From Mesostigma viride (taxonomy: Eukaryota; Streptophyta; Mesostigmatophyceae; Mesostigmatales; Mesostigmataceae), in contig RPFO01000175.1 in NCBI GenBank assembly GCA_009746045.1, positions 2,080,898 through 2,144,897 on the forward strand: a stretch of DNA of 64,000 bases, read 5' to 3'. Made by a program: the position numbers and the translations under genes. The notes under the pieces are model-generated. The model did no database searches. It was not told the origin of the DNA and saw only the letters and a list, made by a program, of their open reading frames with translations. Positions 1-64,000 of the stretch are shown here, piece after piece (the stretch's first letter is position 1; every line of letters starts with the position of its first letter).

Positions 1-1710
1 AACACATACGTGAATGCATTGAGATCAGCTCCGTCTCGTTCGTCTTTCGCTAGGGGTTTGAGTAGAGGAGGCCTGACCAATTTAGGTAGCATCAGGCCCA
101 GTAGAGGTAGAGGTGGCGGTAGAAGTTTAGGACGTAACAGTAGCGTGGCGTTGGCATCCAGCAGCAGAGCGAGGTAGTTGCGACCAGGGATGCCGTTCGC
201 CAGGTTCTCCAGCGCTGCATAGAAGTCCTTGCGGTCTTGTTCTGGGTGGCCGGAGTGGGGTGCGTAACCAACGCCCACCGTCAGGGCGTTGGTCGATGGA
301 GTGGCCCTCCATCGAATGAAAAGTGGCCATGCACAAGGATCGAGCCGAGCGTTGACCAGCTGGGGTTCGCCCATGTGGCGTACGGCGAGCGGGGAGCAGA
401 GGAGACCGACGCCCCCGTTCCCGGTGTCGTCGCCGCCTCCATAGTAGAACCGCCAGCCGTCGATGTCGTCAGCAGCAAGGGCAGCTGATCCGCGGGCCGA
501 TGCAGTGCGCCTGTGTTCTTGGATTCCCAGGATCGATGGAGATATTATTGTCGATGCAGAAACCAATAAGATTGGAGACTCGATGGCACTGACAGTCGTC
601 ACTGCGCAGGCAGTGACAGCGGTCAGCGTCGGGCTGGAGCGTGCGGGCGTTGAAGTTGGCGATGACCAACTAGGGCGCGCGTTGACCGAAAAGGGGGGTG
701 CAGGCGGGGGTGGGGGCGGAGATGGAGCAGGGTGGTGATGGGGGTGGGGGTGGAGGTGGTGGGGTAGGGGGGGCGGGTTGGGGACTTATGCTTTCAATCA
801 CCGTTTCAATTCTTCCTGCCAACGCGTCGAGGCGACGCCGACGGTTGGCTCGGGTGGCCAGGTAGAATGAGTCTGCGTCTGCACGCATAAGAAATGCGTG
901 CAGTCTGAGGAGGTTTCGGAGGCGGCTGCGCGAGGCGGGGCGAACCTGGCTCACTGCCGACCCGTTGCTCTCTCTCCGACAGCCCGAGGGCTGCGAAGGC
1001 AAAGGGGCGGGAAGGGGAGTTAGGCAGATCCCACTGCCAGAGCCGCGGAGCCGCGGGGCCGCGAGCGTCGTCATTGAAAGGAGAGAAGGGTTCGCAGCGC
1101 GGGCTCCGGCTCAGGTGCAAAGCGAACGAATTTATATTACTAAGGGGGACGGCCAAGCCTGGCAGCCATACCTGAGCTGAAGTTGCCCCGGCGGATCCCC
1201 ACACGTGCTGGGGAGCAGGTGACCGTCGATGCCGGTGGCGATGGCGGTGACGGCGGGGGCCGAGCAGGGGGCTGGGGCGCTGGCACGGCGGTATCCATGG
1301 GGGTCGCCGTCATTGGAGGAAGGTCCTGGCCGTTAATGCGGACGATGAAGACGCCATTAAAGAGGCGGGCATAGATGCTGCACCGTAGTTGCGGGTTGGC
1401 CTGCTTGGCTGCCCGAGCCTCGTGGACCTCCGGCCGGTTCAGGGCGGCAGCCCGGGCCTCAAGCTGCTCCGGGGTATAGTAATCGTCGATGCTCAGTTGG
1501 GTATCATGGAGGTTCCGGCGGGCCTTCTGCACCTGCAGTTTGTCCTCCTTGCGGTGGAATTCCACCAAGACAGGGGCGGTGGGGCCGCCGAGCCGTCGTG
1601 CCGTTTTGATGACGACGCTTTGGGCCACGCCGAGCTTCCCCAGGAAGGGCTCGCCCCGGAGGTAGGTGCCCAGGCGTGCATCGTTGATGTTCGAGGGGAC
1701 GTTCAGGGCT
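1..1710 (-). mobile_element. LINE fragment: ORF1 C-terminus and ORF2 endonuclease, decayed
   Basis: Read on the minus strand, this stretch first shows an ORF1-type RNA-binding C-terminal domain (about 1710-1140). After a gap it shows pieces of an ORF2 apurinic-type endonuclease (about 670-1). The endonuclease pieces lie in shifting frames and include a start resembling IANFNARTL, a GIQEHR-like segment, YAPHSGHPEQDRKDFYAAL and a LLLDANA segment matching the family's D-x-N motif. ORF1 before endonuclease is the normal order of an L1-type element. The frame is broken several times, so this is a dead copy. It runs off the left edge of the window. Confidence 0.6.
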
Positions 1711-1740
1711 ATGTGCTACAGATACTCCCAACGGAGTTAT
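1140..1740 (-). pseudogene. LINE ORF1p-like C-terminal domain
   Basis: An open minus-strand frame of about 180 codons contains a stretch resembling the C-terminal half of non-LTR ORF1 proteins. It has VLVEFHRKEDKLQVQKARR, then a beta/alpha segment LSIDDYYTPEQLEARAAA, then a proline-rich tail with [17 protein letters not shown]. The same architecture (a DDDLTLAQQ-type segment followed by a tyrosine-rich strand) recurs in the copies at 30.8, 38.3 and 50.5 kb. There is no convincing start codon, so it is treated as a fragment. Assignment to ORF1p is by pattern only. Confidence 0.5.
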
Positions 1741-1782
1741 GTTCCTAATTAATTAATTAATTTATTAATTACTACTAATTAA
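1711..1782 (+). repeat. LINE 3' end: hairpin plus ATTA-rich tail
   Basis: A GTGCTACA motif leads into ACTCC-CAAC-GGAGT (1724-1737), a five-pair stem with a four-base loop. TTATGTTCC and an (ATTA)n-like tail follow. The same ending occurs at 51110-51185, with weaker copies at 39860-39910 and 45545-45600, so it is a conserved LINE 3' terminus. Its orientation is opposite to the ORF1 fragment just to its left, as expected of a 5'-inverted insertion. Confidence 0.6.
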
Positions 1783-2003
1783 TTAATCAACCCCTTGGGC
1801 GGGTCCGAATCCACTATACAATAATTAATCACGATTCACTAAAGAACCCAAATCAGTCAAAGATTCGTTAAGCAACCAGCCGACCCTACAGGTCCCCACC
1901 TAACCTCAGCTGGTGCAACCAAATACGAATCTTTGCAAGTAAGTCGTATAAAACCTACAATTAATTTTCTCGTACCTCAAATTAATAGCCACGGACCCCT
2001 ATA

Positions 2004-3167
2004 ATTAATTAATTAATCAATTAATAGACACGTGACTGCGTCACGTGAGCATAAAGTCCTCAGTGGGAGGGGAACATGGGATGGAATGGAGGGTATAAGC
2101 TATCTAGGTCCTAGTTACAGGGGTGTGGGCACCGCGGCCCGAATCGCTATGAATGCCATACTTGGTCACACGCGGAGCCCCCACAGGCTTGGGGGTGGTC
2201 TCCTTCATCACTACTTGCCATCTATCCTTGCGCACCATCTGCCTCCATATTGCAGACAAACCAGGAGGCTGCCCGGGGGTGAGCCCGTCACGTCTAGTGT
2301 AGCACATGTCCATGCCGAGTCTATCACGAAAAGTCCACGGGTGGCGGCCCTGCCGCGCGCGGCCGGGGGCACGCCAGGTGAGGACATATCGCCCAGGCTG
2401 GGCGGGCTTGGTGCCAGCTAGTGTATCTGATGTATCTACCTGATCTGTGCGGGCCAGGTGCCCGGCTAGGCCCAGGCGCCTGTGCCTAATAATGTGGGAA
2501 ACATAGGGCAAATCAGCGTACAAATCCTCATTACTAATGTGCAAACCAAAGGGGATGTTAAGGGCCTTGCGCAGCATCTTGGTGACGGCGCCGTTGAGTC
2601 GTTGCTCCAGCTCCTGCATCAGTGTCCACGTCTCGGCGCCGTAGGTCAGGATCGTCAGAATGACGACCTTGAAGAGGTCACGCTTGACGATCCGGGGTAG
2701 GCGGGGTTGCTCCACCAGCGGCGGTGGTCGATCATGGAGGTGCGCCCACGCCATGCCGATCCGTGTCGTCATGTCGTCCTCGCAGTCGGGAAGCCAACTG
2801 CCGAGCAGCTTGAAGCGGCCTGAAGGAGGGTAGTTGACCTTGGCATCGTCTAAGAGGCGGAGTGTGGGTGGGGGCCCTGCCATGCCGAGGGCCAGGGCCT
2901 CCGTTTTGGGGCTGATTTCTAGACCAACCGCCCGAGCCTCGAGCGCCAGGCAGTCCAGCCAAAGTTGGGCAGACTCCGGCTTCTCGATGAGCGTGATGTC
3001 GTCGGCATAAATGAGGTCAGCTAGTAAATTCTGCTTGTTAGTCGGCCCCCCTTCCCCAAGCTCGTTCGTGATCGCTAGGCCAGGGGCACGGCCTGCAATG
3101 CTAGCAAAGCGAGCACGTGCCTGGCGCATAACATAATCCACTACAATAATAAACAGGTACGGCGACA
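2004..3167 (-). mobile_element. 5'-truncated LINE insertion with 11-bp target duplication
   Basis: The insertion is flanked by identical GGACCCCTATA copies at 1993-2003 and 3168-3178. On the minus strand it holds the C-terminal part of a LINE ORF2, a short 3' region with TGCGTCACGTGTC, and an (ATTA)n tail at about 2004-2030. The uninterrupted target is visible near 56460. Truncation at the 5' end, a simple 3' tail and a target duplication of this size are the marks of target-primed reverse transcription. Confidence 0.8.
2104..3167 (-). pseudogene. LINE ORF2 fragment: reverse transcriptase C-terminal half
   Basis: About 350 codons are open on the minus strand to a TAG at 2104-2106. The start is lost to 5' truncation. 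It begins inside the palm of a non-LTR reverse transcriptase (GVLSPYLFIIVVDYVM) and reaches the catalytic box LIYADDITLIE. The usual thumb/connection features follow: LLGSWLPDCEDD, LFKVVILTILTYGAETW, and a C-terminal RHRRLGLAGHLARTDQVD segment. There is no endonuclease and no N-terminal RT, so it cannot work alone. Homologous but more decayed copies lie at 40.1-41.0, 41.5-41.8 and 51.7-56.2 kb. Confidence 0.8.
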
Positions 3168-4410
3168 GGACCCCTATAAACAACCGGGTAATCCAGGGAA
3201 AATTCAGGCAAACACGAAACCCTTTGTACAGATCGAATTAGTCAGCCCATGTTGCAGACAGCCTTCCACATGCAGGCCAAGGCATAGCGGCAATATCTTT
3301 CCCGCATGCGTTAATTAAACTATATATTCAGAGAAAACCAATTAAGATCACTAAGCTCCCAAGAAGACCAGCATTTGATTGAATACAATAAGTGGAGCCC
3401 TGCCACAAATGCAGCAGTTAACAGTGGCCTTATTAAGGTTTCTCAATCCGCACGCGGAAGCAAGAAGCCTCCACCCAATTACCCCCCCCTGGCGCCAACC
3501 CCATTGCGCCGATTAATCTCATGACCACCGTGCGCGAAAGAGCGTGTCGCAACATCTTAAATGGCGACTCAGCCCGCGCTAGGCTATATTAACCCCCGCA
3601 GGGGCCCGCTGTTCAATGCGACACAATTCGGTGACCACCCCAAAAGCAGGCCCCCAAAAAGAGCCAGCATTTCGCAATTCCGGAATTGTCCAAAAAGGAA
3701 AGAGGTTTTACGACACCATAATAGACTGAGCCGCGCAGCAGGTGCTGAGACGAAAAAGAAACGACAAAGGTCTGGCGACTAGCCTCGCCTCCCTAAGACG
3801 CCCTTCCCAACTCGAGTCTCGCAATAGGGAATAATTGCTAGCTTCGGAGCGCAACCCTCGATCGCACGGCTCCTACTGTCCCCAACTACCCCTCCTCGGC
3901 AGGAGCAGCTGGACAACGGACCTGCCGCCACAAAAAACAATTTATGAAAAAAAAACAGGCCGTCGCTGACAGGAACCTGGTTCAGGACCTTTTGAGTCCA
4001 GGTCACGTCCCACGCACCATCGTAAGGTGGCAAGCCTGCGATGTGACACTAGAGCTGTTTTAGAAACTTATGAACAGCTACGCCGAAGCTGGTCAAACCG
4101 CCGAAGTAGCGCCCCATCCTTCGCCCTTGTCAAAAAGACCCGCAGCCGGGGAAAACGACATGGGGGTAAATTTAAATTTTCTTTCCGTTGCACGACCAAC
4201 TCTACTATGCTTGGTCGAACAACTTAGCGGTTGTGCCACCATCTGCCTCGGCTACAAGGCAGATGCAACCCGCGCTAGAATGTGCAATTTTGCACAGGCG
4301 GCCATTGCCGCCATTGTGAAAGAAACAATTGCGGATCATTGCCTGCCTAGCTTGCTTAAGGCATGGCCCGCCGACACACAAACTGACATCATCATTAATA
4401 AATCAATTAA

Positions 4411-5539
4411 TTAATTCAAGCGTTAGTGCAAACTCTGAAATGAGAACAGCTATGATAAAACGGCCAAGAATCCCTGTTGCAGGTACCGTCAAGAAAAAAA
4501 CTTAAGTTGGTCCTAAGCCGTGCCACCGGGAATGCAACCTCGTTAGATATGCCAGGAACCAAATAGCGAAATGCCCCACTTGTCGGAAGATATAACCAGT
4601 ACATTGCTGCTCAGGATGATGATGAATTTCACGGGCCATCCACATCCAGGAATGCATCAATGTCCCTGAACTCGAACAAGGCCTGGGCACAAACAGAAAA
4701 AGATGCAATTGCCAAGGTCAAGGTCAACAGCAGTAAAAAGATTAGAGGTGGCACAGCAGGCCAGTCATAGTCTTTCAAACTCCATCCATCCCCTTCACCC
4801 TACCTCCACGTCAATTCACTTGTGGAAAAAAAATGACAAGCCCACCCGTTCAGCAAGCTACTCACATAAATGGTGACATTTGTCGTCAACAGTAAACACA
4901 GCTAGGTACCTCACTCGGAGGGGCGGGGGGCATACCCCCCCATTTTCCTACTTGATCCCACTCAAGTTTTTGCCGTCCAGGCCGTCCGTCACCAGCCAAA
5001 GTGAAAAATGGCTGAGCGTACACCTTTGCTACAGTGCGTCCGTCGGGGCGAAACGGAGTGCAAGTTGGACGTGTGACACGTAGCATTCATACGCTTGGGA
5101 GGTAGTCGGCACAGTCAGGACTTGTATCTGACGCCATCAACATCACTCCTAGTTTCGCCACGTGTCCTATAAATTATGACCGTATAATTACCGTAGTACG
5201 TATATGCGCATTTGTACGTCCAGGAGTACCTCACTCCGGGATGTAAGCCAAAGCGCCGGACCAATACCTAGTCTCCGGTTCTATTTTCCTCGCCCCGTCC
5301 TCAAAAAGCCAACTTGAGCGCACACCGTTCTAATAATTCTGGCGCCCGGGCAATTTTTTGAGCTCGCTTCACATCTGTCAAAAGCCCCGTCGGACCAAAC
5401 TGGAGTGGGAAGTTTTGCTGTGACGTCCCCCCTCCTTTACTCGCCTACATGATGCTCCTGCCACCTTTCACCGTCTTGCATGAATGAAGACCGCAAAGTC
5501 CTCAAAGCTATGAAAGCTCCAAGCTCCGAGCTCCGAGCT
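4411..5539. other. Non-coding stretch, no feature recognised
   Basis: Short ORFs only, none with a recognisable motif or codon-like bias. The missing last exon of the aspartyl aminopeptidase gene could lie here or in 6451-7305, but I found no segment that matches that protein's C-terminus. Confidence 0.4.
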
Positions 5540-6286
5540 CCAAGGTCCAAGGTCCAAGGTCCAAGGTCCAAGGTCCAAGGTCCAAGGTCCAAGGTCCAAG
5601 GTCCAAGGTCCAAGGTCCAAGGTCCAAGGTCCAAGGTCCAAGGTCCAAGGTCCAAGGTCCAAGGTCCAAGGTCCAAGGTCCAAGGTCCAAGGTCCAAGGT
5701 CCAAGGTCCAAGGTCCAAGGTCCAAGGTCCAAGGTCCAAGGTCCAAGGTCCAAGGTCCAAGGTCCAAGGTCCAAGGTCCATGGTCCAAGGTCCAAGGTCC
5801 AAGGTCCAAGGTCCAAGGTCCAAGGTCCAAGGTCCAAGGTCCAAGGTCCAAGGTCCAAGGTCCAAGGTCCAAGGTCCAAGGTCCAAGGTCCAAGGTCCAA
5901 GGTCCAAGGTCCAAGGTCCAAGGTCCAAGGTCCAAGGTCCAAGGTCCAAGGTCCAAGGTCCAAGGTCCAAGGTCCAAGGTCCAAGGTCCAAGGTCCAAGG
6001 TCCAAGGTCCAAGGTCCAAGGTCCAAGGTCCAAGGTCCAAGGTCCAAGGTCCAAGGTCCAAGGTCCAAGGTCCAAGGTCCAAGGTCCAAGGTCCAAGGTC
6101 CAAGGTCCAAGGTCCAAGGTCCAAGGTCCAAGGTCCAAGGTCCAAGGTCCAAGGTCCAAGGTCCAAGGTCCAAGGTCCAAGGTCCAAGGTCCAAGGTCCA
6201 AGGTCCAAGGTCCAAGGTCCAAGGTCCAAGGTCCAAGGTCCAAGGTCCAAGGTCCAAGGTCCAAGGTCCAAGGTCCAAGGTCCAAG
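5540..6286. repeat. Satellite of the 7-bp unit CCAAGGT, about 107 copies
   Basis: Near-perfect head-to-tail CCAAGGT from 5540 to 6286, with a single obvious variant unit (CCATGGT) around 5779. Because seven is not a multiple of three, three units give a seven-residue peptide repeat and several frames stay open. Those ORFs are artefacts. Confidence 0.97.
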
Positions 6287-6450
6287 CTCAAAGAGCTCTC
6301 AAAGCTCTTAAAAGTCAAGGCTCAAAGCTCAAAGAAAGCTCAATTAAGCTCAAAGCTCAAAATTCAAAGCTCAAATCACAATTAAGCTCAATTAAGCTCA
6401 ATTAAGCTCAATTAAGCTCAATTAAGCTCAATTAAGCTCAATTAAGCTCA
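6287..6450. repeat. AAGCTC-based repeats grading into AATTAAGCTC tandem
   Basis: The CCAAGGT array passes into irregular CAAAGCT/AAGCTC units and then, from about 6380, into roughly eight copies of a 10-bp AATTAAGCTC unit. The gradual change in unit suggests that one array evolved out of the other. Confidence 0.9.
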
Positions 6451-7305
6451 AAGTTCAAGCATAGCAATAGGTACACGGAGGCCATGGTAATTGGCAGGTG
6501 CCGCCGACCAATTGCAAACTAGCTGCCATATAAAGTACAACTACAATTGTTATGAACTATCGCGTGATTATAACACCGAAATAAATCAACATTAATGCTG
6601 TTGCCCTCTCTGTGAGACAGCACTCTATTCGTCGTAGATCTGCCCATGCGATTTGAACTAGGAACCCTGACACGATTTTCGCAGCTATAATTAAGGGGAT
6701 ATGACGACGATATCACCAGTATATGTTGGAATACTGGTACCATCCCCCCTGTTACTACCCACTGCTAGCTCCCATTCAGATCATGTGACCCCAGATGGCA
6801 GATAGGCACACACTATACAAGGTGCAGGTTCTAGGCCCCCTATCCCAACCCAACACGTACAGTGCCCCCAGGACCATGATAGCGACCCCATCACTAATGG
6901 CCTATCTTCTGCTCCCTCATGCTCCCCAACGTGACCATGCATCTCGAAGCACTTCTATACAGTGTACCGTTAAGTATAACGTTGTATATTACTTCTACAC
7001 TTCAACCCTCTTCTTTTCTATACTTCTACACTTCTATCTAATAATCATTCTGTAGTAGAACGTTCTATACTAGTTCTTTACTTCTAAGTTCTATCCCCTT
7101 CTTTTCTATACTTCTACACTTCTATCCTCTTCTTTTCCATACTTCTATACTTCTATACTTCTATATACTATTCTATACTACTGTGAAACCCTGCAAGAGG
7201 TCCTGTGCTCGAATCCAGTATCGTACCAAATCTTTCACTGTAGTATAACGAGAACGGTCTATAGTAAAATATGTATGGAAAAGTTCAAGTTATTTTGCGC
7301 CCCAC
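6451..7305. other. AT/CT-rich spacer with TTCTATACTTCTA repeats
   Basis: Between about 6985 and 7175 many short repeats of the type ACTTCTATACTTC occur. No coding segment is recognised. On the minus strand this lies just downstream of the last identified aminopeptidase exon and may be its final intron. Confidence 0.5.
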
Positions 7306-10300
7306 CTTGAGGTGCTTGAACGCATGCTCCACATCGTCAGTGCCGCATATCTCCCGGATCCTGCGGGGCGTGGAGTTTGGGGTTTAGGGTTGGGCCACCA
7401 CACCTATCCGTCATGTGAGCTCTCGAGCCAACGACAAAACTGGTGCTTGCCTTGCACAGGTTCCGCTGTTCATACAGACCAAGGCCGTTCACTCAGACCA
7501 AGGCATTCGCCACGGTCTGTATGAAGGTGCCGCGATGCAGTCGCAGGTGCCTCCCAGCATCCAACGCGCCCACCAGTCTGACTATCAATGAGACAACCTG
7601 TCTGACTATCTTTGAGACAACCTGTCTGAATACGTCAGATGTCTGGAACTGTGCGACGGGAGACGCCGCTGCCTCGCAAATCTGATCGCTAGCTAGACAG
7701 TAGGTGGGTGGTCGGTCGGTCGGTCGGTCGGACGGACGGTCGGTCGGTCGGTCGGTCGGTCGGTCGGTCGGTCGGTCGGTCGGTCGGTCGGTCGGTCGGT
7801 CGGTCGGTCGGTCGGTCGGTCGGTCGGTCGGTCGGTCGGTCGGTCGGTCGGTCGGTCGGTCGGTCGGTCGGTCGGTCGGTCGGTCGGTCGGTCAGTCGGT
7901 CGGTCGGTCGGGTGGTAGTTTAGTTGAGAGTCATGGCAGCGTACGACGTAGGAATCACAGCAGCGTACGAATGCAATGGTGACAACTCGACAGGTGGTGG
8001 CAACTCGAGCATAGCAATATGAACATACAACTAGGACGACATGCTATAGTCCGAATGACATACTAGTACTACTGTGAATGATAACAACGCAAGCGCGTGG
8101 CGAAAGATGGTTTTAGAAAAGCGTATTCGAGTGCATGGACAATCCGCCCTCTCTATTCCGTAGGTTAATAACAGTAATAATAATAAACCTATACTAATAA
8201 CAATTAATAACAGTAATAATAATAAACCTATACTACTGACAATTAATAACAGTAATAATAATAAACCTATTCTACTGACAATAAATAACAGTAATGATAA
8301 TAAACCCATACTACTACCAATAACAGATACGGCAAACAACCACCAACATACGGAGCGCACGGTGGCAAGTAGCATAGTAAAAACATGCACGAGCGAGCGG
8401 ACAGCGGGTGGAATCCCAAGGAAGCACAAAGGGCAGCAAAGATAATGATAAAGAAATAAGAGCGCATGAGCGCATGGACAGCTGGGGCAACCCCAAGGGG
8501 ATCGTGCGGATGCCCAACAGAGCTACGGAATGTAACAACAAATGTTAGTACCACCACCACCACCACCACCATCACCACCGCCGCCGCAGCGACCGCAGCG
8601 CCGGCAGCGACAACAGCGCCGACAGCGCCGACAGCGCCGACAGCGCCGACAGCGCCGACAGCGCCGACAGCGCCGACAGCGCCGACAGCGCCGACAGCGC
8701 CGACAGCGCCGACAGCGTCGGCAGCGCCGGCAGCGCCGGCAGCGCCGGCAGCGACGACAGCGACGGCAGCGACGACAGCGACGGCAGCGACGGCAGCGAC
8801 GACAGCGACGGCAGCGACGGCAGCGACGGCAGCCACGGCAGCCACGGCAGCCACTGCAGCGACAGCAGCGAGAACAGCGACGACAACGTACGAGTGCATG
8901 GACAGCTGGGGCACGCCTAGGTCGACCGTGCGGATGCCGACGGAGCTCGCCAGGATGGGGCCGATGGTTGAGCCGCAGGGCGAGTCGTTGCGCACGTGGA
9001 ACTCCTGTCACACGCAACACACAAGGAGAGAATAGTATGTATGCACACATAGGGTGCTACACACGGGTCAGTGTTAGAATGCAAATGGGTGATGTTGAGT
9101 CGCAGAGGCGAGCCATTGTGTACGTGGAACGCTGTGTCGTGCGCGATATGTGCAGAATCGCATATTCCGCAAACAATATGTCCCACCCTAGCACGTGCCG
9201 ATATGCTGCACGTTTTGGGCGCAAAACTTCAAGCACGTTTTTGGTGCAAGGCCTTGTGCACGTTTTGGGCGCAAGACTTCGCGCACGTTTTGACATTGTG
9301 CAAGTGGCATTCCGTACACGTCCAAAAATACGGGTCCATGCTGTCGGGAAAAAAAAAACATTGATTTCCAATATTATAAAGCCTAGATCTTAGATCGCGC
9401 TACGCCAAGATGAAGCCTACTGCACTTAGCAAGGCGTGAGGGATACCCCCAGGAGCCCCCTGTGTTCTTATTTGGCCCAGGGGCCCGTGGTGGGTACCGT
9501 TCCATCAAGCCAGTGTAATCGGGAATATTAACAATTTATGCTGCATGCCATTGCCATGTGCTTTCCCAGGATGCAATGGACATGTAAGCCCAACAAAGGA
9601 CATTTGATAAGCCCATGCCAAAAACAATCTGAATAACCACTAGTGCTGCCAGTACTTGTTATACTGCTACTATTGGTATTGCCCTGGTATAGACCCTAGT
9701 ATAAACCCTAGAACAAGACTGCCACGTTCGTAACTCCGCGTGCCTGTACGGGGATGCCCAGTGGCCGCGCCACTTCCCGCAGCAGCAGCGCAGTGCGGGC
9801 GTTGGTCGCGTAGCGCTGGTTGGCGTTGTGCTTCAGGACGAGGCCCTTGTGAATCTGCGGCTGGTGGTTCTCCTCGTGCTGGCACACGCACAAGCCGAAC
9901 AAGGACAGCAAAGCAAACATACATAAAAAGGGAACAGAGAACAGGAGGGAAGCATGGGTAGTAAAAGGGGGAAGAGGACAGGAGGAGAGATTGGGTCTCC
10001 AGCATCAAGACCCCCGCTGTGGTATACCTGTTGTAAGCCATGAGCCATTCTCCTCAGGCTGGGGCACGCACATGGCATGAGGATAGCAAGCGAACCCACC
10101 TGCAGGTGCTCACAATCTAATTGATGAAGCAGGGGAGAGAGAGCATGAGGAGGGCATGGGTTTTGGCACATAGCCTATATAGTGGTCAAGAATTCTTTGC
10201 GACAAATACGTTGCGAATTCACCTTGCCAACTGCTCTTCATGGGCTTCATTCCTGCTTGCAATGAATAGTCACATGCGGTGTCACTAGGCTACTAGCAAT

Positions 10301-13300
10301 CTAGCTACATTCACTGGAAGATACTGAGCAAGCGCCACGTTGCAATGACCGTGTGAATCAGTTTTTGCCTCGCAAACCTAAACCTTCCACCTTGTTATTA
10401 CGGGGATGCGAATTCACGCAATGTCACAATGCAATATCGCAAAGTGTATGTTTACCGGTGCAGTGTATCCCATTTTCCTCATGCTTGCAAACGTAACAAT
10501 GATGCACATTGCACACCCACGACAAAACAACGACACAAGCATCGGCCATGCATATCTTATTTATTAATTTGATTTTTCATCTATTATTAATGGTTAATTT
10601 GATTTTCTATCCGGCTGGGTATCTGCGGTTCACATGATAACAGCCTCCAGGGTGACATATTAATAGGCCTCCAGGCTCCAGGGCCTCCAGACTACCTTCT
10701 CGGGGTAGTTTGGGTGCACCGCGTGCGCCATGTCGGCCGACACCAGGAAGCTGCGCGCGACCGCCATCTGGAAGTCTTGCTGGACATCAAGCATAGCGAT
10801 GGGAACGCGCCAACAAGCGATGGGAGCGCGCCAACAAGCGATGGGAACGCGCCAACAAGCGATGGGAGCGCGCCAACAAGCGATGGGAACGCGCCAACAA
10901 GCGATGGGAACGCGCCAACAAGCGATGGGAACGCGCCAACAAGCGATGGGAGCGCGCCAACAAGCGATGGGAACGCGCCAACAAGCGATGGGAACGCGCC
11001 AACAAGCGATGGGAACGCGCCAACAAGCGATGGGAGCGCGCCAACAAGCGATGGGAACGCGCCAACAAGCGATGGGAACGCGCCAACAAGCGATGGGAAC
11101 GCGCCAACAAGCGATGGGAACGCGCCAACAAGCGATGGGAACGCGCCAACAAGCGATGGGAACGCGCCAACAAGCGATGGGAGCGCGCCAACAAGCGATG
11201 GGAACGCGCCAACAAGCGATGGGAACGCGCCAACAAGCGATGGGAACGCGCCAACAAGCGATGGGAGCGCGCCAACAAGCGATGGGAACGCGCCAACAAG
11301 CGATGGGAACGCGCCAACAAGCGATGGGAACGCGCCAACAAGCGATGGGAGCGCGCCAACAAGCGATGGGAACGCGCCAACAAGCGATGGGAGCGCGCCA
11401 ACAAGCGATGGGAACGCGCCAACAAGCGATGGGAACGCGCCAACAAGCGATGGGAACGCGCCAACAAGCGATGGGAGCGCGCCAACAAGCGATGGGAACG
11501 CGCCAACAAGCGATGGGAGCGCGCCAACAAGCGATGGGAGCGCGCCAACAAGCGATGGGAACGCGCCAACAAGCGATGGGAACGCGCCAACAAGCGATGG
11601 GAACGCGCCAACAAGCGATGGGAGCGCGCCAACAAGCGATGGGAACGCGCCAACAAGCGATGGGAACGCGCCAACAAGCGATGGGAACGCGCCAACAAGC
11701 GATGGGAACGCGCCAACAAGCGATGGGAACGCGCCAACAAGCGATGGGAGCGCGCCAACAAGCGATGGGAACGCGCCAACAAGCGATGGGAACGCGCCAA
11801 CAAGCGATGGGAGCGCGCCAACAAGCGATGGGAGCGCGCCAACAAGCGATGGGAACGCGCCAACAAGCGATGGGAACGCGCCAACAAGCGATGGGAGCGC
11901 GCCAACAAGCGATGGGAACGCGCCAACAAGCGATGGGAACGCGCCAACAAGCGATGGGAACGCGCCAACAAGCGATGGGAACGCGCCAACAAGCGATGGG
12001 AACGCGCCAACAAGCGATGGGAACGCGCCAACAAGCGATGGGAACGCGCCAACAAGCGATGGGAACGCGCCAACAAGCGATGGGAACGCGCCAACAAGCG
12101 ATGGGAACGCGCCAACAAGCGATGGGAACGCGCCAACAAGAGCACGCCCACGAGGCGGTGATGGCAACCATGACCATGATGATGTCAGTGATGATGGCAT
12201 GAAACACCCATGGCAGGGTCTCATGCACAAACTGATTGTGAGTTGTAACTTTTCCGCGGAGACCAATGGAATCTATCCTTTGGACAAAGTTATCTATGCG
12301 GGCGCACTGAACAAGAGAATGCGTGCGGGCGGACACCATGCGTGTCATTATTTGATACGCTCTGCAGTCTAGTAGTGACAACACCGCCAAGGACTTGGGC
12401 TAGTCCTTGGCACATGGAAAGCAACATTCTACGAGCATCACAGCCAGTGGCAACCGCGCTCCACCCAGGCTTGACTGCTGGTGCATCAGTCTTTAATTCT
12501 GCATCATTTTTCTCTTAGACTTGAGCGCGTGAAATGGCCTCCATGCTGCACGTCATCATGCATAATCGCTGGCAGCAGCACGCCAGCCAATGCGAAATGT
12601 GGGCTAAACTACTGGGAATACTACAGGAAGTGCCAGGGAGTAGTAAAACATCGTGAGCGCACGCACTGCGCCGTCATTACTATTTCATTCATTAGTTCAA
12701 GACTGCATGCCTTTTGCTGAATGCGCTGGTAACTATAAATACTAAAGAAGCGCTGCAGTACCTGCTCCATGTGCCATTTGCCAAAAGCCTTGGTCACTAA
12801 AAATAATTTACAGTAACTGCCCCGTGTGGCCCTTGCCAAACGCCTCCATCACTATAAAAACTACAGTTGCTACAATACGTGCTCTCCGTGCCCCTTGCCA
12901 AACGCCTCGGTCACTACAAACACTTTACAGTACCTGCACTCCGTGCCCCTTGCCAAACGCCTCGGTCACGCGCGCGATGAGGTCCTTGAGCAGAGGCGCG
13001 GCCGCCCCGTGCGCCGAATTGCTCCCACATTCCTCGTGGTCGAACAGGGAGACGACGCGCACCTGGTGTATCACATGGTAAATATGTATAGTTTTGAATT
13101 TTTAGTATATATATACTGCTACTGTTGTGAGGAACTACTGTTACTGCATTACCATGAAATCTAACAATAGTGAGGCTAGAGCCGCACTTCTTGTGGTCAA
13201 ACAGGGGGATGACGCGAACCTGCGGCACTCCTCGGAGCATGGGTACAGGTCGAGCATAGTCGGGTGTGGGAACAGTAGTCCTCACAATCTCGGCCAACAG

Positions 13301-16300
13301 GTCGGGTGTGGGAACAGTAGTCCTCACAATCTCGGCCAAGAGATTGGGTACTATCCACGCATGTTGCGGGGGGGAGCACATCTGTGGGAAAAACTGGTAT
13401 CTTGCCATCTAAACTTGGTTGCCGACTGAGATGCAATGAGTAGCTATGATGAGCGCCGCTGTGGCTAGCCTTCGGGCTTGAAGGAAAAGGGGAGCTTCTG
13501 TCCCCCTTCTCACTGTGCAAAAAAGGATGGGAAGCACTGTAATCTGGTGTTATTGTGCTCCGCGACTCCCCAACGGGCAACGGGAGCGCGAGACTAATTA
13601 ATTAGTTAATGAATGAATGAATGAATGAATGAACGAACGAACGAACGAACGAACGAACGAACGAACGAACGAACGAACGAACGAACGAACGAACGAACGA
13701 ACGAACGAACGAACGAACGAACGAACGAACGAACGAACGAACGAACGAACGAACGAACGAACGAACGAACGAACGAACGAACGAACGAACGAACGAACGA
13801 ACGAACGAACGAACGAACGAACGAACGAACGAACGAACGAACGAACGAACGAACGAATGAATGAATGAGTGAGTGAATGAATGAATGAATGAATGAATGA
13901 ATGAATAATACACTGATTGGTTGCAGATCCCATGCAGTTGAGGAATAGGGGAGAATATGAACATTGCAACCGAGAGAAGCAGGTGTAATTGATATATAGA
14001 TCCTGGGGTTTCTCTGACAGCAAATTTGCGATGTTGGGGCGCACAACCAGGAATGGCCTACGAGCGCTGGTGGGACAAGCTTGAGGCGTACATGCCGGCT
14101 TTGTGACTTTAAGGTACAGCGGCCTTTAGCACACCAGCCGATGTTTAAAAGCATGCAAACGTTAAAGAGCACGCGGACGTAAAAGGGTAGGCGGACGCTA
14201 AAGAGCACGCGGATGCTGAAGGGATGGACCACGTCGTGCGATGGCATAAGCCAAAGGGGATCCCGTCAGCAGAAAGCAGAAAGCAGGTCAGCATGTCGAA
14301 GCGATGACAGCAAACATCAGAAAGCAGGTCAGCATGTCGAAGCGATGACAGCAAACATCCGCGCATGGAACGCTAAAGAACGCCTATCTGATCGATCGAA
14401 CCGCTTTTGCAAATGTCAACGGCATCTGCTATCTTTGTCACGGGCAATAGCTCACGTATTCCTCTCCGCCTGCATACGGCATCCCTGGCTCCAACAGCTA
14501 TTGCCAAACAAAATCCATCCCACCTGCATCAGATGTGAGCGGCAGATACGATGTGTACTGCCAGCCGCCACGATTCGCAGCCACAGTGCCACACACAGGA
14601 AGCAACGCACCATGCTCTCGTCCCCAAGGCTGGAGCACGAGTCGAGCAGGGACTTGGTGCAGACGAACGACATGCACAGGTTGTCCAGGCGCCCTGTCGC
14701 ACGAAACCAGCCATGCAGATTTGCTCCCAGTCAAGGCACGGCCAGGGTGTCAGGCAATAGCCCCGGCAGCAGGCATGCTTGCAATGCTGTGCATCGATGG
14801 GGGGAGAGGGGGGGGAAGGGGGTTCATCTTCTTACTTTTCCTCTAATATGTTGTCCATCATGAATGCTCAATAATTGATAGACAATTTCAAAACTTTTAA
14901 GACGAGAAGGACAGTCTACACCAGCAGCGCTCACTATCTACCCGATCTCAAGGAGACACCCAGCGCAGGCATGCCATTACCACAAACTATAGTGACCATG
15001 ATCTCAAGGAGACACCCAGCGCAGGCATGCCATTACCACAAACTATAGTGACCATGATCTCAAGGAGACACCCAGCGCAGGCATGCCATTACCACAAACT
15101 ATAGTGACCATGATCTCAAGGAGACACCCAGCGCAGGCATGCCATTACCACAAACTATAGTGACCATGATCTCAAGGAGACACTCAGCGCAGGCTTGACA
15201 CTATTGTAGTATAGTGACCATAATACCAAAGAGACAACCAGCGCAGGCCGGAAATCTGGAGAGTCCAGACCATGGCAGTACCGGCCGGCTGATGTCCTCT
15301 CGAACCAGCAGACATGTCCATGTTTCTACAAAATAAAATGAACTGAACGGTTTTGGGTCCACGAATGTAGATGAGCCACAGAAGGCCCTAACGAACGAAA
15401 GACTCTGATAGAAGGCGCTGTTGGATGGAGATGATAAGAAAATCAAACATGGATACTGAATCCATAGTACAGAGGATTTGCTCCGTGTTCCCTGATGCCA
15501 AGCAGGTCAGCGGGGTCGCGGCGCATACCTATAATAACCTATCTGGCATATAATAATAATAATAACAATAATAAGTTAGTTATTGAATACAATCCCCCCG
15601 CTGGCGTCATGGTGACACGATTTGCAGAGGCAGGACCCGTTCACAGAGGTCAAGAGCCCACAGCTTCCAGGGCGGTCTTACCCACCGCTACCCTGGTGGT
15701 CTCGCCCACCCATGTCCAAGGGTAGACCGCAGCCTCCATGACAACAGCTACCATGGCAGCAGTGCAGCAGGCCAGAACATGGGGACGGTACCCGGGGGAA
15801 GGGCGGCCTGTTATCATGGTTATAGTGGTAATAGAGAATGGGAACGCAGCTGACAAAAGGGGGTTGCCGTTTGGCGGCCAGACGAACGAAATGTTCTAGA
15901 ATACCAGCGAAGGGCGCATATTGCGTGACAATCTCGCAAGGCGAAAGGAAAGGGGAGCGAGGGGAGCGCAACTTGCCTGAAAAGATGAACTCCCGCGCTG
16001 CGCCGCCGATGACTGGACAAGCGGAAAGACAATGTGTCCACGCAGCCAGCGTGCATGAAGCCCCAAAGGGCAGAAGACGCAGAAATGAGAGGCATGAAGC
16101 AGAAGTTGACTCGGTATGAAGCAGAAGATGCAGAATGGAGCGTCTGGATGTATGACATAAGAGGCTGTACTAGTATTACATAAGAGGATGTATGACATAA
16201 GCCCATAACCCAACCCTGGCTGTGTAAATATCCTTATCCTTATCCAACCGTCCTGTTACGTGCTCTCACTTTCGCTGCTGTTCTCACCCCCATCATCGTT

Positions 16301-19300
16301 ATTCTTACACAACTATATAATATTCTTGAATCTTGATAGCAGCAATCCCTGGCAATCCCCTCCACCCGCTCAGCTCACCGATGGGTTGCCCGTCACAACC
16401 CTGTAGCTCAAAACAGCAGGCTGTCTCGAAACAGAAGGCTATCTCGAAACAGAAGGCTATCCCGAAACAGCAGGCTATCTCGAAACAGCAGGCTATCTCG
16501 AAACAGCAGGCTATCTTGCCCTCATGTTTGCTAGTGCGCATGTACAGCCCAACCAGGTTGCTCACCGCTGGGCTGCGCGTCGCAGACCTGCAGCTCAAAG
16601 TCCACGATCTGGTCCACGGCACAGCCCAGCTCGTCCGCGAGCAGCTAAGGTAATACACGGCACGACATGTGCAGTGGCCAGTCCAAGGAATGGTGGAAGG
16701 GAGAGTCAGTATCAGGCTGGTCCACGGCACAGCCCAGCTCGTGTGCCGACAGCTGAACCAAGTTACAGCATAGACTTACAGTGGCCTTATGGTGGCCATG
16801 CATGCGGAGAGGTGGCTGGGTGACCTAGGTGCGTGGTGCAAACCAAGGGCACTGTCAAGAATGCACGTGTCAGCGTTTTTTGTCTGCAGCACAGCCCAAA
16901 TGGTCCACCAGCTGCTGAACCTACGACAGATACGTAAGCCAACAGAGGTATGGCACAGGTATGCTATGGCGGCCAAAGGACCAGCGTGATTGCCTGTGTC
17001 AAAATCCAAAAGAGGAAGGAAGTGAAAACGAAAGGTCTATGTCAGCTATCGGCCGAAGATCTCCAAACTAGCACGGCGCTGAAAAGAATATGGAGCAGAA
17101 CCGTCTATATTTTCAAGAACATAACTCCGATTTCGAGGACATAAACAATTAAAATTCAATTGCAGCCACAACACGATACGACAAGAAAAGCACCATCAAC
17201 ACAACATGATCACATGCTAACGATACCTTCATCAAAATGGGGTGATGCCTGGCGGACGCCGACAAACTATCTGCCCCTGCTCCTTCCCCTGGCGCCCCTG
17301 CTGCGGCTGCTGCAGGTGCGGTGGCAGCAGCGCTGCCTGCGGCGGACCCGGCTCCCGCGACGTCTGGTGCGGGGCACTCGAGCGATGCCTGGGCATACAG
17401 GGGTCCGAGCCATGGGGCGCACACACAAGTATGGTGGGCACGTAAGTAGGTTGAATTATGATGAATAGGATCAGCAGATTCACACTCGAGCGATGCCTGG
17501 GCATACACAGTCCGAGGGTGGGGCAGTGGGCACACAACCTGGTGGGCGCATTGCAGCATTTCTCATGACAAGTTCTTATGACAAGTTGCAGCATTTCTCA
17601 TGACAAGTAGGATTAGCTGGCAGATTCGCACTCTCGTGATGCCTGGGGATCAAAGGATGAACGGGAAGTCAAGGAATCAAGGACATAAGATGGGCCACAT
17701 ATCATCGTTGGCACCCATGCAGCACCTATGCACGATAGTAAGCGAAAAAATAACAGTGGTCAGGATATCCCTACTGTTCAGCTCCTATTGTCCACATTTG
17801 CAAGATAGATTTTCATGCAAGGCTGACATGGTGAGGGACATGAGTCAATCTCGAACCTGGAACCTGGGATCCACCCACCTTGGCCGGTGTGGCAAGCTAT
17901 GGTGATGGGCCTCGGAAGAAAATGCGCCCTGCAGCGCGCTTGGTCCCTCCAGCTAGGCTACAGCATCGAGCATACTGTCTCAGTAGGTTTCACCCCAACC
18001 TGCCTTTACCTGCGTGGCGGTCATGATGGGCCTTGAGTGGGACTGCACTGCTGCACGCGGGTTATCCCTTCAGTGGCAACATAACATAGCACAGCACGCC
18101 AAGCATAACATAGCACAGCACGCCAAGCATAACATAGCACAGCACGCCAAGCATAACATAGCACAGCACGCCAAGCATAACATAGCACAGCACGCCAAGC
18201 ATAACATAGCACAGCACGCCAAGCATAACACAGCAGGCCAGGAGACATGCCTAGGCTCGACCCACCTTGACCTGCGTCAAACAAGCAAGCGGGTTGCCTT
18301 GCGAAGCCGTAGGGGTTGATGATATATAAGCCTAGAGCCAGGATAGCCTAGCACCCACCTTGACCTGCGTCAAACAAGCAAGCGGGTTGCCTTGCGAAGC
18401 CGTAGGGGGTGATGATATATAAACCTAGAGCCAGGATAGCCTAGCACCCACCTTGACCTGCGTCAAACAAGCAAGCGGGTTGCCTTGCGAAGCCGTAGGG
18501 GTTGATGATATATAAACCTAGAGCCAGGATAGCCTAGCACCCACCTTGACCTGCGTCAAACAAGCACGCGGGTCGCCTTGCGAAGCCGTAGGCAGTGATG
18601 ATATATAAGCCTAGAGCCAGGATAGCCTAGCACCCACCTTGACCTGCGTCAAACAAGCACGCGGGTTGCCTTGCGAAGCCGTAGGCAGTGATGATATATA
18701 AGCCTAGAGCCAGGATAGCCTAGCACCCACCTTGACCTGCGTCAAACAAGCAAGCGGGTTGCCTTGCGAAGCCGTAGGGGGTGATGATATATAAGCCTAG
18801 AGCCAGGATAGCCTAGCACCCACCTTGACCGGCGTCAAACAAGCACGCGGGTTGCCTTGCGAAGCCGTAGGGGGTGATGATATATAAGCCTAGAGCCAGG
18901 ATAGCCTAGCACCCACCTTGACCTGCGTCAAACAAGCAAGCGGGTTGCCTTGCGAAGCCGTAGGGGTTGATGATATATAAGCCTAGAGCCAGGATAGCCT
19001 AGCACCCACCTTGACCTGCGTCAAACAAGCACGCGGGTTGCCTTGCGAAGCCGTAGGGGGTGATGATATATAAGCCTAGAGCCAGGATAGCCTAGCACCC
19101 ACCTTGACCTGCGTGGCGATAATGGGCAGCAGCTGCGTCTGCGTGTTGGGCTTGAAGCCACTCTCGTTGACCGAGCTGCTTGAGTGCACACCGATAGAAC
19201 GTGGGCACGCAAGAACATGGTGAAGGCGTATTGTTGGTGTTGGCGGTGGCGATGGGGGTATGCAAGGCCCTTGTTGAGGAGTTGTTGTTGTTGTTGGCTG

Positions 19301-21159
19301 TGGGGTGTACTGAAGAGGGCGGGAAAATCCACTCTCGCCGACCACAAGCTTTGGGTGTACACACTGGTATGCACGGTGGGGGGTGATGTGTGCATGCATG
19401 GACGAGGGCGGTGGTGGATGGGGTTGGGAAAATGGGGGACGCAGCGAGGGACTCATCATCGACTATGCTGCAGCGGGTCTTGCAAGGTTTGTGTATGCGG
19501 GAATTGCGTGGCAGCAGCGTGTGGTGGTGAGACCTGGAGAATCAGCCTTACATCAATCCCGAGAAAGAGTTGGATGCAGACAGCTGGCTTCATTGGCTAT
19601 GCTGTCTGTCTGAAAATACATACTGGTCATCCAGAAAAATAGTACATGCTCATTGAAAGAATAAATTGCACTCAAAGTTATAGAAAGCCTACTTGACTAG
19701 GCTGTAGGGCTGTTTACATACAGGAATGGGCTGTATACAAATAGGAATAAGGAATGTATGGTTGTCTCCTTGATATAGGAAAGGGCTGTATACATGCAGG
19801 AATGGGCTGCATATGACTTCATACAGGAATAACGGCATCCAATCCGCACGGGCAGGGTGCTCATGTGCCCAAATGGAAGGCACCCACAGGCTGGTCATGT
19901 TCTATACCCATGTGCTGGTATATATTGTGGATAGACCAGCGTGCGAATAACTGCCCCTTTCAGCTACTCACCGATCCAAGTGGATGGCCAGGTTGGGAAT
20001 GCGCAGGATCGGGCGCGCGATGTGGACCAGTCGTTGCGTGACACCTGGCTTCCCCTCGTGCGCCTGCGCGGACGTCTTTGCCTTCTTCCTGGACGGCTCG
20101 TCCGCGCCTGCAGGGTGCGCAGGCGGTGCGTGGAAACAGGAGGGTGAGGAGTATTGCAGAAGGTGGTGTATGTGACCAATGGCACGAGCGAGAAAGCGAG
20201 CAAAGAAGTGTCGGAAAATAAAAGAACGCCCATAACGAGCACACTTTTCTTTTTCAGACGGGGAACGGGATCAAACTGTGTGCACAAGAAAGCAAGAAGG
20301 AGACATATCAATAAAAAAAACAAAAGAAGACATAAAACATGGCTAAGCACCGTACAATTAGGCAGAGCATCAAAAGCATGACATCCCTCCACAGCCACGC
20401 CACCAACCAAACAAAGATAACTCTCCAAGCATTAACCTGTATTACATCTCAATGCGGGATTTGCAATAAGATAGCTCTCACCGCAGGTGTTGATCATCAC
20501 ACTGCAGGTGTTCATGGAAGCACACGGATCCCAGGACGCCACCCACCAAAGTCTCTGGCCCCCGCCCGCAGGAACACGCGCCCGGCCAGCGTCAAATCCC
20601 TGTCGAACCATGTGTGCCAGAGGCCGCCGCCGTACGTCTCCACGCCCACCCCCAGGTAGGCCCCCTTCTTGGCCTTGCTCACCGCCTTGACTTTGAGACA
20701 GGGACTGTCGGTGTGGGCGCCCAGGACCAGGAACCCATTACCGGCTTTGTATCTGCGGGGTGGGGGTGGGGTGGGGGTTGGGGGGTTAGGTGCATTAATG
20801 TGGGGGGACAGCCGAGAGCCTATGGTCTGGCAACGGAAAGGGGAAGCGGAGCGGGGGTGGGTGAATGGGTGGGAGGGGAGGGGCGACCGGCTGGCATGCG
20901 AGCAGAAAGAAGTGCGGCTCCTGTTCTGAGGATGGCGCTTACTTCTGGCTGATGCACGACAGGGCATGTGGGTTGCGTGCAAACAGGGGGTTGCAAAGGT
21001 CCAGTCCTAAGAATACCCCTTACTTCTGGCCGATGCAGAAGGCGGTGATGGAAGAGTGGTTTCGGGTGAAGTAATACTTGCCGCCGGCTTCCAGGCTCCA
21101 CGGCTCCTTCTCGTGGATCTGCTCGAAACCCGCTTGCGAGAGCATACTCTTGCACGTTG
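7306..21159 (-). CDS. DNPEP: Aspartyl aminopeptidase (peptidase family M18), split gene
   Basis: Cytosolic zinc exopeptidase that removes N-terminal Asp/Glu. Thirteen minus-strand exons: 21159-21024, 20752-20547, 20107-19972, 19175-19103, 17388-17227, 16644-16566, 16012-15977, 14693-14611, 13062-12934, 10779-10696, 9878-9744, 9004-8892, 7360-7306. Together they give 1,427 nt, about 475 residues, near the family's length; every junction keeps phase. The metal ligands expected for M18 are all visible: His in GAHTDSP (exon 20752), Asp in GRLDNL (14693), Glu in DHEECGS (13062), Asp in [11 protein letters not shown] (10779), His in PQLSMHS (9004). [21 protein letters not shown] is a family signature. 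Exon 16012 ends in CAG/GCAAGT and exon 9878 probably in CAG/GCACGC, both GC donors. The first exon (about 30-40 residues) and the last (about 20-25) were not found. The Ala/Gly-rich insert in exon 17388 is unusual. Family call is near certain; outer ends unknown. Confidence 0.9.
7710..7912. repeat. (GGTC)n microsatellite, about 50 copies
   Basis: Nearly uninterrupted GGTC tetranucleotides with a few GGAC variants at the left end and one GTCA near the right. It lies in the aminopeptidase intron between exons 9004-8892 and 7360-7306. The Ser-Val-Gly-Arg ORF it generates is an artefact. Confidence 0.97.
8163..8310. repeat. Tandem AT-rich repeat, about three 45-bp units
   Basis: Units contain TTAATAACAGTAATAATAA followed by ACCTATACTA and diverge slightly from each other. 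They are intronic in the aminopeptidase gene. Confidence 0.8.
8541..8885. repeat. GACAGC/GCCGACAGC minisatellite beside a splice donor
   Basis: CCACCA runs pass into repeats of GCCGACAGC and then GACGGCAGC/GACGACAGC. The array starts only a few bases inside the intron from the donor of exon 9004-8892 (donor GTACGT, read on the minus strand). Long Ala/Thr/Arg/Gln ORFs here are repeat artefacts. Confidence 0.9.
9200..9300. repeat. Short tandem GCACGTTTTGGGCGCAA-like units
   Basis: Four imperfect units of a GCACGTTTT-GGGCGCAA-type motif lie in the intron between exons 9878-9744 and 9004-8892. Confidence 0.7.
10787..12140. repeat. 21-bp minisatellite with two alternating variants, about 64 units
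   Basis: The unit reads AGCGATGGG-A(A/G)C-GCGCCAACA. Units differ almost only at one position, giving an AAC or an AGC version in an irregular binary order. The array ends a few bases short of the acceptor of exon 10779-10696. Since 21 is divisible by three, frames remain open on both strands over more than 500 codons, but the array is intronic. In the reverse direction the flanking ORF runs into the true exon, which explains its length. Confidence 0.95.
13609..13905. repeat. (GAAT)n-(GAAC)n-(GAAT)n compound microsatellite
   Basis: A long ACGA/GAAC core (about 13630-13855) is bordered on both sides by GAAT units. It lies in the intron between exons 14693-14611 and 13062-12934. Confidence 0.95.
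14934..15235. repeat. 58-bp tandem repeat, about five units
   Basis: Units begin GATCTCAAGGAGACACCCAG and end ACTATAGTGACCAT. The first four are nearly identical and the last is diverged. Intronic in the aminopeptidase gene. Confidence 0.9.
16408..16515. repeat. 18-bp tandem repeat (GGCTATCTCGAAACAGCA type)
   Basis: Five to six units with A/G and T/C variants lie between the true 3' end of exon 16644-16566 and a decayed copy of that same exon end at about 16371-16412. Confidence 0.85.
18081..18232. repeat. 24-bp tandem repeat, about six units
   Basis: Units contain CATAACATAGCACAGCACG followed by CCAAG. Intronic in the aminopeptidase gene, beside the 93-bp array. Confidence 0.95.
18250..19110 (-). 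repeat. About 93-bp array carrying ten copies of an exon end with its splice donor
   Basis: Each unit contains, on the minus strand, ACGCAGGTCAAG/GTGGGTG. Those are the last 12 bases of aminopeptidase exon 19175-19103 and its GT donor. Copies begin near 18256, 18350, 18445, 18537, 18630, 18724, 18819, 18909 and 19002; the true exon end is at 19095-19114. The rest of the unit has GATGATATATAAGCCTAGAG and a CTTGCGAAGCCGTAGG segment. The array therefore offers about ten nearly identical 5' splice sites in tandem. Confidence 0.9.
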
Positions 21160-22047
21160 CTGGGAATTGGTGTTCCGATAACAAGAAATGTGGTGCGAAG
21201 AGCGGCAAAGAACTCAGGGCGGTGAGCTGTAGCACATGCACGCGCCTGTTGTGATGATTATCCTCCAAGCAGCTAAATTGGACTTTTATCCATGCATTCC
21301 TGGATAGCCGTAAGGAAGATGTGTAAGGCCGGTAGCACCGGCAGGCAGGCAGTGTGCTTTGTAAATTGGCAAAGGTGCCACATATCTCGCATGAAATTCG
21401 GAGGTCAGAACAGGCCTATGGCAATAGTTAAAAAAACCGACTGATATGTAACGGACGACTAGAACTCCTTTCCAAGGAAACGTGCGCTGTTTCCTCGCAA
21501 ACGACGAAGCCGGCTCAATTGCACAGAGGCAGGCCTGGGGAATGCTGCACCGGATAATGTGACATGTGCTACGGGGAAACGGCACATAACGCGCCGTCAA
21601 CGTGCGAGCTTCATGTAAACACCATGATCCACCTATCATGCAGGTACTCCGCCGGCAGACATTTTATACACAAAGTTTTCGGGTCCAAGTTGACGTTCTT
21701 GATTGGGTATGCAGGTTGCTAGGAACATGCTAACGCATTTCGTGCGTGGTACATCGCAACGTAAATCTGAAAATTGATTCTGATGGCATCCACACACAGT
21801 CTAGAGAGCCAGGTACGGTATACCACCACCGCTAGGTACTTAGCCAGCCATCGATGACGTCATAATCCAATTTGTGCGGGTCCTGTACATACCAACTGCA
21901 TGGAAGCTAGTCGGCGAGCTGTTCAAAAAGGACACCAGCTCGTCCGCAACCTTCCCTTCACCCGCCGACATTTTTCACGTTCACTGAATCACTATCAATA
22001 TCCTCTTGAATTAAAACCTGTAGACGGCCATACCCAGACTACCACGA
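21160..22047. other. Upstream of the second aminopeptidase exon; first exon not found
   Basis: The exon at 21159 starts with two bases completing a split codon, so a coding exon must lie upstream on the minus strand. I saw no segment here resembling the family's N-terminal FHAV region. It may be very short, or lie beyond the TIR element. Confidence 0.4.
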
Positions 22048-22051
22048 TTAA

Positions 22052-24460
22052 CACTCCGTCTGTGAACTTATAACGGGTGTGGCCCGTAATTTTTCGTAGA
22101 ATGCAGAATCGCGCCAAATGCGGGCGCCGGAGCGTCGCGCCGAATCTGGAAAAACGGTTCGATGGGATCCGAGATCCAATGCTGGGCTATTTGAATATAT
22201 TTTAAATATTTTTTTTGGATAACAAATATTGGTGAATTGCACGTTGCCATCTGAGGGGGTTTGGCTACAAACGTTAACAAAAAAGGGGTGATGAGATGGT
22301 TCTAAATTGGGGTATGATGATAAAGTTGAGGGCACCAAAAACCTCCTAAACCCAAAAGTACACTACATAATGGACGCTTGGTGAGAAATTCAGCATCAAT
22401 CATGCACAAGCTTCCAAATATCTAGGCACTCAAACCATTACGGGTGACACCCGTAATAAGAACTAGAATGCTCCATTCTAGCCTTTGGGTGTGCCATTCA
22501 TGTGGCATGGCCATCTGTGGTACCATGGCACATCCTCTCATTAGAGGATGATATGGTGATGAAATGGGCACATAGGACATGCTTTTGCACAAGAAATATT
22601 TTACTAAAGCTATCAAATGTAGGGCACAATGAGGGTTCAACCCATAGGTGCACCATGCTATGGGTCAAATGCGCCGTGCATGTGGCATGGCCGTCTAGTA
22701 TGGTGTCATGGCACATCCTCTCTATTTTGAAATGATATGGTGTTGAAATGGACACATAGGATGATGCTATTTTACAAGAAATATGATTACTGAAGCTATC
22801 AAATATAGGGCACTTGTTATGAGGGGCCAGCTCATAGCATGCACCATGCTATATAAACAAATGCATAGATAATAACCCACCGCTCGTCGTCCAGCACAAC
22901 TGTCAATGCATAAGACGGCAACACATGTAAATCCACGACGTGGTGCAAGTCCACATTCTGAAAATGTTGAAAAGAAAGGCATCGCCATATCATCATCCTA
23001 ATCATCGTATGTGCCTGTCTGGCAGGCAAACGCATACGACGCAACAATATAGCCTGAGAAACTCATGGCCACGTGCATACCATGAATGTCCGGGAACATC
23101 GATTAACCGCAAGTATCTTTCGGGCCTTGCGAGGTTTGCCCGCGATACGGTTAGCATGGCAAGGCACGGCATGCTCCCCAAGGGACCGCACACACACATG
23201 CACGGCTGGGGCTGTCGCAAAGCACTGCAGGCAGTAATAGCCTGCCATGGGTATTGCATGTTACTACGAGGAATCCACAGCCTCTATATACAAACACGCA
23301 AGCGGTTCATGCATTATAATGACAGTTGTGAACTTCCAAGCGCTTAACTTCGCAAACCATGCCCAAATACCTATTCAATTATCAGAGTTTATGACAAGGT
23401 GTTGCTGTTAAGGTAGCACATGAATAGCTAGCATCAGGCAAGATATGTATACAAGCATGAATGGACACCCATACCCAGTTCTCTAAACCTCTACCTCGCT
23501 TTGGGGGACCGTCTTGCAAGGCTTGCTTGTGACATGGGCAACGTAGCAGCCGGAACTGTCATGCATCTTAGAGAAAGCACCCACGTTTACGCAACGGGGC
23601 GCAGCCGCGCGCAGAGCTTAGCATTATGCAGTAACCTGCCTTCAGTTGAAGTCACACCGGCCATGTGCCGTGATCACATGTGATAAAAACTGGCAGATTT
23701 ACAAACCAAAAGTTGCCATAAACCTTCTCCCAGCCGGATGCAGGTAATCTTCACACGCCTCGACACCCGGAATCATGAAGCGCGCACTAGCTACTGAAGG
23801 TCCCGTCCTCCACGGGCCACCTTTTCTTGAGCATGAAGTACATAACCTCAGCGACACTGCCTGGCCGGGCGAGGTCTTCTCCCACTACGTAAGGTTCGCT
23901 ACCCATCGCCTCGAGTGAAATCTGAATTCCTTGCTGCTCCTTGCTCCTTCGACCAAGCAGGACCCTACGTGATAAAGTTGTCTTGATCAATCAATCGCCC
24001 AACACGGCCGCCAAAAATCCTGATTTAAAGCCGAGGCTCACAGCCCAACCATCAAGGACTGCGGACAGTTCATCGCCAGTGCCAAGATTAGGAGCACCCG
24101 AGGATACCTCGGCATACGACATCGCGACCGAAGCAGTCGTGACGAAAAGACAGTCTCCTTCTGCAGCCGACGTTGCTAGCATTTGCCTGCATCTGCACCG
24201 TTGTTGGCATTCGGCGGTCCGATTGCAAGCCCAAGAAAGTCCAAAAAAGCACCTTTTTCCATGGGGTGGCCACGGAGCATCTGACATGGGGTGGCCGTGA
24301 AAATTAGATATTCTTTTAGGCCTTGAAGTCAGCTTTCATCCTATCCAATAAAAAGCGCATTCTGACAATTAGTTCAATAGTAACCACCAATAGAGTAACC
24401 ATGCCTCCATTACGGGCCACGCCCGTAATACGGGCCACGCCCGTAATTACAGACGGAGTG
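22052..24460. mobile_element. TIR element flanked by TTAA, about 2.4 kb
   Basis: The perfect 12-bp terminal inverted repeat CACTCCGTCTGT is at 22052-22063 and 24449-24460, bordered by TTAA on both sides (22048-22051 and 24461-24464). Inside each end is ACGGG(T/C)GTGGCCCGTA, duplicated at the right end. The duplication could be TTAA or just TA, so a piggyBac-like or Tc1/mariner-like (Stowaway-like TIR) origin cannot be separated. I found no transposase. A palindrome of the same GGGT-CC type occurs internally at about 22440-22461, so nested or chimeric structure is possible. Confidence 0.6.
22497..22850. repeat. Tandem duplication of about 180 bp
   Basis: Two diverged units each contain CATGTGGCATGGCC, ATGGCACATCCTCTC, ACAAGAAATAT and AAGCTATCAAAT in the same order. 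They lie inside the TIR element. Confidence 0.8.
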
Positions 24461-24464
24461 TTAA

Positions 24465-25086
24465 GGTGGTTATCTTTTAATTTCACGTTTCGCAGGTCAT
24501 GTGACAGCAGACAGTCGGTTGACAGGATCAGCCCAGCCAAATTAGTGAAATTACTGTACAATTTCACTAATTTGGCAATACATGTATATCGCCGAAGCAG
24601 CTGGGGCATCTGGAGTGTGCCACGTGGCAGTAATTGTGGACGTTGCGACTTGCAAAGTAGGTATGCAAGCAGCGCGGAAATCCAACCCACTGGACCGCAA
24701 ACCGCGCGCTGACAACACTTGACTAGGGCGTGCACGGTGCAAGGGGCTTCAGGGCTCAGGCGACGTATTGCTACATGTAAAAGGAGATTTCACCGGCAGT
24801 TTTAGGAAATTCGGCAGGGGATATAATATATGGAGAACACCAGTAACGGTGATCATCAAAATTCAAAAGATGGTGATGCCCAGAGTGCTCTCAATTACAA
24901 GCACGGCTTGCGGAATGTATATTGAATTTGCTGCAGTTCACCTCTGCTGTAGGATGCTTACTAGGGAATTTCCCGGGTAAATGTCGGGAATTTAATTTGG
25001 GTATTTAAAAAAGAGGTCGCTCAATTGTATACCTGGTAGTTGGGTAACGAGAGGACAGCGCGGTGACGCCTGCGCGGACCTGAACA
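24465..25086 (+). promoter_or_regulatory. Presumed 5' flank of the helicase gene
   Basis: No ORF is supported. A GCCACGTGGC palindrome (G-box-like core CACGTG) lies at about 24619-24628 and an AT-rich GGGGATATAATATATGG at about 24817. Neither is proven. The ATG at 25087 is preceded by AACA, an acceptable eukaryotic start context. Confidence 0.3.
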
Positions 25087-28000
25087 ATGCCGTCCGACGC
25101 AGCGAAGAAGAAACAGCAAGCGAAAAAGGCAGCAGCAGCATCCAAGCGTGGCGGTGCTGCGGCAGATAAAAATGCTGCGGCGACAAATAAGGATGACTAC
25201 GCTCCCGCACAGGGGACCATCCACCGATTGAGGTTCCCACCGTCTTTAACTGCCAGGCAACGAGCCATAATTCACGAAATCGCCGAGGAGCATGGCCTCT
25301 CGCATGCTAGCACTGGAGAGGATGCTGCGCGACACATTCGCGTTTGGACCGAGGATGACACTGGCGAAGAACTCGTAGTAACCGGGGAGGACGACGACGC
25401 AATATGCTCGGCTATGCGCAAATTGCTGGGCGAGGACGTGAGCGCGCGTTTCCGCGAGGCGGCGACCGCGCCCGGCGGGCGAAGCCAGGCCGGCGGGCCG
25501 GCGTCCAACGCCGCCGCGGCGGAGAAAATGTACAAGACCCTCGGCGGCGCCGCGTCGAAGCCCCTCACGCTGGAGGAGTTCATATCCCGCACCCTGCCCT
25601 TGATTGACATGGAGAAGGACGCCGAGATGGCGGCCTCCCAGGAGACCACCTCCCAGCTGTCCCCCGAGGCGGCCCAGAAGCGCGGCCGCGCGCTCCTCAA
25701 CCTCAAGTGCACCGACCTTCAAACCGGTCTCCTCGGGAAGACCCTGCTCACGCTCGAGCCCAACCGCGGGGACCTGCTGCCCGCGCACAAGCTGACCCCG
25801 CACGATGTCGTCAGTGTGCGCCCCAACCGGTCCCTGGACACCTCCCCGGCGGCAGTCCTCGCCCAGGGCGTCGTCTACCGGCTCAAGGAGTCCCTGGTGG
25901 TCGTCGCCGTCGACGACATCCCCGAATCGGGCCTCGACGTGCCCCTCCGGCTCGACAAGCTAGCCAACGACGTCACGTACAAGCGGCTCAAAGCCACCGT
26001 GGCGGCGCTCAGCAAGGGGGTCATCTCAGGCCCCGCGGCCAACCTGGTCCCCATCCTGTTCCACCAGCGCCCCCCCGCCGCGACGCTCCCGTCGTCGGCC
26101 GCGTCCTGCAAGGGTCATGATGCTGCGGCTCATAAGGGCCATGATGCGGCCTCTTGTTCGGGCCATGATGGGGGTTCTGTGAAGGGCAATGACGTTGGTG
26201 CCGGCGCGGGGCATGAACACCAGAGGAGCACCGAGGGGCATGACCACCGCGCCAGTTCCATATCAGTATCCTCCGGTGCTGGCCACGATCACCACCGGGG
26301 CAGCTCCACATCCTCCGGCTCGATGACATCATCGCCGAGCGACTTTGGGGGCGCGTTCAACCGTGACCTGGACGCCTCGCAGAAGAGGGCGGTGGCGCGT
26401 GCGCTAGCATCGCGCGACGTGGCGCTGCTGCACGGGCCACCCGGCACGGGCAAGACGACGGCAGTGGTGGAGCTCATCCTGCAGGAGGTCAAGCGGGGCA
26501 CGCGCGTGCTGGCGTGCGCCGCGTCCAACATCGCGGTGAGGGGGGTGGTCACTGTAACTATCATTATTAGTATTTATTATTTTTCTTTGTTATCATAAGT
26601 GAGGCGTGCTCGTGCTGGCGTGTGCAGTGCACAACATCGCGGTCAGGGGGGCACGGATATAATATTACGGTTGCGGACAATACTTACTTGGTCATTGATC
26701 CCAAGTTATTTAAATTGTCACTCGTCCCAAGTTATTTAAATGGTCGCTGATCCCAAGTTTTTGGATAGGACCAAGGTAGGGAGGCCATCGCAGGGTGCAT
26801 TCACAGAGTGGGGTGCATTGGTGCGATATCATTAGGGACAGTTGTGTTGCCTAGATAGTCCGTTCTCTACCAAATGCCCCAGCATTGTCCCTGGGTATTC
26901 GAAGCCTTCGACTTCGGCCATGGCCTTAGCCAGCAGTCTCAGGCAAATGTGTTAGGCGATTGCCATATTAGGCAATATTTCTAGGCAAGTGTCTGAGGCA
27001 ATGGACTAAGGTAACGGTGTTAGACAGCAATCTTAGGCTATTGTCGGAGGCAATGGACTCTCAAGGGTCGTGAGGGCGGCATGCTTTATGGTTGCAGGAT
27101 CATGGGGGGCTGTCGGCTTATCCTCCTGCAGCCTGTATGTGGGAATGATACTTCTGCCATTCACCTCCCGCGACTCAGGCTGTTTCCACGTCGCTGTCAT
27201 AGCAGGTTGGCTTGTGCCAGCATGCTCAGGAGGCAATCTCTTTGTAGGGTCCTTTGTAATCGGGCCAGGGCATTCTTGGAGGGTCATGTTGACCCCTGCA
27301 ACGCTTGGGTTTTCTATTAGCATCCTACTCATTGTGTATATAGGGTTGAAGGCTCCTTTACTCTGTATTGGCACCCACCTGACGCAGTCACGTGCTTATT
27401 AACTATTCAATTAATCCTACTAGTGCCCTCACTCTTTTGTGTAGTTTGCCTCAGCCACCTGTGGTGCTTCTGCCTTTGTAGCTTCAGCTTCTAAAGCGTT
27501 CGCTTCTGCTGCTGCGTGTTTCCCCCTCCCCCCCCCTCCCCCCTTGCCTTCCGCCCTTTCCCTTCCCCCCCTTGCCTTCCGCCCTTTCCCTTCCCCTCCT
27601 TTCCTTCCCCCCTTTCCCTTCCCCCCCTTTCCCCCCCTTTTCCTTTCCAACATCCCCCCCATCCCCCCCTTCCCCCCCCCCCTTTGCCCCCCCCCCCCTT
27701 TCGCCAGGTGGACAACATGGTGGAGCGGCTGGCCGCGCACAAGTGCAACGCCGTGCGCCTGGGCCACCCCGCGCGCCTGCTCCCCTCAGTGCTCGACCGC
27801 TCGCTGGACGCGCTCGTGCTCCGTTCCGACAACACGGCACTCGCGCGCGACGTCCGTCGCGAGATCAAGGCGCTGAACGAGTCGCTCTTCAAGACGCGCG
27901 ACCGCGCGCTCAAGTCCCAGATGCGCCGCGAGCTCAAGGCCCTCACCAAGGAGGAGGTGCAGCGGGAAAGGCAGGCCGTGGTGGACGTAATCAAGGGCGC

Positions 28001-29042
28001 GGACGTCGTGTTGACGACGCTCACGGGGTCCCTGGGGTCCCAGCTCGCTGACGAGACGTTCGACCTCGTCGTCATTGACGAGGCCGCCCAGGCCCTGGAG
28101 GCCGCGTGCTGGCAGGCGCTGCTGAAGGGGCGGCGGTGCGTACTGGCGGGGGACCACTTGCAGCTGCCGCCTACGTGCCAGAGCGACGAGGCGGCCAAGA
28201 AGGGGTTGGGGGTCACGTTGTTCGAGCGGGTCGCGGCGGGGCCGTACGGGCGTGACGTCACCAGCATGCTCACCGTGCAATACCGTATGCACGAGGACAT
28301 CATGAACTGGTCGTCGGGGGAGCTGTACGGAGGGCTGATTTCAGCCCACGGGAGTGTCGCGCGTCACCGGCTGAGCGACTTGGACTATATCGGCCCCTCG
28401 GGTCACAAACACCGGAAGAGTGTCGCGATCGCGCCGGGGGGGGGGAAGGAGGATGGCCAGGGGGGTGATGACCATGGGGGTGGAGACTCCAATGTGCTCG
28501 ACGAGGTGCTCGTGTTGATTGACACTGCGGGGTGTGATGATCAGGAGACCAAGGAGGCGGACGGCGACAGCACATATAATGCCGAGGAGGCGCGGGTTGC
28601 GATGGCCCATGTTGGCCGACTGCTGGCCGCGGGGGTGGCCCCCGGTCACATCGGCGTGATCACCCCCTACAATGCGCAGGTGCAGCTGCTACGGGAGCTG
28701 CGGCAGGGGCTCCCGAAGATACAACATTCTTCGGGCGGCAAGGGGGGCGGCGCGGCTGCTGCGGGTAGCACCGGGGACGCGGTGGAGATCAGCACGGTGG
28801 ACGGTTTCCAGGGGCGCGAGAAGGAGGCTATCGTGATCTCGATGGTCCGCTCCAATGATAAAGGGGAGGTGGGGTTCCTTGCGGACGCCAGAAGGATGAA
28901 CGTGGCCGTGACGCGCGCGCGCAGGCACTGCGCGGTCGTGTGTGACACGGAAACTGTCTCCAAGGACCCCTTCCTCAAGCGCATGGTCGCCTATTTCGAG
29001 GAGCATGGGCTGTACCGGGGCGCCATGGAGTATGGCAGCTAG
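25087..29042 (+). CDS. IGHMBP2: Superfamily 1 helicase, IGHMBP2/SMUBP-2 type, two exons
   Basis: Upf1-like RNA/DNA helicase family. Exon 1 is 25087-26535; exon 2 is 27708-29042 (TAG). The intron (26536-27707, GT...AG) is phase 0. Joining gives ASNIA/VDNMVERL, a family-typical sequence, and about 927 residues (human IGHMBP2 has 993). After a Lys/Ala-rich start comes an R3H domain (about 45-90, R59-xxx-H63). In human IGHMBP2 the R3H follows the helicase. Next are the helicase's N-terminal barrel region, a Gly-His-Asp-rich insert (about 342-405), Walker A GPPGTGKTT (450-458), motif II DEAAQ (607-611), motif III GDHLQLPPT, motif IV QYRMH, motif V GFQGRE (849-854) and motif VI VAVTRAR (882-888). 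All catalytic motifs are intact. I see no C-terminal AN1 finger. The family is certain; the exact biological role is inferred. Confidence 0.95.
26536..27707 (+). other. IGHMBP2: Helicase intron with a duplicated exon end and a long C-rich tract
   Basis: Donor GCG/GTGAGG and acceptor TTTCGCCAG/GTGGAC. At 26604-26652 a diverged copy of the last 40 or so exon bases plus donor occurs (CGTGCTGGCGTGTGCAGTGC...AACATCGCG/GTCAGG). From about 27516 to the acceptor the sequence is almost entirely pyrimidine, with CCTTGCCTTCCGCCCTTTCC-type repeats and long C runs. The middle has AGGCAA/TTAGGCAAT-type short repeats and no ORF worth calling. Confidence 0.85.
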
Positions 29043-30090
29043 GCATGCATCAAAGAGACAACCAGTGTCAATGTATGGGTGCGCACCATTCTAATACATC
29101 CTGGAGTAAGCTGCAAAGCGGACTTGGTGCAGAAGTACAACTGAGATCCGTGGCGGGGCGTCAGTACCCAGTGGTATAGCGACCCGCAAAAGGTCACGGA
29201 CGTTAGAATTACGCCAGAATATAAATGATGGACGTAAAAGTTGAGTACGCCGGCGGAATAACAAGTGAGCCGCACGTAAATGACCGATTAAATGGAATAG
29301 CGTGTGACAGTTTAATTACTTCGATACATGTGCAAAATGACCCTAAACCCTGATTGGGTCGCTCATGTAAAGCGCGTGTACAGTCGTTGACGTCTTACAT
29401 TGGGTGGGTGTCACGCCCAAACTTGGCCTGACCAACTTGAGATGTGAAACTAAATCGAGGTGAAGCCGTAGCCGCCAGAATTCTAAAAACCTTGCGTGGA
29501 TTCAAGGGGCTAGATTCGCAAATGATAACGTTGATCCCCCCAAAACTCCATCATTATGGGCTCAGCACTATATTATGCCAAACAAGAGCTCTTGTCCAGG
29601 GCTGCATCATCAACATTGTCCAAAGATCCTGTTCTGGACAGCCGTATCCCACATGTAGTTATATTCATTTGACTGCCACACTATTCGCGTGGCTGGAGAT
29701 CCCACTCGTCGTGATACCACTACATAGTACATGCACGGCAGCCTTTGTCAAGGCCAGTGACAGCGCTGCATGATCTACACGTCCGGCTGTCATGAGTATT
29801 CTGTTTGGCCGCACGTACCAAAAAAGTGGGCATGCGATCCTTTGAGCTAGTGGATTCTAAGGACTGCATGGCATAAATTTGGTTGTCTCATTGATAAACT
29901 TTTTTGGATCGTACGCCTCGCCTATTGAACTGTGCAAGCAGCTCCACCACCAGCAGCGCCTCCGCAATGCCTTCTTTCAATTTCGTTCGGCTGAGAAGCT
30001 CCCCAGCACCGCCTGCCCCCACCTTCAGCAATACGCCCTCTTCTCCCTTCTTGGACGCTCCCTTGAGGAGCTCTGCCCCCCCCCCCCCTC
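29043..30090. other. 3' flank of the helicase gene, no gene seen
   Basis: No supported coding region. A TGTAA motif (the green-algal type of poly(A) signal) lies at 29366-29370, but so short a motif is weak evidence. Confidence 0.35.
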
Positions 30091-30905
30091 ACCACCAACT
30101 TGACCGATCGAAACCTCCATCCGCTCACTCCTTCGAGAGGCCCTCGAGCAGCACGTGGCCCCCCTCGCTGCAGATGTGGCAGCCATGGGCGGCACGTTGA
30201 CTGCCGAGCTCCCCCTTCTCTCCACTGCCGCCACCGCCACCTCTACCCTCCTCGCCTCCACCTCCAAAGCCACCACCACGGCCACCACCGACGCCATCAC
30301 CGCCCAACTCCTCAACATCGACCAGCGCCTCAAGGACAACGTGCCATCGCCATCGAGTGCCTGCAAAACACCGAAGGCCGGCACCGCCCAGGCGTTGAAG
30401 GACATTGCAGCCCGGCTAGCCCCTGCTGGCCCCGCCGGCGATGCCCCTCCCACCCAGACCTGGGCCGCCATGCTGCTGAATCACACCACCTCCACCACCT
30501 CCGCCATCGCTGCACAGCTCAAGCAGCAGACGCTCGACCTGGAGCCGCGAGGAGGCCGAGCTCGACAAGCGCAGCCGCAATGTCATCGTCAAGCACTTGG
30601 ACCTGCTTGAAGGTGAGACCCCCGAGTCCCTTGCCAAAGCGTTTGAGAACACCGTATTTAACTGTCCCCATGGCTCTCAGCGGTAAGGTCAAGCCGGGGG
30701 TGAGATCCGCCGCCTTCCCCGCTCGCGGGTTAAGGCTGGACCGCCCCCGCTTCTCCTCACCTTTGACACCAAGGCGGATAAGCTGGAGTTGTCGCGTACT
30801 CGTGCCAAACTCCCTGCACTGACAGTAGCCCACGACCTCGTTGGCCCTCATGAGGTATGGCTGCATGGGCCGGTGATCGATGGGCCACATGCTAGCCTTA
30901 CCCCA
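30091..30905 (+). pseudogene. LINE ORF1-like fragment
   Basis: Several frames carry pieces of one protein: a helical region with LREALEQHVAPLAADVAAMG, low-complexity Ser/Thr/Ala, then EEAELDKRSRNVIVKHLDLL and, after frame breaks, LLTFDTKADKLELSRTRAK. The same order occurs at 48.1-48.6 plus 50.3-50.6 kb. The RSRNVIVKHL and dK...R-type segments recall the RNA-binding region of non-LTR ORF1 proteins. At about 30905 it abuts the truncated LTR retrotransposon. Confidence 0.5.
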
Positions 30906-32309
30906 CTAGTGCTGCCCACTAGACCAATCCGTGTATAGCACAAATGGCTGGGCATAGTCGGGCTGACGGAGTATCGGCGCTGAGGTGAGCTCTGCCTTGA
31001 TGGTCTCAATGGCGCGTTGCTGCGCCGGACCCCATGCCCAGACTGCACCTTTCTTCAACAGCTCCGTCAGTGGCTTAACCTTGGTGCTGAAGTTGGGGAT
31101 ATAACCTCGGTAATACCCCGCCAGCCCCAGGTAAGCCCGCACACCCGCCACATCCGTGGGCGTTGCCGCGTTGACGATCGCTTCCACCTTGGCCGCTTGT
31201 GGAGTTCTGCCGCCAGGAATGATCTGGTGTCCGAGGAAGTCGAGGCTCCGCTGCGCAAACCGACACTTCTCGGGATGCAGCTTCAGGTTGGCTCGCGCCA
31301 GTGCCATGCGCACCTGCTCAAGGTGCTGGAGGTGTTGCTCAAATGTCTCACTGAAGATGATCACATCATCAATGTAACACGCAGCGAATGGCATGCCATT
31401 CAACACTTGATCCATGGCACGCTGAAAGATGGCACTCGCATTCCTATGCCCGAAAGGCATCCTGACCCACTCATAGAGTCGGTGGCCCCCCCAGAACGCG
31501 AGCTTGCGTTGGTCACCCTCCGCCACTTGGATTTGGTGAAACCCACTGCGGAGGTCTAGGGATGAGATGAACTGCACGCGTGGCGATATCCGGTCAAGCA
31601 CATCGTCCACTCGCGGCATGGGGTACCTGTCCATCGGGGTGTGTGCGTTGAGTTGCCGCAGGTCCGTCGCCATGCGCATCCCAGTCCATTCACCTGTCAC
31701 CGCATCCTTCTTGGGCGCCACGACGGTCGCGGCCGCATAGTTGGATGTGGATGACCGAATGATGCCAGCAGCCTCCAGCTCCTCGCATTGTTGCTGCACA
31801 AACTCCAGCTCAGCTTGACTCAGCCGGTGTTGTCGGCGAAACAGTGGCTGATCGGTGTCCAGCGGGACCCGCATCTGCCCACCATTGTAGCATCCCAGCT
31901 CTTGACTGCTGAATGCAAACGCGTTGCGCGCACCTTCCAGCCACTTGAGCAGCCTCGCACGTTGCTCAGCTGTGAGGTGCTCACAGACGCTCCATTGATG
32001 GTTTGCTGCCGGGTCGCTTGCGCTCGAGACATTGTGCACAGCCACCGTGGGACCGCGCACGGCCGCCGACTGAAACAGCATGTATGCCGCCGCTCCCGGC
32101 GTAATGCCTCGCTCTCCCACCTGCCGTTGTGCCTTCGCCACGAGGAACTGAAAGGCCGGAGCCGCCGAGAACACACAGCTGGTGAGGAGCGCAGTCATGA
32201 GGATGACTGACCATACCTGGCGCCAGGTGTAGGACCACCCTTGGCCCCTGCCGCCTGCACGCTCCGCCTTAGGCACACCAGCCGGCGCAGCACCGGTGGG
32301 TGGAGAAGT
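30906..32309 (-). pseudogene. Ty3/gypsy reverse transcriptase, truncated in RNase H
   Basis: Open from 32309 to a TAG at 30906-30908, with no ATG near the start; counting from the GTG at 32276 gives 456 residues. It contains RT motifs in order: ATVVAPKKDAVTGEW, MATDLRQLNAHTPMDRYPMP, FISSLDLRSGFHQI, ASAIFQRAMDQVL, the catalytic YIDD (301-304) and FLGHQIIPGG. A connection region and the opening of RNase H (FVLYTDWSSG) follow, where it stops. The reading frame differs from the upstream methyltransferase frame; the two overlap over 32195-32309. Expression would need a frameshift, unless one of the frames is damaged. Without RNase H and integrase this copy is not autonomous. Confidence 0.85.
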
Positions 32310-33655
32310 TCACTCTGCGCCTGTGCAGTCGCAGCATGGACGGGAAGTGCAACCCGCTGCACCCTCCGCACACCTTGCGCTGCTAGCAAGGTGTACCCCA
32401 CCTGCCAGGCTGACATGGCCTGGCCAATGAGCGACCATCGCTCCACCTCCAGGAGCCCTGGGGCGGCGGATGCACCTTCGGCAAAGCCCATGCTTAGTTC
32501 ACGAAACCCCGCGGGTGGCTGAACCAAGAGACCTGTGGCACGCTCCCACACAAGCCCCTTGCCCCGGTCACGATAAGCCTGGGACCCTTGGTAACTGACA
32601 AGGGTGGGCAGTGCTCGCATGGGGGCGCCTGCCTTGTTGACGGGCGCGTAGGGTGCCTGATCATCGTGCTCCACATACTGCGCCGTGAGTTGACTGGGCA
32701 ACACGACATCGACCGGTGGCAGCTCAATGTGGCTAGCGACATGCTGCATCACCGCCTGCGTAGAACCTTGGCCAGCGATGTTGGTCCAGAACGCGCGCAG
32801 CCGATGGGTATTCCCTCCCAGCCCGGCATTGTCCGACACCACGGGTTCCCCCAAAATACCCACAATGGTGCCCCAATCCTCCCGAACAGTGGGGCTGGGA
32901 CTGTCCACCGCCACTACGTTTTCAAATAAGTAGGCGGGTGGCACCTGCTGCAGCTGCTGGAGCTCGCCCACAATGCGCAGCATGTCCCAAAATAGGCCGC
33001 TCCTGCTGTCGGCAAGGCCCCGGCCATGCCCAGCCTGGCTCATGCCTTGGCACTCCCAGCCAGCAATGACCAACCCTACCTCGCCATGTTGTGAGATGAG
33101 GCGGCGCAGCTGCTGCTGCCCAAGGAAGCGCACGTCATGAGTGCCCTCGCCGAAGACATCAGCCCAGGCGGATGGAGGAAATTGTGCTGGGTATGCTTGC
33201 GACAAGATAGCGCAGTGGTGCAAATATGCCGCCCTGGCTGTGAGCGATGCCTCCACCGCAATGAGCTTGCTGCATACCCCCCCGCTGCTCAGGAAACCGG
33301 CTATGCCGCCACCCATACCTGCGAACAGCTCCAGCACGACGGTGGCACGCCCGAAGTCCGGGATGCGTTCCAGCACCTCTGCGCTAAAGCCGGGGTACTG
33401 CGTGATGGCACCCGGCTGGCGCCGCTTCCCCCCAGCACCCTTGGGCAGTGCCTGACATGCCGCCATCACCCGTGCGCGCACATCGCGCAGGCGTGGCAGG
33501 GGCGCAACCTGGGCAAGCCAACTTTGCCTCTGCGCATCCCGCGCTGGCAACGCCGCAGGCAGCACACACCGGTGCCTATCGCGCGCGCGCTTGTCGCTAG
33601 CCGCTTGCGCCATGTGCACCGCTTGCGCGTCCGGCCACACGCCCCCCCCCAGTTC
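32195..33655 (-). CDS. Cytosine-5 DNA methyltransferase domain inside a retrotransposon (DNMT3-like)
   Basis: Would transfer a methyl group from S-adenosylmethionine to cytosine C5. Residues are counted from a GTG at 33640; there is no suitable ATG and the frame continues from Gag-Pro across one UGA (33656-33658). Motifs in linear order: I LELFAGMGGG (103-112), the cofactor acidic residue in AVEAS (128-132), IV GWECQGMS (194-201, catalytic Cys197; Glu replaces the usual Pro), VI FENV (239-242), VIII HRLRAFWTN (279-287), a target-recognition region with MRALPTLVSYQG, and IX-X RELSMGF...LIGQAMSAWQVGYTL (380-418). The set looks complete and is not circularly permuted. FENVVA and HRLRAFW resemble DNMT3 rather than DNMT1. 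It lies between protease and RT of the same element. Alternative: a bacterial/viral-type C5 enzyme. Confidence 0.85.
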   Translation of the reverse strand, partial: ELGGGVWPDAQAVHMAQAASDKRARDRHRCVLPAALPARDAQRQSWLAQVAPLPRLRDVRARVMAACQALPKGAGGKRRQPGAITQYPGFSAEVLERIPDFGRATVVLELFAGMGGGIAGFLSSGGVCSKLIAVEASLTARAAYLHHCAILSQAYPAQFPPSAWADVFGEGTHDVRFLGQQQLRRLISQHGEVGLVIAGWECQGMSQAGHGRGLADSRSGLFWDMLRIVGELQQLQQVPPAYLFENVVAVDSPSPTVREDWGTIVGILGEPVVSDNAGLGGNTHRLRAFWTNIAGQGSTQAVMQHVASHIELPPVDVVLPSQLTAQYVEHDDQAPYAPVNKAGAPMRALPTLVSYQGSQAYRDRGKGLVWERATGLLVQPPAGFRELSMGFAEGASAAPGLLEVERWSLIGQAMSAWQVGYTLLAAQGVRRVQRVALPVHAATAQAQSELLHPPVLRRLVCLRRSVQAAGAKGGPTPGARYGQSSS

Positions 33656-36469
33656 TCAGCCGCATCCCCCTGGCTCCACCTCTATGCTGGCGGGCGACAC
33701 CACTGCAGCCACACACGCGTCTAGCGACACCACCCCCTGCGGGTTAGGCTCCGGGTCGCTGCTGCACTGAATGGGAAGAAGCGCCTTTTGCTTCCCCTCC
33801 CCCTGCCAATCACGGCGGTAGGTCGCAACCTCCAGCCAAGGGTCAATTATGAGCCCGAGGCGATACATGACGTCCATCCCGATAAGGGCTGCATACCCAC
33901 ACCTGTCGACCACCAAGGCCGGCACAGCCACGCAGGCCATCCGCTTTGGGTCCGTGGGGTTGAGGATGACGTTGATCAGCATGGAAGTCATTGCATCGGG
34001 TCGCGCCGCTGGCCCTTTCCATCCCTCCACGAGAACGGTGCTGTCTATGAGCCCGCCGTTCTCACGGGTCGCACCACACATCTTGGCCAGCTCCATGGTG
34101 ATCACGAGCGGCCCGGCTCCGCCATCCAGCTTGGTGACGGACTTTGCGCTGGGGCACACCATAGGGCCCCAACAAGTGCCGTCCTCGCTGATTGCCTGGA
34201 AAGCGATAGCCGGGGACCCATCAGGGTGCTTTGCCACCGTGACTGTCCTCGGCACCCGTGACATCCGCTCCTCGCGGGTTGCTTCCCGGGGCATGGTTGG
34301 TGCTGGGACGTCTGCCGGGGTTGCCGGCATAACTGGCATGGTGACCCGCCGCGCAGTTTCCGCCACCGGCAATGTGCGTGCGTCTAGGCTGTCGGCGCAC
34401 CGCTGCAGTGCCGCAGCTGCTTGGTGCACCAACGTGATGCCCCGCTGCCCGCAGCCATCAATCACTTGCCTGGCAGAAAACAAGGGAGCATCAATCACTC
34501 CATCCACTGGCAAGAATGGTGGCAGCTTGCGCCGCTGCTCGGCGTCGGCGGGGTTCGGGTGCTCCAGCAGCGATGACTCACCGCCGGTTGAACCTGCCGG
34601 GAACGATGCAGGAAGCTGGGGTGGCCCCCCCTCACCATTTCCCGTGGTTGGTAGGAACGACGGCAATGCCCGTGCCTGCTTGCCTCGGGTAGCTGCCTGG
34701 ACCTCGACGGCATGGATAGGAGCCCAGAACAAGTCGGGTTGCTCCACCAGCGTATACGCGTCATACGCTTCCATCCCCGCCGCCTGCCCACTCGGTTGGC
34801 TGGGTGACGCCGGCGCTGCCGATACCTCAGCTGCCTGCTCTGTTGGCGTGCTGTCGGCCGCCACCATGGCCGCTGCATGTGCTTGCACGGTCTTGGTGAC
34901 CACTGGGTACTTGCACCCTGCCGGAGCATGGGCGGGCGTTCCAGCCGCGTGCTCCTTCTTGCACTGGGCTGGGCAGGCCCGCTTCACGTGATCTGGCTTC
35001 CCGCAGATCCAACATGCCTTGTGCGGGTCAGCCGTCGCCTGGCCGGTGCTGCTGGAGGCCGTGTTGTCGCCCCCCGCGCTGGCTGGCTTGTCCGCCTGCG
35101 ACCCAAACTGCCGGCTGCTTGGTCCACCCCTTCCACCGCTGGACCCTCCACCGCCTGATTGCGCGCCACCCACCCTGTTACCCTTGTGCGCTTGGGCGAC
35201 TTCTTGGCGTACCAGCTCCACTAGGTCCGGGAGACCCCGTGCCTGTCGCCGGTTGAATGCATGCACTTCCGTGCACAGCTGGGCCAGGTCCCAGTGACAA
35301 CCAAATCTAGGTTGTGGGATCATGGCAGCTTTTGGACCCAACGCCTTGAGCCACTTCTCACACGCCTCCGCCTCCGTCCATGCCGGGACCTCATCCCGCA
35401 AGACCTCCAGGCGGTCCATCGTGGCGTCAGGCGACTCCTTGTCCCCCACCTTGAAATCATGCCACTCCGCCTCCGCCTTGGTGGAGGAGTGGGCGTACTT
35501 GGCGCGCAGAAGTTCCCACAGCTCCTCGGCAGGGTCGACGTCAAATACCACGTGTTGGTAGTCCGGCAAGCCTTGTTGGTCGCGCCTGTACCACACATCG
35601 GATCTTCCCGTCTTCAGCGCCACCTCATGGTAGCCTGTGACCCACCGCTGCACCAGCTTTTGCGTGTTGCCCGAGAAAAACATTGGGATGTTGTCCATCT
35701 CAAAGGACTTCGGCAGCTGGTTATGCGTGACGATATACTGCTGGTGCAGCCAAGTCTTATATTTCCAATAGGCTTGGTTGATGTCAACAAGCCCACCGTC
35801 AGCAGTATACCTGTCCTTGAGCTCCACCTGCGCTTGCACCGGCATTCCCACCTTGGATCCCTCAATCGGCGACCCATTGTAGCCCACCGGCATGCTTGGC
35901 GTCCTTGGTAGAGTAGCCACAAACCTCGGCTCCAGCCCATAGCCTCGTTCCACCGTGTATGGACTGCCTCGCTGCAATCCCGGAATGATGCCTGGCCGCA
36001 CCCACGGTGTTTGTAGCCGTGGCGTCGCTGGGTTTGTTGGTGCCGGCGCATGCGGCACGCCAAAAGAAAACCCAGTTTGTGCACTAGGCATCCCAGGCAC
36101 ATGCTGCCGCGACGCCTGCATCTGTGGCGCTTGCGCCTGTGGCTGCACGGATGGTGCCTGCGACATTAAAGGCACCTGCGACTGCAACACCTGCGCTTGG
36201 GGCTGCCAAACTTGCGCCTGCGGCTGCAACACTTGCGGCTGTGGTAGGTGCGGCGCTGGTGTCAGCGTTGCTTGCGCGGTCCACGTCGCGTGCAGACTTG
36301 CAATCTGCGCCGCCAACTGCGCCGTCTGCTGCTGCTGCAACTGCATAGCCAGCTGTTGCTGCTGCATCTGTTGTTGGGATTGTGCTACATGTTGCAAAAT
36401 CTGCTGCAACACATCCGCACCCACCCCCTGGCTGGCACTTGGCCCCGGCGCTAGCCCGGTGCCTGCCAA
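33656..36469 (-). CDS. Retrotransposon Gag-protease polyprotein
   Basis: A 937-residue minus-strand ORF starting at ATG 36469, ending in TGA. It has a Gln-rich N-terminus (QQILQHVAQSQQQMQ), a Pro/Gln repeat region and a capsid-like segment (KTWLHQQYIVTHNQLPKSF through EELWELLRAKY and MDRLEVLRDEV). A CCHC zinc knuckle follows at C486-x2-C489-x4-H494-x4-C499. The C-terminal 200 residues resemble a retropepsin, with KLDGGAG (Asp782) at the place of the usual D-S/T-G and ALIGMDVMYRLGL as the second signature. Gly instead of Ser/Thr after the catalytic Asp is unusual and could mean an inactive or divergent protease. A shorter overlapping frame upstream (36792-36451) probably holds the true Gag start. 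Confidence 0.85.
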   Translation of the reverse strand: MAGTGLAPGPSASQGVGADVLQQILQHVAQSQQQMQQQQLAMQLQQQQTAQLAAQIASLHATWTAQATLTPAPHLPQPQVLQPQAQVWQPQAQVLQSQVPLMSQAPSVQPQAQAPQMQASRQHVPGMPSAQTGFSFGVPHAPAPTNPATPRLQTPWVRPGIIPGLQRGSPYTVERGYGLEPRFVATLPRTPSMPVGYNGSPIEGSKVGMPVQAQVELKDRYTADGGLVDINQAYWKYKTWLHQQYIVTHNQLPKSFEMDNIPMFFSGNTQKLVQRWVTGYHEVALKTGRSDVWYRRDQQGLPDYQHVVFDVDPAEELWELLRAKYAHSSTKAEAEWHDFKVGDKESPDATMDRLEVLRDEVPAWTEAEACEKWLKALGPKAAMIPQPRFGCHWDLAQLCTEVHAFNRRQARGLPDLVELVRQEVAQAHKGNRVGGAQSGGGGSSGGRGGPSSRQFGSQADKPASAGGDNTASSSTGQATADPHKACWICGKPDHVKRACPAQCKKEHAAGTPAHAPAGCKYPVVTKTVQAHAAAMVAADSTPTEQAAEVSAAPASPSQPSGQAAGMEAYDAYTLVEQPDLFWAPIHAVEVQAATRGKQARALPSFLPTTGNGEGGPPQLPASFPAGSTGGESSLLEHPNPADAEQRRKLPPFLPVDGVIDAPLFSARQVIDGCGQRGITLVHQAAAALQRCADSLDARTLPVAETARRVTMPVMPATPADVPAPTMPREATREERMSRVPRTVTVAKHPDGSPAIAFQAISEDGTCWGPMVCPSAKSVTKLDGGAGPLVITMELAKMCGATRENGGLIDSTVLVEGWKGPAARPDAMTSMLINVILNPTDPKRMACVAVPALVVDRCGYAALIGMDVMYRLGLIIDPWLEVATYRRDWQGEGKQKALLPIQCSSDPEPNPQGVVSLDACVAAVVSPASIEVEPGGCG

Positions 36470-36792
36470 CCCGCTGAGCCGTATCTGCGATGATGGTGTG
36501 ATGGGAAGTACTGTTCCATCTTGAGGACCTGCCGCGCTGCCACCCAGCCCTCCGTTGACGACCGATGTGTCACCACCACCACCACCAACGCCACCACTCC
36601 GATCGGCGACCCCCCCCCATTGCCCATCCCGGAACCCGAGGCTGCTGGTGGGACGAGTGGCCCATTGCCGTTGTCGCCAGTTGGCAAGGATGCCTGCGTG
36701 CCTGCAGCATCACCCTGCCGCGGTGCGCCATCCACCACCGTGCCTTGGTTGGGGTTGGCGCCCCCTTGATGTTGACCATCTTGGTCTGCCAT
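36451..36792 (-). CDS. Probable Gag N-terminal segment, different frame
   Basis: An ATG at 36792 opens a Gly/Pro/Asn-rich frame (ADQDGQHQGGANPNQG...) that overlaps the main Gag ORF by about 20 bases and ends in TAG/TGA-type stop at 36451. It may be the true amino end, with a frameshift or sequence damage between the frames. Evidence is position and openness only. Confidence 0.4.
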   Translation of the reverse strand: MADQDGQHQGGANPNQGTVVDGAPRQGDAAGTQASLPTGDNGNGPLVPPAASGSGMGNGGGSPIGVVALVVVVVTHRSSTEGWVAARQVLKMEQYFPSHHHRRYGSAGWQAPG

Positions 36793-36819
36793 CAAGCTTC
36801 GTGCTTGTGCTCTCGTGAG

Positions 36820-36838
36820 CACCGTTTCTGCAACCAAT
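36820..36838 (-). other. Candidate primer-binding site
   Basis: On the minus strand TTGGTTGCAGAAACGGTG stands just upstream of the Gag ATG. It begins with TGG after one base, as sites complementary to a tRNA 3' CCA end do. The tRNA cannot be named from the sequence alone. Confidence 0.3.
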
Positions 36839-36839
36839 C

Positions 36840-38189
36840 AGTGGGCTACAGAGTGAGCAGACGTAGTGCAAAATCAGTATGCACCACAGGGGCCACCACT
36901 TGGCCCCTTCAACTTGCTGGCACCACACCAGATGCAAGGGCAAGGAGAAAGAAAACAATTGCCTGAAAGCTGAAAACCAATGCTGCTTCAGGACCTTCTT
37001 GCAAGCTGCCTGCCTTGACAGCCTTGCACAGCCAGCTTTACCTCTATTCCTAGTATTCAGGAAGAGGCCTCAGCCTTGACCAAGCTTACCTACCAACTCT
37101 CAGTCTAGCTCTGTGTGGATAAGACGAGAAGCCAGTGCCAACTGCACTTCTCAAAAAGGTGAGACCTGAGAGTGAGGTATGACTAGGTTAGGCTTCACAC
37201 TGTGTTCTTTGTTGCAAATGAAATAACGTTTTTATTACCAATACTCTACCTAACTTGGCAGCTCTGTTTCAGCAATGGCTGGGCTCGATGAAAGAAAGGA
37301 GGGCTGGCCACACTTGCCACGCACCACCATGACCAAGACAGAGTTCAAGGATCCACACAGAGCTACATCCAACGCCCTGGTGGAAACACACACTTATCCC
37401 AATGAATGCCTCACACTTACGCAATATCTTGCGTCAGCCTTACCACGTAGCCACGCTCAGTATCTGATCCTGACGACAACCGCTTTGTCGTCCATACTGC
37501 TTCAATTACACCAAAGCTACTCCGTGGCACTCGGCTTTGGTCAGCACCAAGACCTAAAAGTACACAAAATCCTAAGTCGTTGTCTGCAACGACTCCCTGT
37601 TCCGCATATGAAACATATCATCTAGCACTTTCTCTTTAGACGACAAAATCAACTAGACAACCTGGGTAGGCCAGAAATCCCAGACGACAAAATGTCCTTG
37701 TCGCAGATCACTCCAGTGTCGACTTGCCGACCCCTGAGCTTGCCAAACAACTATATCACCAACCAAGCATGTACGACAACTAGCTGGCCCTGACGAGAAA
37801 AGCTGCCTCGTCGCATTCACAAAAGCGGCTTGCCAGCCTGCCGAATATCAATGCCAATATTGCACGACATTATCTACCTGCAGCGGACAGTTCTCGAGAT
37901 CAATAACGCGCCAGCTTGCGTGCACGTGCATGTTCAGCCTGCACGATAAAGCATAATTGCCAGGCTGGCAGCCTAGCTTGGTCCGTGTTGTAGTCCAGCA
38001 GCCAGTGCGTGCTGCTTGCCAGCGTTGGCACTGACCTCCTGGTGACGCATGTCAGTACCGCTGTCAACTCCCAGTGCTGCGCGTCGCACTACGGCGCATG
38101 CGTTGCTCCCGTAAGGCCCAAATGCCAAAGGCGTAACAACTCGCACACGCGCAATGCCTATAGCTGCCTCGCCTCGTCCCCCGGGCCGG
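36840..38189. other. Possible 5' LTR and leader, plus unassigned sequence
   Basis: No coding region is supported. Recurrent CGACAA/GACGAGAA motifs occur at about 37125, 37470, 37630, 37680 and 37770-37810. An AATAAAAACG-type motif is present on the minus strand near 37230. If the retrotransposon has an LTR, it should begin here, but no second LTR copy exists in the window to define it. Confidence 0.35.
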
Positions 38190-38885
38190 CCGCGTGGCGG
38201 CCCCGCGTAAAGCCGATACTCGTGCGAATCGGAACGGCGCGCGACAGAGTTCCTCAAGCGTCGCAAGCGGCTTGAGGGGACCTACACGCTGGACGACGAC
38301 TTTACCCTGGCCCAGCAATAACAGCGACGGGAGCTATGACCGACCTGCCTCCAGCTCCGGCAGGCCGCGGCGGGGAAGAAGCCGGTATACTGAAAGGGGG
38401 CGGTCATCTACGTTGACCACAATGAGCCCTGCATGGCAGGCGACCCCTGCCCCAGCGACCCCAGCACCTAGCCTAGGGGCATAGCGCCCCAGCCTAGGGG
38501 AATATATAACAGTAGTGTAGAATATTAGTAAGGCTTAGCCGACGTGGATTGACGCCCATGTGCATGTGTGCCTATGATGGGACCCACACCACATGACGCA
38601 TTAGCTTTAGAATAGTTGATCATGCCTTGCCCATGCAGAGAGGTACTCTCTGCTGGGATGTCATGCCCTAGCTATTGCCTAGCGGCACAATCATCTTCCA
38701 CCCCATGTCCGCACCTTAGCTGCTGGAATACATCATGGAGGTGCAGGTGCACCTTGTGCACCCAGACTCCCAGAGTAGGTGGCTGCTTACCTCCCCCGCA
38801 CCTGCAGGACGTTGTAGCCCAGAATGTATAAAAAAACCATAGGCCCCCTTCTCAGGGCCATGTGTTACGTATAAGTAAGTAAGTA
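38190..38885 (+). mobile_element. ORF1-only LINE derivative: ORF1 tail plus 3' region
   Basis: About 38230-38450 encodes, across a broken frame, the ORF1 C-terminal pattern (LKRRK..LEGTYTLDDDFTLAQQ, then KGAVIYVDHNEPC). It passes directly into a non-coding 3' region with GGGAATATATAACAGTAGTG and GCCCAGAATGTAT, ending in a GTAAGTAAGTAAGTA-type tail at about 38872-38890. No reverse transcriptase lies between ORF1 and the 3' end. The arrangement matches the element at 50.3-51.2 kb. Confidence 0.6.
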
Positions 38886-39007
38886 AGTACTTGCGTGTCA
38901 TGCGCATGGGCACGCCACGGAGTGTACTACTGATGCTAATAGATTCATTAGAAAAATAATTACACTAAAGTTACAAATATCGTCTGCATCATGCCCCAAC
39001 CATTTAG

Positions 39008-39720
39008 TCACCAGAGGGGGATACAATCCTCATCTGAGCTGTCCTCTACTGTAAGGGCAGACGAGGCAGTAGTGTAGCGGCTATCCTCAGCGGCAATAAC
39101 CTCATTCCACTCGAGGACTTCTACCCTGCATTCTACTACTGAATGTCCAATGGGCCGCGGGGCCCGTGGGGAGAAAACAGGAGCATGCCCCACAGGAAGG
39201 TGCTTATCGCAGACGGCAGCCCATTTCTCCTTGTCTATCATGCGGTGCGGAGTACAGATCATCCCAGAAGCCCTGCATCCTCAAGCAATTGTGTCACATT
39301 ATTCCGGGTCGCGCAGTGTCGGTGCGGGGTGCGCGCAAGTTTGCCAGTGGGTTGCGTCGGGACAAAGGGACCCTGCCATATAGGAGGAGGTGTCTTATTA
39401 TACCTACACTTGTAGTACCTGGTTGGCCGGCATGGCCAGTCCTCGGTCTGGCCGGCCCCCAGCGCGGCCTGGCCAGCCGGCATGCAGGGCGGCATATCCT
39501 GACCTGGCCTGGCCCCAAGGATATTCCTAGAAAGATGGGTAAACATGCCATGACCTATACACAGTTGCTGGCCGACCTAGTGGTCCCAGCCCATGCAGTT
39601 TGAGCACCGCATTCACTCCCTCTCTCTTGCTTTGACTGCTATGCAGAACAAGAAGAGGTGGAAGACGATTGTCCAGGCCCACACGCCCGCCCCTGTGGGC
39701 AAGCCCCCCCCCATACAAGA
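39008..39720 (-). pseudogene. Decayed ORF of unknown family
   Basis: Consecutive minus-strand frames read as one broken protein: SSQSKREGVNAVLKLHGLG, then YYKCRYNKTPPPIWQGPFVP, then MIDKEKWAAVCDKHLPVGH, ending in an acidic SSDEDCIPLW. I do not recognise the family. The compositional balance and acidic C-terminus suggest a once real gene, possibly of a transposon. Confidence 0.35.
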
Positions 39721-39767
39721 GGAAGGGGCGCTTTGCTGAGTAAAGTAGTTAATTAGGGTTTTCTAGA

Positions 39768-39797
39768 TTAGCTTAGCTTAGCTTAGCTTAGCTAGAG
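39768..39797. repeat. (AGCTT)n short tandem repeat
   Basis: Five TTAGC units beside a LINE-type 3' end. Confidence 0.85.
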
Positions 39798-39854
39798 TTA
39801 GACTAGTTCGCCGGTTTCGCGGCTTCGCCCACCTCCATCCATTCAGCAAGGGAA

Positions 39855-41060
39855 TATGTGCTACTGATGATCTAGCTCCCAACGGAGTCATGTTATATAA
39901 TTTTATTTAATTTTTTTTCAATGGCCAGTCCTAAGCTTGCCCGCAGGGCCCACTATATCGGTATTCACCTGGTCTGTGCGGGCTAGATGGCCGGCAAAGA
40001 AGAGACGGCGGTGTCGAATGGTATGGGTGAAAACTGAGGGAGCTCGCAGTAGAGCTTGGCCCGCGTGCGGCGCTCTTCGTACGTAGCGGACGCCGAGGAT
40101 GTGACGGAGCATTCGATGTACGGAGCCCTCGAGGCTCGGGCGGTTGGTCTAGAATTAATCAGCCACAACAAAACGGAGGCCCTGGCTCTCGGCATGGCCG
40201 GGCCCCCGCCGGCCACACTCCGCCTCTTAGACGACACTGAGGTCAACTACCCTACTTCAGGCTCAGTGCTCGGCAGTTGGCTTCCCGACTGCGACGACGA
40301 CCTACTAAGCTGACGTCACGGATCGGCATGGCGTGGGCGCAACTCCATGACCACCGCCGCTGGTGGAGCAACCCCGCCCTACCCCGGATCGTCAAGCATG
40401 ACCTCTTCAAGGTCGTCATTCTAACGATCCTGACCTACGGCGCCGAGACCGGCCTGGACACTGACGCAGGAGCTGGAGCAACCGACCTCGACGGCAACGT
40501 CATCAAGATGCTGCGCAAGGCCCTTGACATCCGGCCCCTTTGGTTTGCACATTAGTAATGAGGATTTGTACGCTGATTTGCCCTATGTTTCCCACATTCT
40601 TACTGCACAGGCGCCTGGGCCTAGCCGGGCACCTGGTCCGCACATATAAGGTAGACACATCAGATAGACTAGCTGCAGTGGCACTAAGCCCGCCCAGCCT
40701 GGGCGATATGTCCTCACCTGGCGGCTGGCGTGCCCCAGGCCGCGCGCGGCAGGGCCGCCACCCGTGGACTTTTCGTGATAGACTTGGCATGGACATGGGC
40801 TAGTATAACCGCCCTAGACGTGACGGACTCACATCCGGGCAGCCTCCTGGTTTGTCTGTAATATGGAGGCAGATGGTTCACTTGTATATAAGGATAGATG
40901 GCAAGTAGTGATGAAGGAGACCAACCCCAAGTCTGTGAGGGCTCCGCGTATGACCGCCGGCGTATGGCATTCATATAGTGATTCGGGCCATGGTGCCCAC
41001 AACCCTGTAACTAGGACCTAGATAGCTTACATAATCCATTCCATCCCATGTTCCCCTCCC
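39855..41060. mobile_element. Rearranged LINE copy with a 3' end and two opposed RT fragments
   Basis: 39860-39910 shows the LINE 3' hairpin (GCTCC-CAAC-GGAGT) and an AT tail, plus strand. 39918-40112 is a minus-strand fragment of the ORF2 C-terminus (RHRRLFFAGHLARTDQVN). 40113-41040 is a plus-strand ORF2 fragment (LEARAVGLE, KTEALALGMAGPPP, LFKVVILTILTYGAET, RRLGLAGHLVRTYKVDTSD) with frameshifts. Sequence is clearly related to the LINE at 2.1-3.2 kb. Confidence 0.7.
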
Positions 41061-41489
41061 ACTGATCGGGACTTATGCTAGTTAGCTGAGATACCTCGAG
41101 GCGGACTTGTGGCCGGAGCCACACAGGGGGAACATATAATGTGACCGGAGTTATTCTGGCGGAGACTGAATAACAGTGCCGAGCGCCGGTTGTGGCGCGA
41201 CGCACACACGTGTACGCAACTTACGTAGCTAGCTACTAGCCTAGTGGACGTTGTGCGTAGTAACGTTGCTACAGGTCTAGAAGCCTCTAGAGCCTGGACA
41301 CGTGGCGGACAATTGAGCGTAGTCCAGTTGTCCTAGGGAACTCGTGTGAGTGATGTGTCACGACATATAACGTGTGCCCACATATGGAGTGAATAATGAC
41401 AAGGAACGCCCGATCCCTGGCGTTACGGCATATCACAGCCTCACACTTAGTTCCACCAACGTCTACCAACGTCTCTCTATCTAACTATG

Positions 41490-41560
41490 CTCACGTGACG
41501 CAGCTTGACACCTATTAATTAATTAATTAATTAATTATTAATTTAATTTATTCGATGTGC
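41490..41560 (+). repeat. LINE-like 3' end with (ATTA)n tail
   Basis: CTCACGTGACGCAGC is followed by an uninterrupted ATTA-type tract. It resembles the end of the LINE at 2.0 kb read in reverse. Confidence 0.5.
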
Positions 41561-41860
41561 CATCAAGCTGCTTGCTCTGACAGCGCCTGGTCCCGGGTCC
41601 ACGCCTCGCAGCCGTACGTAAAGGAGGATGCTGACGACAAGGGCCTTGAACAGAATGCGCTTGTTGCGCCGCTCACTCAGGTAGCGACATGTCCAGAAAC
41701 TGTCGAGGCGGTGAAGCCGAGGGCCGCCCAGGCCTGGCCATGCAATGCGGGTGTTGATGTCGTCGGCCGTAGAGGCCAATTGCATTACCGAAAGCCAAGC
41801 CTTGACCCCCAAGACGTCCGGCTTTCAAGTTGGAGTGTACCCCCGCGGCATCTAGCAATG
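41543..41860 (-). pseudogene. LINE ORF2 fragment, second subfamily
   Basis: The minus strand encodes TADDINTRIAWPGLGGPRL, FWTCRYLSERRNKRILFKAL and VVSILLYV. This is the post-palm region of a non-LTR reverse transcriptase, distinct in sequence from the copies at 2.1 and 40.1 kb. Short and decayed. Confidence 0.55.
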
Positions 41861-43135
41861 CCGACTAGTTTCAAGTGCGCACCAGTCAAAGTAGTTACCC
41901 TTCGCACAAACTCCAGCCACACATTTTCGTAACCGCCCTTTTGGCACCGCAGGAACTATTCTGTCTGATTCTGCCAGATTTCATCCAAGGAATCGGAAAG
42001 GAAAAACGGTGGAATCAGAAAAGGAAAACGGTGGAATCATTTTCAGCCTGACCTAGTACAACACTATCGTCCGTTCAAGTCCGGCCTCACGGCCCATGCG
42101 ACGCCATGTCGACCCGCCCATGCTTAGCCTTTTTTGCGCTAGACTAAAGAAAAATGGTCCCGTTCTTGCCTAAGCAAAAAAATGCACCTCAGCACCTGCT
42201 AGCCATGGTAAATTTGCTAGCGATGGCAGTCTGGGAAACTTACTAACCAAACGGCAAATCAATCCAATCTCACGTTCAAAATGCCGCTTCCGTAGACATG
42301 TGTCGACTACTTTGTTTATGCGTGTGATTCAAACAAGCCAATTGTGAATTCCAGATTAGGAGTTAAGGTTTATGGCTGGCAGGACTGATATATTGCATGA
42401 CGACACACCCTTTTTTGGCTTGAGACAGAAAGCTGTATATAAATTTCTTACATGAGATGTTTGTCATGTTCATTTTGATTTTAACGCACAGCCCCCCATT
42501 CAGCATGTCGAATGGCATGCGCATGTGCTGGCCGGCAGCCACTGCCATGTCGCCGGATCAGACTGGCGTACAAACCACACAATCTTCTTGTTCACGCATG
42601 CTAACCACAACCATCGGTAAGCCGACGTTGTGCAGGAATTTTTTTTCATATGCCTTGGTTTAATAGTGGACGCTGCATCCCTGATTCGGCCGTGAAGCTT
42701 GTTGTCAGCTAGACGTTAGCAGCTGAGTGCCGGGCCGCCCTATGTGGAATAACTTTCACATTGTCCATCGGCATTAACAGTTGAAAATTCCCTCCGATCG
42801 ACCATGCCATAACAGGAAAATGCCATCATCTGTTGCAGTCCAGGCTTATATTTGCCACGATGTGGTGTGTGCCAGTTGTGCCACCTGTAATTTACATTAC
42901 TAGGCTTGGTGTTCCTAGGGATTCCATTCATGGTGTTCCACTTAGTAGCCATACCAGCATGCCTTGCAGTTTTCACAATAGATTGCCTGCAGGCCATATC
43001 AAACCCAACTCCCAAGTTGTCCAGTAATGCATGTGGTACCAATGAACCTTACCTTGTACAGTAAAATAAGTTATGATATTGGTTGATGTTGTGCGCCCGT
43101 GCTTTCAATTTGTTTCATAATCCATGTGCCGTTCA
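41861..43135. other. No gene recognised
   Basis: AT-rich DNA with scattered ORFs under 100 codons and no motif. GGAAAAACGGTGGAATCA repeats once at about 41995-42040. Confidence 0.4.
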
Positions 43136-44340
<1,205 letters not shown>

Positions 44341-45485
44341 ATGGCGGTGGCTGCTATCAACAAGCAGCTCTTGCCTCCATGCACAGTCAAACACCTGCAT
44401 CTTCTTCAATGCAGATTATTGACATCTCTTTTGTATATTATGTACAGATTATTTGCATTTGTAATATTATTTGTATACCACTGCAGTTTGCAACATGTAA
44501 CCAGTGTTGCTAGTAATCTGGTAATGTGAGCCGTGTTGATATCAAAGTGCTGCGATGCAAGTCATACATCAGAACTAAAGCGGCAACACTGGCTACGGAC
44601 ACAAAGAGTCATACACACGCGCGCACACACACACACACACACCGTGCTTCGTGCATCGCGACCCAGGGCCTGACAAGCTGCGGCCGAGACCAATGCCGAA
44701 CACACCCATGCTCAGAGCACATTGCGGATGCCAGGCACACCGCGTTTGCCATGGAACACATGGGTAGACGCTTCGTAAACGTGACAACGAATGACCCGCT
44801 GAGATCCCCACACTTGCGCACGGGAAAGGCGGCACACTTACGTTTCATAGATTAGCCGGGGCGAGATAGTAGCTCGTTTGCCTAGCCGTCATTAAGCCTA
44901 TAGGCGTTCCAAGAAACGCATGAAATTTCTCTACCACTACCGGTGGCGCACTATCGGTCTATGATCGCAGAAACTTCTCTTGAAGGGGCCTTACACTGTC
45001 GTGCATGTAACCACGGAGCTTGAATGGTGGCATGACAACGAAAGAAAGTTTTCCTTAAGCCCGACCTCCCCTCCCGCATTCCACTGGTGATATTACAGCT
45101 GTTATAACTCCTGGAGCTAAAAACATGCGGAAAACATGCTGGGCGAGTCCTGTCAAAATTAAAAACCAACAGACTTGATTGACAGCGCCGTTTAAACGAC
45201 AGCAAGAGCTTCCATGCCATCGAACACTGCCCGAGGTTGGTCTAATTTAAAGACTAAGCCTGCCGTCTCAGAAAAAAATGTTCTATGCTCGGAGTCCACG
45301 GAATCAGGAAGTCGGCCCGCAGGTGCCGTACAGATCCGGTAGTGACTCGTGAAGTGAAAGATTTGGGCAGATTTGGGCAGATCGGGTTTGGTCGATCCGG
45401 TCCTGGATCAGTCCGTACGCTGAAATTTGCGCGCCGTCCGTTGTACTTGAATTTTCAAGGGAAACGAATGTTGCCTCTTTCGGTA
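44341..45485. other. No gene recognised
   Basis: Contains a short (CA)n run at about 44620-44640. ORFs are short and without motifs. Confidence 0.4.
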
Positions 45486-45602
45486 ATGCAATCGGGAGCC
45501 AGCTGCCAAGGAGCTTGAAGCGAGTCGCCGGGGGGACGGGGTGTTACGTATACTCCCAACAGAGTTTTATAATGCCATGCAGTTCTTAATTAATTGATAA
45601 AC
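45486..45602. repeat. Short LINE remnant plus LINE 3' end
   Basis: 45486-45530 resembles the minus-strand LINE segment at about 2785-2825 (GGGAGCCAGCTGCCAAGGAG versus GGGAAGCCAACTGCCGAGCA). It is followed by GTATACTCCCAACAGAGTT and a TTAATTAATT tail in plus orientation. This is again an inverted body next to a forward 3' end. Confidence 0.5.
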
Positions 45603-45950
45603 TGAAATTGCAGCAGCTAGGCTCGGGTGTGTGAAAAAGTAAAAAATGACATATTTGTGGGATCGACGTATATAGTTACAGCCGGAAACTGTGGCCGGCT
45701 GAACTGTGGTTCAGCCTGCACTGATTAATATCTACAGAGGAAGTAGTTATATATAGGTTTACGTTGCTGGTTATGGATACAAGCACAGAATGCACGAAGC
45801 ACGTGAGAACCGTCGCCGAAGGTGCGAGGACACAGGTGCAGGGAAAGTGGTGCTACCAAGTGGCAGCGCCCTGCTCGTTCAGTATATACTAATTGTGACG
45901 CAGTCACATCTAGATGACTGATAGGACAGATCATCTCACAATATTGCAGT

Positions 45951-46924
45951 CAGTGTTTTTTTTAGTGGCGATACACCGCCAAATGTGGCGGTGTGGCACT
46001 TTTTTTGGCAAAATGTGGCGGTGCCACCCACTTGGACAGGGCACCCAAGAAGCCACAATTTGGCCGTGCTGTTCTACTTTGTAGTTTCGTTTCGCCACAG
46101 GGTGGCCGTGCCTGAAGTTCACTCTAGTACAGGCTACGCCACAATTGGCGGTGTCAGCCGGTCTTCCGGCCGGCGTTCCGCCACAAGCCTCCCTAGTACT
46201 AGAACTACTATGAGTATTACTATGACTGACTGACTTACTGACTGCATAGTGCATGTACGTAGAGCCCGGCCAAGTGCCAAGTGGCAAGTGGCCCGCTGCC
46301 AGAGACCAGAGTGCACTGTGCAGACTGCAGCTTGTGTGCATTTTCTGGCTTCAGCTGGCTGGCGGCCTGGCGGCTGGCGCCTCAGTTCCAGTCACTCGCC
46401 AGCCATACAGTACTGTACTGCATTGCATTGACTATGTGTTTCGACTTTCGGCACTTCAGTAATCGTTTTGTTAAGCAGTGGCTGTAGTGGTAATCGTTGT
46501 TGTTAATTTACCAAGTACGCCCGGCGCCGATGCCTGAGACGGAGACGCTCGCCCGCCTTGTGTACAGGCATTCACGCCTTAAGTTGGGTTCGAGGTTTTT
46601 GGTCAACCCAACTTCAGGCGTGAACCCAACTTAAGGCGTGAATGATTCTAATAAATTCTACTAGTTTGAACTTAAGATAATTAAACATACTGTTCTGAAC
46701 TACTTTGAACTTGGAATGCCAGTACGGCGCCGCGCCGCGCTGACCCCGCTGCCGGTAGGGTCATTTGCTGCACCAAAAAGCCAGCCCGCCACACGTGGCC
46801 GTGCCAAGCCCAATTTTAATTGGCTTAAAGCCACACATTGGCCGAGTAAACTGAAGTTTTCATAGTTCGAAACGCCACAAGTGGCCTAGCGCCACTAGTA
46901 ACGAAAACCTTAAAAAAAACACTG
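45951..46924. mobile_element. Non-autonomous hAT element, 974 bp
   Basis: The terminal inverted repeat CAGTGTTTTTTTTA is at both ends, with exact 8-bp target duplication ATTGCAGT at 45943-45950 and 46925-46932. CAGTG-type ends plus an 8-bp duplication define the hAT superfamily. Subterminal GCCACA/TGTGGC motifs occur several times near each end, as expected for transposase binding. No transposase ORF. An internal palindrome with 22-bp arms (ATTCACGCCTTAAGTTGGGTTC) lies at about 46569-46644. Confidence 0.9.
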
Positions 46925-46932
46925 ATTGCAGT

Positions 46933-47950
46933 CCTTCACTCTGGACCAGCAGATCTCGGCTCGTTATCCATAAATAGTCACATCAATGTCCTGTGGCACA
47001 AGTCCTGTCACTATTTGTTACGTCTAATCAATAGCATTGATTAGACCGCAGTGTCGGAGACAAAATGTCCTATCGTACACTGTGACAAGACGTCATATTC
47101 CACGCGTCACTTGAACTACTACAATACGGTTCGTAGGAGACGCGAAATGAGTGAGAATGTTACCCGAGCGGTAACGAGGATTCGCACCGTCGATTTTAAC
47201 ATATGTTTCTTTTTTTGCGCCATTTGGCGAGCATCGACTGGAGCCTGAACCTAGCGGGGGGAATCGTGCGGGGGAATCTTGCGGGGGAATCTTGCGGGGA
47301 AAAATTCCGAACGTGAATTTAGCGAAGTCCTACTACATTTTGCTTGGGTTCACGGTACTACAGTTTCGTCACTGAAAATTTTCTGTAGTTGCGTTGGTGT
47401 TTCGTACGTTTCGCTGAAATTTTCGTGTTCAGTGCCCAGATCACAATTTGATCCGGGCGCAAAATGATTGGCTGTACGGTACGAACCAAAAACGAAATTT
47501 TAGTATCTAAGTTCCGCAGCGCTTGCTGAATTTGCCCCGGAAGCCCGGGGGCACTTTCCCCGCTGAAAAAGGTGTCCGCGGAAGCGTATTGTAGTTGAAG
47601 AACCACCGTAGAATCACTGAATCCAAGTAGAATGTAGTAGAACAGTATCTTGCTCATATCTCGAGCAATACGGCCGTTTCTGGATTGAAGTAACCGGAAT
47701 TAGTAGAATCTCTACAAGCCAAGTAGCCTAGTAGAACAATATTGCTTGCCAGGCAATATTAACTTATATAGCATTAGCAAAGTTAAATGATATAAACCGC
47801 GGGAGCCGGGAATCCAATATCTATGCTATAGGCTAATCTAGTAGCCTAATAACAATCATTGCTATCTATGTATCTTATGCCTCCCCCGCTTGGGGGGGGG
47901 GGGGCTGCCCACAGGTTCAGGCTCACTAAGAACGTAACTCCGGGGAGTAT
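46933..47950. other. No gene recognised
   Basis: Contains repeated GGGGGAATCTTGC at about 47256-47300 and a G run at about 47893. ORFs are short. Confidence 0.4.
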
Positions 47951-47959
47951 ATGTAACGA

Positions 47960-50900
47960 ATATATCCCTGCATGAGAAATGTGTTCCAAGCTGGCCAATC
48001 TGTGGACCATGGGGCAGCCTTACTGCATCTGTTATGAGTCAGCCATTCCGCACCCAGCCATGCCGCACCCAGCCATGCCGCACTCCAGCCATGCCGCACT
48101 CCAGCCATGCCGCACCTACACTCCGTTCCATCCTTACGGAAGCCTTCCAGCAGCATGTGACCCCCCTTGCTGCCGATATGTGGCAGCAATGGGAGGCACG
48201 CTGGCTACTGAGCTCCCTCACCTTTCCACCACCGTCGCCTCCACAGGTCTCCACCGTGCCATTTTCGCCTCCACTGCCGACATCAAGGCCCAGCTCCTCG
48301 ATCGACATCGACAAGCGCCTCCACGCCACCGCCCTCGCCCTCGAGTGCCTGCACGACACCGCAGGCCTCACTGCCCAGGCGCGGTGAAGGACATCGCTGC
48401 CCAGCCGGCATCTGCTGGCCCGGCCAGCGATGCTCCTTCCACCTGCAGACCTGCATGGGCAGACCACACCACCTAGCTCCACCATCGCGGCATGCACCTG
48501 TAGCTCAAGCAACAAGCACTCGACCGGCCTTCGTGAGGAGGCAGAGCTCGACAAGCGCAGCCACAATGTCATCGTCAAGCACTTCGACCAGCCGGCAGGT
48601 GAGACATCGGAGAAGCTTCTCATGGCACTTAACCCCTAAATGGTCTGGCTGCCGATTTTCCGCCTAAAACTGAGTTACAGCCGACACGTCGGCCCCTTCT
48701 CGGGGGACCAAATGCCGCGAAAACTATTGAGAATTAGGAAAAGTTTAGCTGAGAAGATCGAAAGTTTATAATTTTCCTCACAGCATGGTACTAGGGTTTG
48801 CATACTTCTGACAAAGTTATAGAGGTGTTCTGGCCGGTCAAAGTACAAGGGGTCAGGGTACTTTTTCACGTACAACGTGCATTCCGGAAAACGACGACCT
48901 GGCCATGGCGGCTTGCGCCCACGCATGGCATTTACGTTTTCGTTCGAATTTTCTGACCAAACTCAGGAAATTGATTTTGTACGTCCTAAAGATGATACAG
49001 GCCAATTTTTGGTTCGCGGGAATGCCATTTGATAGGTGTCGGCAGCGTTCTTGCTCGAAAAAACTGCGATCAGGCCGGACGATAGAAACGTTGACAGCAA
49101 TACCTTTCCGGCGTATTTTAAAGGATATATTGGTTTCTTTGTACTTTTTATGGTACATGGTAGTCGTAAACGTGCAAGGGTGGCCAGAAATCGCCGAATC
49201 CAGCGACCATGCTGCACAACTTTGGTGTGCCGAAATGCGCCATTTTGCGGCCACCGCCTGGGCCAAGGTAACGCCATCCATGCCTGGTAAAGCTTAAGCA
49301 TCGTTTTCCTATCGATGTTTGACGTTTATATATACGTTCTAGCTTGTGTAGCGCATTCTTTTTGCATTATTCATGCTCTTTCTTGACCCTGGCCTGGCCC
49401 CTTTCTAAAACACCCTTCTTAGATGCTTCCCTCAGTCAGTTGACCTGCCACAGGGTGATGGTGATAAGTTTTAGAGGCTGTATGGGTTTGAATACCTCCA
49501 TATATGTTTGTTATACATTTCCCACACACATATTGCATGAGTGTGAGGCAGTTGGCTGGTCTCTGTGGCATCATCAAGCATGTAACCGGTGAGTAGAAGC
49601 TTCCCATTGTCAGCATGTGCCACCAGGTGTGCTGGCCATCACCTGGCAAGCTATAGCAGCTTAGGCCTAGTTTATCCTTGCTAGGGCAAGCTGAAATAGG
49701 CTTAAAATCACTAGTTTGTTGGTGGCTGCCTCCTAGAATGCATGCCTTGCGTAGGGTATCCGTACCACGTTACCTACGTGCATGGACAAGGTGGCACCTG
49801 CACATAGGTGCCATGTAAGGGCAGTGTGATGATGCAGTTATGTTTCCCCATCATTGTGGAAGGGAAATGTATTGTGTGGCATGGTTGGGGGCCATATTAG
49901 TAGGTATTAGTAGGTAGTATGCCCACTCCTACCCCTTGGTTGCTTTTTACCAACGGTACCCCTATGGGCTGTACTGGGTGTAACTGCTGGTATACCCACC
50001 CAAATGATGACCCCAATGGCTCAAACTGTTCAGCAACTAATTGTTCATCATCCCTGAAGTGGTAGGTGCCTAGCTCTTACAACATAATTCAAAATGCACA
50101 TTCTACCAAAAATGAAAACGCTCGTCTTGACCCCCCTGACTTTGACGGCAGTTATACATGGCCTACCCTGCATATATGTAAGGTTGTGATATACCAACCC
50201 GAAGGGCAACTCATGGACATGCTTGGCCCCCAAGGACAGCCATTGGATATGGGCGGGTTGGATGGCATCTGGTTTGCAAAATTGTGAAGTTACAGCCGAT
50301 GCATCGGCAGTATTTCTGCCCATTTAGGGGTTAAGCGCGACATTTTTGCCCCCATGCAACTCACTGGTGAGCTGCGGATGTCGGCTGTCCGCCTCGCGAT
50401 CCCCCGCGCGCGGATCGAGTAAGGCTGGCCCGGCACCGTGCTTCTCACCTTTCAGTACATGACGGATAAGCTGTCGTTTATTAATTGCCGCAAGAAGCTC
50501 TCGAGGACTCGCTTCACGCTGGACGACGACTTGACCCTGGCTGGCCCAGGCAACAACGGCGCCGCGAGCTATGGCCGACCTACCTTCAGCTCCGGCAGAG
50601 CGCAGGTGGGAAACCGGCCGGTATACTGGAGAGGGGCGGTCATCCACGTTGACCACAAGCCCTGCATGCATGGCAGGCACCTCCTGCCACCCCAACAACC
50701 TCAGTCTAGGGAATATATAACAGTAGTGTAGATTAGTCAAGCTTAGCCTAGCATGCGGCCTACGCGCATGTGCGCCCATAATGGCCCCCACCACGTAGGA
50801 CGCCTTCAGCATTTACATAGCCAAGCCATGCCTATAATGGGACCCCCATGATGGATGATGCACTGAGCCACGCTCTGCCGATGCAGAGAGTCACTCTCTG

Positions 50901-51185
50901 TTGAGAAGCCATGCCCTAGCGCTTGTATAGCCATGATGATCTTCCATGCACCCCATGACAAGCCTTATAATAATTGAGCTCTGAGAGATCATGGTGGTGC
51001 AGGTGCCCTTGGTGCACCTAGAGCAAGTGTCGTTTACATAATTCCCACCCTTGCAGGAAGTAGCCCAGAATGTATTAAAAGCCATAATGTGCCCCCTCTC
51101 TGGGATATGTGCTACATATACTAGTACTCCCCACGGAGTTATGTTCCTAATTAACTTTAATTAATTAATTAATTATTAATTAATG
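47960..51185 (+). mobile_element. ORF1-only LINE derivative split by a piggyBac-like insertion
   Basis: Plus-strand ORF1 pieces at 48034-48632 (LRSILTEAFQQHVTPLAADM, EEAELDKRSHNVIVKHF) continue after the insertion at 50331-50660 (MTDKLSFINCRKKLSRTRF, LDDDLTLAG, VYWRGAVIHVDHKP). A 3' region of about 450 bp follows, ending in the hairpin ACTCC-CCAC-GGAGT (51126-51139) and an (ATTA)n tail to 51185. No ORF2 is present between ORF1 and the 3' end. GCCATGCCGCAC(T)CCA tandem repeats near 48050-48110 add length at the 5' side. A stop follows RARIE in the second piece, so ORF1 is dead. Confidence 0.65.
48633..50330. mobile_element. piggyBac-like non-autonomous element, 1,698 bp
   Basis: TTAA at 48629-48632 and 50331-50334 flanks the perfect terminal repeat CCCCTAAATGG. 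TTAA duplication plus CCC-starting ends is the piggyBac signature. Each end carries a subterminal TTACAGCCGA-NNNN-TCGGC palindrome (48673-48692 and 50290-50309). No transposase-like ORF was recognised. Removing the insert restores a continuous reading frame in the host ORF1 across the TTAA. Confidence 0.8.
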
Positions 51186-51560
51186 CTTTGCCCATGATTC
51201 ATGCAGATCGAGAGCCACTCTCTGCTGAGACGCCATCATGCCCTATAGCCATTGCTTAGCCATGATGATCATCTTCCACCCCATGCATATTCTGATCAGA
51301 CACTCCGCAAAGGTGAAAACCTTTGCGTTCAGTGCCGGGCCATGCATATGTCCGCAACGTAATTGCACAGCTGCTGGAATACATGGTGGTGCAGGTGCAT
51401 CGAGAAGATGGCAGTTTACACCCTCCTGGCACCACCTGCAGGTTGTCGACTAGAATGTACGTATTTTAAAACTAAAAAAAAAAAAACATATGCCCCTTCT
51501 CTGAAGCGATATGTGTCACATATCCTCCCCACGTCCGGAGGTAGGTTTTTAATTAATATC
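51186..51560 (+). repeat. Second partial copy of the ORF1-only element's 3' region
   Basis: CATGCAGATCGAGAGCCACT, CATCTTCCACCCCATGCA and CTGGAATACATGGTGGTGCA match 50.9-51.1 and 38.6-38.8 kb. It ends in CCTCC...GGAGG (51524-51541) and a TTAATTAAT tail. Relative to the other copies both sides of the stem are changed (A-T to C-G at the outer pair), so pairing is kept. Confidence 0.65.
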
Positions 51561-53678
51561 CCTGATGAGAAGGGGCACATTCTGGGCTCTATAAACCTGT
51601 AGGTGGGGCAATGTAAACTGTCGCCTACTCTGGCTGGGTGCACAGGGGCACGTCCTGCACGTACCACCATGATGTATCATACCAAAAGAGGCCTGGCATG
51701 GGGTGGAATATTAATTTATTAATTAATGTACACGTGACTGCGTCACGTGAGCATAAGTCCTCATGCATGCAGTGGGAGGGGAGCATGGGATGGGATGGAT
51801 GCATCATTGGACCGCGTGATGCTAGTTATCTACTATAGTTGACTAGTTCCTAGTTACAGGGTTGTGCATGGCGGGCACCACGGCCCGTTTCGCTATATGA
51901 ATGCAATACTGGGCCGGGTCACACGAGGAGCCCCCACAGACTTGGGGGTCAGGTCTCCTTCATCATCATTGCACTACTTGCCATCTATGGCTTGCGAATT
52001 AACCATCTGCCTCCATATTATTACAGGCGAACCAGGAGGCTGCCCGGGACGGTGAGCCCGTCTCGTCTAGGGTAGCACGTACACGTCTATCATTGCCTAG
52101 CCTATCACGGAAAGTCCAGTACGGGCGGCGGCCCTGCCGCGTGCGGCCTGGGGCACGCTACAGTACGTAGCCAGGTGAGGACCAGTGTCACAGGCATACG
52201 CAATAGGCAATCGTACGGGGCCCATGGGTATTGGGTATAATACGCTCGTACGCCGGGGTATTATACGCAAATCGTACGGTGACTCTTGAAAATGCTGTTT
52301 TTTGAATGGTTCAGGGGGGTCCTCAACATTCTGACCAATCAGGCATGTTTCTTTGTGTTCTTGCAATGCACCACATGCCTATTTGTGACACATCATCTCA
52401 TGACGTTGACATTACCGTTGCTGCTTACAAGTACAAGCATTGTCCTGTTTAATTATCAAGTCTGTTAAAAGCACACCATAACAATCGGGGTTCTTTGAAC
52501 GGAGTTTCTTCTATACGTGAATGCGGGAACAAGAAGAGGCCGCTGGATGAGCGGCTTATAGGTCGTAGTGTTTTCTCGTAGCTGTTTGGCTAGAGCTTTT
52601 GTGATTAGTAGATGCAGTATAGTGCATGGTTGAAAAATGAATTAAATAAAATGTGCGTTCCGCGCTTGGGTTGATTATACCCGGGCGGAACGGGGCGTGA
52701 GGTGCAGTGCCCCTGAAAAGAACAACCTACGCATTATTTAATACTAGCCGTGCAGATTCGGGATATTCTACCCCCGGTCTGTACGGTTAGCGTCTTACTA
52801 GCATCACTGAACATAAGGGTTTAATGACGTCAGTTAGCTAGGGATAAGGGAGGTTTTGCGACTAAAAGCCGCTCTGGCTGGTTTTGTCGGCCTCTTTCTT
52901 TGCTCGTTGTCGTTGCGGCGGCAGCCGCAGCTATGGGTGCTGCGGAGCAAAATCCCAAAAGCACTGGTTGCACCGGCCACTTGGCCAGTGGTGAGACTTC
53001 CAGTTGTTAACCGGCCAGGCGTAGTTCCTCGCCCGGTTAACTAAAAGAAAAGAAAATGCTTACCTCCGGTCCGCACCTTTTCCCCAGCTTGGGGTCTTTG
53101 GTGGGCCGGGTGCCGTGACAGGTGCTCAACTGTCGCTTGGTCGGCCCAGTGCGCGAGCTGGTGCTCCGTACCTGGGGATGCTTGCACCCCGGGTTGGAGC
53201 CGGATGGCTGGCACTGGCGACCCGTGTCTCGGTCCGCGGCCTGAGGCTTTTTCTTCGGAAATTGCTGCTGGCCAGCAAACTTTGCAATTGCCTTCCGCCG
53301 AGGGGGGGTGGTTGGGGCTGGGGACGGCGATGGGAAAAGCGCCTAAGCTAGAAATTTTTTCCCCACGCATAGAAACCTCGGGGGGAATGCGGTCTTGGCT
53401 GAACGGACTCTCGTTCAGCCAGGTGCCTGGGGCTGTGGCCTCGGGCATCCGGGCTGGCGGGGCCTGGGCTAGGTCCACGTTTTTTCTCGAAGCACCCCGG
53501 GTCTATGGGGAGACGGCCATAGCGGTACCGACTCGGGGCCCCGAGAGGGGTCATGATAGGCTGGCCGTGCGCAATCGCAGTGCAAATGCGCTGGGCCTTT
53601 TTGGGCCTGGCCATGCATCCACAGCCGCCGGGCACACGCCTCCCGATGTGGGGGGGCTCCCGTTTTGCGGCAGGGCGG

Positions 53679-53915
53679 TCACTTGTGACAACGAGCAAGG
53701 TGGAGTGCGGCTTCAAGGGAAAGCCAGGGCGGGGGTGATTGGGCAACGTACTTCATGAAGGGCCTTGAACGGCGTGCCTCCGGGCATGTCAATAGTGTCA
53801 CATGTATGCTTCCACTTATTGTTTTAATGAAGATGCTGGTTTTTGTGGGAGCTACGTGGGACATGAATCGGGGTTCTTTGAACGGAGTTTCTTCTATACG
53901 TGAATGCGGGAACAA
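53679..53915 (-). other. Duplicated coding-like segment inside the hAT element
   Basis: The minus-strand segment MSHVAPTKTSIFIKTISG followed by TLLTCPEARRSRPFMKYVA occurs identically at 54309-54445. The two copies sit in the internal duplication. Identity at the amino-acid level shows a recent duplication and does not prove function; I do not recognise the family. Confidence 0.35.
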
Positions 53916-54867
53916 GAGGCCGCTGGATGAGCGGCTTATAGGTCGTAGTGTTTTCTCGTAGCTGTTTGGCTAGAGCTTTTGTGATTAGTAGATGCAGTAT
54001 AGTGCATGGTTGAATAAAATGTGCGTTCCGCGCTTGGGTTGATTATACCCGGGCGGAACGGGGCGTGAGGTGCAGTGCCCCTGAAAAGAACAACCTACGC
54101 ATTATTTAATACTAGCCGCGCAGATTCGGGATATTCTACCCCCGGTCTGTACGGTTAGCGTCTTACTAGCATCACTGAACATAAGGGTTTAATGACGTCA
54201 GTTAGCTAGGGATAAGGGAGGTTTTGCGACTAAAAGCCGCTCTGGCTGGTTTTGTCGGCCTCTTTCTTTGCTCCCCACCCACCCACCCTTGTCTTGGTTG
54301 CCTCTAGGGCAACGTACTTCATGAAGGGCCTTGAACGGCGTGCCTCCGGGCATGTCAATAGTGTCACATGTATGCTTCCACTTATTGTTTTAATGAAGAT
54401 GCTGGTTTTTGTGGGAGCTACGTGGGACATGAAAGTTGTATGCACAACCAGTGCACACCTGAAAAGGATAAAAACACAAGTAGATATGCATGCGCAATGA
54501 CACTTGCAGAGGTATAGAGATTGCTGCCACCATTACTGTATGTTGAACTTAAAACCACGTCATCTCTGGCAGCATGGAATTGCCATATACTAGTACTGAA
54601 CACGGTCAGGATACAGCACACGGTCAGTTGGCCAACTTGCCAAAAGTAATAAGACATTGTGCCAGAAACAGACATCTCGCCTACTCGTGGTAGGCCACCA
54701 TGCAATATTGATCTACATGAAGCAAGAATCCGTACGGGCTGCCAACAATGTGGCTAGCGTGCAGGATACCATGCATGCCAGCAACCTGACTCAGCTTCCC
54801 TAAACCATTAACACATATGGTACAGTGGCTGGCTAGCAGCAGCCTGCATGGCTACTAAATAAGGCAT

Positions 54868-55167
54868 TTATGTGCATCGCGAGTCACACCAAATACCCCG
54901 CAGCCTGCGACGTAATGCCTCCGGCGGCCTCTTGCACTCGCTCACTCTTGCCTCCTTCGCATACGTGGCGTCCATGATATGGCGGGTGCTAGCCTTGCTC
55001 GGGTGGTAGAACCCGAGAATTTTGCATCCAAAAGTGTGCACGTCACCGAGCTTGTAGTTACCTGTCGGCTGCCCTTTCTTGTTGAGAGTCTGTTCTTTCA
55101 CGATGTGTGTCCAGACAGTCTCGAATACGGCCTGCATCTCGTCGGCCCCATCATCATCGTGTTCCAT
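54868..55167 (-). pseudogene. Possible hAT transposase N-terminal zinc-finger region
   Basis: A 99-codon frame has VWTHIVKEQTLNKKGQPTGN, CKILGFYHPSKASTRHIMD and VSECKRPPEALRRRL. The spacing C...C/G-F-x-S-x-TR-x-H...V-x-x-C-x-x-P resembles BED-type fingers at the start of hAT transposases, though the first cysteines are imperfect. It lies in the correct element and near one end. Call by pattern only. Confidence 0.4.
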
Positions 55168-56239
55168 AGACCCACACCATCACCGTCGCTAGCCATGGTG
55201 CCTGGATGTCAATTGTGCTACGATTAAATGTTAGGTGCCAGATGCGCGCCCTTGTTGGCAGACAACATAACTTCGTCACCTAATTCCTTGTCCTTCGTCT
55301 CCTAGTCTGACACGCAGCAATCTGCAGCAATGCACGTAAAAGTACAGTCGTACACGGCTAGCTTGGCACCTGCATGCCCGTTAATTTGTCGCGGAGTTAC
55401 AGGTCGCCTCAGTCTAGTTCCGGCTCCACGTGCCGTCCAAAATGATGCCAGAAGCTACTTCGAACACGGTTCATACGCAAAAATACGCAAAAAATACGCA
55501 ATACGCAAAAAATATGCAAAAAATACGCCGTGCGTATTTTTTTTGCCCATTTTAATACGCAAATCTTGCTTATGGCGTATAATACGCATCGTACGGCGTA
55601 TTATACGCCGTATGCCTGTACACTGGTGAGGACAAAACGTCCCGGCCGGGCTGGGCGGGCTTGGTGCCAGCTTTAGTCTATCTGATGTGTCTACCTGATC
55701 TGAGCGGACCAGGTGCCCAGCTAGGCCCAGGCGCCTGTGCCTAAGAATGTGGGAAACATTATTAGGGCAAATCAGCGTACAAATCCTTACAACTAATGTG
55801 CAAAGGGGATATCAACCTTTATTGGGGGCCTTGCGCAGCATCTTGCATCTGGCGTTGCCGTCGATCGAGGCCGGTTTCTCCAGCTCCTGCGTCACAGCGT
55901 CAGTGTCCAGGTCTCGGCGCCGTACAGTAGGTCAGGGCCGTCAGAGTGACGACCTTGAAGAGCCGGTCATGCTTGACGATGACCGGGGTAGGACGGGGTT
56001 GCTCCACCAGCGGCGGTGCATGGTCGCGATCATGGAGTTGCGCCCGCGCCATGCCTGTATCCGTGTCATATCAGGTCGGTCCTCGTAGTCGGGAAGCCAA
56101 CTGGCAGCCGAGCAACTTGAAGCGGCCTGAAATAGGGTAATTGACCTCGGTGTCGTCTAAGAGGCGGAGTGTGAGCGGGGTCCCGCAGCCACTGCCCTGT
56201 GTCGTCAGCAAGGTGTTTCCAGGCTCAGTTAATGTATTT

Positions 56240-57010
56240 GTACCAAGAGTCTTTTTCCACACATTCAAGCAACATTTGGGCTCATCAGAGGCTGAAATCG
56301 GTTTTCTCTGAATATAGTTTAATTAACGCATGCGGGAAAGATAAGGCCGCCATGCCTTGGCCTGGATGTGGAAGGCTGTCTGCGACATGGGCTGACTAAT
56401 TCGATCCGTACAAAGGGTTTCCTGCTCGCCCGAATTTTCCTTGGATGACCCCGGCGGTTGTTTATAAGGGTCGGTGGCTATTAATTAGCGGTCCGAGAAA
56501 ATTAATTGTAGGTTTTATACGACTTGCTTGCAAAGATTCGTGTTTGGTTGCACCAGCTGAGGTTAGGTGGGGACTTGTAGGGTCGGCTGGTTGCTTAACG
56601 AATCTTTGGCTGATTTGGGTTCTTTAGTGAGTCGTGATTAATGATTGTATAGTGGATTCGGACCGGCCCAAGGGGTCGATGGGCGAGTTTTATGTTTGTC
56701 AGTCTTGGGAACCTTGTACAACTACCTGTACGGTTAACGCACTAGCCTGGGGGTGCGTGGCCACGTTGTTTGTAGTGGCGTTTTCAGCATTGTTCAGGCC
56801 GGCGTGTGACGCATGCCGGTGTTAATTAATTTAGGATGATGTCAGCTTGTGTGTCGGCGGGCCATGCCTTAAGCAAGCTAGGCAGGCAATGATCCGCAAT
56901 TGTTTCTTTCCCCTCCCTCCCACCCTGGAGGCTTCTTGCTTCCGCGTGCGGATTGAGAAACCTTAAGGCCACTGTTAACTGCTGCATTTGTGGCAGGGCT
57001 CCACTTACCC
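56240..57010 (+). repeat. Repeat R, copy 2 (empty target of the LINE at 2 kb)
   Basis: Matches 1783-2003, 3168-3480 and 4310-4410 in reverse complement. Around 56460 the sequence runs GGTTGTTTATAAGGGTCGGTG, where copy 1 has the LINE flanked by its 11-bp duplication. No ORF of its own is recognised. Confidence 0.65.
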
Positions 57011-57119
57011 TAAGCTCGTCTGGATTTGTACTAGAACACTACTACAAATTGAGATTTTTCAAACTTTGTTATTTAGGGCCTCTCGTAAGTCCAAAGCATG
57101 TAGGTTATTGTCCCAACAT

Positions 57120-57895
57120 GTTGTGACACCGTGACACCGTGACACCGTGACACCGTGACACCGTGACACCATAACGCTAGTATTTTACGATTTTGTATGG
57201 TGTCACAAGGTAATGTGGCGCCCATGGGGTTGCAACAATGATATTACATTGCCCAGAAGCACTGATTAACATGAGGTGACATTGTGACACCGTGACACCG
57301 TGACACCGTGACACGATGGCACCATAACGCTAGTATTTTACGATTTTGTATGGTGTCACAAGGTAATGTGGCGCCCATGGGGTTGCAACAATGATATTAC
57401 ATTGCCCAGAAGCACTGATTAACATGAGGTGACATTGTGACACCGTGACACCGTGACACCGTGACACCGTGACACCGTGACACCGTGACACCGTGACACC
57501 GTGACACGATGGCACCATAACGCTAGTATTTTACGATTTTGTATGGTGTCACAAGGTAATGTGGCGCCCATGGGGTTGCAACAATGATATTACATTGCCC
57601 AGAAGCACTGATTAACATGAGGTGACATTGTGACACCGTGACACCGTGACACCGTGACACCGTGACACCGTGACACCGTGACACCGTGACACGATGGCAC
57701 CATAACGCTAGTATTTTACGATTTTGTATGGTGTCACAAGGTAATGTGGCGCCCATGGGGTTGCAACAATGATATTACATTGCCCAGAAGCACTGATTAA
57801 CATGAGGTGACATTGTGACACCGTGACATCGTGACATTGTGACACCGTGACAGCATGATAGTGACAATATGACACGATAGCACTAGCATTTCATG
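57120..57895. repeat. Composite satellite: (GTGACACC)n blocks plus a conserved spacer
   Basis: Four units of about 170-220 bp. Each has a variable number of GTGACACC octamers followed by a nearly invariant spacer containing ACGCTAGTATTTTACGATTT, GGTAATGTGGCGCCCATGG and GATTAACATGAGGTGACATT. Unit length varies by octamer number. The same octamer borders the element at 62.8-64 kb. Confidence 0.9.
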
Positions 57896-58096
57896 ATTTT
57901 GTTGTTTAGTGCCACAAAGTATTAACGCAACATTAATGTATTATGCAACCATGTATAAATAAAAGAAAATTTATGAATATGATGGATGACCAATAATCCC
58001 TATTACATGGCCTAGCAAACTTGCATCTGCCAACTGTGTCTCTCTGCCTCTTTAATATCAAATGCAAGATAAAATAATGTATAAATTAGCTTAAAC

Positions 58097-59176
58097 TTAC
58101 CTGACAATGATTTGCATACAGCTTTCTTTAATGCAGAATCTGGTGCCAAGCAAATGCCGTATCAAAACCATACATGCCCAATCTAATATGAACCATAATA
58201 ATCGTGTTGCCCCGACTCGTCTACATCTTGCGAGTAGGGTGGCCTTTTCCGCGGTGGAGCCTGGGCATGTGCCAGGTTGTGGGGCCGGCCGGACGTGGGC
58301 GTTGTAGGCCCACGTCCCTTGCTCATCAAAATGACTATGACCCATGAAATGAGAATCCCTGGCTGCATAACCTCCTCCCTCATCATGATGTTGCCAGTCT
58401 TGCTCCCCGGCGGCCTTGGGGATTTGGGGCCTCGGCTTTGTCTTCCTTGGAGATCTCCTTAGAGGGGGGGCTGCGGCATAACGGTAAGTGCCGTCATTGT
58501 AATGCTGCACGGGCTCAGGGTTCTCAACGTAGGTGGTTTGTTGCAATGTGCCGCGACCTCAAGGCTGATGTGTATCAGCTGCCGACCCTTCGCCAGGCTG
58601 TGGATCGTACATGCCGGCATGGTATACATAAGCATTGGCCGCTTGCCTGCCAGCGGCAGTAGGCTGGGCATGCATTCCTTGGTCGTACGGCGCGTACACA
58701 CCGTGCTCGCCGTACGGTTCCCCCTCCCGATCCAGCTGCCTCGGCCCATCCATTGCGACTGCGCGCGCGCGTGGCTCTTGTTGACGGTGTGCTGGTTGCA
58801 GTCCTGTCACTTGGCCATGGGCCGCGCTGAAGCTTTCGCGTTGCCCCAACGCGGCAGGCGCAGCGGGCCGGCGAAGCTCCGTGCCAACGCCAGTGCTGGA
58901 GCTGGGTGCAGCACTTGCTGGGGTGGATGGCATTCTTCGTTGGTTCTCCAAAGCATTGACCCTCTCGGTCAGGGCCTTAACCTTGACGTACACGTGCGAT
59001 TTCTTATTCCCCCGCCCTTCATCACCTACGGGTGTCCCCGCATCAACTGCGCTCTCAGTCTCCTCCCCCGTTGGCCGTGCTACGCCCGTTCCATCGTCAT
59101 GCTCCGCACACAACGGTCTGAAAGTGCCAAAAAACAGCCTTATAACTCCTGTACGATGCAAATATTGTCGAAACAT
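58097..59176 (-). CDS. Hypothetical low-complexity protein, one in-frame UGA
   Basis: From ATG 59176 the frame is open for 205 codons to a TGA at 58559-58561, then continues in the same frame to 58097. The first part has a predicted coiled coil (KKSHVYVKVKALTERVNALE) followed by disordered Ala/Pro/Gln-rich sequence and Tyr/His-rich segments (PYGEHGVYAPYDQG). The part after the TGA has a basic SPRKTKPRPQIPK patch and HFMGHSHFDEQG. Composition is alike on both sides, so the TGA may be a mutation, a recoded codon or a missed intron. A hydrophobic tail (WFILDWACMVLI) may be intronic. No family is recognised; a Gag-like or host scaffold protein are both possible. Confidence 0.4.
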
Positions 59177-59399
59177 GCTAGATCTTGGTAGGTAGCATGT
59201 TCAGGACACCAGTAGAAGGATTGCAACTTTCCGGACTTACCGGACCTCAGCTGACCTATTTTTGGCATTTCTATTTTTAGCAGTTTTCCAGATTTTAATA
59301 TAAACAAATACATTCTAATATGCAAATAAAGAGTTCTTGACCTGGCTGTTTGCAAGTAAGTTGATACTCATGACTAATGACTGTACACAAGATCTGATG

Positions 59400-59930
59400 G
59401 TCATCCAACCGCATTTGGTAACAAAATGCCACCAAATGCTAGCAAAAATGTGCGTTTTTTGTATTTTTCATCACATTTCATTGCAGTTTCCATACAAGCT
59501 GTGCTCGGTTGAGGCTGGAAACTTGTAGGCATCTTAAACATCATTATTCTAGACATCCCACAAAAATTCAGGTCCATCATAGGGTATTTGATGTCAGTTT
59601 GCTCACAAATGTTACCAAAAATGCACGTTTTTCGTATTTTTCATCACATTCCATGGCAGTTTCCATACAAGATGTGCTCAGTTCAGGCTGGAAACTTGCA
59701 TGCATCTTTGCCATCATTATTTTAGACATTCCACAAAAATTCAGAACCATCAGAGGGTATTTGATGTCAGTTTGCTCACAAATGTTACCAAAAATGCACG
59801 TTTTTCGTATTTTTCATCACATTTCAGTGCAGTTTCCGTACAAGATGTGCTCTGTTGAGGCTGGAAACTTGCATGCATCTTAGCCATCATGATTTTAGAC
59901 ATTCCACAAAAATTCAGGCCGATCATGTTC
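59400..59930. repeat. Tandem repeat of about 173 bp, three units
   Basis: GCAGTTTCC recurs at about 59483, 59656 and 59829, with shared GCTGGAAACTTG, TTCCACAAAAATTCAG and GTATTTTTCATCACATT segments. Weakly coding-looking ORFs arise from the repeat. Confidence 0.9.
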
Positions 59931-60343
59931 TATTTGGTAGAGCTATCAATGCCATACCTGCCAGTTTCCATTACAAATTCTTACCCATGGATGCGAAACT
60001 GCCAGTGTGGAATATCAAGGAGACAATCTGGTCAACTCAAATAAGATGACTCACTAAAACATGGAAACCATTCACGAGTGATGTAAGACAACCCGTCCAG
60101 GAGACATACATAAAAGTTCATTGATATAGACACAGCTGACAATATGCACATGTGGCCATGTGGATGCTCACGCAATTTCTATTATAGGGAGGAGCTTGCT
60201 GAACATAATATTGGCAGCTGTCGCATGCATGGCTAGAAAGGTCATTTTACACGTGCACCCACAGCATGCCAAGTAATGTAGTTGCAAATTACTCAACACG
60301 CGGCATGGCGCTGATGCGTTTGCGCGCCCTCATCTCGGTATCG

Positions 60344-60520
60344 CTAGCTAGGAGGTAGTGGCACCTCCCTGCACAATCTCTGCCTGACCTTGTCAGCCTT
60401 CATGCACTGTGTCAACATGGACACCCCCACACCCTTGCCCTTGGCATCACAGCCAAGCTTTCGACGGTGGTTGGTGAAGCTCTTGGTGTCCTCCTTGCGC
60501 ATGTGGTGCATGTGCAAGTT
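60344..60520 (-). other. Possible coding exon next to a microsatellite
   Basis: The minus strand reads [40 protein letters not shown] and [15 protein letters not shown] to a TAG. Balanced, charged composition suggests real coding sequence. A CACTTAG just upstream could be an acceptor. Family unknown; may be the last exon of a host or transposon gene whose upstream part is separated by the microsatellite. Confidence 0.3.
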
Positions 60521-60622
60521 ACTAAGTGAGTGAGTGAGTGAGTGAGTGAGTGAGTGAGTGAGTGAGTGAGTGAGTGAGTGAGTGAGTGAGTGAGTGAGTG
60601 AGTGAGTGAGTGAGTGAGTGAG

Positions 60623-60690
<68 letters not shown>

Positions 60691-61830
60691 TGGTGGGTGG
60701 GTGGGTGGGTGGGTGGGTGGGTGGGTGGGTGGGTGGGTGGGTGGGTGGGTGGGTGGGTGGGTGGGTGGGTGGGTGGGTGGGTGGGTGGGTGGGTGGGTGG
60801 GTGGGTGGGTGGGTGGGTGGGTGGGTGGGTGGGTGGGTGGGTGGGTGGGTGGGTGGGTGGGTGGGTGGGTGGGTGGGTGGGTGGGTGGGTGGGTGGGTGG
60901 GTGGGTGGGTGGGTGGGTGGGTGGGTGGGTGGGTGGGTGGGTGGGTGGGTGGGTGGGTGGGTGGGTGGGTGGGTGGGTGGTGGGGGTGGGTGGGTGGGTG
61001 GTGGGGGTGGGGGGTGGGAGGGAGGGAGGGAGGGAGGGAGGGGGGAGGGAGGGAGGGAGGGAGGGAGGGAGGGAGGGAGGGAGGGAGGGAGGGAGGGAGG
61101 GAGGGAGGGAGGGAGGGAGGGAGGGAGGGAGGAGGGAGGGAGGGAGGGAGGGAGGGAGGGAGGGAGGGAGGGAGGGAGGGAGGGAGGAGGGAGGGAGGGA
61201 GGGAGGGAGGGAGGAGGGAGGGAGGGAGGGAGGGAGGGAGGGAGGGAGGGAGGGAGGGAGGGAGGGAGGGAGGGAGGGAGGAGGGAGGAGGGAGGGAGGG
61301 AGGGAGGGAGGAGGGAGGGAGGGAGGGAGGGAGGGAGGGAGGGAGGGAGGGAGGAGGGAGGGAGGGAGGGAGGGAGGGAGGGAGGGAGGGAGGGAGGGAG
61401 GGAGGGAGGGAGGGAGGGAGGGAGGGAGGGAGGAGGGAGGGAGGGAGGGAGGGAGGGAGGGAGGAGGGAGGGAGGGAGGAGGGAGGGAGGGAGGGAGAGG
61501 GAGGGAGGGAGGGAGGGAGGGAGGGAGGGAGGGAGGGAGGGAGGGAGGGAGGGAGGGAGGGAGGGAGGGAGGGAGGGAGGGAGGAGGGAGGGAGGAGGGA
61601 GGGAGGGAGGGAGGGAGGGAGGGAGGGAGGGAGGAGGAGGGAGGGAGGGAGGGAGGGAGGGAGGGAGGGAGGGAGGAGGGAGGGAGGGAGGGAGGGAGGG
61701 AGGGGAGGGAGGGAGGGAGGGAGGGAGGAGAGGGAGGGAGGGAGGGAGGGAGGGAGGGAGGGAGGGAGGGAGGGAGGGAGGGAGGGAGGGAGGAGGGAGG
61801 GAGGGAGGGAGGGAGGGAGGGAGGAAGGGA
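60521..61830. repeat. Chained microsatellites (GTGA)n-(GTGC)n-(GTGG)n-(GAGG)n, 1.3 kb
   Basis: Four tetranucleotide arrays follow each other: GTGA to about 60623, GTGC to about 60690, GGGT to about 61010, then GGGA to 61830 with occasional GGA units. Neighbouring arrays differ by one base per unit. The very long Gly/Arg/Val and Pro/Ser/Thr ORFs here are artefacts. Confidence 0.97.
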
Positions 61831-61837
61831 GTGGATC

Positions 61838-62310
61838 GGTCACTCACAGCAGTTTATTCCCACCCCAGCAGGGCCCCTCCCTCACATCCGGCTGCAAAAT
61901 CTGCTTGATGTCGCTTCTCTCTAGAATAAGCCGCACAGCCCTGATGCGAGCAAACGGCTCGCCATCATACTGTCGCTCACTGATGCTTTATACGCGCTTT
62001 CCGTAAGATGAAAACATGACGGAAAAGAGAGACTCGGGGAAAGGGGATACGGTGAAATACTTGTCTGCTACCGGCCGGGGTTTCAACAGCGAAGAAATTC
62101 GCACCTGAATGTGCACATACCACTCCGTCACGTCGACAACGGTCTTGCATCGCAATCGTTTCACAGACGCGGCAGCAAAAATTGCTGGCGGCATTGACAT
62201 GCTCGCCGCAGTTAACGAACGTGCGGAGGTCCGTTTTAGCCCCTGACGCCACGGCGTCTTTGATGCCAAGAACGCCTGCAAAAGACACGATATCGGGCAC
62301 AAAAGCACTT
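61838..62310 (-). pseudogene. Decayed gene fragment of unknown family
   Basis: The minus strand carries a shifting frame with VVDVTEWYVHIQVRISSLL and DKYFTVSPFPESLFSVMFSS, then an in-frame TAA, then SISERQYDGEPFARIRAVRL and [20 protein letters not shown] to a stop. Both sides look like real protein. The TAA and frame changes argue for a pseudogene. Another frame has CGEHVNAASNFCCRVCETIA. No family recognised. Confidence 0.35.
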
Positions 62311-62786
62311 AAAAACGGATTACGGGTCTGCGACGCCTGGCCCAGCCTAGAAATTGGATTAAAAATCGCGCCAGCTCGGTTAAAGCAAACTGAGCCGGTA
62401 ATGAAAAAAGTGCTTCGGTCAAGGCCTTAAAAACTAAAAAATGCGTCGGTTAGTGTCAAAAACCAGATGTTAGGGCGACTTTCATCGGGAAAATTTTTTG
62501 CTGCAGGTAGGTGGGGTCGAGAGAAAATCGGCGACAAAACAGGCACCCACCTGTGAATGACGCCAAAATGGAAGGACTCCGCAGAATTTGTGGCGAAAAA
62601 AAATAACGGCAAGTAATATATGACCCTAGGAGCATACACTAAAATTTCCAGCCTCGATACTGCCTTTTTATTCGCTAGCCATTCTTAGCTATCCTGACCA
62701 GAATGGCCGATGAATGGTTGATAATTTCCTCGGGGATTGAAAGGAAATACCTGCTGCACACCTTGTGACATCGGTTGTGACACCCA

Positions 62787-63071
62787 TGTCTCAACATGTT
62801 TGTAGTTGGTTTGTAGTTGGTGTCTCGGTGTCTCAGAAACTCGTGGTCCGCATTGAGTGGGTGTCACGGTGTCACGACATCTGATTGGCCCGGTTCAGAT
62901 TCGCCCCAAATTAAAAAAAAAAAAAAACGAATTAAAAAAAAATTTAAAAAAAAACGAATCTGAACCGGGCCAATCAGATGTCGTGACACCGTGACACCCA
63001 CTCAATGCGGACCACGAGTTTCTGAGACACCGAGACACCAACTACAAACCAACTACAAACATGTTGAGACA
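62787..63071. repeat. Perfect 117-bp inverted repeat with a 51-nt A/T loop
   Basis: Arms 62787-62903 and 62955-63071 are exact reverse complements by eye. The loop is mostly A runs. The arms contain TGTAGTTGG twice in a row and GGTGTCACGGTGTCACG, the octamer of the 57-kb satellite. It may be a foldback transposon end, an extruded hairpin, or a long hairpin RNA source. Confidence 0.9.
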
Positions 63072-63287
63072 CCGTGACACCGTGCGCTTTCACCCCGAAT
63101 TCACGAGAGCGGCAGCGATGGTGATCGCTGCCAAATGAGGTAACATGGGCTAAACAACTCGGGCAGACCGGGCTGGCGTGACATCCCGGTCTGCCATGTT
63201 TTATTCCCCCCCACACATGGCGTGGGGATCTACGTTTGCCATCTGCCAACGTAGAAATAGATGGGGAGGGGGGGGGACAAATGATGT

Positions 63288-63692
63288 TTGCAACATTGCC
63301 CAGTTGACATAGCCATGGCGAGACCCGGCGTTTTCATGGAGCCCAGTGCGGGGGCGCTGGGTTGGCAGGTTTTGGGAATGTTCTTCTTGCTATTACTCCT
63401 GGGCGTCGTCGTGTTCAATATGATGGCGAGGCGCGGGGTCCGGTTATCTGCAGCCGCCGTGTTGGCGAAATGCACCCAGGATTCGTCCTTGGCTGCGGCA
63501 CTTTGCAGGGACTGGGACTGTGGTTGTGGCCGCCATTGTTTGAGAAGCGTGCATTTCGAGGAGCTCAGGACGATGAGGACCGACATGTGGTCTAAGAAGC
63601 CTGCGGATCGGAAAGAGTTTATAAAGAACCAGCTTTTTCAGGCCGGCCAGCGAGAAACTGAAATCCCGGCAAGTGATTTCATGACAAAGTGA
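63288..63692 (+). CDS. Small protein: one membrane segment, Cys-x-Cys-x3-Cys motif
   Basis: 134 residues from ATG 63288 (a second ATG at 63315 is possible) to TGA. A hydrophobic helix (WQVLGMFFLLLLLGVVVFNM, about 26-45) is followed by a basic MARRGVR. A cysteine motif CGCGRHC then leads into a charged helix (MRTDMWSKKPADRKEFIKNQ). A C-x-C-x3-C motif followed by an R-x-F-I-type helix is common at the start of uncharacterised transposon proteins, but the membrane helix is not. It sits between inverted GTGACACC arrays at 63069-63085 and 63976-64000, so it may be the cargo of an element that runs off the window. Confidence 0.45.
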   Translation: MQHCPVDIAMARPGVFMEPSAGALGWQVLGMFFLLLLLGVVVFNMMARRGVRLSAAAVLAKCTQDSSLAAALCRDWDCGCGRHCLRSVHFEELRTMRTDMWSKKPADRKEFIKNQLFQAGQRETEIPASDFMTK

Positions 63693-63975
63693 TTTTGATG
63701 GTTGCTTGCATGCATATTAAGTGAGACAGCTATTCCTGGACGCATGGCGTGCCAACATATATAAGTTGTTACCAGATATTAATCACATGCCCTATTGAAG
63801 CGACGTTGGACCGCATAAACGAGGAATGGCTGAACTTGTCATGACCCGGCAAGGTACCTACACGCACAACAAGAATACATCAACATGAGACGATATATGG
63901 TGAGATGACCGAGATGTATGGAGAAATGAATGTCTCTACTAGGATTATTATGAAGGTGTATACGTGGTATTTGCG
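63693..63975. other. No further feature seen
   Basis: AT-rich sequence without ORF or repeat, between the small ORF and the terminal octamer array. Confidence 0.4.
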
Positions 63976-64000
63976 GTGTCACGGTGTCACGGTGTCACGG
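63976..64000 (-). repeat. (GGTGTCAC)n array at the window edge
   Basis: Three copies of the octamer in the orientation opposite to that at 63069-63085. Truncated by the end of the window. Confidence 0.8.

Follow-up and report, generated by a model that had tools for sequence, protein, structure and literature searches.

The 64,000-nucleotide stretch of Mesostigma viride DNA analysed here (the window) was found to contain a damaged copy of a Ty3/gypsy-type retrotransposon which carries, on profile similarity, a DNMT3-like C5-cytosine methyltransferase (MTase). It is proposed, with about even confidence, that this is a recent, defective copy of an element whose Pol opens with the MTase and ends with a PHD finger, that the element would insert as circular cDNA and that the MTase would act on that cDNA or circle. 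The element is of a known kind, as a retrotransposon-borne DNMT3 in a charophyte, KnitGypsy-Dnmt3 of Klebsormidium nitens, was published in 2018 (de Mendoza et al., 2018; PMC5890265), and the Mesostigma element is a variant. Retrotransposon DNMT3-like enzymes are now found in a second charophyte, with a high copy number, very young copies and metagenomic relatives, and with a change in the catalytic motif which is kept across the lineage and is testable by a simple assay. Circle insertion by a DDE integrase would account, in concrete and checkable terms, for the unusual DIRS-like repeats that have been described in KnitGypsy-Dnmt3, and the element raises testable questions on the marking and insertion of its own DNA.

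The element copy in the window

The positions of the copy and its parts are listed in Table 1. The limits of the MTase open reading frame (ORF) given in a first-pass annotation, which was made from the sequence alone, proved to be exact. An internal deletion has removed most of RNaseH together with the integrase and the PHD finger. The MTase had also been described as lying in frame between the protease and the reverse transcriptase (RT); this holds for its position, and for the frame of MTase and RT in other copies, but not for the frame in the window copy, where gag-PR and MTase form two ORFs with a TGA stop between them, and RT is read in a different frame. The window copy shares this MTase/RT frame change with no fewer than three further copies whose 486-aa MTase frame is identical; the internal deletion is absent from those three. 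The window copy differs from copy L010 by 0.03% over 6335 aligned bases, and on account of this small difference it is considered to be recent.

The protease-like region noted previously was upheld by eye and by position, with relatives matching at the same place (P0005 above the Pfam cut-off, P0008 below it), but no protease was named by Pfam in the gag-PR of this family. A first-look repeat search within the window gave no LTR pair, and the repeat structure is visible only by way of the other copies. No tRNA was found in a search of the window.

Table 1. Features of the element copy, in positions of the window.
Feature	Position	Strand	Remarks
Element copy, Ty3/gypsy-type	30790-38246	-	Damaged
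Target-site duplication, element 3' side	30786-30789		GAGT on + strand
Target-site duplication, element 5' side	38247-38250		GAGT on + strand
Repeat unit A	37120-38246	-	Starts TGTCGCG; second part of the presumed LTR (B-A); from repeat comparison with other copies
Repeat unit B	30790-30920	-	Ends CGCGACA; first part of the presumed LTR (B-A)
gag-PR ORF	33656-36709	-	1017 aa up to TGA
Zinc knuckle in gag-PR ORF	34970-35017	-	Below Pfam cut-off
Protease-like stretch in gag-PR ORF	near 34121-34126	-	By eye
C5-cytosine MTase ORF	32195-33655	-	486 aa; PF00145 core 32909-33337
Motif I	33331-33317	-	ELFAG
Motif IV	33050-33055	-	Glu201-Cys202 (WECQ), Glu replacing canonical Pro; Cys202 at 33052-33050
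Motif VI	32912-32923	-	ENVV
Motif VIII	32795-32809	-	THRLR
Motif IX/X-like stretches	32611; 32428	-	LPTLVSY; IGQAM
RT ORF with truncated RNaseH	30906-32309	-	RVT_1 31221-31715; RNaseH start 30918-31034
Internal-deletion join	30919-30920	-	About 2.2 kb of other copies absent

Architecture of the element in full copies

Copies other than that in the window consist of gag-PR followed by a single Pol frame which opens with the MTase. The Pol of family 1, as seen in L010, is one frame of 1642 aa with the Pfam domain order MTase-RT-RNaseH-H2C2-rve integrase-PHD finger, and the MTase and RT share one such 1642-aa frame in L009 to L014. Family 2 has a frame of 2074 aa in which the Pol order is the same (Pfam), and its DNA is about 67% alike to that of family 1 in the MTase and 73% in RT. 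The MTase protein of a third family (L028) is 64% identical to that of family 1. The order RT-RNaseH-integrase (H2C2, rve), present in two families, is as in Ty3/gypsy elements and bears out the class to which the element had been assigned. Neither Pol nor gag frames of the two families gave a PF00589 (Phage_integrase) match, and no sign of ADD or PWWP was found beside the element MTase.

Across a run of G, gag-PR overlaps Pol in the -1 frame in eight of 13 family-1 copies. The gag-PR frame stops before this run in three of the 13 (the window copy, L011 and L017), and in L016 and L027 the run is longer by one. Frameshifting or slippage at the G run is plausible, judging by these frames.

Identity of the methyltransferase domain and its catalytic motif

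Residues 107-249 of the MTase ORF were matched by Pfam PF00145 (E 2.5e-11; score 44 bits, cut-off 22), and the stretches which we take to be motifs I, IV, VI, VIII and IX/X occur in canonical order in the window ORF. When PDB sequences were compared with a family profile built from eight related MTases, the best match was DNMT3A (3.3e-18), followed by DNMT3B (1.2e-16), 4onj (presumably a plant DRM; 8.7e-13), DRM2 (7e-10), bacterial enzymes (7e-7), DNMT2 (1.6e-5) and DNMT1 (0.58). By this profile similarity the domain is a real DNMT3-like C5-cytosine MTase, as the first-pass annotation had claimed. The catalytic domain of DNMT3A/B has motifs I, IV, VI, VIII and X-like in the same order; identity to DNMT3A is 24-30% over 173-210 aligned positions, with PC in DNMT3A and EC in the element.

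The catalytic Cys expected in motif IV is indeed present (Cys202), but the residue before it is Glu and not Pro. This motif reads A-G-x-E-C in eight of eight related MTases. The Pro of the Pro-Cys motif was found to be absent in all 14 related MTases (Glu-Cys in 12, Ser-Cys in P0010 and P0014), all of which keep the Cys, and Pro-Cys is present in four of four outgroups and in DNMT3A. The motif VI Glu and the motif VIII His-Arg-x-Arg are kept in all 12 relatives which extend that far, at about 30% identity (excluding P0014, which ends earlier, and P0016, in which that part is missing).

In a tree which left out the partial P0014 and P0016, and in which a single partial DNMT3 was included, the element MTases were split from five Pro-Cys sequences with a support of 98. 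The support dropped to 91 when these two sequences were included, and a FastTree run with the partial sequences placed P0014 weakly (0.378) beside the outgroups. As the Pro of the catalytic motif has been lost clade-wide, the MTase may or may not be active.

Copy number and selection

The 440-Mb assembly containing the window was searched with the MTase protein, and at least 90 MTase stretches were identified, some of them pieces of one copy, the candidates scored being 88 of the 558 from a first look. The domain is therefore not confined to the copy in the window. By identity, 34 of the stretches fall at 83-100%, one at 66% and 55 at 59%, and 82 of the 90 are free of stops inside. Two matches named Mesvir1, which is taken to stand for Mesostigma viride, were returned by the first protein search (98% and 69% identity).

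Selection was measured as Nei-Gojobori pN/pS between families; synonymous sites have reached or nearly reached saturation and corrected ratios are unreliable, so that the argument is the contrast with neighbouring linkers. Between families 1 and 2, pN/pS was 0.32 for the MTase, 0.17 for RT, 0.11 for RNaseH, 0.23 for the integrase and 0.27 for the PHD finger, against 0.49 for the flanking linker and 0.72 for the N-terminus. Families 1 and 3 gave 0.35 for the MTase, 0.12 for RT, 0.53 for the linker and 0.76 for the N-terminus, and families 2 and 3 gave 0.25 for the MTase and 0.15 for RT. The MTase is more conserved between families than the flanking linkers, but is less constrained than RT. Purifying selection on the MTase between families is supported by this contrast. 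Confinement of the MTase to a single copy and the absence of purifying selection, both named in the first-pass annotation as results that would count against the proposal, were not what was found.

Repeats, termini and target-site duplications

The copies are laid out as A-coding-B or as A-coding-B-A-B, the longer form being seen in L010, L011, L013, L017 and partly in L009, and the shorter one in the other copies. The element starts with TGTCGCG (TGTCACG in family 2) and ends with CGCGACA. Such TG...CA ends, together with a short target duplication of fixed length, are as in Ty3/gypsy LTR elements. In both families B and A are separated at internal junctions by the two bases GC. The resulting CGCGACA-GC-TGTCGCG, of 16 bases, is fully palindromic in family 1, and its equivalent in family 2 is nearly so. 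As a purine run precedes B and the coding region follows A, an ordinary LTR would be B-A. The genomic ends fall inside this B-A repeat, at the palindrome, and do not consist of full LTRs at both sides, as those of a Ty3/gypsy LTR element would. The stretch after A, which is the would-be primer-binding place, differs between the families.

Target duplications of 4 bp were observed in all ten insertions with both ends read (eight copies of family 1, one of family 2 and a chimera). This count does not include six more loci of family 1 at which one end was absent or not read, or four more of family 2 which were not followed to their ends. Three A-B units were sampled afterwards, two with a 4-bp duplication and one without a matching one, which brings the overall count to 12 of 13 insertions. 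Such A-B units could also come from recombination between two A repeats.

In the chimera, on C133, a whole family-2 element of the form B-A-coding-B-A, with B-A as 1282-bp direct repeats, interrupts a second element at its A/B join, and the composite is flanked by a single 4-bp duplication (GGGG). The A/B joins of all five long-form copies read contain 4-9 bases left from the stretches beside the LTR edges, in three variants, and these remnants fit what end-joined LTRs would leave. In four copies (that of the window, L017, L018 and L025) the deletion reaches to the start of B, give or take a few bases. Genome-wide exact counts gave 84 A starts, 78 B starts and 21 B-GC-A junctions.

Relatives outside the genome

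Protein searches for relatives, in which 8000 candidates each were scored, returned metagenomic and other proteins with the MTase in one of two places in Pol. It follows gag-PR, as in Mesostigma, in P0005, P0008 and P0014. The second place is after RNaseH and before the integrase, for which both neighbours are visible in P0006 and P0007 (Pfam) and a single side in P0009 (integrase), P0010, P0011 and P0016 (RNaseH) and P0012 (RNaseH by eye); P0013 has no nameable neighbour beside the MTase. The relatives with the second arrangement and P0013 form one clade (support 99, or 93 with partial sequences), and given this one clade a single move of the MTase domain within Pol appears likely, the alternative being two captures of related enzymes. 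Where present, the RT/RNaseH, integrase and PHD finger of P0006, P0007 and P0009 are 41-50% identical to those of family 1.

Among eight relatives scanned with Pfam, PF00145 was below the cut-off in P0007 and P0010 and absent at E 0.01 in P0006, P0009, P0011 and P0016. As six of the eight miss the cut-off, surveys based on PF00145 will undercount them. No relative was confirmed in viral contigs (11 pattern matches) or in prokaryotic genome contigs (22), in scans which rely on conserved peptide patterns and by which distant relatives could be missed; a viral or prokaryotic source was rejected on the outcome of these scans.

Proposed insertion and role of the methyltransferase

Reverse transcription would yield a linear cDNA of the form B-A-coding-B-A, with B-A as the LTR, and from the structure of the genomic copies it is inferred that its ends may be joined into circles. 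The DDE integrase would then open the circle at the palindrome inside the LTR and insert it, so that one-LTR circles would give A-coding-B and two-LTR circles A-coding-B-A-B. For 28 family-1 B starts the upstream side was read: ten follow the purine run, four an internal deletion and ten an A end, and the four which fall outside the circle model comprise three with a shared, recurring upstream sequence and one other. Methylation by the MTase, made together with RT, would take place on newly formed cDNA or circles ahead of insertion, and the integrase would be steered to chromatin by the PHD finger.

The most likely role of the MTase would be to serve the DNA of the element itself at the stages of reverse transcription and insertion, with the PHD finger directing the integrase; a role on the element's own DNA has already been proposed for other retrotransposon DNMTs (PMC5890265, in part). 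A wider reading, offered only tentatively and thought rather less probable, is that of a widespread algal LTR lineage which inserts circles by way of the LTR palindrome and couples this to a new, Glu-Cys type of MTase acting on the circle and to a PHD finger choosing the chromatin.

Lasting self-methylation has left no clear CpG mark, though the copies are young: the observed/expected CpG ratio is 0.77 in the element and 0.81 in the rest of the window, with no CpG depletion. Over ten copies compared with L010, the transitions add up to 12 at CpG (6802 bases) and 17 at other C/G positions (22,537 bases), L027 (23 of 768 and 56 of 2412) being excluded because 7% of its aligned bases differ. This excess at CpG is a hint of methylation by the element or by another party, and is too small to lean on.

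Alternative explanations

The loss of Pro in all 14 related sequences, with Ser in place of Glu in two, may mean that the domain is no longer an enzyme and has switched to a DNA- or chromatin-binding module which helps Pol or the integrase to hold DNA. DNMT3L is an example of such a module. If the domain did no more than bind, there would be no need for the Cys, the motif VI Glu and the motif VIII His-Arg-x-Arg to be kept, however, and this explanation is regarded as rather unlikely. An active MTase could instead have host chromatin or the insertion site as its target, and not the element's own cDNA. The same Pol ends in a PHD finger, so that a writer and what is probably a histone reader would be paired, and the host genome, for which bisulfite data are reported, is described as having CG methylation (PMC6947507, in part); the insertion flanks read, however, had no common motif visible by eye, and such a target is judged distinctly less probable than the binding module.

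The A-coding-B-A-B repeat order is as described for DIRS and for KnitGypsy-Dnmt3 (PMC5890265, in part), and would be explained if the element belonged to the DIRS type and owed its insertion to a tyrosine recombinase. The Pol has H2C2 and rve integrase domains with no Phage_integrase match, and 4-bp duplications accompany nearly all of the insertions. To our knowledge, target duplications are not expected of tyrosine recombinases. Insertion of the DIRS type was rejected on these grounds as very improbable. The broken state of the window copy would suit a chance landing of a host methyltransferase gene in one dead element, but at least three diverged families and the metagenomic relatives carry the MTase in Pol or beside gag-PR; with at least 90 MTase stretches in the genome besides, this idea was also rejected and is hardly credible. 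Insertion of circles by the element's own DDE integrase, with an MTase serving its own DNA, is the preferred reading.

Comparison with known systems

The precedent of retrotransposon-encoded cytosine MTases, cited in the first-pass annotation, is confirmed by KnitGypsy-Dnmt3. In the parts of that paper available (PMC5890265), this element resembles that of Mesostigma in having a Gypsy-type Pol with a DNMT3-related domain in a charophyte host, a DIRS-like repeat order combined with Gypsy domains, and purifying selection. Key residues of its MTase are reported there as conserved, and in yeast the enzyme, on its own, did not produce methylation, a result called inconclusive by its authors. The name Mesostigma occurs 0 times in that paper, and none of the matches in our protein searches (8000 candidates scored in each) was named as Klebsormidium, most being without an organism name. 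As the repeat layout is the same, when compared by description, common descent of the two elements is a live alternative to separate capture.

Among the matches listed from the open-licence PMC literature (including PMC6947507, PMC12344493, PMC2774666, PMC6338049 and PMC12477816, as far as their text was available), there was nothing on the Mesostigma element and no description of an EC-type motif IV, of circle insertion by an LTR integrase or of two MTase positions with a PHD finger. DIRS elements with an adenine methylase, and further transposons that bear an MTase, are also mobile elements with DNA methylase domains, but the available text describes N6-adenine or N4-cytosine enzymes, or another element class (PMC6338049, PMC12477816). 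SymbioDIRS-Dnmt3 and SymbioLINE-Dnmt of dinoflagellates likewise carry cytosine MTases on retrotransposons, but the former is a DIRS with a tyrosine recombinase and the latter a LINE, classes unrelated to that of the Mesostigma element (PMC5890265, in part). SymbioDIRS is described in the same text as having two domain orders, as do the relatives of the Mesostigma element.

Features of the element and its relatives

Inspection of the protease active-site stretch by eye gave LDGGAG in the family of the window's element, LDSGA in the second Mesostigma family and DTGA in P0005 and P0008, two related proteins. The join between methyltransferase and reverse transcriptase in the second family was found, also by eye, to be matched near letter-for-letter by a protein labelled Prorocentrum lima (P0015), a likeness which may reflect either contamination or transfer. 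Visual reading of P0006, a metagenomic Pol of 2846 aa, identified GDVEPNPGP, which we take to be a 2A-like motif, between the protease region and the reverse transcriptase, and a C-terminal stretch, DPFAGEG, resembling another methyltransferase, for which a Pfam scan returned no match.

A short element on contig C133 (L045), with its A and B repeats ~0.3 kb apart, has ends of the same kind as the methyltransferase-bearing element and is likely to be a non-autonomous partner.

Other cytosine methyltransferases and features of the window

A Pro-Cys type cytosine methyltransferase, different from that of the element, is alike across the three loci read (see table). Many further strong PF00145 matches with equal scores were found on small contigs of the genome, possibly representing viral or bacterial DNA. 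Long open frames on both strands coincide with the long tandem arrays listed in the table.

Positions of features in the window and of other methyltransferase loci
Feature	Position	Strand	Detail
Tandem array	5514-6286		AAGGTCC x110
Tandem array	10795-12140		21-mer x64
Helicase-like gene part	27495-29042	+	Pfam AAA_11/AAA_12
Protease active-site stretch	34121-34126		LDGGAG
Tandem array	60526-61831		GTGG and GGGA
Pro-Cys cytosine methyltransferase loci L001, L060, L062	C1468, C1, C1579		large contigs
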